This document shows, piece by piece, positions 1 to 64,000 of a DNA stretch of 64,000 nucleotides. The position numbers were made by a program, and so were the translations under genes. Under the pieces are notes generated by a model. The model was not told where the DNA came from. It saw only the letters and a program-made list of their open reading frames with translations, and ran no database searches. Position 1 is the first letter of the stretch. Each line of letters begins with the position of its first letter. Source of the stretch: Methylococcales bacterium (GTDB taxonomy: Bacteria; Pseudomonadota; Gammaproteobacteria; Methylococcales; Methylomonadaceae); contig JASMBU010000006.1 in assembly GCA_030753675.1 (NCBI GenBank), positions 1 through 64,000 of the forward strand, given 5' to 3'.

Positions 1-17
1 TTTTCTACTACCTTTTT

Positions 18-170
18 TTATGTATTTATTACAGTCAGTTTGATTTTCTTATTCTTATTGAATGTTCCCTGAATATCTTTGATGACTTCTTTCAAATCAG
101 AATCAGAACTTGTAAGTGAGTAAGTTGAACTCGTCTTATTACCTTTCTTTGTTGTCTCCTTTGTAATCAT
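18..170 (-). CDS. Small hypothetical protein, 50 aa
   Basis: A 50-codon frame starting MITKETTKKGNK that overlaps the stop codon of the upstream gene as ATGA (the ATG is at 170-168), the usual sign of translational coupling. The product is rich in Lys, Thr and Ser with no recognisable domain. It sits at the edge of the integrative element, co-directional with the two small genes upstream of it. No strong ribosome binding site is visible apart from the coupling. Function unknown. Confidence 0.42.
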   Translation of the reverse strand: MITKETTKKGNKTSSTYSLTSSDSDLKEVIKDIQGTFNKNKKIKLTVINT

Positions 171-352
171 ATTTCACTCGTAATCAGTTGTGGGTGATGT
201 CGGAGGAAATACTCAAACATCATAGTTCTGATGAGTAAGGTTCTCTCACAATTGGTTTCAGTCACTACTTGATTCAATACATCTTCAAAATCAGAATCCA
301 AAGTCACAGTAATCCTCTTTTCTTTAAATTTATCTGAATAATTCTTACGCAT
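167..352 (-). CDS. Small protein, possible ribbon-helix-helix DNA-binding protein
   Basis: 61 residues. The N-terminal half (RITVTLDSDFEDVLNQVV) looks like a beta strand followed by a helix, and a second predicted helix follows, in the order seen in ribbon-helix-helix repressors of plasmids and phages. The match is by pattern only. It precedes and overlaps by ATGA the 50-aa gene. It could be a copy-number or integration regulator of the element. Confidence 0.5.
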   Translation of the reverse strand: MRKNYSDKFKEKRITVTLDSDFEDVLNQVVTETNCERTLLIRTMMFEYFLRHHPQLITSEI

Positions 353-366
353 ACATTTCTCCTATT

Positions 367-618
367 CTAATCATCATACGACCACGATGAATCAGTCATA
401 AACTGGTCTTCATTTTTCTCTTCAACCACTTTTATATCCTGTTCGTCTGGGTCACGAACAAGGGTTAATGAAATGACTTCACCAATCTCAAACTTTGATA
501 GATACTTCACGACCTCTGTTTTCAATTCTTCAATTGAATTGGATATTAAAATTGGTGACTCGTTTAATGTATCCATCATTTCTTCGGAATCAGTATTCAA
601 GTTAAGTTTCATTAACAT
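367..618 (-). CDS. Small acidic hypothetical protein, 83 aa
   Basis: An 83-residue acidic protein (DEEQ-rich C-terminus) with no recognised family. The start is supported by a GGAGAGG ribosome binding site just upstream, and its first 17 bases overlap the end of the 54-aa gene upstream. It lies in a run of four small minus-strand genes of the integrative element. Function unknown. Confidence 0.6.
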   Translation of the reverse strand: MLMKLNLNTDSEEMMDTLNESPILISNSIEELKTEVVKYLSKFEIGEVISLTLVRDPDEQDIKVVEEKNEDQFMTDSSWSYDD

Positions 619-766
619 TGCGACCTCTCCGAGTTTTGTAGTTCTGGTTGATTAGGAACTCTTCTTTTATCCTCTTCTCTGGATGTTGTTTTTTCTCGTT
701 GAACTCTCTGAATGAGAGCAGGTTTTTTGATAACAACTTTTCATCATATTGTTTATATATTCGCAT
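602..766 (-). CDS. Small basic hypothetical protein, 54 aa
   Basis: A frame of 54 codons (start MRIYKQYDEKLLSKN) preceded by AGAGGA about eight bases upstream of the ATG at 766-764. It ends inside the start of the next gene (17-base overlap), so the pair is probably translated together. The product is very rich in Lys, Arg, Glu and Asn and carries a basic C-terminus, which would suit nucleic-acid binding, but no family is recognised. The spacing, ribosome binding site and overlap are the reasons to call it. Confidence 0.55.
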   Translation of the reverse strand: MRIYKQYDEKLLSKNLLSFREFNEKKQHPEKRIKEEFLINQNYKTRRGRNVNET

Positions 767-903
767 CTGTTTTTCCTCTGTTGTTCATTACTATTTATAA
801 GTCATATTGGTAATACTTTTCCAAGGTGGGTGCGTTTGATATATTCAGGTTCTTATATCTCTTCAAATCCTTTATCAGGAATTCGGTATGTTCGGAGTAT
901 CTC

Positions 904-1089
904 CTATAATCCTTCCTGAAATACAGCATCACAAAGTTGAATGATCTGATTGACTGAAAACACTTGTCTCGGTGGAACTGACTTCTTGACTGGTTTAGTA
1001 ATGAGGTCGGTGAGTAGTTCTTCCACTATGCGCATAACAATCTCTTGTTCTGCCTCATTAGATATTCTTTTGATGTGGTTTATGGTCAT
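904..1089 (-). CDS. Small hypothetical protein, 61 aa
   Basis: 61 residues, predicted mostly helical, with no recognised domain. The annotated ATG has no clear ribosome binding site. An internal ATG at MRIVEELL has AAGAG upstream and is an alternative start. An 18-codon open frame with a good AGAGGA site overlaps the 5' end in another frame and may serve as a leader. It is part of the same minus-strand run of small element genes. Confidence 0.42.
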   Translation of the reverse strand: MTINHIKRISNEAEQEIVMRIVEELLTDLITKPVKKSVPPRQVFSVNQIIQLCDAVFQEGL

Positions 1090-1271
1090 ATTGTATGAGT
1101 TCTATTATCTGTTTCATCTATACATCCTCTTCTTGTTGTTACTTTCATTTAGATGTGTAGAACTAAACTCATCAAACCAATTTGTTCGGAGTTCCGTTCT
1201 ACTAATATAATAAAATCACTCTAATGTCGTGACTCACACACACATCGTCTTACATCATCTAATCGTCAATA

Positions 1272-1745
1272 CTAATATTGTCGGTCACAGAACAAAAAGT
1301 CATCTCCACTACCAGCACTTTTCTTCACACAATAACCAACCACACCTTCTAACTCATACACATCTTTGAACCAAGTTTCATTTGCGAGGTATTTGTCTTC
1401 AGTCAAACTCAATCCACTTCCGTGATTGGTTCCCATCCACACTTCCCTAATCAATATCATCCACTTATCAATCGGTAATATATCCGTATCTAACACAACT
1501 AGAGAATGGATATGGGGTTTGGTTTTCCTATCTGATTCACAAACACTAAAATGTTTTATCGGAGTACTGTCGTATCTCCCAAACACCCGTCTTTGAATAA
1601 CCCTCAATGTATGAAGGAAACAATCTCTAACCTCTTCTTTAGATGAATAAGGATTTCCTAATAGAGTGACCAGTTTATTGGGGGAAAACCTCATAGCAGA
1701 CATTTCAGCAAGTTGATCTGATGTTATTGAATCAATTGTAATCAT
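1272..1745 (-). CDS. HUH-type Rep/relaxase-like protein
   Basis: 157 residues. A KPHIHSLVVL segment (His78-Ile-His80) has the form of the metal-binding HUH motif of rolling-circle Rep proteins, relaxases and REP-associated transposases, with a strand before it (HFSVCES). About 60 residues later GYCVKKS (Tyr138 and Lys141/142) matches the tyrosine motif Y-x2-3-K that attacks DNA. A single catalytic Tyr is seen. No helicase domain follows. Such proteins nick a hairpin or iteron origin. The divergent spacer to 1834 holds an inverted repeat. The family call rests on motif order only. Confidence 0.65.
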   Translation of the reverse strand: MITIDSITSDQLAEMSAMRFSPNKLVTLLGNPYSSKEEVRDCFLHTLRVIQRRVFGRYDSTPIKHFSVCESDRKTKPHIHSLVVLDTDILPIDKWMILIREVWMGTNHGSGLSLTEDKYLANETWFKDVYELEGVVGYCVKKSAGSGDDFLFCDRQY

Positions 1746-1753
1746 CTCGGTTC

Positions 1754-1776
1754 TACTCTTTATTGTTATAAGAGTA
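1754..1776. repeat. Inverted repeat in divergent spacer upstream of HUH gene
   Basis: Arms TACTCTT (1754-1760) and AAGAGTA (1770-1776) pair perfectly over seven bases around a nine-base AT loop. It lies in the spacer between the minus-strand HUH gene and the plus-strand gene at 1835, so it could be an operator for both or a nick-site hairpin. With arms this short in AT-rich DNA it may also be chance. Confidence 0.35.
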
Positions 1777-1834
1777 TTTATAAGAAAAATGATTAAATGG
1801 GTGTCATTTCGTAATATTAATCTATACTGGAAAC

Positions 1835-2077
1835 ATGAGAACTCAAACTAAAGCAAACCAAAAGAGAACATCTATTGCGGATGATTTCGCACTCAAGATT
1901 GTTAAAATCTTGGATGAGTTTGAAGAAACTTATGATCGTAAGTTCTCATCATTAGGGCAAAGAGTCCGTTATCTAAATGAAATTGAGATTACGCGTAGAA
2001 ATGGTTCGGAATGGGATAAAACTGGTATTCGTAGAGTGATTGAAAGAGTAGAACGATTACGAAATGAAACAAATTAG
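1835..2077 (+). CDS. Hypothetical helical protein resembling the recombinase DNA-binding region
   Basis: 80 residues, basic and helical. The C-terminal part (LNEIEITRRNGSEWDKTGI followed by RRVIERVERL) resembles by eye the pattern 'LNxxGIxTxRGxxWxxxxVRRVLxR' of the recombinase domain that follows the catalytic part of large serine recombinases. No catalytic domain is present, so it would be at most a stand-alone DNA-binding protein. It is divergent from the HUH gene. The start has GGAAAC just upstream of the ATG. Confidence 0.5.
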   Translation: MRTQTKANQKRTSIADDFALKIVKILDEFEETYDRKFSSLGQRVRYLNEIEITRRNGSEWDKTGIRRVIERVERLRNETN

Positions 2078-2084
2078 TATCATT

Positions 2085-2192
2085 ATGAGATTATCAATTG
2101 ATGAAATGATACACGATGATACTATTCATATTCTCATGAGAGTGTGTGATGGTTATTTTCTGAAACACCCAACTAAAACTTACTTGGAGTAA
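2085..2192 (+). CDS. Possible 35-aa micro-ORF
   Basis: A 35-codon frame (starts MRLSIDEMIHDD) fills the gap between two plus-strand genes and its last codons contain the GGAG ribosome binding site of the next gene, an arrangement typical of coupled genes. There is no clear ribosome binding site of its own. Product unknown, and the call is weak. Confidence 0.25.
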   Translation: MRLSIDEMIHDDTIHILMRVCDGYFLKHPTKTYLE

Positions 2193-2198
2193 ATAATA

Positions 2199-2501
2199 AT
2201 GTATATCGCAATTAACCGATTCAAAATAGTGATTGGTAAAGAAGATGATTTCGAAACCATCTGGAAGAACAGAGAAACGCATTTGGATGATGTTTCAGGT
2301 TTTAAACAGTTTCATTTAGCAAAAGGCAATACCGAAGAAACGCATACGCCTTATATCTCGCACAGCACTTGGGACTCAAAAGAAGACTTCATCAATTGGA
2401 CAAAATCAGAATCATTCAGAGCAGTACATAAAGGAGCAGGTGGTCATAGTGATGTCTACATCGGTCACCCTGTCTTTGAAGGATTTGATGTCGTTATTTA
2501 A
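2199..2501 (+). CDS. IsdG-type haem-degrading monooxygenase
   Basis: 100 residues, the usual size for the antibiotic-biosynthesis-monooxygenase/IsdG fold. The three residues used by IsdG/IsdI enzymes sit at the right spacing: Asn6 in AINRF, Trp67 in FINWTKS and His77 in FRAVHKG (haem iron ligand). The family opens haem to release iron, in the cytoplasm. A GGAG ribosome binding site lies about ten bases before the start. It is likely cargo in the integrative element, since no haem uptake gene is near. The annotation is firm for fold and residues; the in vivo substrate is inferred. Confidence 0.78.
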   Translation: MYIAINRFKIVIGKEDDFETIWKNRETHLDDVSGFKQFHLAKGNTEETHTPYISHSTWDSKEDFINWTKSESFRAVHKGAGGHSDVYIGHPVFEGFDVVI

Positions 2502-2607
2502 TGACCTACTCTTGAGAAAACCCAACCAGACAGATATCTAATTAGGTTCTTCTGTTCGGTGTGAAATGCATCAAACCTACTGCTGAATTTCTCTCTTTTC
2601 CATCATC

Positions 2608-4092
2608 TCAACTTTCCCAAATTCTAAACTTATCAAACTCAATGAAATCTAGTTTTAATTCCTCAATCAATTCCTTCTTCTGTGTAATGGCACTGGTTTT
2701 ACCGTAACGGTCATAGGTGATTGAAGTGGTTTTAGACTTATGCCCAATAATCTCGGCAACACGATATTCGTCTATCCCACCTAGTTGTTTGTAATAATTA
2801 CTCAAAGTATGTCTGAATGAGTGAAAGTTCTTCTGCTCTGTTTCTAACTGACCCACATTCACATTCTTCTTATAAGTTCGGTTAAACCATTTTGAAAATG
2901 CCTGACTAAACCCATCTCGTGACTCTTTAAGTTCAGGGAACAATCTAGTTTCTTTACCTTGTAATTGTGCAACATACTCTAAGAACTTTAATTGTTTAAT
3001 AAGTATTGAATGAATAGGTACCTGTCTTTGTGAATTAAGTGATTTCAATTTCTTACTATCTTCTCCATTGATATCAATCACCCAAACACCATCAATTTCC
3101 TTAATGTCAGATACATATAACTGACATAGTTCATTAATACGAGCACCCGTAAATAACCCAATCAATGGAATCCAATACTGACTTGCTTTTCGATGCTTAT
3201 TTCTAAAGTAATAGTCATTATTGAACAACAACTTTAAATCACCCTCTGTAAAAACATCTCTAAGTTGTGAAACAATCTTGGTTTTTTTAATAACACCGTG
3301 AAGTGGTCTTTTTAATGATGAATCGCAGTATCCATTTTGTGACATCCAATCCAAGAATGTGCCAATCTTAACGAAGTGATTTTGAATAGTCGTATTACTC
3401 AATAACTCACTGTCTGGAATATCTGAACTCAGTAGTTCAATAATAGATTTGTTTCTGTATTGTTTGACCTTACTTCTATTCGCAGGAATTCTAAATAACG
3501 ACTCTTTGTATTTAATGACATCCTGTTTCGTTAATTGACTGCCCTTTTTGTCACCAACTAACTCAATAAACAAAGCAATCTTAGGTCTATAATCTTTATG
3601 TTCTGTTGAGTTTCTTTGTTTCTCCCCCCAATTGATTCTTTTTTCTGCAATGAACTTCTCAGTCAGTTCAGAAAGAGAGAGTGAAAAAATATCATCTGTG
3701 GATTGATTAGTAGTTGGTTGTGTTTGACGCGCCAGCGAGTCGTTATAGACTCTCAGAGCATTTTCCTCACTAAGACTTAATGAATTAAGAAAATCGGCAA
3801 TCTCAATAGGGTCTTTACTATCAAGTTTATCTAACCGTTGATAGATTAATTTACCTCGATGATATTGCTCATTGAGAGTTTCTGCTTCTTCTTCCCATTG
3901 AAAATCATTTTCTTCCATTTTCAACCACCATATCCTTGCTTTCTTTAATGCTAACAGACGATTGGTTGTTTTTAACGATTTCTTAAATAATTGTCTTTTT
4001 GGAGTCTGAGAGTATTTTTTTGGTATTTGAACTTGAAAATACCATATCCCATGTCGTGATTTGAGTAAATAAGATGGGTTTTGAACTGTCAT
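2608..4092 (-). CDS. Site-specific tyrosine recombinase (integrase)
   Basis: 494 residues. The C-terminal half holds the tyrosine recombinase set: Arg318 in GARINELCQL, His424-x2-Arg427 in HSFRHTL, His451 in IIGHKSKTT and a tyrosine at about 460. The N-terminal part (residues 1-125, RHGIWYFQVQIPKKY) is typical of long integrases found in Vibrio and Shewanella islands, followed by a SAM-like core-binding domain from about 140 to 260. Its 5' end is next to the tmRNA 3' end, so it is the enzyme expected to have placed this element at ssrA. It appears full length and intact. Confidence 0.93.
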   Translation of the reverse strand: MTVQNPSYLLKSRHGIWYFQVQIPKKYSQTPKRQLFKKSLKTTNRLLALKKARIWWLKMEENDFQWEEEAETLNEQYHRGKLIYQRLDKLDSKDPIEIADFLNSLSLSEENALRVYNDSLARQTQPTTNQSTDDIFSLSLSELTEKFIAEKRINWGEKQRNSTEHKDYRPKIALFIELVGDKKGSQLTKQDVIKYKESLFRIPANRSKVKQYRNKSIIELLSSDIPDSELLSNTTIQNHFVKIGTFLDWMSQNGYCDSSLKRPLHGVIKKTKIVSQLRDVFTEGDLKLLFNNDYYFRNKHRKASQYWIPLIGLFTGARINELCQLYVSDIKEIDGVWVIDINGEDSKKLKSLNSQRQVPIHSILIKQLKFLEYVAQLQGKETRLFPELKESRDGFSQAFSKWFNRTYKKNVNVGQLETEQKNFHSFRHTLSNYYKQLGGIDEYRVAEIIGHKSKTTSITYDRYGKTSAITQKKELIEELKLDFIEFDKFRIWES

Positions 4093-4141
4093 TGTATCTC
4101 ACCTGTGTATCTCACCAGTGAAAATCAATGACATTTTGATA

Positions 4142-4175
4142 AAAAATAACCCTTATATTTCAAAGGGTTATTTTT
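4142..4175 (-). terminator. Rho-independent terminator of ssrA
   Basis: A 13-base perfect stem (AAAAATAACCCTT with AAGGGTTATTTTT, arms 4142-4154 and 4163-4175) around an eight-base loop ends in a T-run on the minus strand, a few bases past the tmRNA CCA end. It lies on the element side of the junction, so after insertion the terminator may be supplied by the element or carried in the attachment core. Confidence 0.75.
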
Positions 4176-4180
4176 AAAAT

Positions 4181-4557
4181 TGGTGGAGGCGGGGGGAATC
4201 GAACCCCCGTCCGCAAACACTCCGCCATAAGGTCTACATGCTTATCCCGTGCTTTTGTTTAACTAATAGCTACCCGACAGGCCAAGAAAACTATCAGCGA
4301 TTTCGATTGAGTTTAACGCTTCCAGCTACGAACGAAGCCTTGGCGCGATCTTATGTGAGATGACCTCTGAGTGTTCCGAAGAACTCTGCCCGCATAAGCA
4401 CACACAGTCAGAGGAATGGTGCTGGTTTTACGCAGCTAGAGCCATTGAGTAGTTTTCGTCATTTGCGAATACTTTAAGTTCAGTAGATTTTACGAGGTGT
4501 ACTGTCCTCGGCATGCACTCAAGGTTTTGCTATCCACGTCGAAGCCATGTCGCCCCC
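4181..4557 (-). ncRNA. ssrA: tmRNA (transfer-messenger RNA)
   Basis: The minus strand begins GGGGGCGACATGGCTTCGAC and ends with a T-arm (GGGTTCGATTCCCCC) and CGCCTCCACCA. The first seven bases pair with CGCCTCC as the acceptor stem, one G-U included. The resume codon opens at 4466: codons 4466-4428 read ANDENYSMALAA followed by TAA, a close variant of the E. coli tag ANDENYALAA. The RNA rescues stalled ribosomes and tags the product for ClpXP, with SmpB. It is one-piece and complete. Its 3' end is the insertion point of the element to the left. Confidence 0.97.
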
Positions 4558-4667
4558 TTTATTGCCTAAATAATTCTACAGTATGCAATGATTTGATTCT
4601 ATTAAATTATTTAAATTCACATATAATAGCATCTTTTTTTACTGGCTATCATTCGCAAGAGCAACTT

Positions 4668-5417
4668 ATGCAAAAAACTGTTATCTATGCGCTCGACTTT
4701 GATGGTGTCATCTGCGACAGTGCAATTGAAACTGGTATTACCGGCTGGAAAGCGGCCATACAAATCTGGCCTGACATGAAAGCCCCCCTTCCAAGCACAG
4801 AATTAATAAACCAATTCCGCTTAACTCGACCCGTCATTGAAACAGGCTTCGAAGCTATTTTAATCATCCGCCTTCTTTACCTAAAGCAAAGTATTGATTC
4901 TATTATTAACAACTTCAACACCATCAAACGGCAAGTCCTTGTGGAATCTGACCAAACCCCCGAAGCCCTTAAAAAATTATTTGGGAATACTCGTGATTAC
5001 TGGATTAAAAATAATCTAGATGAGTGGATAGCCATGAACCCACTTTTCCCCGGAATACGTGAAAAATTAAAAAATATAAGTCACCAACCTTGGGCTATTG
5101 TCACCACAAAACAAGAACGCTTTGTTAGCCAAATACTGGTCGCTAATGAAATTAACTTACCCGGTCATTGCATTTATGGCTTAGATCGACAAATGAGTAA
5201 AGAAGCCGTTTTGAGTGAACTGCTCGAAAAAAACCCACAACAAAGCATTCATTTTGTCGAAGATCGACTAGCCACTTTGCTCAATGTCATTGCCAACGAC
5301 CGACTTTCTACACTCACCTTGTCGTTTGCCTTATGGGGTTACAATACCGCCGAAGATAAATCTGCCGCCCAGTCACAACAGCGTATTAATTCCATTACCC
5401 TTGACCAATTCCTTTAA
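4668..5417 (+). CDS. HAD-family hydrolase
   Basis: 249 residues from the ATG at 4668. The longer frame reaches back into the tmRNA gene and is not used. Motif I is DFDGVICDS near the N-terminus, motif II is the Thr in VTTKQ, and motif III/IV is VEDR near residue 200, so it is a haloacid-dehalogenase phosphatase-type enzyme with a helical cap. Its substrate is unknown. A TATAAT at 4622-4627 is a possible -10 element. It is transcribed away from ssrA. Confidence 0.75.
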   Translation: MQKTVIYALDFDGVICDSAIETGITGWKAAIQIWPDMKAPLPSTELINQFRLTRPVIETGFEAILIIRLLYLKQSIDSIINNFNTIKRQVLVESDQTPEALKKLFGNTRDYWIKNNLDEWIAMNPLFPGIREKLKNISHQPWAIVTTKQERFVSQILVANEINLPGHCIYGLDRQMSKEAVLSELLEKNPQQSIHFVEDRLATLLNVIANDRLSTLTLSFALWGYNTAEDKSAAQSQQRINSITLDQFL

Positions 5418-5469
5418 GACGCTCCTCATAGATAAATCAATATCCAGCTAAGCCATCTTATCCTTACCG

Positions 5470-7116
5470 TTATTTTCGATCAGAAATCAACATCCGTGAT
5501 AAGGTGCTATTTTCAACTTCTTGCGGCTTTGCACCAGCACTTTCACACTGTTGAATTAACGCCTGTACCTCCGCGACAATATGATCTCGGGTTTCTTTAT
5601 TTTCCGCCACGACTTTCAACACATCGGCACTGAGTGCCGTCAGTCCTTTTGTTAAACCCGTTGCCAATCCTTTAAGAGCGACTTTTTCCATTGAGGGCTT
5701 CAATTGCCTTTGTATGAAAAAAGGTAATAACCAGGTAATTAAAATCAATAAAATACTGTGAATAGCGAAATCAGTTCCTAAATAAGAACGCTCCGTTATC
5801 CCACTCTGATAATACCCTTCAAAAACTTGGTAACCTACCCAACCCATAGCGGATAACGGTAACACCGCACCCAGAAAAGCAAATAACTTCAAAAAGAATC
5901 GTTGCACACCATTACCGGGCCTAACAAGAGCACCTCTAACGGCTAATTCCACATGCGCTTCAACTTTACTTTTAGCGGTTACACGTAAGGATTGTAATTC
6001 TTGTCTCAGTGGCGCTAATGCGAGACGCTGGTCGTCTGCTATTAAAATCAACTGATCCAGTTCATCTTCATAGCGACTTTGTGCCCAATCATCCCAAAAC
6101 TCTGTCTTAACAGACTTCTTAGGTTCTTGTTTTTCTGTCTTGCGGCGAAACAGTCCTTCCAACAAATGTGTCTCTTTCTCAGCATAATCTGCCGACATAC
6201 ATTGAAGAGGCCAAACCATCCCTTTTTGCAGTATCTCTTCATTTCGCTGCCAATTAAGTAACCAATTATCAACTAATTTCTGATGCGCATCGTCCATACC
6301 AAAACGAGCCAAACAAACCTCTAAACGCTGTTTCAAATCTGCTCTTTTTATCTGTAAACTTCGGTATTCAATTTTAGCTATGGTTTGACGATTAGCTAAC
6401 TGATGAATAGTTACACCCAACCGATTAAACTCATCTTTCTCACTATTGCTGTTCTCGCCGGCGCAAATCGTATTTATGATAATGGGATCAACAAAACCCG
6501 CTTTATGTAACTGCTGCACAAAATCGACTTGCTGTTCGGGTTGGCCCCGATCAAATTGGTTCATTACAAATAACCAAGCATGTTTGCCCCCTTCGGCTAA
6601 TAATAATTGCCAAGCCTTATTATCACGGTAGCGTTCGGGACTAACCACATAAACCAAAACATCAACATGTGCTAGCCACTCCAAAACCAGCGCTTTATTT
6701 TCCATTTCCGTACTATCCATATCGGGCATATCGACCCACATCACATCCTTGTGCGTATCATCTTGATGCGGTGCCGTTCTTATCTTTTCAATCGGAAGAT
6801 GCTCTGGGAATTGTTGCAAAGCAACTGATTGATGGTAAAACAACGTTACTTCTCGAGAGGTCGGTCGCTCGACACCCGTACGCGCAATATCTTTTCCTGC
6901 CAAACGATTAATCAACGTACTCTTACCGACCCCAGTACCCCCTAAAAAAGCGACAATCAATGGGCGTTGGCCGGCATTCGAAAACAAGGCATCGGCATTA
7001 TTAAGCTCTGCTTCAGATAACGCCTGAACCTCAACGGGACTTACCCAACCGGAATCAAGAGTCTGCTGACTCCATTTCTGTGCTTTTCTTACCAGTTCAG
7101 AATAATCGTAATCCAT
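5470..7116 (-). CDS. Dynamin-like membrane GTPase (second of a pair)
   Basis: 548 residues. GTPase motifs: P-loop GGTGVGKST (59-67), DMPDMDS as the G3 region, and MNQFD as a variant of NKxD. Two hydrophobic segments lie at about 410-432 and 450-472, after a helical middle region, giving the order GTPase, stalk-like helices, membrane hairpin seen in bacterial dynamin-like proteins. It overlaps the upstream GTPase gene by 20 bases, so the two are co-transcribed and may form a hetero-oligomer. Its membrane-remodelling role is inferred; exact function unknown. Confidence 0.7.
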   Translation of the reverse strand: MDYDYSELVRKAQKWSQQTLDSGWVSPVEVQALSEAELNNADALFSNAGQRPLIVAFLGGTGVGKSTLINRLAGKDIARTGVERPTSREVTLFYHQSVALQQFPEHLPIEKIRTAPHQDDTHKDVMWVDMPDMDSTEMENKALVLEWLAHVDVLVYVVSPERYRDNKAWQLLLAEGGKHAWLFVMNQFDRGQPEQQVDFVQQLHKAGFVDPIIINTICAGENSNSEKDEFNRLGVTIHQLANRQTIAKIEYRSLQIKRADLKQRLEVCLARFGMDDAHQKLVDNWLLNWQRNEEILQKGMVWPLQCMSADYAEKETHLLEGLFRRKTEKQEPKKSVKTEFWDDWAQSRYEDELDQLILIADDQRLALAPLRQELQSLRVTAKSKVEAHVELAVRGALVRPGNGVQRFFLKLFAFLGAVLPLSAMGWVGYQVFEGYYQSGITERSYLGTDFAIHSILLILITWLLPFFIQRQLKPSMEKVALKGLATGLTKGLTALSADVLKVVAENKETRDHIVAEVQALIQQCESAGAKPQEVENSTLSRMLISDRK

Positions 7117-8866
7117 GCTTTTTCTCTTTTAACTGTTGCTCAGCTTGCTCAACCCGATCTAACGAAACATTAAAACGCTTATTCTGTTCCATTTGCTCAG
7201 GCAACTTAGCCATCGGGACTTTCAAGGCTTCTAAAAACAACTGTTGCTTAACCGTTGCTAACTGCTTTTGTTTTAATTCCATTTCCAGTCGGCCAATATA
7301 ACTTCCTAATGCACTTTCGGCCAACAGTGATGTCACTGACAACATTAATGGGGTAATTATTAAATCCTGCAACCCAATGCCGCCAGTTTTTATAGCCAAT
7401 GCTATCGCCGCTGAATCAGTCGTTAATCGAGTCGCTCGAAGACTATTTAAAACAGCTGGCTGATCCTGCAATTTACGGTATAACCGTTGCGCAATTTCAT
7501 CCACCTCATCTTGAAAATCATCGTGATAAACCAAGACGGCCTGCCCAAAGGCATCCAAAATAGTTTGACGATTTGAGCGCATAATGGCATTCATTTCTTT
7601 CCACCATTGAGCCTTTTCTGGTTCATCATCAATTTGGTCAATAATCTTTTCAGAGACCTGAATTAAAAAATGCTCAGCTTTTTGGTTCAGTAAATTAATT
7701 TCTTGGCTAACATCCGCGACATCTCCACCACCTTTACCTAACCGGCCTATTCGGAAGATCTGACGAACGGGCCAAGTTAGCACCCTACGTATTTTACTGA
7801 GTATCTTCGCTAAACCCGGAATCTCCAATAATGTCAGTAATTCCAACAAGGCATTTTGGAAGGTCTCGTAGTGGTGTGGGTGCTCTAAATAATCACGCTC
7901 AAACTGCGTCAACGCCTCTTTAACCGCACTATCTAATAACTGACTCCAAACCTTTATGGCTGCCTCTTCTTCACGTATAGGTGCCAACCAACTGTCCCAA
8001 TGCTGACTTAAATAAGCCTGCTCATAACTGGATTGCTCAGAAGCTTTACGTTGAATCGAAGCTTCTTTAAATGCCCGACTTGCCGCTTCAAATTCGGCTT
8101 GTGGCCAATCGGTTAAGTGGCCTGAGGATTGATAATTGAGCGGAATAATAGTGGGCACCGCATCTTTTCGCGTTTGTCGCCATTTGTCATTTAATGATGA
8201 TAAGACCAACTGCTGACTGTCGCAAACCAATTTATTAACAAAAATAATAGTCGGTAAATTTAGCGGTTCTAACAACGCCATCATTTCCCAGACTGACTGG
8301 TCCGCATATTTCTCTTTGCTCAGCACCAATACAATGATGTCTGCTAAACCAATGGTTGTTAAGACACCTTCACGATAGCCCGCAGCATCTATTGAATCAA
8401 AATCAGGTAAATCCCAAAGTAAACACTCCGGTAAGGGTGTGGGAGGGTTCTTCCCAGAAGAGGTTAACGAATAAGCATAATAATCTTGCGTGCTCAGGCT
8501 TGTCATATCGACACGTCTGAAATCACCAAAGTGACGTTCTAACCACTGACAATCTTGAATTGAAACGCCGGCCATAAAACCCTGCGGGTGCACCGTATAA
8601 CCTGCTAATGCACTGACGCCAGCGATCGGATTATTCAACAATAAGTTAACAATCGAACTTTTGCCGACTTGCGTCGGGCCAATAACAGCTATCTGCAAGG
8701 CCCGCTCGGAGTGCGTTGAACCCACAGCGCCTTTCTTTAAAAAAGATTCTGCTAAAATCAGTTGTTCGATCCGCTGTTGGTAAATAGTGACTTGCTTATC
8801 ATCAGAAATCTGATAAGTTATAGTGCTTAAATAACGACTCTTTAATGATTGAATAAAATCCAGCAT
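7097..8866 (-). CDS. Dynamin-like GTPase (first of a pair)
   Basis: 589 residues. P-loop GPTQVGKSS (63-71), G3 region DLPDFDS, and VNKL as G4. A long helical region follows and the C-terminal third has a moderately hydrophobic stretch (GIGLQDLIITPLMLSVTSLL) that may contact membrane. It is upstream of and overlaps the second GTPase gene. The motif layout is shared between the two (both have LPD/MPDxDS after the P-loop), so they are probably ancient paralogues. The substrate membrane and role are unknown. Confidence 0.68.
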   Translation of the reverse strand: MLDFIQSLKSRYLSTITYQISDDKQVTIYQQRIEQLILAESFLKKGAVGSTHSERALQIAVIGPTQVGKSSIVNLLLNNPIAGVSALAGYTVHPQGFMAGVSIQDCQWLERHFGDFRRVDMTSLSTQDYYAYSLTSSGKNPPTPLPECLLWDLPDFDSIDAAGYREGVLTTIGLADIIVLVLSKEKYADQSVWEMMALLEPLNLPTIIFVNKLVCDSQQLVLSSLNDKWRQTRKDAVPTIIPLNYQSSGHLTDWPQAEFEAASRAFKEASIQRKASEQSSYEQAYLSQHWDSWLAPIREEEAAIKVWSQLLDSAVKEALTQFERDYLEHPHHYETFQNALLELLTLLEIPGLAKILSKIRRVLTWPVRQIFRIGRLGKGGGDVADVSQEINLLNQKAEHFLIQVSEKIIDQIDDEPEKAQWWKEMNAIMRSNRQTILDAFGQAVLVYHDDFQDEVDEIAQRLYRKLQDQPAVLNSLRATRLTTDSAAIALAIKTGGIGLQDLIITPLMLSVTSLLAESALGSYIGRLEMELKQKQLATVKQQLFLEALKVPMAKLPEQMEQNKRFNVSLDRVEQAEQQLKEKKHGLRLF

Positions 8867-9010
8867 AGATTGTTTGCTAATACCTTTAGGAAAATGCTAA
8901 TTTACTTCGTTAAGATGCCAAAGTTATCGGCCAGTTTAGCGTAAAATACAACAACATTGATAGAAACCGACTTAAATTAATCATAACTAACATATGCACG
9001 AGGTAATGCC

Positions 9011-9445
9011 ATGAAAAAAATCTTTATCCTTTTAATCTGCCTAACCGCCATGCTAAGTATCGGATGTAGCGGAGAAAGACAAATTAATGGCCGTACCAGT
9101 AAGCTAGCCTTTAAGTCTGTCAGGGTCATGAAAGAATACCTACCCAAGCGCCAGAAGCTGGAATTCGAAATCGCTTTTTGGACGTTGAAAAACGGTTTTG
9201 AGAAAAACTCAGATTTCTTAGATGTTGTAGATGGCATGAAAAGCGCTGAACTCATTACGGCCGGGAAAGCAAAATTTACTGAACTACAAAAATCAGGGCG
9301 CCCTGAATATACTAAATTTGCCGACTGGGATGCCATGATTAAATCCTATGAAGACGAACGCTTTGAACAAGATATGAACCATAAAAGAGATATAGAAAAA
9401 CAAAAAAGAGACAGTATGAACAATATCTTATACGACTTACGCTAA
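9011..9445 (+). CDS. Predicted lipoprotein of unknown function
   Basis: 144 residues. The N-terminus is a lipoprotein signal: MKK, hydrophobic core, and lipobox LSIGC with Cys19 as the expected lipid anchor. The rest is charged and mostly helical with a Lys/Asp/Arg-rich coiled tail. The start is set by GAGGT upstream of the ATG. A strong terminator follows. No family is recognised. Confidence 0.72.
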   Translation: MKKIFILLICLTAMLSIGCSGERQINGRTSKLAFKSVRVMKEYLPKRQKLEFEIAFWTLKNGFEKNSDFLDVVDGMKSAELITAGKAKFTELQKSGRPEYTKFADWDAMIKSYEDERFEQDMNHKRDIEKQKRDSMNNILYDLR

Positions 9446-9455
9446 GAGCCATTAC

Positions 9456-9484
9456 TAAAAAAAGGAGCCAAGGCTCCTTTTTTT
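9456..9484. terminator. Bidirectional Rho-independent terminator
   Basis: AAAAAAAGGAGCC and GGCTCCTTTTTTT form a long perfect palindrome with a T-run on both strands, between the convergent lipoprotein gene and the DUF2959 gene. It can end transcription from both sides. Confidence 0.85.
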
Positions 9485-9498
9485 ATACCCGCCAAATA

Positions 9499-10212
9499 CT
9501 ACTTCGAATGCGGCAATGACTTTTGCTCAACTAAGGTAAAAACAAAATCATTCGCTTCTGTAATAGATTTCTCCATCGCTGCTATTAACTGAGCAATGTC
9601 AAAACCAATGACGGCTAATTCATGCTGTAAAGCCGCTATTGCTTGGGCATTAAGGTTATGCTTCATAAACAAAACTTGATCTCTAAACGCGAACAAAACC
9701 GGCCTTATGCGTAACTCTGCTTGCTTCATCGCTTTAATCAAGCGTTTATAATGCAACTTGGTGACTTTTAATTGCTGCCGACTGTGTGCCTTTAACGAAC
9801 GGTTCGTATAAAGATCAAGCTCTTGCTCCCATTCCTTAAACAAGGCCTCACTCACCTCTTCAATCGCTTTAATTTTATCGTGAACCGCAACAGAACAAGC
9901 TTCACTTCTATCATAATGGCGTTTAAGGTCACGATAACAATCGCCTAAACCTGCTTCATCAACACGAACAATTTTCTTAAAATTCTCGAGAGCATCGGTA
10001 AACTGCTTCTTAGTCTCTTGTAAACTATCACTGGTTTCCTCTACCCTTAAAACCACAATATCTCTTTTGTGTTGACCCACAGATTCCCGAGCACGATAAA
10101 CAACTTGGCGATATTGCTTTGCCAAAAACTCAACCACCAATAACACAGGTTTCTTGGTTAGTTGTTCTGCCAACGTTAAGGTGGCCACTGGTTTTTTGCT
10201 TAGGTAAGTCAT
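9499..10212 (-). CDS. DUF2959 family protein
   Basis: 237 residues, helical throughout. The C-terminal two-thirds carry the DUF2959 signatures as I recall them: DALENFKKIV, SEALFKEWEQELDLYTN and FRDQVLFMKHNLNAQAIAALQ. No signal peptide is seen, although some members are lipoproteins. Its function is not known in any organism that I recall. It lies ten bases after the MfnE-like kinase gene, so it is probably on the same transcript as the cofactor genes. Confidence 0.75.
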   Translation of the reverse strand: MTYLSKKPVATLTLAEQLTKKPVLLVVEFLAKQYRQVVYRARESVGQHKRDIVVLRVEETSDSLQETKKQFTDALENFKKIVRVDEAGLGDCYRDLKRHYDRSEACSVAVHDKIKAIEEVSEALFKEWEQELDLYTNRSLKAHSRQQLKVTKLHYKRLIKAMKQAELRIRPVLFAFRDQVLFMKHNLNAQAIAALQHELAVIGFDIAQLIAAMEKSITEANDFVFTLVEQKSLPHSK

Positions 10213-10222
10213 GCTGTTTAAT

Positions 10223-10804
10223 TCAATTGTTTACGAGTAAATCAGAAAGCAATAAAAAGTCATCTTTATGACTCAAGGTTAAATCAAAATCACTGTTTTT
10301 AATATACCGACTGAACGCCTTATCTGCAATCTCTCGTTCAACCAGCTCTGTAACTGTTATCTCTTTAGACACCCTTAGTGATTTAACCAATATTAACTGT
10401 TTTGCGGCCAAAGCTCGGGCAATGATAACTGACAAGCTATCTGAAGTAACATCCCAAGAATGCGCTACATTCTGTTGGTCAAGCCACGACATTGTGGGCG
10501 ACCAAACCGGCACTCGCCCCTGTAATAATATGCCGTTTATATCTTCAAGCGAAGTTGCCACCTGCAAGGCACTATCTAATCCGGCATAACATACTGCCAT
10601 ATTCTGCATAGCCAAGATAGCCATTTCATGCGCCACAGAATCATTAAAATCCCAATAGGCTTGTAAACTTCTCACATGATCAGCAAAGCCCCCTCCACCA
10701 GGTACTATGACAATACGCTCATTCGACAAGTCAATAATTGCTCTTATCCAATCATAAAGCTCTTGGGATTTTGAGACACTTCCACCCAGTTTAATAACCC
10801 GCAT
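10223..10804 (-). CDS. Amino acid kinase family protein, MfnE-like
   Basis: 193 residues. The N-terminus MRVIKLGGSVSKS and the IVIVPGGGGFADHVR loop are the nucleotide and substrate loops of the amino acid kinase fold. Proteins of this short type sit in H4MPT/methanofuran gene clusters. The archaeal counterpart MfnE phosphorylates aminomethylfuran-methyl phosphate to the pyrophosphate used in methanofuran assembly. The placement beside MfnF- and MfnD-like genes supports that role here. It is annotated by family and context, not by residue-level proof. Confidence 0.72.
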   Translation of the reverse strand: MRVIKLGGSVSKSQELYDWIRAIIDLSNERIVIVPGGGGFADHVRSLQAYWDFNDSVAHEMAILAMQNMAVCYAGLDSALQVATSLEDINGILLQGRVPVWSPTMSWLDQQNVAHSWDVTSDSLSVIIARALAAKQLILVKSLRVSKEITVTELVEREIADKAFSRYIKNSDFDLTLSHKDDFLLLSDLLVNN

Positions 10805-10840
10805 AATAGTACTTAATTAACCACCTTCACGGCATCACAA

Positions 10841-12250
10841 TCAATGCTTTAATTGTTCCAATAAATTAAAAATAGCCTGTGCTTTATCAAAACACTCCTG
10901 ATATTCATTTTCAAGAACGGAATCATTCACAATGCCGCCACCGGCCCAAAATCGCAACGTATTTTCAGAATAAACCAAGGTTCGTATAGCAATATTAGTA
11001 TCCATATTGCCATTATATCCAATATAACCAATCGAACCACAATAAGCGCCTCGACAATTTGGCTCTAATTCTTCGATAATCTCCATGGCTCTTATTTTAG
11101 GCGCGCCAGTAATGGATCCACCTGGAAAACAGCCTCGTAACAAATCCAATGCATGTAACCCGGTTTCCAATTGCCCTTCCACCGTACTCACTAAATGGTG
11201 AACCGTTGCAAAACTTTCGACTGCAAATAACTTTGGTACTCTAACTGAACCAGCTTGGCAGCTTTTACTAATATCATTACGAAGTAAATCAACAATCATT
11301 AAATTCTCAGCTCGGTCTTTCAAGCTGTTTGTCAAGGTCTCAATTTGGGCTTCATTCTCCAAGACACCAGACTTTCTAGCGATCGTTCCTTTAATCGGTT
11401 TAGTTTCCACCCGACCTTTATCTACACTCAAAAAACGTTCAGGCGAAGAACTCAAAATCTGTACGTCAGGCAAATTTAAATACGCACAATAGGGCGCTGA
11501 ATTAATTCTACGCAACCTTAAATAAGCTTCCCACGCATTCCCCTCACATTGGCAACTAAATCGCTGCGCCAAATTAACTTGATAACAATCCCCTTCCTTC
11601 AAATAGGCTTTAATATGATCAAAAGCGACCTCATATTGCGCCTGTGTCATATTTGATTTAATTTCCCCCAATACTTTAAAAACAGGGATATCCTCAGGTT
11701 CATGCGGCGGACTAAATTGGCTGATCAGCGCGCTCCAGTTATCAGTGGTCTTCGTTGACATCCCCTGACTAACCAACCAACTTTGTTGCTTAGCATGGTC
11801 AACAATCACAGCCCAATCATAAATACCTACGGCCATATCAGGGGTATTTTCAGCATCTAACGCAATAGCGGGTAAAGACTCTAGTCGTCGTGATAAATCA
11901 TACGAAAAATAGCCCATTGCACCGCCGCTAAAAGGAACAATATCACTGTTACATTTTCTGGCTAACAAGCATTGTTTAATCAATAAGAAAGGGTCTTCCT
12001 TACTAATTCGTTCACCTTGCTCATCCATAATGGTTGTTTCCAACCCTCGCGTGACCAATGTACAAACCGGGTCAGTCACAATAATATCAAATCGACCCAA
12101 CCTTGAAGATTGGTCTCCACTGTCTAAGAATATAGACCATGGCTTATTCGCCAACGGCGAAAAAATATCCGCACTGTCTGGATAATAAGGTAACTGATGG
12201 ATAAGGGTTTTAGATGAGGACATTAACAAATTTTCACAACAAGAAGGCAT
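10841..12250 (-). CDS. pabB: Aminodeoxychorismate synthase component I
   Basis: 469 residues. The chorismate-binding domain covers the C-terminal half with PIKGTIAR, DRAENLMIVDLLRND, GSITGAPKIRAMEIIEELE and the GGGIV segment. It makes 4-amino-4-deoxychorismate for p-aminobenzoate, needed for folate and also the arylamine of H4MPT made by beta-RFAP synthase. Its position among cofactor genes suggests supply of pABA to dephospho-H4MPT. An alternative ATG at 12223 (MSSSKTL) removes nine unconserved residues; neither start has a strong ribosome binding site. The lysine in PIKGT points to a PabB type rather than TrpE. Confidence 0.88.
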   Translation of the reverse strand: MPSCCENLLMSSSKTLIHQLPYYPDSADIFSPLANKPWSIFLDSGDQSSRLGRFDIIVTDPVCTLVTRGLETTIMDEQGERISKEDPFLLIKQCLLARKCNSDIVPFSGGAMGYFSYDLSRRLESLPAIALDAENTPDMAVGIYDWAVIVDHAKQQSWLVSQGMSTKTTDNWSALISQFSPPHEPEDIPVFKVLGEIKSNMTQAQYEVAFDHIKAYLKEGDCYQVNLAQRFSCQCEGNAWEAYLRLRRINSAPYCAYLNLPDVQILSSSPERFLSVDKGRVETKPIKGTIARKSGVLENEAQIETLTNSLKDRAENLMIVDLLRNDISKSCQAGSVRVPKLFAVESFATVHHLVSTVEGQLETGLHALDLLRGCFPGGSITGAPKIRAMEIIEELEPNCRGAYCGSIGYIGYNGNMDTNIAIRTLVYSENTLRFWAGGGIVNDSVLENEYQECFDKAQAIFNLLEQLKH

Positions 12251-12323
12251 GTCTTATCATTGAAATTGTAACACGCTATTTTAGAACACATAACAAAACT
12301 GATCGATACTGCACTCAATTAAC

Positions 12324-13373
12324 TTATTCATTATACTGTAGCCAAAGCTTCGCAACAGCAACAGCGGGCGCACAATCAGCTAAACTCATAGCCGACCCTT
12401 TCTGCTGCTCTGGAAATAAATCATTAAAATCCAGATAATCAAGCGCCATCTCTTCTGCTATTTCTTGAACCAAAAATCGACCAATACCTGCGCCAATCAA
12501 ACAGCTATCCGCCACTGCAAGTTCAGCACCTCCCAGTTTTTCAATAGCACATTTAATATTTAACATCTGCCTGCTTTTAAATTGATGCGCTAATGCCCTC
12601 CAATCACTAACATGATGATCATTAACATCACAGCCTATCATCCGTGCTAAACGGCGGATGCTATGTGATACCGTTTTATCAGCGCCATCGGCAGCAGGAA
12701 ATTGGTCGTGACTTTCATTCAATGATCCAACAATACGATAAACATCAGCCATCGTAGCAAAATGCTCCGCCATAACTCCTACTTCATGACCTTTAAAATT
12801 AATCACCTGAGTAATGGCCATTAATGGTGTTCGAACAATACCGGTATAAATCAATTCCCTAGAACACAAACGCTGAAAATCAGTGATCGCCCCACCTTGA
12901 ATAAGGCCGTTACTAAACCACAAAATATCTGTCGTCGTACTCCCCATATCCACGAATAATCCGGCGCGTTTCTGCTCTGCACTATAGCGTGCACTCGCTC
13001 GCCAATTTGCCGATGCGATGTGGTCAATATGATGAGCTTTAATCTCTGAAGGACGTAAAAAGGATACACCCCCAGCATAGACCCATAAGGGTTGCTCTGG
13101 ATGAATTTCTGACATCGTTTTTATTAGCTCATTGACGCCCTCTTCTCGGTTGTTAAACAAGTCGGCTAACTCTCCCGTCATGGTTATCACTTGAGGTCCT
13201 GATAAATCACCCCACTGCTCAACTATTTCAGCCACTGCACGCTGCAAATGAGACAACCCTTGCCACAATGGACAGGGCCGCTGGATCACTCGAATACCCT
13301 GATTATCCAAATCTATTAGCACCGCTTTGACATGTGCACCGCCAATATCCCACCCCACAACCTTATTAGTCAC
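12324..13373 (-). CDS. MfnF-like hydantoinase/ASKHA protein of H4MPT-linked C1 metabolism
   Basis: 349 residues. The start VVGWDIGGAHVKAVLID and the later GLFVDMGSTTTDILW are the two phosphate loops of the ASKHA fold, and SCLIGAGIGRFL closes it. This is the 'H4MPT-linked C1 transfer pathway protein' family. The archaeal member MfnF couples the furan amine to gamma-glutamyl-tyramine in methanofuran synthesis. It overlaps the ATP-grasp gene upstream by four bases, so the two are coupled. The bacterial product is expected to be methylofuran. Confidence 0.8.
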   Translation of the reverse strand: MTNKVVGWDIGGAHVKAVLIDLDNQGIRVIQRPCPLWQGLSHLQRAVAEIVEQWGDLSGPQVITMTGELADLFNNREEGVNELIKTMSEIHPEQPLWVYAGGVSFLRPSEIKAHHIDHIASANWRASARYSAEQKRAGLFVDMGSTTTDILWFSNGLIQGGAITDFQRLCSRELIYTGIVRTPLMAITQVINFKGHEVGVMAEHFATMADVYRIVGSLNESHDQFPAADGADKTVSHSIRRLARMIGCDVNDHHVSDWRALAHQFKSRQMLNIKCAIEKLGGAELAVADSCLIGAGIGRFLVQEIAEEMALDYLDFNDLFPEQQKGSAMSLADCAPAVAVAKLWLQYNE

Positions 13374-14365
13374 TTTTCCTCCTGTGGTATTTCAACTGTT
13401 ACTGATTGATCATATTGCGCTATATAATTCATCTCTCCCGTTAGCATAGCTACAATACTCGCACCAAGGTTACCGCCTAATGCCGCACGGATTCCAGCGT
13501 ATGACGTTGTCAATCGAGGATTAACTTCTAAAACCTTAAACCCCACTTCGCCTACGATTAAATCTATCCCTACATAGCCCCATAACCCTGGAACAACCTT
13601 GGCTAATTGCGAAACTAACTGAGTGAAATCTGCAGCTCGCTGAGTCACATTAACCGTTATTCGCTCTAATGAAAAAGCACCCCCAGCTTGTTTAATCCAT
13701 TGTTCATTAATACAAAGCAAAATACCTTGGCCATCCATAAACAAACACGACAGGCTTAATAATTTCCCCTGCTCAAAAGGCTGAACAATAAACTTTTCAG
13801 CATTCTTTAAGGACTTAAAATCCGCCTTTAAATTAATCTTACACACCCCTTCACAACCAACACCATCACGTGGTTTTAAGACCCAAGGACCGGAAGGTAA
13901 AAGATATAACTCCGCACAGGTATAGCTTTTAACAACAGGAACCCCGTAATAGTCCAAATGTTTATACAAACGATACTTATCTGCCGTTAAGACTACTGCC
14001 TCAGAAGAAGACCCCAGCAACTTCAATCCAGAACGCTCCACCCAATTACTAATCGCCGCCAAAACACCTTCACTTTCAGGTGCAATCGGCCAAACAGCAT
14101 CACCCCAAGACTCTTGTTCGGCTAGAAGCTGCCAAAAATCTTGCTTAGCTGCAACTGGAATAATTTCAATCACCTGATTTTCAAGCAAACTCTTATTAAG
14201 CGATAAGCGCTGATCATGGAGTAATCTTATTTCTATGGCAGGTATTTCCAACAAATCCAAAAGCAATGCCGCGCGCATCAGCTCACCTTCTTGAACTAAT
14301 GAACCGGGTAAAGACTGCTGATTACATCCACCACCGGTAATAAATTCAAAGACAAGAATTCTCAT
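13370..14365 (-). CDS. ATP-grasp ligase, MfnD-like (tyramine-glutamate ligase)
   Basis: 331 residues. The N-terminus FEFITGGG is characteristic, followed by ATP-grasp features: GPWVLKPRDGVGCEGV (phosphate lysine and glycine loop), FIVQPFEQG and VLEVNPRLTTSYAGI (Mg-binding Glu and Asn). The family includes archaeal MfnD, which joins glutamate to tyramine in methanofuran synthesis. The four-base overlap with the MfnF-like gene fits consecutive steps of that pathway. The substrate assignment is by context. Confidence 0.75.
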   Translation of the reverse strand: MRILVFEFITGGGCNQQSLPGSLVQEGELMRAALLLDLLEIPAIEIRLLHDQRLSLNKSLLENQVIEIIPVAAKQDFWQLLAEQESWGDAVWPIAPESEGVLAAISNWVERSGLKLLGSSSEAVVLTADKYRLYKHLDYYGVPVVKSYTCAELYLLPSGPWVLKPRDGVGCEGVCKINLKADFKSLKNAEKFIVQPFEQGKLLSLSCLFMDGQGILLCINEQWIKQAGGAFSLERITVNVTQRAADFTQLVSQLAKVVPGLWGYVGIDLIVGEVGFKVLEVNPRLTTSYAGIRAALGGNLGASIVAMLTGEMNYIAQYDQSVTVEIPQEEK

Positions 14366-14419
14366 AGCAACTCAGTCCCGTAACTAGTTATTCCTTGGGT
14401 CATAACGTACAGTATAGCC

Positions 14420-15115
14420 ATGAGATTAATTCCTGTTATCGACCTCTTAAACGGCCATGTGGTTCATGCAAAAAATGGCATCCGAAAACACTATCAACCG
14501 GTTAATAGTGCCTTGTGTAAATCGAGCCAACCTAAACAGGTTATTAATGATTTTTTATCATTATATGCCTTCGACACTATCTACATTGCTGATTTAAATG
14601 CCATTATGAATTCGGGTCATAACAACCATCTCATTATTGACTTATTAACGCACTATTCAGAAATTAATTTTTGGATTGATCAAGGCGCATTGCCTTCTGA
14701 AACACTCACACATCAACAACTCACTCCCATTATTGGTAGCGAAAGCCTTAGCCCCACAACCCCGCTAACAGATGACCACTTCGCTCATTACCCACCCTTC
14801 ATTTTATCGCTTGATTTCACTCACAATCTACCCTTAGGACCAGCCACCTTATTTCAAAAACCACTACTTTGGCCGGATACTGTGATCATCATGACCCTCG
14901 ACCGTATCGGAGGAAATCAAGGTCCTGATTTTGATAAGCTCGCCATACTCAAAAAACTAAGCCCAGACATTGATCTCGTTGCAGCGGGTGGTATTCGTTC
15001 ACACAAAGATCTGGAGCAACTTCAACAATCTAATATCCAGACGGCATTAATTGCCAGCGCTCTTCATAATAAACAAATTGATCACGATATCATTGCCCAA
15101 TTAGCCCAAAAATAA
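14420..15115 (+). CDS. HisA-like TIM-barrel protein of the H4MPT cluster
   Basis: 231 residues. The start MRLIPVIDLLNGHVVHAK is HisA-like, with Asp8 in place of the HisA catalytic Asp, ILSLDFTH carries a second central Asp, and VAAGGIRS and ALIASAL are phosphate-binding loops. It is not the histidine enzyme by context: hisG, hisD and hisC lie 30 kb away and this gene stands alone on the plus strand between cofactor genes. HisA-like proteins are a regular but unassigned part of methylotroph H4MPT gene sets. Confidence 0.72.
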   Translation: MRLIPVIDLLNGHVVHAKNGIRKHYQPVNSALCKSSQPKQVINDFLSLYAFDTIYIADLNAIMNSGHNNHLIIDLLTHYSEINFWIDQGALPSETLTHQQLTPIIGSESLSPTTPLTDDHFAHYPPFILSLDFTHNLPLGPATLFQKPLLWPDTVIIMTLDRIGGNQGPDFDKLAILKKLSPDIDLVAAGGIRSHKDLEQLQQSNIQTALIASALHNKQIDHDIIAQLAQK

Positions 15116-15135
15116 ACCTTTCGTTAAATTTCAGG

Positions 15136-15165
15136 CAAAAAAATACCCCGGACTTGCCGAGGTAT
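15136..15165 (-). terminator. Terminator after fae
   Basis: On the minus strand ATACCTCGG pairs with CCGGGGTAT (one G-U) around a five-base loop and is followed by a run of seven Ts. It ends the fae transcript and lies downstream of the HisA-like gene as well. Confidence 0.8.
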
Positions 15166-15201
15166 CTTTCCGAAATAAATCAGATTTTATTCTGGTCTAT
15201 T

Positions 15202-15711
15202 TTAGTTAGCTGCGAAAGGATGAGTCGCTTCACCTTTAGCGGCTACAACTTCAGCTGCTGTTGGTGATCCAGCTACAGCACGTGCCAACGCTTCTTTAGT
15301 TGCAGCGTAGTTGTATTCTTGGATTTTCGCATCATCTTCAGCAGCCCAATGAATAAACACACCGACTGCAATGAACAAATCATCTGCTTCTTCTACAGGG
15401 ATAGTACCGTCTTCAACAGAATCAGCAACCGCCATTGCAACACCACGTTGTGCTGGGCCAAACATTTGAACAGCTTGTTTAGAACCTTTAATAGTCACTT
15501 TGTTGAACATTACAGTTGAAGGTTTAACCATCAAATTTGGAGCAACAACTGCTAAAAGACTTGAAAAACCGTCTTTATTGTTAGTGATACAGTTCGCAAA
15601 AGATGTTTCTGCTGCACTACCACGTGGACCAATAATCAAATCAATATGGGCAACTTCATTTCCATCACCGATTAATGATTCACCCACACACATTTTATTA
15701 ATTTTAGCCAT
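15202..15711 (-). CDS. fae: Formaldehyde-activating enzyme
   Basis: 169 residues from the ATG at 15711, the usual Fae length. The start [17 protein letters not shown], the [10 protein letters not shown] segment with the active-site His, and the [12 protein letters not shown] region are Fae signatures. It condenses formaldehyde with dephospho-H4MPT to methylene-H4MPT in the cytoplasm. AGAGGA (15727-15722) ten bases upstream supports this start. The same frame stays open for 44 codons upstream to a GTG at 15843. It appears to be a single-gene transcript with its own promoter and terminator. Confidence 0.95.
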
Positions 15712-15864
15712 TTTTGTACTTTCCTCTTTAGTTTTTAATTTTGGTTCACTTGTCGCGGTAACGACTGTCTCAGAAGAGACTTCCAACTCTTCAATTTCTT
15801 CATCTTTATCAAAAAAAGATAACACTTGCGTAAGTATAGACACTTTCTATGCTTCCTTCTATAA

Positions 15865-15870
15865 ATTATA
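15865..15870 (-). promoter_or_regulatory. Candidate -10 element of the fae promoter
   Basis: A perfect TATAAT on the minus strand between the preceding operon's terminator and fae. The -35 region at the right distance is weak. If used, transcription would begin near 15858 and leave about 145 bases of leader before the conventional fae ATG, which is itself an open frame. Confidence 0.4.
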
Positions 15871-15972
15871 CATCAATGTTTCTAGCAAACATAAGTCACG
15901 GCTTAAGACCGAAAAACTGTGCGCGACAAACAGGTTCAGAAACCACCTAAGTATTTGATGCATAAATAATGC

Positions 15973-16006
15973 CAAAAAAAATAACCCATTGATTTTAAAG
16001 GTTATT
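15973..16006 (-). terminator. Terminator after the CitG-like gene
   Basis: On the minus strand AATAACC pairs with GGTTATT around a 13-base loop and is followed directly by seven to eight Ts. It closes the run of minus-strand H4MPT genes from about 22610 down to 16128 and separates it from fae. Confidence 0.65.
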
Positions 16007-16127
16007 ATTTAAGGCACTGATTCAAACGCCTAACTCAGATTCCCTTCTTGTCATCATATTAGTGCAATAACTCACAATAAGAGTGCGCAGGTTATACAAC
16101 GTATACTCACTCATAACTAGTGCCGCA

Positions 16128-16982
16128 TTAATATAAGGCAAGATGGTCCTGAATAAAAACAGCCAACAAAGTTGCAACTGTCAAATCCGCCGTAGTTCCC
16201 GGGTTAATCCCTAATTCTTTAAATTCAGAATCGATCTCATACAAAGCATCCTCTAAAAGAAACAAACGATCAGACTCTAACAGTCTAATTGACAGTTCTT
16301 TCATCTTGTTTTTCACCATTTCAGAATATTTACCACCATATTTTCGTTCAATATGACTATCCGGAAAGTGCGATAGAAACCCTACATAAACAGATAACGA
16401 AGCCATCCTTGGGTCAAGGTATTGACTTATCGCAGAATTGTACATTAAAATTGAAAAATTAAAAACATCTTTATAACCCGTAGCATACTGCACCGCAATT
16501 CTATCTTTATCCTTCGCTAAATCCATCGCTTCCACAAGCGATACGGAGGCTTCCTCATGCACATCCTGCTGACCTGAACACCCTAAACCCCCTGGGTTTG
16601 CAAGGGCTATTGCTTTAAAAACCCAATTGGCATCGGCTATTGTTGTTTCACTTAAAACTCGTTCCACTGCTTTTTGTAAAGAATTAACAGCTGGCAAGTA
16701 TTTAACTGCCTCAAATAAGGGTGCTGCTAACAATAAAATACCTAAATTGGTATTACAGCCAACGACCTCACGCGTACGCCATACCGCATAATAAATTTTT
16801 TCACCCAAGGAATAATTCAAATTGGTAATCGATTCCGCACTGACTTGAGCGCTTAACCGAAAATCATCGACAACCATATCATGACCATCGGCATACACGC
16901 TGACATTTCCCGGTTTAAACGTTTGCAATTCAAGCTCACAAGCCTTGATATACAACGCCATTAACTGGTCTTGTGTCATCAC
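16128..16982 (-). CDS. CitG/MdcB-like triphosphoribosyl-dephospho-CoA synthase family protein
   Basis: 284 residues. ELELQTFKPGNVSVYADGHDM, the NTNLGILLLAAPL segment and GINPGTTADLTVATLL are signatures of the CitG family. The classical enzyme makes the prosthetic-group precursor of citrate lyase, but no citrate or malonate decarboxylase gene is near, and members of this family occur regularly beside mch and fae in methylotrophs. A role in H4MPT assembly (ribosyl-phosphate transfer or a related step) is inferred. The ATG overlaps the stop of the RimK-like gene by four bases. Confidence 0.8.
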   Translation of the reverse strand: MMTQDQLMALYIKACELELQTFKPGNVSVYADGHDMVVDDFRLSAQVSAESITNLNYSLGEKIYYAVWRTREVVGCNTNLGILLLAAPLFEAVKYLPAVNSLQKAVERVLSETTIADANWVFKAIALANPGGLGCSGQQDVHEEASVSLVEAMDLAKDKDRIAVQYATGYKDVFNFSILMYNSAISQYLDPRMASLSVYVGFLSHFPDSHIERKYGGKYSEMVKNKMKELSIRLLESDRLFLLEDALYEIDSEFKELGINPGTTADLTVATLLAVFIQDHLALY

Positions 16983-17902
16983 TCCAGAACCACCGATTTA
17001 GGCCTATTAGTACCTTGATATAAATGTCGTTTTAATAAGTCTGCCACCAATAACTGAGCGACATCAATGTGGCAAATACTTTGCAAACCCTTCCACGCTG
17101 GAATACTATTGACTTCAATAACCGAACAATGACCATCCTGGTCGACGATAATATCAACACCGGCATAATCCATTGCTAATGCATCAGTCGCCTGCAAGGC
17201 CAACTGCTCCATACTTTCATCTAATTTTTCTGCTCTACATTTAGCGCCTCTGGCTACATTATTTAACCAAAACAACCCTTCTCGGCGCATCGCAGCAACA
17301 ACCTTCTGATTGATAACAAATACTCGCCAATCATAATACCCAGACCCCTGACAATTAATAAACCGTTGCAAATAATAGATTCCCCGACTGGGTGCCATCC
17401 AAACCAAATCTGATTCTTTTTCAATCAGTCGAATACCTTCCCCCTGAGAACCAAACACAGGCTTTACGATCACGCGAAAACCTTGTTGTAATTCTTCAGT
17501 AACACGGTTAATAGCTTGATCTCGATCCCTAAGCACCCATGTTTTGGGTGTGGCTAATTGACTTTTCTGTAGCAAAAAGCTGGTCATTGCTTTATCGACA
17601 CTGCGCTCAACGGCCCTACCATTGTTGTACACAGGAACCCCTAATAAAGTTAAACCATGCAAAACATCCAGATAAAAAACCACTTCTTCAAGTGAGCCAC
17701 CCGGTACACCACGCACAAAAGCAGCAACCGGTAATTGCGTTTCAAAACCCGGAATCCTAATCGGCAACCCTTGATTACTCAAGTTCAACTGACAATCCGT
17801 TAAAGAGACAAAAATACTGTCTAACCCGCGCTGTGCAAATGCCTCTTGCAACTGCCTACCATGCCACCCAGGATCATCGGTAAAAATAACGATGTCAGGC
17901 AC
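16979..17902 (-). CDS. RimK-family ATP-grasp ligase of the H4MPT cluster
   Basis: 307 residues. ATP-grasp features: FRVIVKPVFGSQGEGIRLI, YLQRFI, DWRVFVINQKVVAAMRR and YAGVDIIVD followed by VIEVNSIPAWKGLQ (metal ligands). RimK and archaeal MptN/CofF ligases add glutamate to proteins or cofactors. Its place between mch and the CitG-like gene argues for a step in building the H4MPT side chain. Translationally coupled to the CitG-like gene; six bases separate it from mch. Confidence 0.82.
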   Translation of the reverse strand: MPDIVIFTDDPGWHGRQLQEAFAQRGLDSIFVSLTDCQLNLSNQGLPIRIPGFETQLPVAAFVRGVPGGSLEEVVFYLDVLHGLTLLGVPVYNNGRAVERSVDKAMTSFLLQKSQLATPKTWVLRDRDQAINRVTEELQQGFRVIVKPVFGSQGEGIRLIEKESDLVWMAPSRGIYYLQRFINCQGSGYYDWRVFVINQKVVAAMRREGLFWLNNVARGAKCRAEKLDESMEQLALQATDALAMDYAGVDIIVDQDGHCSVIEVNSIPAWKGLQSICHIDVAQLLVADLLKRHLYQGTNRPKSVVLE

Positions 17903-17908
17903 GAACCT

Positions 17909-18865
17909 TTATACTCCAAACGATTGATTCAATAATGCTTCATCTAATTGACCCGCATGAAAACTATGTCCTGATTCTACCGCTGTAACGGTAACCCGAG
18001 CAGGGCTAAACAACATACCGTCAATCTTAAAGAAATCGTAATCATACGCTTTAAATATCTCAGCAAATGGCTTGCCATAATCTTTAGAGGTAGAACTCGG
18101 TAGTTGATTAGCTAAGTTCTTGGCTGCTTCATCACTCCCATTTACAAACAAGTGCACTTGGCCTGCAAATAATATGGCGTCATTCGTACGCCCCATCGCT
18201 TTAACAAAATCAGGATGCGGCGGACATAATGGCGCACTGCCGCTGCCGTCAACAATATCTTCCAAAGGAAAATGAAGTTCATGGGCTTTGTGCATAGCCA
18301 CCTCTAATACTCTGGCAACCACCTGAACACAACCCGCTAAACTACTCGTAGGAGTTAAAATAATAGTCAGTTGAGACGCCGCTAAATGACAAGCATCTGC
18401 TATTTTTTCTATTAACGGTAATGGCGGCACTTTGTCCCCTTCAATGACCAAAACGGTTGAGTCTAAATCATCACGGTAATCAAGTTCTTTAAATAGATCT
18501 TCTTTAACACACAAAGCCCGCGCAGGACCCGAACCCAAGGCATAAAACTTCTCATGCGCTAAACTCCAACCTGCATATTGACTGCCTAAACAGGCTAAAA
18601 CAGGGTTTCCAGTATGAACATTTACGGTTAATGGCCACTGACTAACCTGCCCGCTTTGCGTCAGCGATACAGACCCCATACCCCCTAAACATATTTCAGA
18701 AATTATTCGCCCAGCTTCCAACCCACCCGGAACATTTATGCCGGCATCAATGATGGTACAACCATTCTCTAATTGCTCAACATTAAGCCTTAATGCATCT
18801 GCATTTTCTATAAGTTTTGTGACTAGAGGCTTCGCTAATTTATTAACACTGGCATGAAATTGCAT
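17909..18865 (-). CDS. mch: Methenyl-H4MPT cyclohydrolase
   Basis: 318 residues, the family length. Signatures include [10 protein letters not shown] at the N-terminus, [23 protein letters not shown] and [20 protein letters not shown]. It hydrolyses methenyl-H4MPT to formyl-H4MPT, which FhcD (55476-56363) would then move to the furan carrier. Its first 31 bases overlap the ATP-grasp gene upstream. All surrounding minus-strand genes are tightly packed, so one operon is likely. Confidence 0.95.
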
Positions 18866-20025
18866 GATGAAACTTTTTCCTTGTAAATAAGTAATTGGTA
18901 GACAACTCGAGCACGATAATTCAACAAATCTGTGAGTCTCTCCGTATTTTGCTCAGCGGCAATAATACTGCAAATAGGGCCATTAATGGGAATTATTACG
19001 CCTACACCCGGCTTATCTAACACCCAGTCAGGCCACTCAACTTGTTCAGGTATAACTAATTCATAGTAAGCATACAACACCTGATATCCACGATAATAAT
19101 CGATAGATTGTGCCGGAATATCCATTAAGTGCCTCAGACACCCCTGAACATGACGCTCAAAGAGTTTGTTACGGCAATAACCATCATAAAGCATCAAGCT
19201 GGCTGAAGGCCTTGGATTAATTTCAAGGACCCATAACTGACCCTTATTCATGATGAAATCTAAGCTATTCAACCCAACCAAGGAAAAGACACCCACTAAC
19301 TGATTGAGCCAATCTAATACTTGCTGCCCATACGTAACACCCACGATGGGACAATGCCTAACACCTGAAAAAACAAAGGGATATTGCGTGTGGCCAGACT
19401 CCACCCACTGACCATTAAAACCAATAATTTGCACACTTTCCCCGTCACTTACAAAAAGCACTGAACCCACGGTACCTTTTTGATAACGCTGCCAATAAAC
19501 CGTATCCTTGACTAATTCTCGTGAATCATACCAATGAATACCTACCCCCCCTTCACCCGCAGTGGGCTTAATAAGCCATTCATTGGTACCAACGGGTGGC
19601 GCTGTAAAGTGAGTTTCTAAAAAAGGGATCTGTAACCGCTGAAGCGTTGCAAAGAAAAAAACTTTATCCTGTACCTGCTGAAAAGTAACGGCCGTATTGC
19701 CTAAAACAGTAAAGTGCTCAGAAAGCCAAAATAACGTTTCTAAATGAAACTCAAAACCACTGCCATAAACTAACTGATCAACATCAAAATCCTGTTTTAT
19801 AGTGGTAATAATCGGCTCCAACGATGCTTTGGAGAAATCTGGAACCACCCAATTTTTCTGGGCGAGATGAGCTATTTCTTGATCACCAAAGCTGTCAATG
19901 ACTAAAGGAACCCAATTAGATTGACGGGCAGAATTTGCCAACATTCGACCTGAATGGGCAACAATAACAACCTGTTTACTCAACGATGATTTTTGCACCT
20001 TGGTTTCTGGCTTGGGTAACGACAT
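18835..20025 (-). CDS. ATP-grasp protein of the H4MPT cluster
   Basis: 396 residues. The N-terminus ([16 protein letters not shown]) marks the ATP-grasp family found next to mch in methylotrophs. [18 protein letters not shown] is the ATP lysine and glycine loop and [20 protein letters not shown] contains the metal-binding residues. It overlaps beta-RFAP synthase by 50 bases and mch by 31. The first ATG lies deep in the upstream gene, so a start nearer AHSGRM is possible. The ligation it performs is unknown. Confidence 0.8.
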
Positions 20026-20938
20026 ACTCTAAATTAACCAAATGACCGAACTGTTGCTTCGCTGCACGCACTAATGCACTGGCTTGCTGGTCCCCTTGAA
20101 CCGCACAAAAACCAGTCGGTCCCCATGATGTCTGACCAATAGCAACAGCGCCTTGTTCTGAGCACCACGCCATAACCTCACCGACTTCATGGCTTGTGAA
20201 AGCGCCACCCTGGGCGGGTGAAAAATGCGCACCTACTGACCGTTGTAATTGTGTAATTACGGAACCAAACTCATCAATATTTTGTTCTGCTAAGGCGGGT
20301 AACCCCTGCATCAGTAACAAATAACATAATCTAGCCGCCTCTTCTTTAGGAAAAGGGGGTAACTTTTTAAACGCCTGAATTTCGCCATCACCATGCAAAC
20401 CCTGACCTCGACGATCTAACAATAAAATAAAACGCCATCCCTCAGGGACCGGCATTTGTACAAGTACCGGCGGTGTAATCGTATGTTGACCTCGGCCACC
20501 ATCAACCACAAGCCCCCCTTTTTCAAAAACACCAATCCCAATACCCGAACGCCCACCGCGGTCAGTTAAATGTGCAATATCACGAATAGAAAGGTCTAAT
20601 TGATAAAAAACATTAAGCGCCATCCCTACCGCTAAGGCCAATTGGGTTCCTGATCCCAACCCAATATGCGCTGGAATTGCTGACTGAACATCCACATGCA
20701 CTTGATCAGACACGCCTAACTTTTGACATAATTGTTGAACACACTGTAACGTTCGACTAGGCGCTTCCCTACTGACATAACTTCGGTGTGAGGCCGTCAA
20801 AGAGAGCTTAGTTTCATAATTATTAAGTGCTAAACCAATACTGCCAAAATGACGATCCAATGAACCACTAAGATCGATGAAACCCATATGTAATCGAGCC
20901 GGTGCAATAACAGTAACTTTAGTTGGTGTGGTATTCAA
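19976..20938 (-). CDS. Beta-ribofuranosylaminobenzene 5'-phosphate synthase
   Basis: 320 residues, GHMP-kinase-like fold. ARLHMGFIDLSGSLDRHFGSIG at the N-terminus, then HIGLGSGTQLALAVG and the GRSGIGIGVFEKGGLVVDGG loop match RFAP synthases. It joins PRPP and p-aminobenzoate with loss of CO2, the first committed step of H4MPT synthesis, and so links to pabB at 10841. It is the leader gene of the mch group after a short spacer from the HAD gene. Confidence 0.92.
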   Translation of the reverse strand: MNTTPTKVTVIAPARLHMGFIDLSGSLDRHFGSIGLALNNYETKLSLTASHRSYVSREAPSRTLQCVQQLCQKLGVSDQVHVDVQSAIPAHIGLGSGTQLALAVGMALNVFYQLDLSIRDIAHLTDRGGRSGIGIGVFEKGGLVVDGGRGQHTITPPVLVQMPVPEGWRFILLLDRRGQGLHGDGEIQAFKKLPPFPKEEAARLCYLLLMQGLPALAEQNIDEFGSVITQLQRSVGAHFSPAQGGAFTSHEVGEVMAWCSEQGAVAIGQTSWGPTGFCAVQGDQQASALVRAAKQQFGHLVNLEYVVTQARNQGAKIIVE

Positions 20939-21019
20939 GAAATAACCAGAAGAATAAGTAATGAAAGATTCTACAATTATACCTAATCAGTCATTTTGAC
21001 GTGAATTATTACACCGCAA

Positions 21020-21679
21020 TCAAAACAATAACCGCTCCAATTCCACCAAGTCATTGAGCTGACAGACTTTTTCTGAATCCATTAATGTTTGCTTTGAATA
21101 ACTATCAGGAACCCAAATAGGAATAGCACCCGCAACCTGGGCTGCTTCTACACCCACAACTGAGTCTTCAACTGCCAAACACTTTGCTATCGGATAGCCC
21201 ATCAACTTTGCCGCCAACAAGAAAATATCGGGCGCGGGTTTGCCTTGCTTTACTTGATCTCGGGTCACTTTATTTGGAAACAAATACCCTATCCCCGCAA
21301 TCTCCAGATTACGCTCAGCATTTTCACTTAAACTATTGGTCGCTAAGCAATACGGTATTTGTCGCTCCGTTAATGCCGTTAACAAATCAAAAGCCCCCGC
21401 TTTAACCGCAATACCTTCTAAACCTACATAATCATGCCACTGTTCAGCACTAATCTTACGAAAAATCCGGACATTAAAGTTAGCGCCACACTGCTCCCCA
21501 AAGAACTGCTCAATAGATTCATATTGCAAACCACATAACCCCTGATAAAGATCTATGGGAAATGAGTAACCCATCAATTCCAAAGCCGATTGCCAAGCAA
21601 TGCGATAAGTTTTCTCCGTATCTAAGATCAAACCATCCAGATCCAGTATGACAGCTGAAAAATCAGCACCTTTAATCAT
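21020..21679 (-). CDS. HAD-family phosphatase in the H4MPT cluster
   Basis: 219 residues. Motif I is VILDLDGLILDTEKT, motif II the Thr in LATNS, motif III Lys in GKPAPDIF, and motif IV AVEDSVVGVEAA: all four HAD motifs are present with a helical cap like beta-phosphoglucomutase and sugar phosphatases. It overlaps the nucleotidyltransferase-like gene upstream by eight bases. The bacterial cofactor is the dephosphorylated form of H4MPT, so a phosphatase in this operon is a candidate for that step, but this is only inference from position. Confidence 0.82.
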   Translation of the reverse strand: MIKGADFSAVILDLDGLILDTEKTYRIAWQSALELMGYSFPIDLYQGLCGLQYESIEQFFGEQCGANFNVRIFRKISAEQWHDYVGLEGIAVKAGAFDLLTALTERQIPYCLATNSLSENAERNLEIAGIGYLFPNKVTRDQVKQGKPAPDIFLLAAKLMGYPIAKCLAVEDSVVGVEAAQVAGAIPIWVPDSYSKQTLMDSEKVCQLNDLVELERLLF

Positions 21680-22610
21680 TATTGATAACTTTCAAATATT
21701 CATCCTCTGCTTCACGACTAGAGCCAACTACAATACGTTTTTGGTCATTATCATCTTGCTCTAGAAAACCAGAAACCATCACACGCTCTCCTTTTTCAGT
21801 CTGCCCTGTGTAAGTAGGTGTATAACAACAGATCTCCTTTATCTCTGGATGATCAATCGCAAAAACGGCAGGATGATCAAAAGCTTTTTCACTACACACT
21901 ATTGTCGTAATCAATTTAATGGCTCCTTGTTTTTTATACGTTACCGTGTGCCCCTCCGCTTGTTCAGAAACATAACTAATATCGAATTTTCGCCCTGCAA
22001 ACAAACCTTTATTAAATTTCCTACGCTCATGCCAACAAAACTCCGCAAAAGTTAACGCACATGCTCGTCGCTTAAAAGACTCTCGCCACGCTGCACTCGT
22101 TAACAATGAAAGGCCCGCTTCATGATAGGAACGGATAACTCTCCGTGCCGCCTGGAAAGTCTCGCGATCATAGATCACTATATCCATATCAGAAGCACTG
22201 TTGTGACACCCTAAAAGAATTGACCCAGTGACTCCCAACTGGGAAACCGGCAAACCTTGGGCTTCAAGAACGCCCACTAACCCAATTAAATCCTTAATAA
22301 CGGATGAGTCAGGTTTAGCTACATCGATTATTTCCCTGAGTCGGCGACGTGGTTGATAGTGATGATAAACATCATCAAGCGACACCGCATGTAAAAAAGC
22401 ATCTTTACAGGGTGAAAAGTACCGATACTGTGGAAACTGTTCGATCAAAAGTCTATTTGCCTGTTCAGTATTAACCTTAACCCATTGATTATCTTTCTTC
22501 ACATACCGTAAAAAGCATAAAATACGGCCTTTCTCCAGACCCGTTTCAACCACTGCAAACACCAACCCTTCACGGGTTTGAACAAAATCTTTTGCTAAAA
22601 AAACACTCAT
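21672..22610 (-). CDS. Predicted nucleotidyltransferase (pol-beta-like) of the H4MPT cluster
   Basis: 312 residues. LGVTGSILLGCHNSASDMDIVIYD holds the Gly-Ser and Asp-x-Asp of the polymerase-beta nucleotidyltransferase fold. Such proteins are shared between methanogens and H4MPT methylotrophs (COG1665 type, from memory) and have no assigned reaction. It is the first gene of the minus-strand H4MPT run and is coupled to the HAD phosphatase by an eight-base overlap. Confidence 0.75.
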   Translation of the reverse strand: MSVFLAKDFVQTREGLVFAVVETGLEKGRILCFLRYVKKDNQWVKVNTEQANRLLIEQFPQYRYFSPCKDAFLHAVSLDDVYHHYQPRRRLREIIDVAKPDSSVIKDLIGLVGVLEAQGLPVSQLGVTGSILLGCHNSASDMDIVIYDRETFQAARRVIRSYHEAGLSLLTSAAWRESFKRRACALTFAEFCWHERRKFNKGLFAGRKFDISYVSEQAEGHTVTYKKQGAIKLITTIVCSEKAFDHPAVFAIDHPEIKEICCYTPTYTGQTEKGERVMVSGFLEQDDNDQKRIVVGSSREAEDEYLKVINND

Positions 22611-22938
22611 CTTAATCTCAAAAATAGTTCCTCGTTACCTCAAATACAGATCGACTCATAATAGGTTCCACGCCCTTAAGGCCCACTTTTCTTCGATTCC
22701 ACTTCATTCAAGCCTTCAAAACCGCACTAGTATGGCTCCAAACACACAGTTACCGCACCAATAAAGCACGGTTTAGCATCCATTCCAAGATCACATTGAT
22801 AAAACAAACTCAATCCCTTATGCTCTACGTTGGATTTTTTGTGCGTATTATCGCTATTGTAACTGTCGTGATAAATCCATCAAGATAACAAACGAATAAA
22901 CTCATTAATCATTACTACCTAATATTGAGGAAGAACAA
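22611..22938. other. Intergenic spacer between H4MPT run and pntA
   Basis: 328 bases with no supported gene. It must hold the divergent promoters of the nucleotidyltransferase-led operon and of pntAB. GAGGAAG just before 22939 is the pntA ribosome binding site. I see no convincing -35/-10 pair, riboswitch or repeat. Confidence 0.6.
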
Positions 22939-24507
22939 ATGAAGATCGGTATACCTAAAGAGGTTCACAGTGGCGAGGCACGTGTAGCGACGACCCCCGT
23001 AATTGTTGAACAACTCATAAAACTCGGCTTTAGTGTTTCTGTAGAAGCCGGCGCAGGAAAAGCAGCTAACTTCTCTGACAAAGCGTACAAAGATGCTGGC
23101 GCCTCTATTAATAAGAGTGCTGAAAAGCTCTGGGCTGATTCTGATATTATTTTTAAAGTCAGAGCACCTGAAATGCACCCTAAATTAAAAGTCGACGAAG
23201 TCGACCTTTTATCTAAAGGACAAAATTTAATCAGCTTTATCTGGCCAGCACAAAATGAAGCCCTTATGAAGCGTCTGGCTGCCAAAAAGGTAACCGTACT
23301 GGGCATGGAATGCGTTCCACGGATTTCACGCGCCCAAAAGTGTGACGCCCTCAGTTCAATGGCTAACATTGCAGGTTACCGTGCAGTTGTTGAAGCCGCT
23401 CAACATTTCGGACGCTTTTTCACCGGTCAAATTACTGCTGCAGGTAAAGTTCCTCCTGCCAAGGTACTGGTTATAGGTGCCGGTGTTGCCGGTCTTGCCG
23501 CTATTGGTGCAGCAAAAAGTATGGGCGCCATTGTTCGCTCCTTCGATACTCGACCTGAAGTTAAAGAACAAGTCGAAAGTATGGATGCTGAATTCTTAAT
23601 GCTGGACTTTGAAGAAGATGGCGCTGGTTCCGGTGGCTATGCTAAAACCATGAGTAAAGAATTCATTGCTGCTGAAATGGAACTCTTTGCCGAACAAGCA
23701 AAAGATGTTGACATCATTATTACTACAGCATTAATTCCGGGTCGACCTGCACCTGAATTAATCACCAAAGAAATGGTTGCATCCATGAAACCCGGCAGCG
23801 TTATTGTTGACTTGGCTGCTGAGCAAGGCGGAAACTGTAAATTATCTGAAGCCGGAAAAGTTGTCATAAAAAATAACGTATCCATTATCGGCTATACTGA
23901 TTTACCAAGCCGTATGGCTGCTCAATCTAGCCAACTATACGGCACTAACCTACGGCACTTACTGACAGAACTCTCACCTGAAAAAAATGGTGAAATAGAC
24001 GTCAATATGGATGATGAGATGATCCGTGGCGCCACTGTTATTAAAGAAGGAAAAATAACTTGGCCACCCCCTCCACCCACATTGTCTGCAGCACCCAAAG
24101 CGAGTGCTAAAGTTGAAGACAGTTCCGCTGCAGAACCCATTAAAGAAAAAAAACCACTACTTCCTGCCTCAGTAACACAGTTCATCCCACTGATTCTAGG
24201 CGGTGCAGCTCTTTATACGGTTGGCGCATCAGCACCTGAATCCTTCATGACACACTTTACTGTTTTTGTTTTAGCGTGTTTTATTGGTTATCAAGTAATC
24301 TGGAACGTTTCTGCATCCTTACATACTCCACTCATGAGCGTAACCAATGCGATTAGTGGCATTATTGTTATTGGCGCATTGGTCCAAATTTCATCCCCGG
24401 GTTTTATGATCACAATACTATCGGGACTCGCCATTTTAATCGCTTCAATCAACATCGCAGGTGGGTTCTTAGTCACCCGACGTATGTTGGAAATGTTCAA
24501 GAAATAA
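22939..24507 (+). CDS. pntA: NAD(P) transhydrogenase subunit alpha
   Basis: 522 residues, so the single-chain alpha subunit of the E. coli type. The N-terminal NAD-binding domain ([36 protein letters not shown]) covers about 1-385, and four hydrophobic segments fill 405-515. A short proline-rich linker (WPPPPPT) joins them. With PntB it couples proton entry to hydride transfer from NADH to NADP+. The start has GAGGAAG upstream. It lies just after the C1 cofactor genes, in the opposite direction. Confidence 0.96.
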
Positions 24508-24520
24508 GAGGAGTTAGAAC

Positions 24521-25912
24521 ATGTCTCAAGGTTTAGTTACAATGTCTTACATTGCCGCTTCTGTCTTGTTTATCTTAAGTCTTAGCGGCTTAAGTAATCA
24601 AGAAACAGCTCGCCGCGGTAATTATTACGGCATGATCGGAATGGCCATCGCTATTTTTGCGACCATTATGAGTGATTCGGTTTCTTCTTATGTTGTGCTT
24701 ATTATTGCGCTACTCATAGGCGGAGCCATAGGCGCTAAAGCGGCCTTCAAGGTTCAAATGACCGAGATGCCTGAATTAGTGGCCATTATGCACAGCCTCG
24801 TTGGTATGGCAGCCGTTTTAGTCGGTTATGCTAACTTTATTGACCCTACATCAGCACTAACCGGGGTAGAAAAAACCATTCACGAAGTTGAAATTTATAT
24901 CGGCATCCTTATTGGTGCGGTTACCTTTTCAGGGTCGGTCATTGCTTTTGGTAAATTGAGTGGAAAAATCAGCGGTAACCCTTTATTGATTCCAGGACGT
25001 CACTGGCTGAATCTCGGCTTACTCGTGGCCTCAATATGGCTCTGCACACAATTTGTTGCAGGGGCTGAAACCGGCGGTGGTACTTTCTCTTTATTAATCA
25101 TGACTGTCATTGCGCTTGCTTTTGGCGTGCACATGGTTATGGCCATTGGCGGTGCTGATATGCCTGTTGTGGTTTCCATGCTAAATAGTTACTCGGGGTG
25201 GGCTGCTGCTGCAACCGGCTTCATGCTAAACAATGATCTTTTAATTGTTACCGGTGCCTTAGTTGGTAGTAGCGGTGCGATTCTAAGTTATATTATGTGT
25301 CGTGCTATGAACCGTAGCTTCATTAGTGTTATTGCCGGTGGCTTTGGTACAACTAGTGGTGGTCCTGCTGCAACGGTAGAAGGTGAAGTTGTTGAAATTA
25401 GCGTTTCAGAAACAACAGCATTACTGAAAGATTCCAAAAACATCATGATCATTCCAGGTTATGGTATGGCTGTTGCTCAAGCACAGCACACCGTTAATGA
25501 AATCACCAAGCTACTGAATGGAAAAGGCAAAAATGTCCGATTTGGCATTCATCCTGTTGCCGGTCGTATGCCCGGTCATATGAATGTATTGTTAGCAGAA
25601 GCTAAAGTCCCTTACGATGTGGTTTTTGAAATGGATGAAATCAATGATGACTTTCCAGACACTGATGTCACGATCGTCATTGGTGCTAATGATATTGTTA
25701 ATCCGTCCGCATTAGATGACCCCAACAGCCCGATCGCTGGAATGCCTGTGTTGGAATGTTGGAAGGGTGAAAACACCATCGTTCTTAAACGAAGCATGGC
25801 CTCAGGTTATGCCGGTGTTGATAATCCATTGTTTGTTCATGAAAAAACGCAAATGTTATTCGGCGATGCTAATACCAGCTTGCAAGCGGTACTCAAAGAA
25901 CTGCAGGATTAG
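24521..25912 (+). CDS. pntB: NAD(P) transhydrogenase subunit beta
   Basis: 463 residues. Eight or nine membrane segments occupy residues 1-265, and the C-terminal NADP-binding domain has the typical [16 protein letters not shown] fingerprint and [22 protein letters not shown]. It starts 13 bases after pntA with GAGGAG as ribosome binding site. It forms the proton channel with PntA in the inner membrane. Confidence 0.96.
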
Positions 25913-25921
25913 TCTTCAAAC

Positions 25922-25960
25922 AAAAAAAGGGCAACTAAAGAAATTTAGTTGCCCTTTTTT
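25922..25960 (+). terminator. Rho-independent terminator after pntAB
   Basis: AAAAAAAGGGCAACTAAA pairs with TTTAGTTGCCCTTTTTT around a short loop and ends in a T-run on the plus strand. The A-run on the other side lets it also serve the convergent rhodanese gene. Confidence 0.9.
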
Positions 25961-25975
25961 ATTCTCTAAATTTTT

Positions 25976-26392
25976 TTATTTTTCTACAGATAGACCAGAC
26001 TGTACCCATTCATTAATACCGGTACGGTAATAAAAAACATATCCATTCTGCCAACCCCAATCTAGCGCTTTCTGAGAAGCCCAACCGGCTAATTCACTAT
26101 TGACACCTGAACAATATAAAACGACTCGGCTTTTCTTATCCACAATTGCAGCTAAGGACTGTTCTGTTAGATCGTTATAATCTAAATGTTTAGCCCCCGG
26201 CACATGGCCTTCGTTGTATTCCTCTAAGGAACGCAAATCAACAAAAGTGAAGCTGTCTTGACTTGCTAAACTATAAGCCAACCAAGAATTGGTTGTTGTT
26301 GCACCTATAACCTTACCCGGGGCACCACCCGCCCAGACTTGGGCAAAGCCAACCAACAAAACAACCATGCTTATTAACTGGATCTTACGCAT
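25976..26392 (-). CDS. Periplasmic rhodanese-like protein
   Basis: 138 residues. Residues 1-21 form a signal peptide (MRKIQLISMVVLLVGFAQVWA). The rhodanese domain has FVDLRSLEEYNEGHVPGAKHLD and the active-site loop VLYCSGVNSE with Cys95 or so in place. Rhodaneses move sulfane sulfur or carry other thiol chemistry; the substrate is unknown. It is convergent with pntB and sits about 50 bases downstream of thiC. Confidence 0.83.
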   Translation of the reverse strand: MRKIQLISMVVLLVGFAQVWAGGAPGKVIGATTTNSWLAYSLASQDSFTFVDLRSLEEYNEGHVPGAKHLDYNDLTEQSLAAIVDKKSRVVLYCSGVNSELAGWASQKALDWGWQNGYVFYYRTGINEWVQSGLSVEK

Positions 26393-26441
26393 TTTTAATT
26401 CTCCTATAACTCAATTTTAAAAAATAAATTAGATTCAAACT

Positions 26442-28424
<1,983 letters not shown>

Positions 28425-28685
28425 TGGATGTTCTGGGCAGATGTGAACTAGTCATATTTTTTAGCTAGCTCTCATTAAATCCCATAAGTTTGCTTATTAC
28501 TAGTAATTATATCAAAACTGACTCTAGACAGATAGTTCGAAAACCAGATAAAGCCTTTCCAAGTGATAATTAAAATTTTGTGCTCCAAGGTTAATTCGCC
28601 CACCAACCACATAAAACTATTATCACAACAGCAAAAAATGGTATTCTTCATTCACAATACATAATCGCATACTTACATCCAGCTA

Positions 28686-29414
28686 ATGTCTTTAATCAGC
28701 GATCCTAAAGCCTCAGAAAAACCGGTTCTTGAATTCAAAAGTGGCTCTTTTACCATGCCTAGCTTACATTTAGCGAGTAATAACCTCTCAGCTATAAAAA
28801 CAGCTCTCGAAATAAAAATAAAACAAGCCCCTGATTTTTTCAATCAATCAGCGATTATCATTGACCTGCGGACGTTAACGAAAGAAAACATCAACATCGA
28901 CCCTAAGGAACTGGTCAACTTAATTCGCGCACTGAATTTTCAACCTATTGGACTCAGAGGCGGCAACGAAAGCCAAAATAATCAGGCTCGATTATTAAAT
29001 CTGGCCATCCTAAACACCCCCCCTCAAACAGCAACCGCAACGAAAAACCCCGCAACGCTAACAGCGCCAGAAACTCATGTGCCTGATTCAAGCGCTAGCG
29101 AAATAATCACCACTCAGGTCCGTTCAGGGCAACGTATTTACAGTAAATCTGACCTAATCATTTTATCCAGCGTTAGCGCAGGTGCTGAAATAATTTCTGA
29201 AGGCAACATCCATGTCTACGGCCCTCTAAAAGGCCGCGCCTTGGCGGGTGTTTTAGGGGATAAAGATTCCCGAATTTTTTGTTTAAACCTTGAGGCCGAA
29301 CTTATTTCCATTGCTGGAATTTATCAGGTTAGCGAAAACCTTGACACCGCAAGTTATAATAAACCCATACAAATTTATCTGAATAATGAAAAATTAATCA
29401 TTCAAGATTTATAA
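28686..29414 (+). CDS. minC: Septum site-determining protein MinC
   Basis: 242 residues. The N-terminal domain (1-115, KSGSFTMPSLHL, IIDLRTLT) is followed by a Thr/Ala/Pro linker and a C-terminal beta-helix domain (VRSGQRIYSKSDLIILSSVSAGAEIISEGNIHVYGPLKGRA). It blocks FtsZ ring assembly away from midcell together with MinD. It leads the minCDE operon. Confidence 0.95.
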   Translation: MSLISDPKASEKPVLEFKSGSFTMPSLHLASNNLSAIKTALEIKIKQAPDFFNQSAIIIDLRTLTKENINIDPKELVNLIRALNFQPIGLRGGNESQNNQARLLNLAILNTPPQTATATKNPATLTAPETHVPDSSASEIITTQVRSGQRIYSKSDLIILSSVSAGAEIISEGNIHVYGPLKGRALAGVLGDKDSRIFCLNLEAELISIAGIYQVSENLDTASYNKPIQIYLNNEKLIIQDL

Positions 29415-29441
29415 ATACAGACCCATTAGGAGAACATTAAA

Positions 29442-30254
29442 TTGGCTAGAATTATTGTCGTAACATCTGGAAAAGGTGGTGTTGGTAAAACCACAACAAG
29501 CGCTGCTCTCGCTATGGGACTAGCTCAAAAAGGGCATAAAACCGTTGTCATTGATTTTGATGTTGGCTTACGCAACCTTGACTTGATTATGGGTTGCGAA
29601 CGTAGAGTTGTTTATGACTTTATTAATGTCATTAACGGTGAATCAACGATTAACCAAGCCTTAATCAAAGATAAGCGATGCAACCAGTTATATATTTTAC
29701 CCGCCTCTCAAACACGTGACAAAGAAGCACTCACTCAAGAAGGCGTCGGAAAAGTATTAGACGAATTATCAAAAACCTTTAAATATATTATCTGTGACTC
29801 ACCCGCTGGCATTGAAAGAGGTGCTACGCTTGCAATGTACTATGCCGATGATGCTTTTGTTGTCACTAACCCAGAAGTTTCATCTGTCCGCGATTCTGAT
29901 CGTATGCTTGGAATCCTATCAAGTAAATCAAAACGCGCTGAAGAAGGCCTCGAACCGATTAAAGAGTATCTCTTACTGACACGCTATTCACCGAGCCGCG
30001 TGGAATTAGGTGAAATGTTAAGCGTTGATGACGTTCAGGACATTTTGTCGCTCCATCTTATCGGTGTGATTCCTGAGTCCAAAGCAGTACTCAATGCTTC
30101 CAATGCAGGCATTCCCATCGTTCTCAATGAAAAAAGCAAAGCAGGTCAAGCATATTCAGACATTGTTGATCGCTATTTAGGACATGACATTCCTCACCGT
30201 TTCATTGCGCCGACTAAAAAAGGCATATTTGGTAGAATTTTTGGAGGGAAGTAA
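29442..30254 (+). CDS. minD: Septum site-determining ATPase MinD
   Basis: 270 residues. Deviant Walker A GKGGVGKTTT at the N-terminus, VIDFDVGLRNLDL and the C-terminal amphipathic membrane helix (KKGIFGRIFGG). The start codon is TTG at 29442 with AGGAGA upstream, since it yields MARIIVVTSGKGG. It binds the membrane in the ATP form, recruits MinC and is released by MinE. Confidence 0.96.
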   Translation: MARIIVVTSGKGGVGKTTTSAALAMGLAQKGHKTVVIDFDVGLRNLDLIMGCERRVVYDFINVINGESTINQALIKDKRCNQLYILPASQTRDKEALTQEGVGKVLDELSKTFKYIICDSPAGIERGATLAMYYADDAFVVTNPEVSSVRDSDRMLGILSSKSKRAEEGLEPIKEYLLLTRYSPSRVELGEMLSVDDVQDILSLHLIGVIPESKAVLNASNAGIPIVLNEKSKAGQAYSDIVDRYLGHDIPHRFIAPTKKGIFGRIFGGK

Positions 30255-30511
30255 TGAGTTTATTAGATTATTTTAGAACTAAAAAAACAAGTTCAGCATC
30301 CATTGCCAAAGAACGCCTACAAATTTTAGTCGCCCATGAGCATGCCGCTGAGAACCAACCGTCTTACCTTCCTGAACTACAAAAAGAACTTTTAGCTGTA
30401 GTTTCTAAATATGTTGAAGTAGATCTCAATGCGATTACTATTAATTTTGAACAAGATGAACATCAAGATATTTTTGAACTCAAAATAGATATTCCTAGCA
30501 AGGACGACTAA
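30254..30511 (+). CDS. minE: Cell division topological specificity factor MinE
   Basis: 85 residues, with the anti-MinCD segment SASIAKERLQILVAHE at 17-32 and the dimer domain after it. The ATG overlaps the minD stop by one base (TAATG). It stimulates MinD ATPase and drives pole-to-pole oscillation. Confidence 0.95.
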   Translation: MSLLDYFRTKKTSSASIAKERLQILVAHEHAAENQPSYLPELQKELLAVVSKYVEVDLNAITINFEQDEHQDIFELKIDIPSKDD

Positions 30512-30529
30512 TCCCCCTGCATGAAGACT

Positions 30530-30566
30530 AACAGGCTTAATCCGTAATCGTTTTAAGCCTGTTTTC
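30530..30566 (+). terminator. Terminator after minCDE
   Basis: AACAGGCTTAA (30530-30540) pairs perfectly with TTAAGCCTGTT (30553-30563), followed by a short T-rich tail. It separates the min operon from the convergent mgtE gene. Confidence 0.75.
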
Positions 30567-31912
30567 TACACTAAATAAACGGTAGCTAACCCTAGAAAAA
30601 TAAAAAAACCCAGAACATCTGTTACCGTTGTCAAAATGACCCCACCCGCTAACGCAGGATCAATATTTAATCGCTGTAACACCATCGGTATTGACGCTCC
30701 TGCTAATGCTGCAAAAACCAGATTAATCATTAAAGCTACGGCAATTAAAATACCGATACTAACATTATCGAACCAAAGCCAAACAATACAACCCACAAAA
30801 AAGGCCCAAACCACACCATTAATCAACCCAATCGCTAGCTCTTTGATTATAAGGCTATTAACATTAGCACTACCAATCTGCCTAAGTGCTAACCCACGGA
30901 TAAACAAAGTCAAGGTTTGACTCCCTGCAATACCGCCCATACTCGCAACAATTGGCATTAAAATAGCCAATACAACTATTTTATCGACTGTCATCTCAAA
31001 AATACCGATAACCCAAGAAGCCAATAAAGCCGTACACAAATTAACGCCTAACCAAAGCGCTCTTCTTTTAGCGCTTAACAAAACGGGCGCAAACATATCT
31101 TGCTCTTCATCAAGACCCACCATGCTCATAAACGAATGGTCACTCTCATCACGGATAACATCAATAACATCATCAATCGTTATTCGACCCAATAATTTCC
31201 CTGCTTCTGATAAAACCGGTGCTGAAACGAGATTATGTTCTTCAAATAATAAAGCAATGTCCTCAACCGGCATTTGAACCTGAATAACATCTACATTACC
31301 CTTAATCATAAGGTCTTCGACACGCTCTCCACCATCGTATGTTAATAAGACGGTTAATGGCAAAACCCCCTTAAAATTATCATCGCGATCGACAACGATA
31401 ATCTTATCCGTCGACTTAGGAATCTCCCCTTTTAAACGTAAATAACGAATCACAACATTTAAATTCACATCTGAACGAATCGATAAAGTGTCAAGACTCA
31501 TTAAACCGCCCGCACAATCATCGTCGTAACTTAAAACACGCTCTAAACGCGCCCTATCTTGTTGCCCCATAGATTCTAAAACTGTGTTTAATATCACTTC
31601 CGGCACATCTTTTAGGAAATCAACCAAATCATCAGACTCTAGCGTATCGGCAGCATTGATCAGCGCATTATCATCTGTTGCTTCAATGAGACCCGTTCTC
31701 ACCTCATCATTTAATTCAATCAACACTTCACCAACAAATTCACTAGGCACTAACTTCCAAATAATCTCACGATCCTCAGGCCTTAATGACTCTAACAAAT
31801 GCGCTATTTCGGCAGGGTGTAACGCACTCACTAAGCGTTGAACTGATGTTAATGTTCCGCTTTCAAGAAGATCGGTTACAAACTGTAATTGTTGCTCTTT
31901 ATTTGGCTGCAT
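30566..31912 (-). CDS. mgtE: Magnesium transporter MgtE
   Basis: 448 residues. N-terminal helical domain (1-130), two CBS domains (about 135-250), a linker helix and five membrane segments from about 285. VLAILMPIVASMGGIAGSQTLTLFIRG is the conserved ion-channel segment. It takes up Mg2+ through a channel gated by Mg2+ binding between N and CBS domains. The gene follows rapZ, where many gammaproteobacteria have npr then mgtE. Confidence 0.94.
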   Translation of the reverse strand: MQPNKEQQLQFVTDLLESGTLTSVQRLVSALHPAEIAHLLESLRPEDREIIWKLVPSEFVGEVLIELNDEVRTGLIEATDDNALINAADTLESDDLVDFLKDVPEVILNTVLESMGQQDRARLERVLSYDDDCAGGLMSLDTLSIRSDVNLNVVIRYLRLKGEIPKSTDKIIVVDRDDNFKGVLPLTVLLTYDGGERVEDLMIKGNVDVIQVQMPVEDIALLFEEHNLVSAPVLSEAGKLLGRITIDDVIDVIRDESDHSFMSMVGLDEEQDMFAPVLLSAKRRALWLGVNLCTALLASWVIGIFEMTVDKIVVLAILMPIVASMGGIAGSQTLTLFIRGLALRQIGSANVNSLIIKELAIGLINGVVWAFFVGCIVWLWFDNVSIGILIAVALMINLVFAALAGASIPMVLQRLNIDPALAGGVILTTVTDVLGFFIFLGLATVYLV

Positions 31913-32031
31913 AAATTTACGGGTACAGTTAACTATTTTAGTGCACGATGATTCAAGCAGAAAACGGCATTCAATTTGAATACCCGAGACTACTTCAAGT
32001 TCTAGAACAATGCCAGATTCAATACTAGATG

Positions 32032-32889
32032 TTACAACAATTCACGATGCCGATGAATAACATTAATTGCTGATGATTTAAAATGTTGTGCCAATTTATC
32101 GATCAAAAAAACTGATCGATGCTGGCCCCCAGTACATCCAATTGCTACCGTTAAGTATAAGCGATTATCATCTATAAACTTCGGAAGCCACCGATCAAGA
32201 AAACCCGTAATGTCTTGATACAGTAATTGCACATTTTCTTCATGATTAAAAAAATCAACAACTGCGGCATCTTTGCCTGTGAACCCTCTTAATTCGGGTA
32301 CCCAATAGGGATTAGGTAAACATCTGGCATCAAAAATAAAATCCGCATCAAGTGGCGTACCGTTCTTATACCCAAAAGACTGAAGTATTAGCGACAACTG
32401 AGTGTTGTCATGCATTCCGACATATGTCTTTATCTGGCTTCGTAATTGGTGGTAGTTTGTTTGACTCGTATCAATTACTAAATCGGCATATTTAGCAATT
32501 GGTTTTAAAACATCTCTTTCTATATCGATAGCCTCTGCTAAAGGCAAATTAAAATCAGATAAGGGGTGACGTCTACGGGTTTCACTATAACGTTTTAACA
32601 GCGCAGACTCATCAGCCTGAATGTAAATAACCTCAACAGCCACCCCTTTTGTTTTAACTAATTTCAAGACCCCATGAAAATGTCTCAGCGCTTCACTTTG
32701 ATTTCTTGCATCAATACCAATAGCCGTTTTTTCATAAATATTTCGTTCGACCAACATGACATGATCAATAAATTGTTCAAATAACAATATGGGTAAATTA
32801 TCAATACAATTAAATCCACAATCCTCCAAGGCACCTAAGGCAACATTTTTCCCTGCGCCAGAATGACCGCTGATAATAACGAGCCTCAC
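32032..32889 (-). CDS. rapZ: RNase adapter protein RapZ
   Basis: 285 residues from the GTG at 32889 (VRLVIISGHSGAGK), close to the E. coli length; the longer frame to 32940 adds 17 unconserved residues. Walker A GHSGAGKN, Walker B-like VIDTS, and the C-terminal domain with IGCTGGQHRSVF. It guides RNase E to GlmZ and senses glucosamine-6-phosphate in E. coli. AAAGGG lies upstream of the GTG. The ptsN and npr genes that normally flank it are absent. Confidence 0.92.
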   Translation of the reverse strand: MRLVIISGHSGAGKNVALGALEDCGFNCIDNLPILLFEQFIDHVMLVERNIYEKTAIGIDARNQSEALRHFHGVLKLVKTKGVAVEVIYIQADESALLKRYSETRRRHPLSDFNLPLAEAIDIERDVLKPIAKYADLVIDTSQTNYHQLRSQIKTYVGMHDNTQLSLILQSFGYKNGTPLDADFIFDARCLPNPYWVPELRGFTGKDAAVVDFFNHEENVQLLYQDITGFLDRWLPKFIDDNRLYLTVAIGCTGGQHRSVFLIDKLAQHFKSSAINVIHRHRELL

Positions 32890-32986
32890 AATAAAAGCCC
32901 TTTCATTTTGACAGCTGGAAAGTAACTGGCATCGGGACAAACTCGCAATAATCCTTGATTTTTCAAAGCGCTGAAAGAGCCATTAT

Positions 32987-33280
32987 CTAAAGACGATGGT
33001 CGATGACCTTCTCTTTATGCTTTAAAAGTTGGCGATCTAACTTATCAACCAGAGCATCAATTGCTGGATACATATCTTCTTGCTGGTCTTCTGCAAAGAT
33101 CTTAGCACCACTCACCTGAACCGTTGCCTCTGCTTTATGCACTAGTTTTTCTACTGACAAAATCACATGGATATCGGTAACCTTATCTGTATGTCGCTCT
33201 ATTTTATTAAATTTAGCATCCACATAATTTTTTAATGATTCAGTTACAGTTACATGGTGACCCGCTACATCTATTTTCAT
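32987..33280 (-). CDS. hpf: Ribosome hibernation promoting factor
   Basis: 97 residues, the short HPF/YfiA type. MKIDVAGHHVTVTESLKNYV, then a basic strand-helix pattern and DALVDKLDRQLLKHKEK. It binds the 30S decoding region in stationary phase. Located directly after rpoN as in most gammaproteobacteria. Confidence 0.94.
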   Translation of the reverse strand: MKIDVAGHHVTVTESLKNYVDAKFNKIERHTDKVTDIHVILSVEKLVHKAEATVQVSGAKIFAEDQQEDMYPAIDALVDKLDRQLLKHKEKVIDHRL

Positions 33281-33318
33281 AAAAACACTCCTTTCTTGAG
33301 TAAGATAAAAATCACTTA

Positions 33319-34782
33319 TTACGAAAACCTTTTCCTATGATTTGAAGATGGTATTGCCATCCCCTCCCTGTATTTAGCAATTGTACGTCTTGCTACATTA
33401 ATACCTTTATCATTTAAGATAACAGCAATATTACTATCACTTAATGGTTTTTTAGCGTTCTCATTCTCCACTAACTCCTTAATCAAAGACCTAATTACAA
33501 TTGCAGAACACTCACCTCCTCCAACAGTTGAAACATGACTTGAAAAAAAATACTTAAATTCAAAAATACCACTCCGAGTATGCATAAATTTTTGCGTTGT
33601 CACCCTAGATATAGTAGATTCATGTAGGTCCAATTCTTCCGCAATATCCTTTAAGATCATAGGCTTCATTGCTAAAGGACCATTCTCTAAGAAACCAATT
33701 TGTTTTTCTACGATGGCTTTAGCAACACGTAAAATGGTATCGTTGCGACTGTGTAAACTTTTTATAAACCACCGAGCTTCCTGTAATTGAGTCCTCATTG
33801 ACACATTGTCGGTAGTTTCATCAGCTCTTTTAACCATGCCTGAATACAACGTGTTAACCCGTATTTTAGGCGCAACATCGGGATTTAGTTCTACCTGCCA
33901 TTTACCTTTCCCTAAACGCGCTACATAAACATCAGGAACAACATAATCACTCAATGTGGTATTTAAAATCGCACCCGGCTTAGGATCTAGCGATCGAACA
34001 ATAGCAATAACATGATTCAGTTGTTCAGTTGTAATCGCAAGTTTACGCATTAATTTCTGACGATCATTATTAGCAAGCAATTCGAGATAATTGGTGACTA
34101 ATCTTAAGGTAATCGCCTTAATCTCCTCAGGCAACTCCTTATGTTGTAATTGCAATCTTAAACAGTCAGATAAATCAATTGCCCCAACACCGAGAGGATC
34201 AAAATTCTGAACTCGGTGCAAAACCGCCTCGACTTCAGACAAAAACAACTCTTCTAACTGAGTGGAAAGACTCTGCCAAATCATGTCTAAAGTATCAACA
34301 AGATAACCATCCATACTAATATTATCTATTAATGCACTGGCAATATTTTGCTCTCGCTCTGAGAACGAAACAAAACCTAATTGCCACATAAGATGATCCT
34401 GTAACGACTCAGACTCACTATGCTGAGCCTCGTAGTCAGGTCTATCACTACTGGCATTAACTGGCATGGAAGGGGTATTGTCATAGATATCTGACCAAGT
34501 CGTATCTATGGGTAGTTCATCAGGGAGTACAACTTCAGAACCATGACTGGTAATTAAGTCTGCTTCATCAGCCTGAGTAGCAGCGTTAGTCGTTTCTAAC
34601 GGTCCTAAAAAAGAATCGTCTTCACCGTCGTCCTCAACCTCCAGCATATAATTAGAATCTAAAGCTTGCTGAATCTCCTGCTGCATGTCCAACGTAGATA
34701 ATTGCAACAACTTAATTGCTTGCTGCAACTGAGGTGTCATTGTTAACTTTTGTCCAAGACGCAGTTGTAATGATTGCTTCAT
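33319..34782 (-). CDS. rpoN: RNA polymerase sigma-54 factor
   Basis: 487 residues. N-terminal activator region (QLRLGQKLTMTPQLQQAIKLLQLS), acidic region II, core-binding domain and the C-terminal RpoN box ARRTIAKYREGMAIPSS. It directs transcription from -24/-12 promoters and needs enhancer-binding ATPases. Stands 114 bases downstream of lptB. Confidence 0.97.
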   Translation of the reverse strand: MKQSLQLRLGQKLTMTPQLQQAIKLLQLSTLDMQQEIQQALDSNYMLEVEDDGEDDSFLGPLETTNAATQADEADLITSHGSEVVLPDELPIDTTWSDIYDNTPSMPVNASSDRPDYEAQHSESESLQDHLMWQLGFVSFSEREQNIASALIDNISMDGYLVDTLDMIWQSLSTQLEELFLSEVEAVLHRVQNFDPLGVGAIDLSDCLRLQLQHKELPEEIKAITLRLVTNYLELLANNDRQKLMRKLAITTEQLNHVIAIVRSLDPKPGAILNTTLSDYVVPDVYVARLGKGKWQVELNPDVAPKIRVNTLYSGMVKRADETTDNVSMRTQLQEARWFIKSLHSRNDTILRVAKAIVEKQIGFLENGPLAMKPMILKDIAEELDLHESTISRVTTQKFMHTRSGIFEFKYFFSSHVSTVGGGECSAIVIRSLIKELVENENAKKPLSDSNIAVILNDKGINVARRTIAKYREGMAIPSSNHRKRFS

Positions 34783-34896
34783 AAAACCCTTAGATTTATA
34801 ACCACACCTTCATTTTAGCTTAATTTTATTATTTTTTTACCGTTAATAATTATTCTCTGCAACAATCGACCCACTCTACCGCCATTGTATTTACCT

Positions 34897-35622
34897 CTAC
34901 AATGTAAAATCCTCACCCAAATAGACTTGACGAACTTTTTCATTCTCTACAATTTCATCACTACTCCCTTCAGCGATAATCTTGCCTTCATTCACAATAT
35001 AAGCACGGTCACAAACACCCAGTGTTTCTCGTACATTATGCTCTGTAATTAAAACACCTATACCACGTTGAGAGAGATGTTCAATAATCCCTTTTATATC
35101 CTTGACTGACAACGGGTCCACACCAGCAAAAGGCTCATCCAATAAAATAAATTGCGGATCCATTGCTAAGGCTCTCGCAATTTCTACGCGTCGGCGCTCC
35201 CCCCCTGATAACCCCATTGCTATATTATTAGCCAAATGCTCAATAGTAAATTCATTGAGCAATTCCTCAATCATGACCTCAATTTGGCCATCTGTTAACT
35301 CGGGTCGTAGTTGCAATACAGCTCTTAAGTTATCTGCCACACTTAATTTACGAAACACTGATGCCTCTTGAGGCAAATAACCAATCCCCATTTGTGCCCT
35401 GATATTCATAGGGTGATGAGTAATCTCTGTTTCATCCAAGAATACTTGCCCAATCTTCGGTTTTATGAGCCCAACCACCATATAAAAGCTGGTTGTTTTA
35501 CCTGCACCGTTAGGCCCTAGCAACCCAACAATTTCACCAGTATCAACATGAATAGACATACCATCAACGACATTGCGTTTATAGTAGGTCTTCACAAGGT
35601 TATTTGCTGCTAATCTGGCCAT
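34897..35622 (-). CDS. lptB: LPS export ATP-binding protein LptB
   Basis: 241 residues. Walker [10 protein letters not shown], signature LSGGERRR, Walker B ILLDEPF and the H-loop TEHNV. It powers LPS extraction from the inner membrane with LptFG and LptC. It follows lptA by eleven bases in the conserved lpt operon. Confidence 0.97.
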
Positions 35623-35633
35623 AGTTAAACTAT

Positions 35634-36584
35634 TTATTTTGAGGGTTGTAAGATCACGCGAACACGTTTTTTACTTTTAGGCTCACTCACTGCTCTGGCT
35701 ATTTTAGTTTCCAAATCATATTCAATTTTTTCACCAACATAGGTCCCATCATCCTTCCAAACCACTGCATTTTTAGTTAGGACGAACAATTCACCAGGAT
35801 AATAATCAGTCCGTAAAGACTTGCTTCTGAACTCTTCTTGGTCATCAATGAGAAATAGTTTTCTCACTCGCGATGGCCGCCCATAAGCAGTCATCTTCTT
35901 AACTCGATTGTCATCATGAAAAAAAATATCTATCTGATCACCTTTAACACGCAATTTCTCTGCCGGCTGCCAAGCCACTGCTTTTTCTGTCAGCGTTAAT
36001 AATGATTGCTGCGGCAAATAATGGGCCTTTAACGATTCACTCCTATAATCAACGCTGTCACTGTTAGGTAACAACTTTCTAATGGTTACCAGTTTGCCTT
36101 GGGCGATCATCTCTTCAAGTTGACCGTTGTTATTAAATAATTCAATCTTATCGCCCTTAATACGTAATTGATCACGGGGCTTCCAAGCCACCGCCTGTTT
36201 TGTCAGCACCCACAGTGATTTTTCTGGAAAATAGTCCGCCTGCAACGACTCACTTCTAAAATCAATGTACTGACCATCCTGACTCATTTGCTTGATGTAC
36301 GTTGGATGACCTACGGCGACTAATTTTTCAACACCCCCCTCCGCATTACTGTAAACCAATAATTCATCTGATTTTACTTCAAGTCCTTCACGAACTGTCG
36401 TGACCGCACCGATATAACGCGTAATCGACTTTTCTTCTGAATAAATAACGCGATTAGAATCGATATAAACGGGTGTTATTTTTTTTAATTGATCCGCTTT
36501 AGTCACCGGGACAAAGAGCCCGTTTACAACAATCAAACCAATAATGGTTAAAAACGACTTCCTGAAAACCTTATTGCATTTCAT
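35634..36584 (-). CDS. lptA: LPS transport periplasmic protein LptA, extended by internal repeats
   Basis: 316 residues, much longer than E. coli LptA (185). A signal peptide covers about residues 1-30 ([20 protein letters not shown]). A normal OstA start is followed by three homologous units at about 109-172, 179-243 and 251-300, each opening with (D/E)(F/Y)RSxSL and running through (K/E)xAVxWK. LptA forms the beta-jellyroll bridge for LPS across the periplasm. The tandem units would lengthen it. It overlaps lptC by 14 bases. Confidence 0.88.
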
Positions 36585-37134
36585 AACGCCCTGTTACCGT
36601 ATTCAACAACTCTAACGTGATCGGCTTGGAATAAATCATTTGCAGCCCTATTCCTTCAGTGCGATCAGGCGGCGTAATAATTTCAGCCCATTGGTCTGTT
36701 TCTGCATAACTACGGTCTAACTTCACTTTCAGGTCGCTCGTATTCACCCTAATTGGACGAACATCTTTCATTTGTGGACGCGTAATATGTACCACACCAT
36801 TCAAAGACAAATCATTACCGTCAGTTAATAAGACCCCCCTATCTGATTGAATAATCCATGACGACCCATCTGGGTTAAAAAAAGTTATTTCGCACTGTGC
36901 TAACTCTGTCGTTCCATCATCCTTAAAATGCGTCAAGCTCTTAGCCGTCAATATATTGACCGGATTCCCCATAGTATCCATTTCAACTTTCTTATACCCT
37001 TCACTAAAATAATCCGCTGCATGTTCTTCTAATTGAACATCAACAACTGCCCTCTCCTTTTGTTGGTCTAACAACCACCAACTCCCCAGGGTCAATAAGA
37101 AAAGCGCTGTATACAGACCTACGTTTCTAATCAC
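36571..37134 (-). CDS. lptC: LPS export protein LptC
   Basis: 187 residues from the GTG at 37134, whose bases overlap the kdsC stop as GTGA; the frame could open further upstream but the overlap is the more likely start. One N-terminal membrane anchor (NVGLYTALFLLTLGSWWLL) and a periplasmic OstA-like domain with MDTMGNPVNILTA. It links LptB2FG to LptA. Confidence 0.9.
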   Translation of the reverse strand: MIRNVGLYTALFLLTLGSWWLLDQQKERAVVDVQLEEHAADYFSEGYKKVEMDTMGNPVNILTAKSLTHFKDDGTTELAQCEITFFNPDGSSWIIQSDRGVLLTDGNDLSLNGVVHITRPQMKDVRPIRVNTSDLKVKLDRSYAETDQWAEIITPPDRTEGIGLQMIYSKPITLELLNTVTGRYEMQ

Positions 37135-37673
37135 TCGGCATAGTAGTGACTTAAAACAGCATCCATTTGCCCACATGCCGTCAATATTAAATCACTGATC
37201 TCACGAACAGCGCCCTGCCCTCCATTAAGTTCTGAGCACCAATCCGCATATTCCTTCACGGCGGCGTGACCGTCGTTAACTGTAATCGATAACCCCACTC
37301 GAGTCATAATCGGTAAATCTGGTAAGTCATCACCCATATGCGCAACCTGACTGGCTGAAACGCCCATACTAGTCAGAAGACTCTCAAAGGCAGGGATTTT
37401 ATTTTCTTGGCCCTGAAAAACATATTTCACACCCAGGCTCTCCATTCTAAGTACCACTGCATTAGATTTACGTCCTGAAATAACCGCAACGTCAATCCCT
37501 ATTTGTTGTAATAACTTAATCCCATGACCATCTCGCGCATGAAAACATTTATATTCAGTACCATGATCATTAAAAAACAATCGTCCATCGGTCAAAACAC
37601 CATCAACATCAAGAATTAATAATTTTAACGCCCGCGCCTTCTGATTAAACTCATCAATACTTTTCATACTCAT
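37131..37673 (-). CDS. kdsC: KDO-8-phosphate phosphatase KdsC
   Basis: 180 residues. HAD motif I LLILDVDGVLTDG, motif II VISGRKSNAV, motif IV HMGDDLPDLP and no cap domain, as in tetrameric KdsC. It makes free KDO for lipid A-KDO synthesis. Immediately follows kdsD (stop and start one base apart). Confidence 0.95.
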   Translation of the reverse strand: MSMKSIDEFNQKARALKLLILDVDGVLTDGRLFFNDHGTEYKCFHARDGHGIKLLQQIGIDVAVISGRKSNAVVLRMESLGVKYVFQGQENKIPAFESLLTSMGVSASQVAHMGDDLPDLPIMTRVGLSITVNDGHAAVKEYADWCSELNGGQGAVREISDLILTACGQMDAVLSHYYAE

Positions 37674-38654
37674 TTACATAATTCCCGACTGTATTAAATC
37701 ATGCATATTTAAAGCTCCCACAACATAATTCTTCTCATCGGTCACCACTAAAGCATTAATCTTCTTTGCTTCCATAATTCGCATCGCTTCAACAGCCAAA
37801 ATAGTCTCAGTAATCATCGTACAATTTGGACTCATCACCGTGGCAATACACGTTTGCTGAATATTGTCATTTTTGCCCAGCATACGCCTCAAATCACCAT
37901 CCGTAAAAATACCCGCAACTTGTCTGTTGTCATCAACGACAACCGTCATACCTAATTTTTTCTCGGTGATTTCCAATAAGGCTTCACTAATCAGTGCGGT
38001 TTTAGCGACCACAGGAATCGCCTCACCTTTATGCATTATGTCACCCACTCTCAGTAACAATCTTTTCCCCAAACTCCCGCCTGGATGCGAAAAAGCAAAA
38101 TCCTCAGCGGTAAAGCCACTGGCATTAAACAAAGCAACGGCCAAAGCATCGCCCATGACTAAGGCAATAGTAGTGCTAGATGTAGGCGCCAAACCCAAAG
38201 GACAAGCCTCTCTTTCAACATGAACATTTAAAATAACCGAGGAACATTCCGCCAACATAGACTTCCGACAACCTGTCATTGCAATTAAAGGAACACCAAG
38301 GCGCTTTATTAAAGGTAACAACATTAAAATTTCTGGTGTTTCCCCTGAATTAGACAATGCCAAAACCACATCATGCTCGGTAACCATCCCTAGATCACCG
38401 TGACTGGCTTCTCCAGGATGAACAAAAAAAGCCGGCGTCCCTGTACTGGCTAATGTTGCTGCAATTTTACCACCAATATGTCCCGACTTCCCCATGCCCA
38501 GCACAACAATACGGCCTTCACACTGACTCATTAACTGACAAGCCTGAATAAAATCATCATCGATTCTATCGCACAATAACTGCACCGCTTGAATCTCACT
38601 GTTAATAACCGCTAAAGCCGATTCTTTTAAAGCCTGTTTATCCATAACATCCAT
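37674..38654 (-). CDS. kdsD: D-arabinose 5-phosphate isomerase KdsD
   Basis: 326 residues from the ATG at 38654 (MDVMDKQALK), near the E. coli length of 328; the longer frame to 38717 overlaps the antiporter gene. An N-terminal SIS domain (VVLGMGKSGHIGGKIAATLAST and HPGEASHGDLGM) and two C-terminal CBS repeats. It converts ribulose-5-phosphate to arabinose-5-phosphate for KDO. Confidence 0.94.
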   Translation of the reverse strand: MDVMDKQALKESALAVINSEIQAVQLLCDRIDDDFIQACQLMSQCEGRIVVLGMGKSGHIGGKIAATLASTGTPAFFVHPGEASHGDLGMVTEHDVVLALSNSGETPEILMLLPLIKRLGVPLIAMTGCRKSMLAECSSVILNVHVEREACPLGLAPTSSTTIALVMGDALAVALFNASGFTAEDFAFSHPGGSLGKRLLLRVGDIMHKGEAIPVVAKTALISEALLEITEKKLGMTVVVDDNRQVAGIFTDGDLRRMLGKNDNIQQTCIATVMSPNCTMITETILAVEAMRIMEAKKINALVVTDEKNYVVGALNMHDLIQSGIM

Positions 38655-38685
38655 TATAATTTCAACATACCTAATACCCAATACA

Positions 38686-39630
38686 CTATTGTAAAATAAA
38701 CCATTGATAGCCCACATAAAAAGATATCAACGCAAACCCTTCTAACCGACTAATACAACCCGTTTTCTTAAAAAACTTATACCCAAAAACAAATAAAATA
38801 CCGGTCAAGAAAAGCATCACGGGGAAATCTCGATACAACACACTCTGATCCAAAACATTGGGTGCGAATAACCCCGGCAATGAATAAACCGCTAGTAAAT
38901 TATAAATATTAGAACCAATAACATTACCAATGGCTAGATCCCCCTCTGTTTTGATAACACTCATAATCGAAGACGCCAATTCAGGAAGACTGGTTCCCAC
39001 AGCAACAATACTCAAGCCAATAACTAAATCACTTACACCATAATATTGTGCAATATTAACTGCGGCCCAAACTAAAAGCTTAGAACTAAACAATAACCCC
39101 AAAAGGCCCAGAGAAAAAGCAACCCAAGCCTTTTTTGTGGTCATTTCACTATCAAACTCATCAGAAAAGTCATCTGCTTGCGCATTACCTCGGGACGATC
39201 TAATTAACCACCCTAAAAAAACAACCAAGCCCACCAACATAAAAACCGCGTCTATTTGCCCTAATCCATCAAAAGCAAGTAAATAACAAAGAACACTAAT
39301 GCCCATCAGTATCGGAATCTCACGCCTCATAATACCGGAAGGCATTGCGATTGGAGCAATTATTGCCGTCACCCCGAGCACCATTCCAATATTAGCAATA
39401 TTAGATCCTAACGCATTCCCAACGGCTAAGCCTGAATTCCCTTGCAAAGAAGAAATCCCGGACACTAAAATCTCAGGAGCCGACGTCCCCAACCCGACAA
39501 TAGTCAATCCTATCACTAAAGATGAAACGCCCATTTGCTTGGCGATCGAAACTGCACCAGAAACAAAATAATCCGCAGAAAAAACCAATGCAACCAAACT
39601 AAGAATAAGTATTACTATAAAAACAACCAT
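38686..39630 (-). CDS. Calcium/sodium antiporter, YrbG family
   Basis: 314 residues with about ten membrane segments in two inverted halves. Both halves carry the exchanger motif: GLTIVGLGTSAPEILVS and GLSIVAVGTSLPELASS, the acidic residues being the ion ligands. The gene is at the head of the kds-lpt operon as in E. coli. Physiological substrate (Ca2+ or another cation) not decided. Confidence 0.92.
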   Translation of the reverse strand: MVVFIVILILSLVALVFSADYFVSGAVSIAKQMGVSSLVIGLTIVGLGTSAPEILVSGISSLQGNSGLAVGNALGSNIANIGMVLGVTAIIAPIAMPSGIMRREIPILMGISVLCYLLAFDGLGQIDAVFMLVGLVVFLGWLIRSSRGNAQADDFSDEFDSEMTTKKAWVAFSLGLLGLLFSSKLLVWAAVNIAQYYGVSDLVIGLSIVAVGTSLPELASSIMSVIKTEGDLAIGNVIGSNIYNLLAVYSLPGLFAPNVLDQSVLYRDFPVMLFLTGILFVFGYKFFKKTGCISRLEGFALISFYVGYQWFILQ

Positions 39631-39763
39631 AACTTCCGATCAGGTAAATTTATTTATTATGCCACGACCACCTATTGGCTGTATAAACTTATCCACCCTA
39701 ATAATTTGACTTTATAATGACGGCTCATGGAGAATAGTAACTTTTTATCTTCAATCACTGTTA

Positions 39764-40570
39764 ATGGAAGAAAATAACACCCAAAATTCGAGCTTGGTGA
39801 CTATTCGTAATCTGTCATTCGCTCGCGAGCAACGGGTTATCTTTGACAATGCCTCGCTTGATATCCAACACGGTAAAATTACCGCCATCATGGGTCCAAG
39901 CGGCAGCGGAAAAACAACCTTACTAAAACTTATAGGCGGCCAACTTAGCCAATCCCAAGGCTCTATTGTGGTTGATGGGCAGCATATTAACCAATTAAAT
40001 CGCTCGGAACTTTATGCATTACGAAAGAAAATGGGGATGTTATTCCAGAGCGGCGCCTTACTGACAGATCTTAACGTTTTCGATAATGTCGCCTACCCAA
40101 TCCGGGAGCATACGGCTTTACCCGAATCCATAATTAGAACACTGGTTTTAATGAAACTACAAGCCGTCGGCCTTCGAGGTGCGAGACAGTTATATCCCAA
40201 TGAGTTATCCGGCGGCATGGCCAGACGCGTCGCCCTTGCTAGAGCAATTGCATTAGACCCTATGATGATAATGTATGATGAACCCTTTACTGGACAAGAC
40301 CCTATATCGATGGGTGTTTTGGTGAAATTAATCAAAACACTCAATGACTCGGTCGGCTTAACGAGCATTATCGTTTCTCATGATGTAGAAGAAACCGCTG
40401 CTATTGCTGACTATATCTATATTATGTCATCTGGTAAAATAATCGGACAAGGCACACCTCAGGAACTTCAACAGTCAAAATCTGAATGGGTGCAACAATT
40501 TATGAATGGGAAGCCTGACGGCCCCGTTAAGTTCCATTATTCATCAGATAACTATTTCGACGACTTATAG
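39764..40570 (+). CDS. mlaF: Phospholipid transport ATP-binding protein MlaF
   Basis: 268 residues. Walker [10 protein letters not shown], signature LSGGMARR, Walker B MIMYDEPF and Q-loop [14 protein letters not shown] are typical of MlaF. It drives the Mla retrograde/anterograde phospholipid system that keeps outer-membrane asymmetry. Divergent from the kds-lpt operon. Confidence 0.95.
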
Positions 40571-40592
40571 CCATCTAAGGCAAAACTTAATA

Positions 40593-41375
40593 ATGATTAC
40601 GTTTTTATCAACTATTGGCCATTCAGTCATTGTCACCTTAACAAAAACCGGCAGAGGAGCTTTGTTCTTAAAACAGACGCTCACCTGCACACTCAGTGTC
40701 CTGTGCCAGCCTCGATTAATTAGCAAGCAACTATTTTCTGTGGGTGTGCTCACCATTCTTATTATTACCATTTCAGGCTTATTTGTAGGTATGGTGTTAG
40801 GATTACAAGGCTACTACATCCTTTCTGATTTTGGTGCCGAAGAAACCTTAGGGGTTATGATAGCCGCCTCACTGGTACGTGAATTAGGTCCCGTGGTATC
40901 TGCCCTGCTGTTTGCCGGACGCGCAGGGTCTTCGCTCACTGCCGAAATTGGTTTAATGAAAGCTACCGAACAACTATCGGGCATGGAAATGATGGCCGTG
41001 GACCCGATTCAACGTATAGTCTGCCCTCGTTTCCTAGCGGGCTGTTTTTCAATGCCACTACTTGCCGCCATTTTTAGCATGGTAGGTATTTTAGGCGGTC
41101 AATTAGTAGGTGTTACTCTTCTGGGTGTTGATGAAGGGGCCTTCTGGTCTCAAATGCAATCAAGTATTGATTTTTATGATGATATTCTCAACGGCGTCAT
41201 AAAAAGTTTGGTCTTTGGCTTCGTCGTTACGTGGATTTCACTCTTTGAGGGTTATGATGCTATACCCACATCTGAAGGAGTCAGCCGAGCTACAACACGA
41301 ACGGTTGTATACTCTTCTTTTGCCATTCTAGGCATGGACTTTATTTTAACTGCACTCATGTTCGGAGATATTTAA
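40593..41375 (+). CDS. mlaE: Phospholipid ABC transporter permease MlaE
   Basis: 260 residues from the ATG at 40593, which removes 29 residues that read through the end of mlaF. Five or six membrane helices with the family segments [24 protein letters not shown] and [17 protein letters not shown]. It forms the inner-membrane core with MlaF. Confidence 0.94.
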
Positions 41376-41377
41376 AA

Positions 41378-41839
41378 ATGCAGAACCCTAAATCACTGGA
41401 AACTTTAGTAGGGCTGTTCGTCGTTATCGGCATTGGCGCTCTTTTCTTTCTAGGCCTCAATGTCAGCAACCTTGCTTCTTACTCTGATACCGATGGTTAC
41501 ACCATTACAGCACGATTCGAAAATTCTGGCGGCCTCAAAGTACGCTCACCTGTTTCTGTTGCCGGTGTTCGAATAGGTCGCGTAACTGCTATAGATTTTG
41601 ACAACACAAGTTATGAATCTGTCGTGCAAATGAAAATTGGTGCCCAATACAACACGCTACCGGATGACAGTTCAGCAAGTATTTTTACTGCAGGCCTACT
41701 CGGCGAACAATACATTGGCCTACAGACCGGCGCATCAGAAGACTATTTAACGCAAAATAGTGAATTAGAATTAACCCAATCCGCTATTGTTTTAGAAGAA
41801 ATTATTGGCCAATTTTTATTCAGCGAAAAAGAAAATTAA
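41378..41839 (+). CDS. mlaD: Phospholipid-binding MCE protein MlaD
   Basis: 153 residues. One membrane anchor (LVGLFVVIGIGALFFLGLNV) and an MCE domain with ARFENSGGLKVRSPVSVAGVRIG and GLLGEQYIGLQTG. It forms the periplasmic hexameric ring on MlaE. Two bases separate it from mlaE. Confidence 0.94.
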   Translation: MQNPKSLETLVGLFVVIGIGALFFLGLNVSNLASYSDTDGYTITARFENSGGLKVRSPVSVAGVRIGRVTAIDFDNTSYESVVQMKIGAQYNTLPDDSSASIFTAGLLGEQYIGLQTGASEDYLTQNSELELTQSAIVLEEIIGQFLFSEKEN

Positions 41840-41841
41840 TC

Positions 41842-42138
41842 ATGTCGGCTATTTTATTAACAGAAAACAGCAGCAACGATTATACTATCAGCGGTGACTT
41901 AACCTTTGCGACCATTGATGAAACCATTGTCAATAAACTCCCCTTTAATCAGGAACGTATTAGCGTGGACTTCGCCCCCGTCACGATTGCCGACAGCGCA
42001 GGACTTGCGCTACTCGTAGAATGGCAAAAAAAAGCAACTCGTAAAAACATCACATTACAGTTTAAAAACTTACCGCAACAAATAAAAGCATTAGCCAGAC
42101 TTGTTGAAGTAAACGATTTAATTAAAAATACGCTCTGA
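41842..42138 (+). CDS. mlaB: STAS-domain protein, MlaB-like
   Basis: 98 residues with a STAS fold; ISVDFAPVTIADSAGLALLVEWQ contains the conserved Asp-Ser segment. In the Mla system MlaB binds MlaF and stabilises the ATPase. It follows mlaD directly: no mlaC gene, the periplasmic lipid shuttle, lies in between. Confidence 0.87.
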   Translation: MSAILLTENSSNDYTISGDLTFATIDETIVNKLPFNQERISVDFAPVTIADSAGLALLVEWQKKATRKNITLQFKNLPQQIKALARLVEVNDLIKNTL

Positions 42139-42162
42139 AATTATTTAGTAGCGCACCATTAA

Positions 42163-43449
<1,287 letters not shown>

Positions 43450-43472
43450 CTCAACAAACCAGAACTGCCGTT

Positions 43473-44105
43473 ATGCTAACTATTGCAATCTCCAAAGGAC
43501 GTATTTACGAAGAGGCCTTGCCCTTGCTTGCCGCCGCCGACATTATCCCTATCGACGACCCTAAAAAATGCCGCAAACTCATTCTAGATACCAATCACCC
43601 TGATGTTAAACTGGTTATTATCCGCGCAACCGATGTACCGACCTTTGTCGAATACGGTGCTGCCGACATGGGAATTGCCGGTAAAGACGTGTTAATTGAA
43701 CACGGTGCTCAAAGTCTTTACGAACCTCTAGATCTTGGTATTTCAACCTGTCGTTTAATGACGGCTGCACATAAAGATGCTCCTCCGTTAGGCCGTCGCA
43801 TCCGCGTTGCAACAAAATATGTCAAAACCGCTCAGCACTATTTTTCCAGCCAAGGCATTCAGGCAGAAATCATTAAACTCTATGGCTCTATGGAACTTGC
43901 ACCACTCGTCGGTTTAGCTGATTGTATTGTTGATCTCGTCGATACCGGCAATACCTTAAAGGCTAACGGATTAGAACCCAAAGATTTAATTATGACCATC
44001 AGCTCTCGCCTCATAGTAAATAAGGCCTCAATGAAAATGAAACACCAACAAATTCAAACCGTCATTGAGCAAATTGCATCTGCCTTACCCTCAACGACAC
44101 CCTAA
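43473..44105 (+). CDS. hisG: ATP phosphoribosyltransferase, short form HisG
   Basis: 210 residues from the ATG at 43473; the open frame begins inside murA and is not used before that. [14 protein letters not shown] and [16 protein letters not shown] are conserved. The length marks the short form, which lacks the regulatory C-terminal domain and needs HisZ, not present in the window. First step of histidine synthesis. Confidence 0.95.
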
Positions 44106-44109
44106 CGTG

Positions 44110-45429
44110 ATGACAGTTACTCCTCAAATAAAACGTTTAGATAGCACCGATGCTGAATTCTCCGTACAGCTAAAAGCATTATTGGCTTGGGACCAAACTG
44201 AAGACCAATCGATCCACCAGAAAGTTCTGCATATTATTTCCTCGGTCCGAGACCATGGCAATAGTGCGCTACTCGATTATACTCAACAATTTGACCACCA
44301 TGATGTCGGCCATGCGGACAACCTTGAAATCCCAAAAGACGCCCTAAAAGCCGCCTGGAATACGCTTCCGATAGACTGCTCTGAAGCATTATCTGTTGCT
44401 GCTCAGCGTATACGCGAATATGCTGAACACCAAAAACTACAATCCTGGCAATATCAAGAAACTGACGGCACTCTATTAGGCCAACAAATTACTGCACTTA
44501 ATCGAGTTGGCATTTATGTCCCTGGCGGTAAAGCAGCCTACCCTTCTTCTGTGCTAATGAATGCTATCCCAGCAAAAGTGGCGGGCGTCAATGAAATTTT
44601 AATGGTCACGCCCACACCATCAGGGCACCAAAACCCCATGGTCTTAGCTGCAGCCTATCTCGCCGGTGTTGATCGAATTTTTACTATTGGTGGTGCTCAG
44701 GCAGTTGCCGCATTAGCCTACGGCACTGAAACTATTCCTGCTGTAGATAAAATTGTCGGCCCGGGAAATATTTATGTCGCCACAGCCAAAAAGCTTGTCT
44801 TCGGTCAAGTCGGCATAGACATGATTGCAGGCCCATCAGAAATACTCATTATCTGCGATGGGCAAAGCAACCCAGACTGGATTGCCATGGACTTGTTTTC
44901 TCAAGCAGAACACGACGAAAACGCCCAAGCTATTTTGATTTCTCCCGACGAGAATTTTCTCACCCAAGTCAGCCAAAGCATCAAGAACCTTCTACCCACC
45001 CTTGAAAGAGCTGATATCATCCGGAAGTCTCTTGCCTCTAGAGGCGCGTTCATCCATGCGCCTGATTTGACTAAAGCCATTGAAATCGCCAATATTATTG
45101 CACCTGAACATCTTGAACTATCCGTTGAAAAACCAGAACTACTTGCACCGCTCGTTCACAATGCGGGTGCTATTTTTATGGGTCGTTATACAGCTGAAGC
45201 ACTGGGGGACTATTGTGCTGGACCCAATCATGTCTTGCCCACCTCCGGAACAGCCAAGTTTTCCTCCCCACTGGGCGTTTATGATTTCCAAAAACGCACT
45301 AGCTTAATCAATTGTTCTGCATCAGGTGCAAACTCACTGGGTCGCATCGCTTCCGTGCTCGCTCGAGGTGAAAGCCTAACGGCACATGCACAATCAGCCG
45401 AATACCGAATCGTCAAAAAGTCATCTTGA
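44110..45429 (+). CDS. hisD: Histidinol dehydrogenase
   Basis: About 439 residues from the ATG at 44110; a GTG at 44107 is an alternative. [31 protein letters not shown] and the zinc and catalytic region [16 protein letters not shown] and [21 protein letters not shown] are present. Performs the last two oxidations to histidine. Directly follows hisG. Confidence 0.96.
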
Positions 45430-45474
45430 AATTTAACCTGTAAAAAACAAATCCGCTCCCACTTGTTATAAACC

Positions 45475-46578
45475 ATGAAAACCATCGAAAAATTAAGCAC
45501 CGCTATTTTCCGCAAGAACATTCTTGAAATGACTGCCTATCAGGTCGCCGAAGCAGATGGGTTTATCAAACTTGACGCGATGGAAAACCCTTATGGTTGG
45601 CCCATTGAATTGACTGAGGCGTGGCTAAAGACCCTTAGAAACTGTGAAATAAATCGTTATCCTGACCCTGATGCCCGTCATTTAAGTAACAAACTCCGAG
45701 AGATGAATGAAATCCCAGCGAGGCTCGGAATACTACTCGGAAATGGCTCCGATGAAATCATCCAACTATTATTAATGGCACTCCCACCAACTGCACCGGT
45801 AATGGCTCCCGATCCCAGCTTTGTCATGTACAAACAAATTAGTGACGGCTTAGACCTTAACTTTCACGCCATTCCATTACAAGAAAATAATTTTGAGCTC
45901 GATTTACCCTGCTTTCTCAAGGCTATTAAAGAAATAAAACCTAAGATTATTTTCCTCGCCTACCCTAATAACCCAACAGGTAATTTGTTTAATACTTCGG
46001 ATATCCAGGAAATTATTAATCAGGCTACTGGATTAGTCGTCATTGATGAGGCGTATGCGCCTTTTACTGATGCCACCTTTATGTCTGAAATATCAGGTTT
46101 TGATAATTTACTGGTTATGCGAACTGTTTCCAAATTAGGCCTAGCTGGCCTTAGGCTCGGTTATTTAGTGGGTCAAGACGAAATCATTAACCAATTGAAT
46201 AAAATTCGCCTACCTTATAATATCAATGTACTGACTCAAGTTAGCACCCTTTTTGCGCTATCAAACTACGCTATTTTTGAGCAACAAACGCAATTAATTT
46301 GTCAAGAAAGAACCACATTAATGCAAGCACTCAACAACATACCTCAACTCGAGGTTTTCTCTAGCGACGCCAATTTTATTTTATTCCGCGTTTTAAATCA
46401 AAGCGCACACGCACTATTCACCTTTTTAAAAGATCAACAGGTTCTAATAAAAAGCCTTGCACATCATGACGCGCCGTTAACAAATTGTTTACGTGTGACT
46501 GTTGGAAAAAAAGAAGAAAATAGTGTTTTTTTAACCGCTTTATCGCAATACTTCAGCCGCCTTAATCAAGGAAGCTAA
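45475..46578 (+). CDS. hisC: Histidinol-phosphate aminotransferase
   Basis: 367 residues, fold type I PLP enzyme. LDAMENPYGWP, GNGSDEIIQLL, YPNNPTGNLF, VVIDEAYAPF and the PLP lysine in RTVSKLGLAGLRLGYL. It completes a hisGDC set with murA upstream, as in several gammaproteobacteria. Confidence 0.95.
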   Translation: MKTIEKLSTAIFRKNILEMTAYQVAEADGFIKLDAMENPYGWPIELTEAWLKTLRNCEINRYPDPDARHLSNKLREMNEIPARLGILLGNGSDEIIQLLLMALPPTAPVMAPDPSFVMYKQISDGLDLNFHAIPLQENNFELDLPCFLKAIKEIKPKIIFLAYPNNPTGNLFNTSDIQEIINQATGLVVIDEAYAPFTDATFMSEISGFDNLLVMRTVSKLGLAGLRLGYLVGQDEIINQLNKIRLPYNINVLTQVSTLFALSNYAIFEQQTQLICQERTTLMQALNNIPQLEVFSSDANFILFRVLNQSAHALFTFLKDQQVLIKSLAHHDAPLTNCLRVTVGKKEENSVFLTALSQYFSRLNQGS

Positions 46579-46673
46579 TTTGTCTAAAAAAAATACTCGA
46601 TTAATGCTATATTGATTAAGTTTGAACACATTCCCCAAAATAACTGTGTATTTTTCTGTAGGAGAAAGATGTA

Positions 46674-47258
46674 ATGAATAATTCAGGCGTAGACAAAACA
46701 AGACGCCAATTTCTTACCAATGCCTTAACCGTTGTTGGCGCTGTTGGTACCGGATTCGTAACGGTTCCATTTTTGTCCCAAATGCAACCTAGCGTTAAAG
46801 CTAAAGCATCTGGTGCGCCAGTACAAGTCAACCTTAGTAGACTGGAGCCGGGGCAATTAATACGTGTCGAATGGCGAGGTAAACCCGTCTGGATACTAAA
46901 TAGAACGGAAGCTGCACTGAGTACATTGGCTCCTTTGGAAAGTGAGTTAAGCGACCCTAATTCAGCCGAATCACTTCAACCAGCTGCTGCTCAAAATTCA
47001 ACTCGGTCGTTAAAACCAGAAATATTTGTGGCTATTGGTCTATGCACCCACTTGGGGTGCTCACCCACGTATCGCCCAGAAATTGCACCAACCGATTTAG
47101 GAAAAGACTGGCAAGGCGGCTTCTTTTGTCCGTGTCATGGTTCTAAATTTGATATCGCCGGCCGAGTTTATAGCAGTATGCCTGCCCCTACAAATCTAGA
47201 AATACCCCCTTATCGATATATTGATGATAATACCATCGTCATTGGCGACAATGCTTAA
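46674..47258 (+). CDS. petA: Ubiquinol-cytochrome c reductase iron-sulfur subunit (Rieske)
   Basis: 194 residues. Twin-arginine signal/anchor TRRQFLTNALTVVGAVGTGF, then the [2Fe-2S] ligands CTHLGC and CPCHGSKFD. A GGAGAAAG site precedes the start. It transfers electrons from quinol to cytochrome c1 in the bc1 complex. An insert rich in Ala, Ser and Glu lies at about 85-115. Confidence 0.96.
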   Translation: MNNSGVDKTRRQFLTNALTVVGAVGTGFVTVPFLSQMQPSVKAKASGAPVQVNLSRLEPGQLIRVEWRGKPVWILNRTEAALSTLAPLESELSDPNSAESLQPAAAQNSTRSLKPEIFVAIGLCTHLGCSPTYRPEIAPTDLGKDWQGGFFCPCHGSKFDIAGRVYSSMPAPTNLEIPPYRYIDDNTIVIGDNA

Positions 47259-47270
47259 GGAGCTTAACGA

Positions 47271-48671
47271 ATGAATTCTCCACGTTTTAATAATTTTGTA
47301 AATTGGATTCTCGCACGGTTCCCATTAACCAAAGTATGGAATGAACATCTTGCCGAATACTATGCCCCCAAAAACTTCAATTTCTGGTATTTCTTTGGTT
47401 CCTTAGCTTTATTGGTTTTAGTCAATCAATTCGCAACAGGGATCATGCTCACCATCAACTATAAGCCTGATTCCGCACTCGCTTTTGATTCTGTAGAATA
47501 CATTATGCGTGATGTTGACTGGGGTTGGCTGATTCGCTATATGCACTCTACCGGCGCGTCTGCTTTTTTTATTGTCGTCTATTTACATATGTTCCGCGGC
47601 CTCCTGTACGGCTCCTTTAAAAAGCCGAGAGAATTAGTCTGGATTTTCGGCATGTTAATTTACGTCTGTCTAATGGCCGAAGCCTTTATGGGATATCTAC
47701 TGCCTTGGGGACAAATGTCCTACTGGGGCGCACAGGTGATCATTTCACTCTTTAGTGCTATTCCTATTGTTGGCGAAGACCTTTCTTTATGGATCCGTGG
47801 CGACTATGTTGTTGCTGATGCTACCTTAAACCGTTTCTTTGCTTTCCACGTTGCAGCGATTCCATTAGTGCTTGTTTTGTTGGTTTTTCTACATATTGTG
47901 GCACTCCATCAGGTGGGCTCTAATAACCCTGACGGCATTGAAATTAAAGAAAATAAAGGCCCCGATGGAATCCCCGTTGACGGCATTCCTTTTCACCCGT
48001 ACTACACTGTCAAAGATATTGTTGGAATCTGTGTCTTTATCTTCTTTTTCTCAGTGGTACTCTTTTATATGCCAGAACTTGAAGGCTATTTTCTTGAACA
48101 TGCTAATTTTATACCGGCAGACCCACTGCAAACACCAGAGCATATTGCACCGCTGTGGTACTTTACACCGTTCTACGCTATTTTACGGGCAGTACCCGAT
48201 AAATTTGCCGGTGTCCTTGCAATGGGCGGCGCTATTTTTGTTTTATTCTTACTCCCTTGGCTTGATACCGTCAAAGTTAAGTCAATACGTTATCGCGGTG
48301 GGATATACAAAAAAGCATTATTCCTGTTTGTTATTAGTTTTTTTGGACTGGGTTACCTTGGAATGCAAGCTCCCACACCGAGCGCTACGATTGCGGCTCG
48401 ATTATTAACTGTTGTCTATTTTTCTTTTTTCCTATTAATGCCAATTTATACACGCTGGGAAAAATTTAAAACCGTTCCCAAAAGGCTCACGTCGAACAGC
48501 TCGATAGGGGATCGATTACCGTTAATTAAACAAGCGATTTCCGACATCACACAAGATACGGTTGTCACCACTAAAAGTGGTAAAACCCTCCATCTAAAAA
48601 CACCCAACCCTAGTGGCCTCCGTAGCGCAAGCGTTGACTTGGCCAAAAAAATGAAAGATAGCCTTGATTAA
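47271..48671 (+). CDS. petB: Cytochrome b of the bc1 complex
   Basis: 466 residues with about nine or ten membrane segments. Haem ligands lie in MHSTGASAFFIVVYLHMFRG and FHVAAIPLVLVLLVFLHI; the Qo motif is APLWYFTPFYAILRA (a PxWY variant of PEWY). The C-terminus is about 40 residues longer than in the minimal form and is basic and soluble. Twelve bases after petA. Confidence 0.95.
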   Translation: MNSPRFNNFVNWILARFPLTKVWNEHLAEYYAPKNFNFWYFFGSLALLVLVNQFATGIMLTINYKPDSALAFDSVEYIMRDVDWGWLIRYMHSTGASAFFIVVYLHMFRGLLYGSFKKPRELVWIFGMLIYVCLMAEAFMGYLLPWGQMSYWGAQVIISLFSAIPIVGEDLSLWIRGDYVVADATLNRFFAFHVAAIPLVLVLLVFLHIVALHQVGSNNPDGIEIKENKGPDGIPVDGIPFHPYYTVKDIVGICVFIFFFSVVLFYMPELEGYFLEHANFIPADPLQTPEHIAPLWYFTPFYAILRAVPDKFAGVLAMGGAIFVLFLLPWLDTVKVKSIRYRGGIYKKALFLFVISFFGLGYLGMQAPTPSATIAARLLTVVYFSFFLLMPIYTRWEKFKTVPKRLTSNSSIGDRLPLIKQAISDITQDTVVTTKSGKTLHLKTPNPSGLRSASVDLAKKMKDSLD

Positions 48672-49389
48672 TATGAAAACACTATTAACTGTTATATTTT
48701 CCTTGTTCGCTTTCACCTGCTCTGCAAGTGGAAAAACTGAACTCATGCACGCTGATATTGACATAAGCGACAATGTATCGCTTAAACGTGGCGCCGAGCA
48801 TTACGTCACCTATTGTTTGGGTTGTCATTCTGCAAAACATATTCGTTACCTACGAATAGCAGAAGATTTTGAACTAAACGAAGATGTCGTTTTAAAAGAC
48901 ATCGCCCCAGTAGGTGCGAGCATTTACGACCCGATGCTTTCAGCAATGGACAAGCATGACTCAAAACACTGGTTCGGCAACGTCCCTCCCGACCTGTCTC
49001 TTATCGCGCGCTCCCGCGGTTCTGATTGGCTCTACACGTACTTAAAGAGTTTTTACCGTGATAGCACCAAAACGCACGGCACTAACAATGCTCTTTTTAA
49101 AGACGTGGGCATGCCAAATGTTTTATGGAAGCTACAGGGCGAACAAGTCCCCCACTATTCTGACGCGGAAAATCAAGTCATCGACTCACTGAGCTTAGCC
49201 CGTCCTGGTGAGTTGAGTCCAAGTGAATTTGATACCGTCGTAACAGACTTGGTTAACTTTTTAGATTATGTTGGCGAACCTGCAAAATTAAAACGCCAAC
49301 AAATGGGTAAATATGTTCTTTTCTTTATTCTAATTCTTGGCTTTATCGGTTATTTACTTAAAAAAGAATATTGGAAAGATATACACTAA
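48664..49389 (+). CDS. petC: Cytochrome c1
   Basis: 241 residues. Signal peptide 1-20, haem c motif CLGCH, methionine ligand expected in DVGMPNVLW, and a C-terminal membrane anchor (MGKYVLFFILILGFIGYLL). It overlaps petB by eight bases. It passes electrons to soluble cytochromes. Confidence 0.95.
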   Translation: MINMKTLLTVIFSLFAFTCSASGKTELMHADIDISDNVSLKRGAEHYVTYCLGCHSAKHIRYLRIAEDFELNEDVVLKDIAPVGASIYDPMLSAMDKHDSKHWFGNVPPDLSLIARSRGSDWLYTYLKSFYRDSTKTHGTNNALFKDVGMPNVLWKLQGEQVPHYSDAENQVIDSLSLARPGELSPSEFDTVVTDLVNFLDYVGEPAKLKRQQMGKYVLFFILILGFIGYLLKKEYWKDIH

Positions 49390-49426
49390 CCTATTCAATC
49401 ATTACTCATCACAACACTAGATACCT

Positions 49427-49464
49427 CTGAATGTTACTGGGAAACATACCTCAGTAACATTCAG
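49427..49464. repeat. 13-bp perfect hairpin after petABC
   Basis: CTGAATGTTACTG (49427-49439) pairs perfectly with CAGTAACATTCAG (49452-49464) around a 12-base loop. There is no T-run on either side, so it is not a normal intrinsic terminator. It may end or protect the petABC message or bind a protein. A second hairpin of the same size stands at 61880-61916. Confidence 0.75.
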
Positions 49465-49569
49465 TTGGTCTCATAATTTAACAGGGCTCAGACTATTGCA
49501 AATCCCCCTGTCAGCGTTAAATCGTCAATCACAACTATACCCGTCAAAATAAAGATCTAAATTAAACGG

Positions 49570-50196
49570 ATGACAAATTACCATACTTCTGGGATGACAC
49601 TAATTTCACCGTATGACTGCATCTGGAGTCAAAGTACCCGCATAGTCATTTTAGAGAAACAAATCCCCATAGAACTCAAGTTCTACGACGCTAATAACCC
49701 GCCAGATTACTTACTGGAACTTAATCCCAATGCATTAAGCCCAACGCTCATTGACAAAGAATTGATTATTTATCATGTAACCATCATTATGGAATACTTG
49801 GAGGAGCGTTTTCCTCAACCGGCGCTTAATAAAATGGATCCTATTTCCAGAGCCAATAACCGCATGATCATCAAGCGGGTCTCCGATGACTGGTGCCAGT
49901 TATTGGAAAATATCCTCTACCACTGTGAAAAACCAGAGCACTCAAAAAAAATTCTAACCGAGAGTCTCCTTTCTGCAACCCCATTGTTTCGAGCAAAAAC
50001 ATACTTCATGAGTGATACATTTTCATTTATCGACTGTCTTCTAGCCCCCTTGCTTTGGCGTCTGCCTAAACTCGGTATTCCCGTATTAGAGCATTCCGCT
50101 GATATTAAAAATTATGCCCAGCGGCTATTTTCTAGGCCCTCATTTAAAGAGAGTTTAAGCCCGAAAGAATTAAAATTAGGCGACTTTACGTTATGA
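49570..50196 (+). CDS. sspA: Stringent starvation protein A
   Basis: 208 residues, glutathione-transferase fold without clear catalytic Ser/Cys. SPYDCIWSQSTRIVILEKQIPIE and ELNPNALSPTLIDKELIIY are SspA-type. It binds RNA polymerase and affects stationary-phase and stress transcription. It overlaps sspB by four bases. Confidence 0.92.
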   Translation: MTNYHTSGMTLISPYDCIWSQSTRIVILEKQIPIELKFYDANNPPDYLLELNPNALSPTLIDKELIIYHVTIIMEYLEERFPQPALNKMDPISRANNRMIIKRVSDDWCQLLENILYHCEKPEHSKKILTESLLSATPLFRAKTYFMSDTFSFIDCLLAPLLWRLPKLGIPVLEHSADIKNYAQRLFSRPSFKESLSPKELKLGDFTL

Positions 50197-50564
50197 AAGA
50201 CCTCAAGCCCTACTTAATTAAAGCGATTAACGAGTGGGTGAATGATAATGCCCTAACACCTTATTTAATGGTTGATGCGGAAGTACCGAATACCATCGTC
50301 CCCACCGACTTCATTGCAGAAGGAAAAATAATTCTCAACTTACGCCCTAGCGCTATTAACAACTTAACTATAGGTAACGAGAACCTGAGTTTTGACGCGA
50401 GTTTTAGCGGCCAATCCATGACTGTTTTTGTACCCATCAATGCTATCATCGGGATTTATGCCAAAGAAAATGGCAAAGGAATGTTTTTTGACCCGACAGA
50501 AGATAATGACAACAAACTGCCAAAGCCCCCTAAAAAAACAAGCCCATTACGTATCGTCAAATAA
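50193..50564 (+). CDS. sspB: ClpXP protease specificity-enhancing factor SspB
   Basis: 123 residues. LKPYLIKAINEWVNDNALTPYLMVDA is the conserved tag-binding fold and the flexible tail ends in SPLRIVK, the ClpX-binding motif. It delivers ssrA-tagged proteins to ClpXP, linking it functionally to ssrA at 4181-4557. Confidence 0.94.
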   Translation: MKDLKPYLIKAINEWVNDNALTPYLMVDAEVPNTIVPTDFIAEGKIILNLRPSAINNLTIGNENLSFDASFSGQSMTVFVPINAIIGIYAKENGKGMFFDPTEDNDNKLPKPPKKTSPLRIVK

Positions 50565-50599
50565 AAAAATGCAGCCCAAAATCCCTGCGTAAAGCCTAT

Positions 50600-50929
50600 T
50601 TATTTCCCATCAGGCTGATAAATTTTAGAAACCTTTAAAGAGCCGCTAGTCCCTTTATTCCCAACAATAATCTTTGCCGCCCCTCTTTTTTCAACCTGAT
50701 CAATCCGAATAACTTCATGCATGGGTATGAATGATTGACTCACGCCTTCAAATTCATTTCGAAGCTTTTCTTCTGAAGGGTCGACAACAATGGCACTTTT
50801 TTCACCAAAAACAAAATCTTCAACAATCACAAAACCGTACAAATCTCCTTGATACACATGCTTAACATAGATCTCGTAGACTTGATCTTGGTTAAAAAAA
50901 GTAACTTTATAAAGGTATTTATCAGACAT
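50600..50929 (-). CDS. DUF1820 family protein
   Basis: 109 residues. YKVTFFNQDQVYEIYVKHV, GFVIVEDFVFGEKSAIVVDPSEEKLRNEFEGV and SFIPMHEVIRIDQVEKRG correspond to the DUF1820 family as I know it from Pseudomonas and other gammaproteobacteria. No function is known. Convergent with sspB. Confidence 0.85.
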   Translation of the reverse strand: MSDKYLYKVTFFNQDQVYEIYVKHVYQGDLYGFVIVEDFVFGEKSAIVVDPSEEKLRNEFEGVSQSFIPMHEVIRIDQVEKRGAAKIIVGNKGTSGSLKVSKIYQPDGK

Positions 50930-51000
50930 GAAAAATTTTGATCCCTAAAGAAAAAAGTAAGCGTGTTTAACGCTACCCCGCCAAGTCAATCAAACCATAA

Positions 51001-51444
51001 TTAGGCTTGAGAAATATATTTTATAATGTCCACAACTTGTTGTGGCGTTTCAGTGACTGCTAAGGCGGCACCGTCGATTTCCTTCAGCGCATGCGTTAAC
51101 TCAGGGCCATGCAATGTAATTAACGACTTTCCTAAACCAATCGCAAATCCTGCATCAAAAGCCGCATTCCATTGCCGGTATTTATCACCAAAACGAACCA
51201 CAACAAAATCTGCCCGTTGAATCAAGGTCGTAGTGCGAAGAGCGTTAATTTTTGCCGCTTTGTGATCTTTCCAAAAGGGCTTTTTTTCCGCACCTAAGAT
51301 TTCGACGCCAACATTATCACTGTCCTCATGATCCGTCACGGGGCTGTATATTTTAGTATCCAAATGGTTACTTTCCAGTCCCATTTGAATTTGCTCTCGC
51401 CAATTTGAATGAATCTCACCCGAAAGATAAATACTGTATGTCAT
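51001..51444 (-). CDS. YtoQ family protein
   Basis: 147 residues from the ATG at 51444 (MTYSIYLSGEIHSNWR). The longer frame to 51525 is not conserved in type. The Rossmann-like fold with a conserved GEIHSNWR start and FAIGLGKSLITLHGPELTHALKEID is the YtoQ family, related to nucleoside 2-deoxyribosyltransferase folds. Function unknown. Confidence 0.82.
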   Translation of the reverse strand: MTYSIYLSGEIHSNWREQIQMGLESNHLDTKIYSPVTDHEDSDNVGVEILGAEKKPFWKDHKAAKINALRTTTLIQRADFVVVRFGDKYRQWNAAFDAGFAIGLGKSLITLHGPELTHALKEIDGAALAVTETPQQVVDIIKYISQA

Positions 51445-51572
51445 AAAATAGCCTAGCGTTATAATTCTTGCATTATACGTGAATAGATTAACCTGATCCC
51501 AGCTATGTTTTTCAAAGACCGTCATTTATAACGCAAAAACAATACACTTTGGGTATTAATAACACCGTGATC

Positions 51573-52016
51573 TCATTTAATCCATTGCGATAAGACCTTT
51601 AATAATTGATCTACAATTATGGGCTTTTCGACAATATCATTCATACCTACAGAAAAGGCCTTTTTCTCTATCCGCTAACATCACATTAGCCTAAATCATT
51701 CAACCGTAGAACCAGACTCTTTTGCAATTCTATATTTTCTGTAATCAGCAAAACCGTCAACACCCCTGTGTTTAAACGTCTTAACTGTTTCGGTGGCTTT
51801 ATCAATTCAGCTTTTTCGAAGCAAGCGATAAAATAAAAAGTACTCCCCTCTCCAAAAACAATTTCCAGCCAGAGACTCCCGCCCATCATTTCTACTAGTC
51901 GTAACGATATAGCTAGCCCTAATCCCGTTCCTAACCATTGATGAAAATTGATTTCTCCCTACGTTGTTTGTGCGACAAAGTTCGGTGCTTCATCATTAAT
52001 TATAAATGTCATCATG
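51573..52016 (-). pseudogene. Decayed hybrid sensor histidine kinase (HATPase end plus receiver fragments)
   Basis: The minus strand reads, in one frame, ...FVAQTT, a TAG stop, [47 protein letters not shown]: the G1/G2 boxes of a histidine kinase ATPase domain. It runs into [22 protein letters not shown], the start of a receiver domain, then stops. After a frameshift MLADREK-AFSVGMNDIVEKP and LLKVLSQWIK appear, the end of a receiver domain. The middle of the receiver, the whole kinase N-terminal part and the reading frame are lost. It is a clear gene remnant. Confidence 0.82.
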
Positions 52017-52331
52017 TTGTCCTAAGATAATTAACTCTTTAAAAAACTAGCTAACTCTGATAACTGTTCTCTTAAGAAGGCCATAGAACTGCCGAAGAAT
52101 ACCAGATAATAAAATTTCAGCATTATATGAACAATAATCATTAATCCCATTTAAATTAGCTGATACTGTTTTGTTTTGGATTCATAAATGCTTTATGATT
52201 ATAGATTGTGCTTGAATATGTTAGATGGGCCTAAAAAGCCTTATTAAGCTTCTTTTTCAACGACTATATTCTCTTTAATAGTCCATTAATAACACTCTGA
52301 TTTTTAAAAAATCGTCATCCACCTTACCATT
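52017..52331. other. Spacer between kinase remnant and membrane protein gene
   Basis: 315 bases with no intact gene. Short minus-strand fragments such as MAFLREQLSELASFLKS may belong to the decayed kinase gene but are too short to judge. No terminator or promoter is convincing. Confidence 0.45.
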
Positions 52332-54578
52332 ATGAATAACCCATCTAAAAATAACGCCCCCACTGTCTTTTTATTTGCTTTTACGCTATTTGTCAGTGCC
52401 TCACTCATGTTTGTATTACAACCCATGTTTGGCAAAATACTGCTTCCTTTGCTGGGTGGATCACCCGCTGTATGGAATACATGCATGGTGTTTTATCAAA
52501 GTTTGTTATTTTTAGGTTATCTTTATGCGCACTTTCTATCGACACGGCTGAGTGCTTCCAAACAAATCCTAGTGCACGCCGGTGTGCTTATTATCAGTAT
52601 CATGGCCCTACCACTGGGTTTACCGGACAATGTCAATCCACCCACAGAAAGTGATCCTACTTTTTGGCTAATCTCAACCCTTTTTCTTGCCATTGGGTTA
52701 CCCTTCTTTGTTGTTTCAACGACCTCAACACTGATCCAAAAATGGTTCTCAAACATTGGCCTAAGTTCAAGTAAAGACCCTTATTTTCTCTATGCTGCCA
52801 GTAATATTGGTAGCCTAATAGCCTTATTAGGCTACCCCTTCTTCATTGAACCCGGCATTGGTCTTGAGAACCAAAAAATATACTGGGGCAGTGGTTATAT
52901 TCTCTTATGTGTACTCATTCTAAGTTGTGCAGTACTTTTCTGGAAAGTCTCTAAAAAAGATCAAGACTCGACAGCAAATACGGTAGCCCCAGAAGAGGAT
53001 GTGCCCCAATTAACGCTCCAGAAAAAATTATATTGGTTAATACTGGCGTTAGTCCCTTCAAGTTTATTACTCGGTCTGACTAATTTCATTAGTACCGATA
53101 TTGCCTCAGTTCCCTTGCTCTGGGTCATTCCACTCACGCTGTATTTACTTTCTTTTGTGATCGTATTTTCCAAATGGGGCGCTAAGGTCCATGGCCTGAT
53201 GGTTATCATTCAGCCCTTTGTCTTACTCCCTTTTATCGCCTACTCATTAATTAATCCCGCAATTTTGCCGTATTGGGTTAATTTGGCTCTGCATTTAGCA
53301 GCTTTTTTCTTAGCCATTATGGTCTGCCATGGTGAACTGGCTAAAAATAGACCTCACACCCGTTTTTTAACTGATTTTTATCTCATTATGTCCTTTGCAG
53401 GCATGCTAGGTGGTATGTTCAACACCTTTGTCGCACCATTTATTTTTGATTCGGTCTACGAATACCCTATTATGATCATTGCAGCACTGATGCTCAGACC
53501 GCGGTTACGCCGATCAGAACGCCCTTGGCTACAACAATTGGGCATGGATGCACTTTTTCCTCTAATCATCTTTATTGCTGGTCTTAGTATTTACTTTACG
53601 ACCGATGACTTAGGTCAATATATCGATTCAATCGGCGCTGCACTCATTTTATTAGCGGGATTAAACTACAGTTTCCGAGACCGTCCGACCACACTTGCCT
53701 TATCTACCGCTGTACTCATCTTTTTTACCATGGGTCTCCACGGGGTATTATCAAGCACACTATTTCAAGAAAGAACTTTCTTTGGTGTCATGTCGGTCAG
53801 AGACAGTACCCTACTCAATGAAAAGGGCCAACCTGAAAAGTATCGTGAGTTCTATCATGGCACCACTAAACACGGCGCACAACGATTACCACGCCACCTG
53901 CAACAAACACCGTTAACTTATTTCAGTCGGCAAGGCCCTATTGGTCAACTCTTTGCGGAATATAACGACCAAAATAACGCCTGGAATATTGCCGTCGTTG
54001 GCCTCGGTGCCGGCACGCTGTCTTGTTACGCTAAAAAAGAGCAAGACTGGATATTTTATGAGTTAGACCCTGGTATTGTTGACGTTGCTGAGAACCCAGA
54101 ATACTTTACTTATCTGAAAAATTGCGGGCATAAAATCACCATGAAAGTTGGTGATGCACGCTTATCAATTGATAAAGAACCAGACCAGCGCCTAGACTTA
54201 CTCATTATTGATGCCTTTAGCTCCGATGCCATTCCTACGCATTTATTAACCCAAGAAGCCTTTAAGCTGTATTTCTCCAAGATCAAACCCAATGGCATTT
54301 TAGCCTTTCACATTACCAACCGACATTTAGCCCTAAAGAAAGTCTTATCTGACCATTCACAAACCATGAAGATACCGGCTCTCATACAAGAGTTCAAGCC
54401 TCAAAACCCACCGCCATTAGTCGTCGCTACTGATTGGGTTGTCATGGCTAAAAACAAACAAGTCCTAGAACCCTTACGCCAGAGCAATCTTGGTCACTGG
54501 CAGAAAATGCCATTATATTTTGGCCTTAAAAGCTGGACTGATGACTTCACTAATATTATTGACCTCTGGAAAAACTAA
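52332..54578 (+). CDS. Membrane protein with C-terminal spermidine-synthase-like domain
   Basis: 748 residues. About eleven to thirteen hydrophobic segments fill residues 10-475 (LPLLGGSPAVWNTCMVFYQS near the start). The C-terminal 230 residues are a Rossmann methyltransferase-like domain with VVGLGAGTLSCYA, FYELDPGIVDVA and LDLLIIDAFSSDAIPTHLLT, as in spermidine synthases. This fused 'transporter plus spermidine synthase' type is common in bacteria without an assigned substrate. It ends at the terminator shared with the fhc operon. Confidence 0.85.
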   Translation: MNNPSKNNAPTVFLFAFTLFVSASLMFVLQPMFGKILLPLLGGSPAVWNTCMVFYQSLLFLGYLYAHFLSTRLSASKQILVHAGVLIISIMALPLGLPDNVNPPTESDPTFWLISTLFLAIGLPFFVVSTTSTLIQKWFSNIGLSSSKDPYFLYAASNIGSLIALLGYPFFIEPGIGLENQKIYWGSGYILLCVLILSCAVLFWKVSKKDQDSTANTVAPEEDVPQLTLQKKLYWLILALVPSSLLLGLTNFISTDIASVPLLWVIPLTLYLLSFVIVFSKWGAKVHGLMVIIQPFVLLPFIAYSLINPAILPYWVNLALHLAAFFLAIMVCHGELAKNRPHTRFLTDFYLIMSFAGMLGGMFNTFVAPFIFDSVYEYPIMIIAALMLRPRLRRSERPWLQQLGMDALFPLIIFIAGLSIYFTTDDLGQYIDSIGAALILLAGLNYSFRDRPTTLALSTAVLIFFTMGLHGVLSSTLFQERTFFGVMSVRDSTLLNEKGQPEKYREFYHGTTKHGAQRLPRHLQQTPLTYFSRQGPIGQLFAEYNDQNNAWNIAVVGLGAGTLSCYAKKEQDWIFYELDPGIVDVAENPEYFTYLKNCGHKITMKVGDARLSIDKEPDQRLDLLIIDAFSSDAIPTHLLTQEAFKLYFSKIKPNGILAFHITNRHLALKKVLSDHSQTMKIPALIQEFKPQNPPPLVVATDWVVMAKNKQVLEPLRQSNLGHWQKMPLYFGLKSWTDDFTNIIDLWKN

Positions 54579-54584
54579 GGAAAC

Positions 54585-54627
54585 AAAAAACCGGTTAAAG
54601 GCCTTAAGTCTTTAACCGGTTTTTTTT
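54585..54627. terminator. Bidirectional terminator between the spermidine-synthase-like gene and fhcC
   Basis: AAAAAACCGGTTAAA pairs perfectly with TTTAACCGGTTTTTT around a short loop, with T-runs readable on both strands, between two convergent genes. Confidence 0.88.
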
Positions 54628-54669
54628 AGGGACTGAAAAATTATTTCTAGATCATACGGGTGACCACGA

Positions 54670-55473
54670 TCATTCCGAAAACAATAAAATTTCACCCTTA
54701 TTCATTTCCAGAGAATCACCACTCCAACTTTGATATTTACCATTCAGATAAGCATCATCAATCGTAAATCCTAACTTCTTTAAATAAATTAGATATCGTT
54801 TTAAAAAGGTTGGCTTATAGGTGGTGTTATAGGTAAATGTAGGTAACAATTGTGCCGCTTGGGTTGAAAAAATAGTTCCACGAACCATACTGGCACCGGG
54901 TCGCTGGCCTAACTGCCCTAAGACCATAATCGTTCCGGCTTTCATATTGACACCGGTAAAATCACCGCTATTGCCACCAATAACAATTAATCCCCGCCTC
55001 ATACCATTACCCACCTCATTCTTGGCATTGCCATGAATAATAATTTCACCGCCTTGAATACCTGTATCACTCCCTCGCACACCACTTCCAACTAAATGAC
55101 CTGCATTGCCTTTAATAACGATACGACCGCCACTCATTTCCCGGCCGACCCAATCTTCAGCATTACCGGTAACCAGAATCTCACCGCCCGTCATTAAAGC
55201 ACCTAAATGCGCGCCAACAGAGCCGTTAATTATAATTTTTCCCTGTGTCATTTCACTGCCAATCAATTTTACTTTTGATAAATCACCCTCAACTTTGATC
55301 GTATCTAACCCATCATCCGTTAGGGTAAAAAAATCAGTCAAGATACAAGCTTGATTACCGTGCATCACCGTCATAGCACCAATCGCATCAAGACTATTTC
55401 CGATAAACTTATCAGGACAAATCACTTCAGTTTCTAAAGGGACACTCGGTAAGGTGTGTAATAATAACTTCAT
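54670..55473 (-). CDS. fhcC: Formyltransferase/hydrolase complex subunit C
   Basis: 267 residues. A right-handed beta-helix of glycine-rich repeats (GAHLGALMTGGEILVTGNAEDW, GREMSGGRIVIKGNAGHLVG, GMRRGLIVIGGNSGDF) related to the C-terminal domain of glutamate synthase, as in FwdC/FhcC. It is a structural partner of FhcA and FhcB. Last gene of the minus-strand operon fhcB-A-D-C, two bases after fhcD. Confidence 0.93.
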   Translation of the reverse strand: MKLLLHTLPSVPLETEVICPDKFIGNSLDAIGAMTVMHGNQACILTDFFTLTDDGLDTIKVEGDLSKVKLIGSEMTQGKIIINGSVGAHLGALMTGGEILVTGNAEDWVGREMSGGRIVIKGNAGHLVGSGVRGSDTGIQGGEIIIHGNAKNEVGNGMRRGLIVIGGNSGDFTGVNMKAGTIMVLGQLGQRPGASMVRGTIFSTQAAQLLPTFTYNTTYKPTFLKRYLIYLKKLGFTIDDAYLNGKYQSWSGDSLEMNKGEILLFSE

Positions 55474-55475
55474 AA

Positions 55476-56363
55476 CTAACCCCGTAGTAATTCATGTAAT
55501 TGCAAATGATATTGACCTAAATTACCGCCATAATTCCCTGCGGTAATCTGCCTGATCCCCTCTCTGGCTGCAGCCATAATTCCTACTCGCATAGCCTCTT
55601 TAACGACGGATTCATCCAATCCGTCAATAACAATCTCCAACACACAAGTCACCTCTTCAGGCAACTCTGTATGCAGTGCCCGTCCTCGTAACGATGGACA
55701 ATAAGCATCATTCGTAGAGGCCGGCAAAGCCTTATACTTTGATCCCGGCTTGCTACCACTACGCACCACGCCATCGGGAAAAGGTAAGATAACACCCTGC
55801 ATCTGCATGGCTTCAACAGCGGCTTCTACCGCCACCAATGTTATTTTTAGGTCCTCACCTAAAACAAGAAAGTTACCGCCGCCCACCGCTTTTTGAATAC
55901 CAAAAGACTCATCAACAAAAAACTCACCTTCCATCACAGGAATCCGCCACAAGCGCTGATCCCCCAAGAGCTTACTGGACTGATAACCATCCCCAAAATA
56001 ACGTAATTTACCGCCCACATTAACGGTTTCCTCAACGTCTAACCCATTAAAACAGGCTGTTGTCGGACATGTCATCACACATTGACCGACACGTTCAACC
56101 AAACGATTAGCCAGTCCTTTGGCACTCCCTGCAAACAACAAAATACTGACTCCAGGACGGCCGTCGAGTGTTTCATCTTCAGTTAATAACCCCTCAATAC
56201 CCGCCTCACATTTACAGCCAATAACCGATGTTGCAAAGCCGGTCATAGAACGCGCCGCTGCCATCGCCCATTTAGGTGTTTCTCCGGTCACAATAACTCG
56301 ACTCCCCCACATCCCAAAGGCTTCTGCGAAGGTATCAATAATTTCCGTTGATTTAATTAGCAT
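55476..56363 (-). CDS. fhcD: Formylmethanofuran:H4MPT formyltransferase subunit FhcD
   Basis: 295 residues, Ftr family. IDTFAEAFGMWGSRVIVTGETPKWA at the N-terminus, CEAGIEGLL, TCPTTACFNGL and the C-terminal REGIRQITAGNYGGNLGQYHLQLHELL match bacterial Ftr. It transfers formyl from formyl-H4MPT (made by Mch) to the furan cofactor. Forty-one bases after fhcA. Confidence 0.95.
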   Translation of the reverse strand: MLIKSTEIIDTFAEAFGMWGSRVIVTGETPKWAMAAARSMTGFATSVIGCKCEAGIEGLLTEDETLDGRPGVSILLFAGSAKGLANRLVERVGQCVMTCPTTACFNGLDVEETVNVGGKLRYFGDGYQSSKLLGDQRLWRIPVMEGEFFVDESFGIQKAVGGGNFLVLGEDLKITLVAVEAAVEAMQMQGVILPFPDGVVRSGSKPGSKYKALPASTNDAYCPSLRGRALHTELPEEVTCVLEIVIDGLDESVVKEAMRVGIMAAAREGIRQITAGNYGGNLGQYHLQLHELLRG

Positions 56364-56404
56364 ATCTATTAATAAATTTAAGGTTATTAAAACTTAAGTC
56401 ATCT

Positions 56405-58060
56405 TTAACTTAAAGATTTTGTCGGCACCACTTCTCCGTCATGAACATAACTGTCATCAACCGGATAGTTTTCAAATTGAATCGTGTAATAATCTTCAAA
56501 GAAAGGTTTTATTTTTTGAGTAATTGCACGGTCGTATTCCGGTTCAACATGCAAAATACGCCCTTGATAATCGGAACAAAACTCATAATCTTTAATAAAG
56601 AATCGACCACTCTTGATGACATAACGTGCCGCATTAAACATGGCTTCTTTATCTTCTTGGTCATCATAAAGAGTAATATCAGCATCCCCCCCAACACCTA
56701 AATGGCCTTTATTATCCAACCCTAATAATTTAGCCGGTGCGGCGCGTGAAATAATTGCAATCTCATACATTGACATTTCACGTTCTAAATCTAATAAACT
56801 GGTACTGTTAATTGCTTTTTGATTAGCCAAAGCGGCCTGTTCTTTCCTGAATTGTTTATCCATCAATAAGCGTATCAATTTTGGATAATTCATAAACGAC
56901 CCCCCATTCGGGTGATCGGTGGATAAAACCATTCGCCAAGGATCTTTTGCCATTAAAAAAAGTTCTAAGCCAATCGCCCACTGTAAAGCATGAGTATAAA
57001 TGTGTTCCTGGTAAGAAAAGGGTAAAATCCCACACCCGCTTTCACACTCAGTATCAGCATTAATCCATTTTTTATTAGTCATATTCCGAAGTTGCCAGGT
57101 TAACGGTGCATCCCCGGTCATGATCGTTGCATCACCAAACATCACCTGACCGACATCAGCACTGACATTGGGGTTGTTATTAATAAAATCTGAAATTTCT
57201 TTCGCCTTAGAAGTCGGATTCTTACCGACCTCACCGCCATAACTGTGAAACTGAATATGGGTAATATGAACACGACGCCCTTCCGCTGTTTTCATCGTTT
57301 CAATAGTCGTTGTATAATTTCCGCTATGCCCTAAATTATTACAGTGAATATGCGCAGGATGCGGTAACCCTAAATCATTCGTCGTATCAATCAGGGCCTT
57401 AATGATCTTTCTAGGTGTTAAATCAAAACCGCGAATTTGCTCATCTAAATTATGAACATTAGAATTTCTATTGCCTTTCCAAGGTTCATCCCCACCAGGA
57501 TTAACCAATTTAACCCCATAGCCTTTCGCCGCATTTAACCACCAAGCAACAGCCTCTTTAAATTCTGCCATGCGGCCTTTTTCAAGTAATTGATTGAGGC
57601 AAACATTATTTGCCAACAAGATATAAAAACCTTTATCAATCACCGGTGTGTCATGTAATTCCTCAATGGTGTGCCGGGCACCTAACGGAGGAACAGCCGC
57701 TTCCATTGCTGTGGTATAGCCCAAAGTTGCATAACGGTAACCGGTCGTAAATGTGGATGGGACACTGCCTCCAGTACCAGAGCGCAATTCATTCACCCGT
57801 GGTGAAACATCATGACGCTTACTTTCAGGTTGAAACTTCCGCGCCATGTTCACTTTATGACCCGCAATATGGCAATGAATATCTACCCCGCCCGGTAATA
57901 CCACCATTCCATGGGCATCAATGCAAGGGCTGTCATCGGGCACCGAATCAACAATCTTGCCATCTTTAACACAAATATCCTTAATTTCACCATCAATCCC
58001 ATTAAGCGGATCGTAGACTTTTCCATTTTTTATTCGAATTGCGGATGACATTTTTTCCAC
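56405..58060 (-). CDS. fhcA: Formylmethanofuran hydrolase subunit FhcA
   Basis: 551 residues, amidohydrolase fold. Metal ligands: VDIHCHIAGHKVNMARKFQPES has the His-x-His, GVKLVNPGGDEPW carries the lysine that is carboxylated in FwdA, HIHCNNLGHSGN has further histidines, and LSTDHPNGG the aspartate. It hydrolyses the formyl furan to formate plus the amine cofactor. All metal ligands appear present, so the hydrolase should be active. Twenty-one bases after fhcB. Confidence 0.95.
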   Translation of the reverse strand: MEKMSSAIRIKNGKVYDPLNGIDGEIKDICVKDGKIVDSVPDDSPCIDAHGMVVLPGGVDIHCHIAGHKVNMARKFQPESKRHDVSPRVNELRSGTGGSVPSTFTTGYRYATLGYTTAMEAAVPPLGARHTIEELHDTPVIDKGFYILLANNVCLNQLLEKGRMAEFKEAVAWWLNAAKGYGVKLVNPGGDEPWKGNRNSNVHNLDEQIRGFDLTPRKIIKALIDTTNDLGLPHPAHIHCNNLGHSGNYTTTIETMKTAEGRRVHITHIQFHSYGGEVGKNPTSKAKEISDFINNNPNVSADVGQVMFGDATIMTGDAPLTWQLRNMTNKKWINADTECESGCGILPFSYQEHIYTHALQWAIGLELFLMAKDPWRMVLSTDHPNGGSFMNYPKLIRLLMDKQFRKEQAALANQKAINSTSLLDLEREMSMYEIAIISRAAPAKLLGLDNKGHLGVGGDADITLYDDQEDKEAMFNAARYVIKSGRFFIKDYEFCSDYQGRILHVEPEYDRAITQKIKPFFEDYYTIQFENYPVDDSYVHDGEVVPTKSLS

Positions 58061-58081
58061 CTTATAGACAAATTTTTATGG

Positions 58082-59425
58082 CTATGCTGCTGCCGGTTTA
58101 TGGTTTGGGGTTATTCCTCTTAACTCACAAATGCGTTCTTTTATCGCACGCAAAACTACTTCATCACTCGGGAATGGCGAATCAAAAGCAGGCCGGAGTG
58201 ATAAAGGAACATTGTCCATACGATAAACTGTACCCGGCACATTAATTCCATAAGTCGCCGTGGTAAAGGCAACCTTGGCATGCTGGCTAGTCACCGTTGG
58301 CTTAGGATCTAAGGTAATAACCGGAATTAATTTGATATGCTCAATGGCTTTTGCAGAAAAGTTTGAACCCGGGTCACTGGCAATAACACACAATGCATCG
58401 GCCTCTCCACGGCCTAAAACATCAGCGGTGGTAAATTCACCGGGGTTAAAGCGCGGATACCCCCGATTAAAATTAACCCCAAAATTATACCCTGTCTGCC
58501 AAGCAACGACATTATCAGCTCCCGTGACGTTGCCATGCCCACGCGTAGGCATAGATACAAAATGGGTAAAGTCATTTAAATCAGTTACTAATTGTAATAA
58601 CGCCCCGACATTAAAATGTCGCCCCCGTGTCATCGTGAGACCCATCCCAAAGAACAAGACACCAAACTGACAGTCCTTCATTTGCTGGACTAAGGCTTCT
58701 AATCGATCCAAACTGATACCGGTTCGCTCTTCAACCGTCCGGTCAAGTGCCCGACCTTTTACCAGAGCGCGCATTGCCCACAATAATTCAAAATCACTAC
58801 CCGGTTTTATTTGCAGGAAAATGTCTGCAATCAACGAACTTTGTGTTGGCCGAATATCCACCATTGCAATGGTTCGGTCCTCTTTACCGTTTGGCATCCA
58901 GGGGCTTTTAGGATTAACCGCATAACGCTCAAAATGCCGAGGATGAGCCTCCGCTGGATTCCCGCCCCAATACATGACAAAATCAGCTCTATTCTTGATT
59001 TCACCCAAACTTGCCGTACTTTCACCGACCCCTTGAAAAGCCATTCCCGTAGGGCCATGACAGACCGAGGTTGTGGTATCGATGTTGCCGTTAAGATAAT
59101 CAGCAATGGCAACCGCTTGTTTTTGCGCCTCACAGGTTGTATCGCTTAACCCATAAATAGTCGGAAATTTTGCATTCGCAAGAACCTCTGCAGCCGCATA
59201 AACGGCCTCTTCAAGACTGGCTTCTTTACCATCAATCAATGCGACCGGAAAATCCTCGACTTTGTGCTCTAAAAACCATGATTTCCCAAGCACGCAGGCA
59301 TTCTTCGCTTGGGTAATATGTTTACCACCCGAATCAACAGTCAATTCAATATCGTCACAAACACAGCCGCAAAACGTACAAATTGCATTTTCTATAACTT
59401 TAGAAGAACCACTCATCACCCTCAC
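58082..59425 (-). CDS. fhcB: FhcB/FwdB-like molybdopterin subunit with intact redox motifs
   Basis: 447 residues with a GTG start at 59425; an ATG at 59416 (MSGSSKV) is equally likely and has GGTGAGG close upstream. Counting from the GTG, Cys16-x2-Cys19-x3-Cys23 (ICTFCGCVCDD) and Cys44 form a [4Fe-4S] set, and Cys122 in TTSVCHGPTG is the cysteine at the Mo/W-ligand position of archaeal FwdB. Bacterial FhcB is usually described as lacking these functions (Methylobacterium, from memory). Here the protein looks redox-competent. First gene of the operon, divergent from the FwdD-CysJ fusion. Confidence 0.9.
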   Translation of the reverse strand: MRVMSGSSKVIENAICTFCGCVCDDIELTVDSGGKHITQAKNACVLGKSWFLEHKVEDFPVALIDGKEASLEEAVYAAAEVLANAKFPTIYGLSDTTCEAQKQAVAIADYLNGNIDTTTSVCHGPTGMAFQGVGESTASLGEIKNRADFVMYWGGNPAEAHPRHFERYAVNPKSPWMPNGKEDRTIAMVDIRPTQSSLIADIFLQIKPGSDFELLWAMRALVKGRALDRTVEERTGISLDRLEALVQQMKDCQFGVLFFGMGLTMTRGRHFNVGALLQLVTDLNDFTHFVSMPTRGHGNVTGADNVVAWQTGYNFGVNFNRGYPRFNPGEFTTADVLGRGEADALCVIASDPGSNFSAKAIEHIKLIPVITLDPKPTVTSQHAKVAFTTATYGINVPGTVYRMDNVPLSLRPAFDSPFPSDEVVLRAIKERICELRGITPNHKPAAA

Positions 59426-59696
59426 CTAGTCCTATTTTATCCAATACCCCTGACAAAACCCAAGCAATCCAGGTTTTATTGATTTATTCTTAACTCAATT
59501 AATCTTAATTTACCTACCAACCATCCATCTGCCGAAAAATTCAAACCTGATACTACCTTATCAAGAAAGAGAAATGAAGTAAGAAGTTCTATCTCTTTAT
59601 AATATTTAATTTGAATTATCTTATCGGTTTACCTTATGCTAAGACCCGAAAAGTTTTCTTTAATGACAATTAATAAATAATATCTGGAGTGAAATT
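59426..59696. promoter_or_regulatory. Divergent control region of fhcBADC and the fusion gene
   Basis: 271 bases with no gene. For the plus strand there is TATAAT at 59598-59603 and, separately, TTGAAT (59611-59616) 18 bases from TATGCT (59635-59640), each a possible promoter of the fusion gene, whose GGAGTG ribosome binding site follows. For the minus strand nothing stands out. The shared region makes co-regulation of the two units likely, but this is inference. Confidence 0.45.
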
Positions 59697-61901
59697 ATGG
59701 CTGAAACCATGATCCTGATTCCCGTTCGTACCAGCCGGCAAGGTACATCGTTGAATGCAGGAAAATTAAAAGATAACTACCGTGATGAAACATCAACGAT
59801 AGAAATTCATGGCGAAGACATGACAAGACTGGGGTTAACCAAAGGTGACCGCGTCAGAATGATCTCCATTCATGGGGCTTGTGCCGAAGTCACCTGTAAA
59901 GCACAGAAAGGAGCAGATGCCGTTCCAGGACTGATCTTCATGGCTTATGGACCCACATCAAGCTTATTTATGGAGGCAGATACCGCAGGAACTGGTATGC
60001 CTTTATCAAAGCAACTGGAAATCACGCTAGAAGGGCCCTTAGCACCTGATGGCTCTGTTATTCCCGCTCAACCCAACCTAACTGGCATAACCAGTAATTT
60101 AGCTGCTAGCCCACTGTCCGTTGACCAAGTCGGCTTTCTTAACGCCTTATCAGGCAGTCAATTCAGTCCTGCTCAAGCCTTATGGCTCAGCGGTTACTTT
60201 GCCGCTTTAAGTGGTTCCGGATTAGCGCCTGGCGACTTTACCGGCTCAACCCAAACCAACAATACCGCACAACTGCCTTTACTCACTATCCTGTTCGGTT
60301 CTGAAACCGGTAACGGTGAACATTTAGCAGAAGACCTACTGGAACAAGCCAAAGCCAAAGGGTTTAATGTCCAAATACAAGACATGATGGACTATGACGT
60401 TGCTAATTTACCCGATGAACAATACCTATTAGTCATTGTCAGCACCCAAGGCGAAGGCGATCCACCATTAACAGCGGGTAAATTACACAACTATTTCAAA
60501 AATGATGAAGCGCCTGAACTAACACAATTAAAGTTTGCCGTTTTTGCTTTAGGCGATAGCAGTTATGAATTTTACTGCCAAACAGGGAAAGACTTCGATG
60601 ACTTTTTGGCCAAAACCGGCGCCACACGACTATTGGATCGCGTTGATGCCGATATTGATTTTGAAGAACCTGCTGAAGCTTGGATAGATGATGTTTTAGC
60701 ACTTTATCAAACTGTAGCAGAAAAAGCCGGCGGCGCTGTTTCTAACCGTGATACCGAAAAAACTACCTCTAAAAAATCAACCTATTCCAAAACAAACCCC
60801 TTTATGGCACCAATGCTTAACGTTGTTAACCTTAATGGCGAAGGTTCAATTAAGGAAACCTGTCATATTGGAATAGACCTGACAGGTTCAGAGCTAAGCT
60901 ATGAGCCTGGTGATGCTTTAGGCGTTTATCCACTCAATGACAGCCGTTATGTCGAGCAACTATTAAACACACTTAATATGACTGGTGACGAAATCGTAAC
61001 CCTTGGAAAAGAGGAATTACCGCTCAAACAAGCTTTTCAAGAAAGGCTTGATATCACGGCGCTTAGCCGCGTCAACATGGAGAAATTTGCTGACTTAACC
61101 GCCAGCGATGCACTCAAAAAATTATTAGCTAAAGACAACAGTGAACAATTCAAAGACTATATCTGGGGCCGACAAATACTGGATCTGGTTGAAGACTACA
61201 CTAGCGAAAACTATAGCGCCCAAAACTTTATCACTATTTTAAGACGCATTCCTGCCAGGCTTTATTCTATAGCCTCCAGCATCAAGGCCCACCCTGAAGA
61301 AGTTCAGTTACTAGTTGGTTCTGTACGCTACAACAGCTTCGAACGCGACCGTGAAGGGGTCTGCTCAACGTTTTTAAATGGCCGGGTGACGCCCCCTGAA
61401 ACATTAGCTGTTTATGTCCATGCCAACAAAAACTTCAGTTTACCTAAGGACTCTAATACGCCCGTGATTATGGTCGGCCCCGGAACCGGGCTAGCACCTT
61501 TCCGTTCATTCCTTGAAGAACGAAAAGCCACCGGTGCAAGTGGTCCCAACTGGCTGTTTTTTGGTGACCAACACCAAGCCTGTGATTATCTCTATGGCGA
61601 TGAGCTTGACCAAATGAAAAGTGATGGTCTGTTAACCAATTTAGACCTTGCTTTCTCAAGAGACCAAGAAGAAAAAATTTACGTCCAGACGCGAATCCTT
61701 GCTCGCTCAAAAGAAATCTACGAGTGGCTGGAAAAAGGAGCCTACTTTTATATTTGTGGTGATGCGGAACGAATGGCCAAAGACGTACACAAAGCACTCA
61801 TAGAATCTGTCAAAATTGAGGCGGGTATTGATGAACAGGCCGCTGAAAGCTATATCGATAAGTTGCTTGAAAGCCGGCGCTATCAACGTGATGTATATTA
61901 A
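59697..61901 (+). CDS. FwdD-like molybdopterin domain fused to CysJ-like NADPH diflavin reductase
   Basis: 734 residues in one frame. Residues 1-115 match FwdD, the small formylmethanofuran dehydrogenase subunit that holds part of the molybdopterin dinucleotide: GKLKDNYRDE, EDMTRLGLTKGDRVRM, GLIFMAYGPTSS and DTAGTGMP. From about 138 it is CysJ-like to its end: PLSVDQVGFLNAL...LWLSGYFAAL, flavodoxin (GSETGNGEH 201-209, TQGEGDPP, LGDSSYEFYCQTGKDFD), FAD site RLYSIASS (521) and GVCSTFLNG (554), NADPH site VGPGTGLAPFRSFLEER (593) and the C-terminal RRYQRDVY. No sulfite reductase haemoprotein gene is near, and the neighbour is fhcB. Most likely it docks on FhcB and moves electrons between its Mo/W site and NADP(H). 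Confidence 0.88.
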   Translation: MAETMILIPVRTSRQGTSLNAGKLKDNYRDETSTIEIHGEDMTRLGLTKGDRVRMISIHGACAEVTCKAQKGADAVPGLIFMAYGPTSSLFMEADTAGTGMPLSKQLEITLEGPLAPDGSVIPAQPNLTGITSNLAASPLSVDQVGFLNALSGSQFSPAQALWLSGYFAALSGSGLAPGDFTGSTQTNNTAQLPLLTILFGSETGNGEHLAEDLLEQAKAKGFNVQIQDMMDYDVANLPDEQYLLVIVSTQGEGDPPLTAGKLHNYFKNDEAPELTQLKFAVFALGDSSYEFYCQTGKDFDDFLAKTGATRLLDRVDADIDFEEPAEAWIDDVLALYQTVAEKAGGAVSNRDTEKTTSKKSTYSKTNPFMAPMLNVVNLNGEGSIKETCHIGIDLTGSELSYEPGDALGVYPLNDSRYVEQLLNTLNMTGDEIVTLGKEELPLKQAFQERLDITALSRVNMEKFADLTASDALKKLLAKDNSEQFKDYIWGRQILDLVEDYTSENYSAQNFITILRRIPARLYSIASSIKAHPEEVQLLVGSVRYNSFERDREGVCSTFLNGRVTPPETLAVYVHANKNFSLPKDSNTPVIMVGPGTGLAPFRSFLEERKATGASGPNWLFFGDQHQACDYLYGDELDQMKSDGLLTNLDLAFSRDQEEKIYVQTRILARSKEIYEWLEKGAYFYICGDAERMAKDVHKALIESVKIEAGIDEQAAESYIDKLLESRRYQRDVY

Positions 61902-61916
61902 AAATCACGTTGATAG
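61880..61916. repeat. 13-bp perfect hairpin across the stop codon of the fusion gene
   Basis: CTATCAACGTGAT (61880-61892) pairs perfectly with ATCACGTTGATAG (61904-61916) around an 11-base loop that contains the TAA stop. The left arm also encodes the conserved YQRDVY end. No T-run follows. A second small hairpin (ATCCT/AGGAT) comes just after, and the word GTTGATAG recurs. It may stabilise the 3' end of the message. Confidence 0.75.
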
Positions 61917-62023
61917 TCAACTTCATCCTGTTGATAGGATTATGTTGGCAACAAGAATCAGGTAAAATAAGATGTTAATTGTTAAATTTACCAAATCCTT
62001 TAACTAAATATTTTACTGTTATT

Positions 62024-62755
62024 ATGTTTTTGAAAAAATTCTATTCTAGATCCAACCCAGCCATCCAGATTACGGCAGAGCAAGCGAGCCGATTCGCTAA
62101 AGAAATCGCCGGTGACTTCAATCCCCTACACGACCCTGATTCAAGACGCTTCTGCGTTCCGGGCGACTTATTGTTTGCACTGGTTTTAGAAAAATACGGC
62201 TTAAGTACGGATATGAACTTTACCTTTTCTAACATGGTCGGTCATGGTGTTAACCTTATCTTTCCCGATCAAAACAGTAACTCGATTGACATCCATGATG
62301 ACAAATCAAATACCTATTTAACTGTGGGTCATGACGGCCAAAACACCTCGGACAAATCACAGGTAGAAAACTTCATCAAGAATTATGTCGCGTTTTCAGG
62401 CCTTAATTTCCCCCATGTTCTGGTTCCCCTCATGGCTGAACAAAAGACCATGATCAATACTAATCGCCCTTTAGTCATCTACGAGAGCATGTCATTCAAA
62501 TTAAACCACCTTGATTTCACTGATCACCAGATCGTACCTGCCGATAATACCTTAGAAGTCAATGGTCGCCGCGGAGAGGCCCATCTACACTTTGATATTT
62601 TATCCGATGACGGTCAAATTGGACACGGTTTTAAAAAAATCCTGATCAGTGGTATTAAAGACTATGACCATGATGTCATTCATGCCTTTACTGAGAACTA
62701 TCTCGCCCATAAACACACGTATCAGCAACAAATACTTGAATCAGTATCTTCCTAA
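62024..62755 (+). CDS. DUF3581 family protein
   Basis: 243 residues from the ATG at 62024 (MFLKKFYSRSNPAIQ); the longer frame to 61979 adds 15 unconserved residues. ITAEQASRFAKEIAGDFNPLHDPDSRRFCVPGDLLFALVL is the hotdog-fold signature shared with MaoC-type dehydratases and is typical of DUF3581. Function unknown. Confidence 0.83.
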   Translation: MFLKKFYSRSNPAIQITAEQASRFAKEIAGDFNPLHDPDSRRFCVPGDLLFALVLEKYGLSTDMNFTFSNMVGHGVNLIFPDQNSNSIDIHDDKSNTYLTVGHDGQNTSDKSQVENFIKNYVAFSGLNFPHVLVPLMAEQKTMINTNRPLVIYESMSFKLNHLDFTDHQIVPADNTLEVNGRRGEAHLHFDILSDDGQIGHGFKKILISGIKDYDHDVIHAFTENYLAHKHTYQQQILESVSS

Positions 62756-62772
62756 ACTAAAAACTAATAACG

Positions 62773-63807
62773 ATGACAATTACACTTGGTGAACTAGCTG
62801 GCTTAATAAATGCCGAACTGATTAACGGAAACATAGAACAACCCATTCATGGCGTTGCGACACTCGAATCAGCTCAACCAGGCGACACCTCATTTCTAAC
62901 TAATTTCAAACACCTACCCAGTGCTCGTCAATCTAAAGCTTCTGCTATCATTATTGGACGCACTATCACTGACCTTGAAATACCTCAATTAGTCTCTAAC
63001 AATCCCTATTTAAGTTGGGCCAAAACTGTCGCATTATTTCAATCTGACCGTTCTTCACATTTACCCCCAACGATACACCCAAGCGCTAGTATCGACCCGA
63101 GTTGTCAAATTGCCGACAACACCCATATCGGTGCAAACGTTGTTATCGGTGCTAATACCACCGTCGGTTCAGATTGTAAAATACACAGCGGCGTTATTAT
63201 TGAAGAGAACTGTCAACTCGGTAATAATGTAGAAATGCACCCCAACGTGGTGATTCATTTTGGCTCTCAAATTGGTCACCGGTGTACTATTTGGTCTAAT
63301 GCTGTTATTGGTAGCTATGGCTTCGGAAATGCCAAAGATGGGGCCCGATTTGTTCGAATCCACCAATTAGGTAATGCCATTTTAGAAGATGATGTAGACA
63401 TCGGTTCAGGTGCTACGGTTGATCGAGGCGCTGTTGATAATACCGTTATTAAACGGGGTGCAAAAATTGATAACCTAGTCATGATCGCTCACAACGTTAT
63501 CATTGGTGAAGATACTGCAATTGCCGCCCAAACGGGCATCTCTGGCAGCACCAAAATTGGCAACCAAGTTCTGATTGCCGGTCAAGTCGGATTTGTCGGA
63601 CATATCGAAATTGGCGATCAATCCTTTGTCGGCGCACAAGCCGGTGTCTCTAAATCTTTTCCACCAGGCAGTAAAATAACGGGTTACCCGGCACGTAACT
63701 TAATGGATGTTAGACGTAGTGATACGGCTATCACACACTTGCCTGAACTGATAAAAAAAGTAAAACTACTCGAACAAGAACTCAATAAATTAACCCACAA
63801 AACCTAA
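62773..63807 (+). CDS. lpxD: UDP-3-O-(3-hydroxymyristoyl)glucosamine N-acyltransferase
   Basis: 344 residues. N-terminal uridine-binding domain (TLGELAGLINAELING, TSFLTNFKHLP), then a left-handed beta-helix of hexapeptide repeats with catalytic His in MIAHNVIIGEDTAIAAQTGISGS, and a C-terminal helix. Third step of lipid A synthesis. Follows the DUF3581 gene by 17 bases. Confidence 0.95.
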   Translation: MTITLGELAGLINAELINGNIEQPIHGVATLESAQPGDTSFLTNFKHLPSARQSKASAIIIGRTITDLEIPQLVSNNPYLSWAKTVALFQSDRSSHLPPTIHPSASIDPSCQIADNTHIGANVVIGANTTVGSDCKIHSGVIIEENCQLGNNVEMHPNVVIHFGSQIGHRCTIWSNAVIGSYGFGNAKDGARFVRIHQLGNAILEDDVDIGSGATVDRGAVDNTVIKRGAKIDNLVMIAHNVIIGEDTAIAAQTGISGSTKIGNQVLIAGQVGFVGHIEIGDQSFVGAQAGVSKSFPPGSKITGYPARNLMDVRRSDTAITHLPELIKKVKLLEQELNKLTHKT

Positions 63808-63815
63808 GAACTTTT

Positions 63816-64000
63816 TTAAAAATCCCATAATCTCTCTAGCCTCTTTGCAGAAACGGGGTAGGCTGTTTTTAGATGTTGTGCAAACAAGGATACTCTAAAC
63901 TCCTCTAAGCACCACCTGAAATTCTCTACTCCCGGTAGCACCGGTCCTTGCTTAGCTCTTTTGATAACACTGGTCCAATAACGCTGTTGAAACCGGCTAA
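63816..64000 (-). CDS. hrpA: ATP-dependent RNA helicase HrpA, C-terminal end (partial)
   Basis: The minus strand from the window edge reads SRFQQRYWTSVIKRAKQ, GPVLPGVENFRWCLEEFRVSLF, AQHLKTAYPVSAKRLERLWDF, then TAA at 63818-63816. This is the conserved C-terminus of HrpA (RWxLEExRVSLFAQxLxTxxPVSxKRL). Sixty codons are inside the window; the rest lies beyond 64000. Gene cut by the window edge, not by mutation. Confidence 0.85.
   Translation of the reverse strand, partial: SRFQQRYWTSVIKRAKQGPVLPGVENFRWCLEEFRVSLFAQHLKTAYPVSAKRLERLWDF

Follow-up and report, generated by a model that had tools for sequence, protein, structure and literature searches.

The window, that is, the whole stretch of 64,000 nucleotides of Methylococcales DNA analysed here, carries at 59697–61901, on the forward strand, one uninterrupted reading frame (734 amino acids and a stop codon), and the strand opposite to it has many stops. 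The frame is divergent from a cluster of four genes on the reverse strand, fhcB (58082–59425; 447 aa), fhcA (56405–58060; 551 aa), fhcD (55476–56363; 295 aa) and fhcC (54670–55473; 267 aa), which match TIGR03129 (503.5 bits, over the cut-off), TIGR03121 (709 bits; an FwdA-type amidohydrolase), TIGR03119 (416.8 bits; a formyltransferase) and TIGR03122 (259.8 bits), respectively. The intergenic region between fhcB and the forward frame spans 271 bp (59426–59696). A scan of this region for promoters and terminators gave results not better than those for shuffled sequence, with one weak promoter match against 1.3 expected by chance.

The N-terminal part of the protein (residues 1–115; 59697–60041) is a double-psi beta barrel of the FwdD kind, the equivalent of the molybdopterin-binding C-terminal domain of formate dehydrogenases. 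Residues 6–88 match Pfam Molydop_binding with 37.7 bits (cut-off 26.8), and residues 6–111 match the NCBIfam FwdD model NF042908 with 52.5 bits (E 5e-14), below the cut-off of 175 of this narrow model. The best five sequences of solved structures are all FwdD (2ki8, 9sfi, 5t5i, 7bkb and 8rja; E from 1e-11 to 9e-8). For the structure model of residues 1–121 (pLDDT 80.9), the top seven Foldseek matches are FwdD chains, formate dehydrogenases being also among the matches.

The remainder of the protein (residues 137–734) is a complete CysJ-type reductase, matching TIGR01931 with 690.8 bits (cut-off 668.15) over profile positions 3–597 of 597. It starts with the CysJ N-terminal segment (residues 137–172; 60105–60212), whose WLSGYF motif is invariant across the 10 full-length fusions aligned and whose counterpart in E. 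coli CysJ has a role in oligomerisation. There follow the flavodoxin (FMN) domain (residues 198–329; 60288–60683; PF00258, 112.8 bits), the FAD-binding domain (364–559; 60786–61373; PF00667, 98.6 bits) and the NADP(H)-binding domain (592–699; 61470–61793; PF00175, 58.4 bits). The latter carries a SRDQxxKxY motif (residues 654–662; 61656–61682), in which S654, R655, K660 and Y662 are invariant in all 10 aligned fusions. We take this motif, by its role in cytochrome P450 reductase and CysJ, to be the 2'-phosphate contact marking the use of NADPH over NADH, and hence the Ser-Arg...Lys-x-Tyr residues of the fusion are read as those of an NADPH-specific type. Thus, the gene is as the first-pass annotation had described it, an uninterrupted frame of 734 codons joining FwdD to a full-length CysJ; when the two parts were searched separately, as it had proposed, the former was recovered by profile, structure sequences and Foldseek, the latter above the TIGR01931 cut-off, and the CysJ N-terminal helix and the RRYQRDVY end that it had pointed out both lie inside the TIGR01931 match.

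The pairwise dN/dS between the window copy and that of genome G191 is 0.104 overall and 0.075 in the FwdD part, the latter being thus under strong purifying selection. The model of the full-length fusion as a single chain is of low confidence (pLDDT 60.2, pTM 0.31). A tree places the diflavin parts of the fusions in one group (93/87), separate from the rows of CysJ and NasN, with only moderate support; it does not include the fusion copies of G046 (truncated by a contig end), G1061 and G1090, nor the fragmented CysJ-like frames of G198. Among the CysJ rows, only those of G030 and Paenibacillus are shown to adjoin CysI, the unannotated rows of E. coli, Proteus and Aeromonas being named CysJ by similarity. 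That the diflavin part derives from a nitrate reductase of the NasN type was considered, but the tree does not favour it, and the N-terminus of the fusion is closest to FwdD. NasN, a diflavin nitrate reductase, is reportedly the subject of Tan et al. 2020. According to the available text on this protein (MSMEG_4206; PMC7816997), it is an NADPH-dependent Mo-enzyme, as predicted here, but it has the catalytic domains and the diflavin part in one chain, whereas here the catalytic FhcB is encoded by a separate gene and the fusion starts at the FwdD domain. A protein annotated as a bifunctional nitrate reductase/sulfite reductase flavoprotein matches residues 19–734 of the fusion in one piece.

By its sequence, the FhcB of the window resembles FwdB and not the Fhc subunit of textbooks: it scores 373 bits against archaeal FwdB (8rja_B) versus 46 bits against the bacterial Fhc structure (6s6y_B), which we take to be that of Methylorubrum extorquens. 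We aligned 14 FwdB-type rows (those of G001, G046, G1090, G1061, G600, G601 and G718 were not included) with four classical FhcB rows. All four Fe-S cysteines (C16, C19, C23 and C44; 59294–59380, reverse strand) are present in 14 of the 14 FwdB-type rows, while none of the four classical rows has the full set, one or two cysteines being kept there. Cys122 (59060–59062, reverse strand), which is aligned with the tungsten-ligating cysteine of FwdB (5t5i_B), is followed by His123, and this Cys-His pair was found in all 14 FwdB-type rows and in none of the classical ones. FhcA scores 509 bits against FwdA (8rja_A), and its histidine, lysine and aspartate motifs, presumably the FwdA metal ligands, align with those of 8rja_A. 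Thus, the window contains the parts of an FwdABCD core, namely the FwdB cysteines with the Mo/W ligand, FwdD (as the fused domain), the FwdA motifs and FwdC. It shares with the bacterial formyltransferase/hydrolase complex Fhc (6s6y) the same four gene families and the same position in the C1 pathway, but classical FhcB, a subunit without redox activity, is described in the available parts of two papers (PMC10100899, PMC12054007) as devoid of the Mo/W cofactor, whereas the window FhcB has the ligand residues. No frame with a CxxCxxCxxxC ferredoxin motif of the FwdG/FwdF type was found in the window or in the 11 other fusion loci scanned.

The fused frame was found in 12 of the 311 genomes of the order, the window genome included and the copy of G046 being cut by a contig end, so the fusion does not stem from an assembly error in a single genome. 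In a thirteenth candidate (G1061), the diflavin part occupies the same place, but the contig is partly N and the FwdD part could not be scored. The identity of FhcB was examined in 213 of the 311 genomes (201 and 12). Among the matches listed, 14 of 201 genomes have FwdD, and exactly these also have FwdB-type FhcB, although these counts include close relatives and do not represent independent events; within the same limits, the co-occurrence also holds inside the mixed genera g18, g29, g32 and g25. The co-occurrence with a cysteine-bearing FhcB, suggested as a check by the first-pass annotation, was thus observed. The fusion adjoins fhcB in 11 of 13 genomes (exceptions, G001 and G1090; in G001 it adjoins a methanofuran-biosynthesis gene), and the FhcBADC order is kept beside it wherever the contig allows. 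We rejected the idea that FwdD is widespread in the phylum, since among 398 sampled genomes its profile matched the window genome alone; in the class of G599 it matched 5 of 385 genomes, four of which are all 4 sampled genomes of its order, and a search of plasmids with FwdD gave no match. The window genome also has genes for classical Fhc and formate dehydrogenase. The FwdB-type enzyme would be a second, archaeal-type one, found in some bacteria of methanotroph families usually in addition to the ordinary enzyme for the same step. The fusion as a replacement for a lost formate dehydrogenase was rejected for the window genome, where FdhA scores 752 bits, over the cut-off; FdhA exceeded the cut-off in 17 of the 19 genomes searched (exceptions, G191 and G046).

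In three genomes of the order and five of the class of G599, fwdD is unfused and immediately precedes fhcB. In seven of these eight clusters there is an adjoining separate electron partner, the contig of the eighth (G600) being too short. The ferredoxin FdxA lies directly upstream of fwdD in G004, G009 and G016; an Nfn-like flavoprotein adjoins the cluster in G004, G009, G598 (a piece), G599 and G601; and FprA, an NADPH-ferredoxin reductase, directly follows fhcC in G718. The five clusters from the class of G599 were also found to have no ferredoxin-motif frame, and hence the lack of such a frame at the fusion loci is not special by itself. In 10 of the 11 fusion genomes tested the Nfn-like gene is present on other contigs, so its linkage to the clusters counts for less than the linkage of FdxA or FprA. 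We also looked for a clean either/or relation between the fusion and the Nfn-like protein and did not find one, this gene being present in 15 of the 16 genomes searched.

A precedent is the Fwd of Ca. Ethanoperedens thermophilum (PMC11493965; 8rja), which reduces F420. According to the available text, it shares the FwdABCD core, oxidises formyl-MFR to CO2, also lacks FwdF, and has in place of the polyferredoxin a flavoprotein module that yields a two-electron carrier. That enzyme, however, is archaeal, its carrier is F420, and its FwdI is a separate subunit reached via FwdG, whereas the fusion is bacterial, its predicted carrier is NADP+, and its CysJ-type module is fused to FwdD. The archaeal Fwd/Fmd enzymes (5t5i, 7bkb) have homologues of FhcB, FhcA, FhcC and the FwdD domain with high scores and conserved cofactor ligands, the difference being that at the scanned fusion loci, with no ferredoxin-motif frame, the electrons would be expected to leave via flavins. 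The D-subunit fusions of archaea named in the available part of PMC11237513 are to subunit B. A survey of bacterial FwdB (149 bacterial and 399 archaeal representatives from 751 hits), where transfer from Archaea was inferred, contains in its available text no mention of a diflavin or NADPH module or of an FwdD fusion (PMC10100899). The fwdDBA-ftr-fwdC operon of the Hakuba Actinobacteria (PMC7325909) is bacterial and has the gene order of the unfused clusters; it is described as comprising FwdB with the [4Fe-4S] motif and the catalytic cysteine and as lacking fwdE, F and G, its authors saw no methanopterin-synthesis genes, and the available text mentions no fused or neighbouring NAD(P) flavoprotein. 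Given this operon and the eight unfused clusters, the assertion of the first-pass annotation that bacterial Fhc complexes have no such D subunit does not hold. With such a bacterial operon already published (PMC7325909), it is the NADPH module that we found undescribed.

Taken together, the domains, the co-occurrence, the absence of CysI (see below) and the partners at the unfused clusters suggest that the fusion most likely passes electrons from the oxidation of formyl-methylofuran at FhcB to NADP+ (a probability of roughly 0.78), which supports the reading of the first-pass annotation, a link from C1 oxidation to NADP+. The domains, cofactor-ligand residues, gene order and co-occurrence are seen in the sequences themselves; complex formation, the electron path and the direction are what we infer from them, as is, from domains and context, NADP+ as the acceptor. 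The fusion would be the D subunit of a redox-active formylmethanofuran (methylofuran) dehydrogenase of the FwdB type with a built-in electron outlet. In this scheme FhcD would transfer the formyl group from formyl-H4MPT to methylofuran, FhcA would hydrolyse formyl-methylofuran to formate, and the formate would pass through an internal tunnel to the Mo/W-pterin of FhcB, with the FwdD domain closing over the pterin. FhcB would then oxidise formate to CO2, the two electrons moving from its [4Fe-4S] cluster to the tethered FMN domain, to FAD and to NADP+, so that the net reaction would be formyl-methylofuran + NADP+ -> CO2 + NADPH + methylofuran. The potential of the NADP+/NADPH pair is about -0.32 V. 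As the potential of the formyl-MFR reaction is given as about -0.53 V in the available text of PMC11656701, the direction towards NADPH (roughly -40 kJ/mol) is the expected one. With the classical Fhc and formate dehydrogenase genes present, the FwdB-type route would be an added one, not needed to reach CO2.

Several other roles are conceivable. The same complex could run in reverse, reducing CO2 with NADPH to formyl-methylofuran for C1 assimilation, since CysJ-type diflavin reductases normally pass electrons from NADPH to an acceptor, and CO2 reduction is also ascribed to archaeal FMDs in the available text of PMC11656701. However, this reaction would be about 0.2 V uphill without bifurcation, the same text considers even H2 at -0.414 V not to be a compatible donor for FMD, and the nearest named records belong by title to methanotroph families, where formyl groups would come from methane; we therefore consider this direction very improbable. 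Marginally less probable still is that FhcB and the FwdD-diflavin subunit mainly oxidise free formate, as a formate dehydrogenase dependent on NADP+, with FhcA, FhcC and FhcD serving as scaffold. FwdB and FwdD do make up one formate-dehydrogenase-like unit, and the Foldseek search recovered formate dehydrogenases too, but the conserved FhcBADC order, the FwdA-like active-site motifs of FhcA and the dedicated FdhA of the window genome argue against it.

If the fusion were essentially CysJ serving sulfite or nitrite assimilation, with an accidental or scaffolding FwdD domain, one would point to the architecture and motifs that it shares with CysJ, namely the FMN, FAD and NADPH domains, the score above the TIGR01931 cut-off and the retained N-terminal segment, and to a siroheme reductase (550 aa; nitrite/sulfite family) encoded in the window genome, a possible recipient of its electrons. 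In the CysI search (14 genomes, G1061 and G1090 not among them), no CysI was found in 10 of the 11 fusion genomes tested, including the window genome (99.5% complete), and that of the eleventh, G030, adjoins a separate ordinary CysJ of its own, in agreement with the expectation of the first-pass annotation that cysI would not accompany the fusion. The best-scoring models for the siroheme enzyme are those of ferredoxin-nitrite reductase, whose cut-offs it does not reach. The adjacency to fhcB and the purifying selection on the extra FwdD domain also speak against such a role, and we regard it as no likelier than the reverse reaction.

Beyond the fusion itself, we consider it probable, though less so than electron transfer to NADP+, that there is in bacteria a formylmethanofuran dehydrogenase dependent on NADP+. 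It would be a redox-active second Fhc, oxidising formyl-methylofuran to CO2 with no free formate released and sending the electrons straight to NADP+ via the FwdD-fused diflavin, and its NAD(P)-linked outlets would have been made from three unrelated kinds of parts (the CysJ fusion; FdxA with the Nfn-like flavoprotein; FprA). Aerobic methanotrophs need NADPH for biosynthesis, and the way in which they divide C1 oxidation between energy and reducing power matters both practically and ecologically. FwdD fused to a complete NADPH-making module points to a direct route by which methane carbon could supply the cell with reducing power. If true, this direct connection of formyl-methylofuran with NADPH, a strongly downhill one, would be an unrecognised branch point, and it would offer a reason for the presence of two fhc clusters in some of these bacteria. 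The bacterial FwdB homologues may then be working CO2-releasing enzymes with NAD(P) outlets of their own, and a formylmethanofuran dehydrogenase naturally wired to NADP+ could serve as a basis for biocatalysis with formate or formamide.

At window positions 59697-61901 (+), the FwdD-CysJ fusion is encoded by one uninterrupted frame, 734 codons long. Its residues 6-111 are assigned to FwdD by profiles, solved-structure sequences and fold: the Molydop_binding (Pfam) match in the N-terminal part exceeds its cut-off, the top five solved-structure sequence matches, from five entries, are all FwdD, and in a Foldseek search with a model of residues 1-121 (16 natural sequences as input, pLDDT 80.9) seven FwdD chains rank top, ahead of a formate dehydrogenase and of double-psi barrels, both natural and designed. 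The NCBIfam FwdD model, which is narrow, gives 52.5 bits, under its cut-off of 175. Residues 137-734 form a complete CysJ (TIGR01931, 690.8 bits vs the cut-off of 668.15, profile positions 3-597 of 597) with the flavodoxin, FAD and NAD-binding domains in that order. These lines agree with the first-pass annotation that a FwdD domain is joined to a full CysJ-type reductase in one frame. All ten aligned fusions keep the Ser-Arg...Lys-x-Tyr stretch at residues 654-662 unchanged; we take it to be the contact for the 2'-phosphate of NADPH. The pairwise dN/dS between the window fusion and the copy in G191 is 0.104 overall and 0.075 for the FwdD part.

The fhcB, fhcA, fhcD and fhcC genes (54670-59425, minus strand) are divergent from the fusion, with 271 bp between them. 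The window FhcB scores 373 bits against the archaeal FwdB 8rja_B vs 46 bits against 6s6y_B, from the bacterial Fhc structure. FhcA and FhcC are also closer to the archaeal homologues (509 vs 366 and 178 vs 129 bits, respectively), and FhcD is slightly nearer the bacterial one (323 vs 299 bits). Judging by these sequence scores, FhcB is an unexpected partner of the fusion, FwdB-like and far from the bacterial Fhc structure. In an alignment of 18 FhcB rows, Cys16, Cys19, Cys23, Cys44 and the Cys122-His123 pair are kept in all 14 FwdB-type rows, whereas none of the four classical rows has either the full four-cysteine set (each retains one or two of the four) or the Cys-His pair. Cys122 is aligned to the cysteine of SVCHGP in FwdB 5t5i_B; tungsten ligation by this cysteine is established for FwdB, Cys116 being the residue named for one such enzyme (PMC11493965).

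The first-pass annotation asked whether the fusion always accompanies a cysteine-bearing FhcB, and in the genome comparison FwdD and FwdB-type FhcB do go together. The FwdD domain was observed in 14 of 201 genomes of the order. The window FhcB finds matches in 175 of them, which fall into two distinct groups: one, with 63-100% identity, comprises exactly the 14 FwdD genomes, and the others, among the matches listed, do not exceed 33%. A second FhcB match is present in 13 of the 14 carriers, G002 having a single one among the matches listed. The two features also agree inside mixed genera: both are present in G198 and neither in G133 (genus g18), both in G002 and neither in G010 (g29), and in g32 five of the ten listed genomes have both and five neither. 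Because the genomes are related, these occurrences should not be counted as independent.

In the whole order the FwdD profile finds 15 of 311 genomes, the added one being G1090, where FwdB-type FhcB is also present. In G1061, FwdB-type FhcB is adjoined by the diflavin part of the fusion (97% identity); its FwdD domain could not be scored because the contig partly reads N. In the remaining ten genomes added later, FhcB matches do not exceed 32%. In the order, therefore, unfused FwdD occurs in three genomes and the fusion in 13, namely G1061 and the 12 of 311 in which the fused frame was observed, once cut short where its contig ends. In 11 of these 13 the fusion adjoins fhcB divergently. The exceptions are G1090 and G001; in the latter it neighbours the gene for 4-HFC-P synthase, an enzyme of methanofuran biosynthesis, and that for a DUF6513 protein, and fhcBADC lies on another contig. 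A DUF3581 gene (window 61979-62755, plus strand) is located directly 3' of the fusion, likewise in the same-genus G154, G191 and G1061; the fusion loci examined from other genera gave no DUF3581 match.

In the samples searched, the fusion is confined to the window's order. A phylum-wide sample yields the FwdD profile in one of 398 genomes, the window's own, and the class of G599 in five of 385, where frames of 119-254 aa and the gene order show FwdD to be unfused in every case. Metagenome assemblies with the titles Methylococcaceae and Crenotrichaceae are the nearest named records, L004 and L005 being titled Rhodospirillaceae and Alphaproteobacteria; the family names suggest that the carrier cells oxidize methane.

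A CysJ module could also be part of a sulfite reductase. The first-pass annotation asked whether the fusion lacks cysI beside it; no CysI was found in 10 of the 11 fusion genomes among the 14 in which it was sought. The one exception, G030, has CysI (749 bits, just under the TIGR02041 cut-off; 765 bits for PRK13504, cut-off 457), though directly beside a separate ordinary CysJ lacking FwdD (TIGR01931, 745 bits), and on this distribution a sulfite reductase role for the fusion is unlikely. In the other 13 genomes the search for CysI gave only weak matches of at most 57 bits, nearly all in frames of 540-573 aa; two others, in G000 and G198, lie in frames of about 848 aa. In the window's genome, a 550-aa nitrite/sulfite reductase homologue (contig C55, L093 3053-4702, minus strand) reaches no NCBIfam cut-off, its best models being ferredoxin-nitrite reductases; perhaps this siroheme enzyme is the assimilatory one of these cells. 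There no CysJ-like match other than the fusion reaches E 1e-20, and one weak match covers fusion residues 572-697 at 24% identity. In G198 a CysJ-like gene is in two frames (L090 4124-5876, minus strand), which may reflect a pseudogene or a misassembly.

The ten fusions placed in a tree of 23 diflavin domains group together, moderately supported (93/87; recovered in 92% of 200 bootstrap trees). Closest to them are two multihaem-cytochrome-diflavin fusions from the same order (98/99), rather than the CysJ or NasN rows. These cytochrome fusions join an MtrC/MtrF-like multihaem c-type cytochrome and a CysJ-type diflavin reductase in a single frame (L088 2523-5720 in G012 and L089 1898-5146 in G034, both plus strand; 1066 and 1083 aa from uncertain start codons), possibly linking haem chains and NADP(H).

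The unfused-FwdD clusters share FwdB-type FhcB and the order fwdD-fhcB-fhcA-fhcD-fhcC, complete in G004, G016, G598, G599, G601 and G718; the G009 contig, with fhcD split over two frames, stops before fhcC, and that of G600 stops inside fhcB. A separate electron partner was observed at seven of the eight, the G600 contig being too short to judge. Directly upstream of fwdD in G004, G009 and G016 is an FdxA ferredoxin (164 bits vs the cut-off of 135 in G004; all three copies have Fer4 and DUF3470). The cluster in G004, G009, G599, G601 and G598 is adjoined by a large flavoprotein that combines GltD-like and FNR-like parts (1174-1219 aa in L032, L033, L145 and L146; in G598 a 213-aa piece, where the contig ends). 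By its make-up it appears Nfn-like, though under the cut-offs of named models (of which PRK06567 is the best in the two scanned copies). The gene that begins at the end of fhcC in G718 encodes an FprA-type NADPH-ferredoxin reductase (L143 1887-3254, minus strand; 361 bits to 1lqt). In G600, a classical fhcB-fhcA pair is followed directly, on the same strand, by fwdD and FwdB-type fhcB (L144 1152-5606, plus strand), so both Fhc kinds are adjacent.

No frame with the CxxCxxCxxxC motif was found in the 12 fusion loci scanned (the window, ten others and G1090; 3-20 kb for loci other than the window). Most simply, these clusters may be read as one enzyme whose NAD(P)-linked outlet has been exchanged, with ferredoxin and/or flavoprotein in some lineages and a fused FMN/FAD reductase elsewhere. 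Caution is due, as 10 of 11 fusion genomes carry an Nfn-like gene too, though on other contigs (15 of the 16 searched in all have one), and five clusters in the class of G599 likewise have no ferredoxin-motif frame.

The first-pass annotation knew of no described enzyme of this design, and the open-access literature, as far as available to us, contained no account of either a FwdD-CysJ fusion or a formylmethanofuran dehydrogenase linked to NADP+. Close relatives are in print: electron modules of these dehydrogenases are reviewed (PMC11656701), an F420-reducing Fwd is known from an ethane-oxidising archaeon (PMC11493965), B-D subunit fusions are described from Archaea (PMC11237513), and a survey lists 149 bacterial FwdB and infers transfer from Archaea (PMC10100899). 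The assumption that bacterial Fhc-type clusters have no D subunit fails: besides the unfused fwdD upstream of fhcB seen here, Actinobacteria are described as having a fwdDBA-ftr-fwdC operon that encodes the Fe-S motif and catalytic Cys118 and lacks fwdE, F and G (PMC7325909), hence bacterial operons with unfused FwdD were already known.

FwdB and FwdD together correspond to one formate-dehydrogenase unit; therefore a diflavin module tied to FwdD resembles the NasN-like proteins, in which a nitrate reductase chain has a molybdopterin-binding domain and a CysJ-like reductase at its end (PMC7816997), whereas in the FwdD-CysJ system FhcB, the catalytic half, is a subunit of its own. NADP+ would be the electron acceptor of the fusion complex. 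The NADP+/NADPH couple lies near -0.32 V. The formyl-MFR reaction is placed near -0.53 V (PMC11656701). Electron transfer from formyl-MFR to NADP+ would then run about 40 kJ/mol downhill, and the reverse, from NADPH to CO2, would need further energy input. Since the window's genome also has a classical fhcBADC and formate dehydrogenase (752 bits), the FwdB-type complex would be an added branch, by which CO2 and NADPH might be made without free formate.
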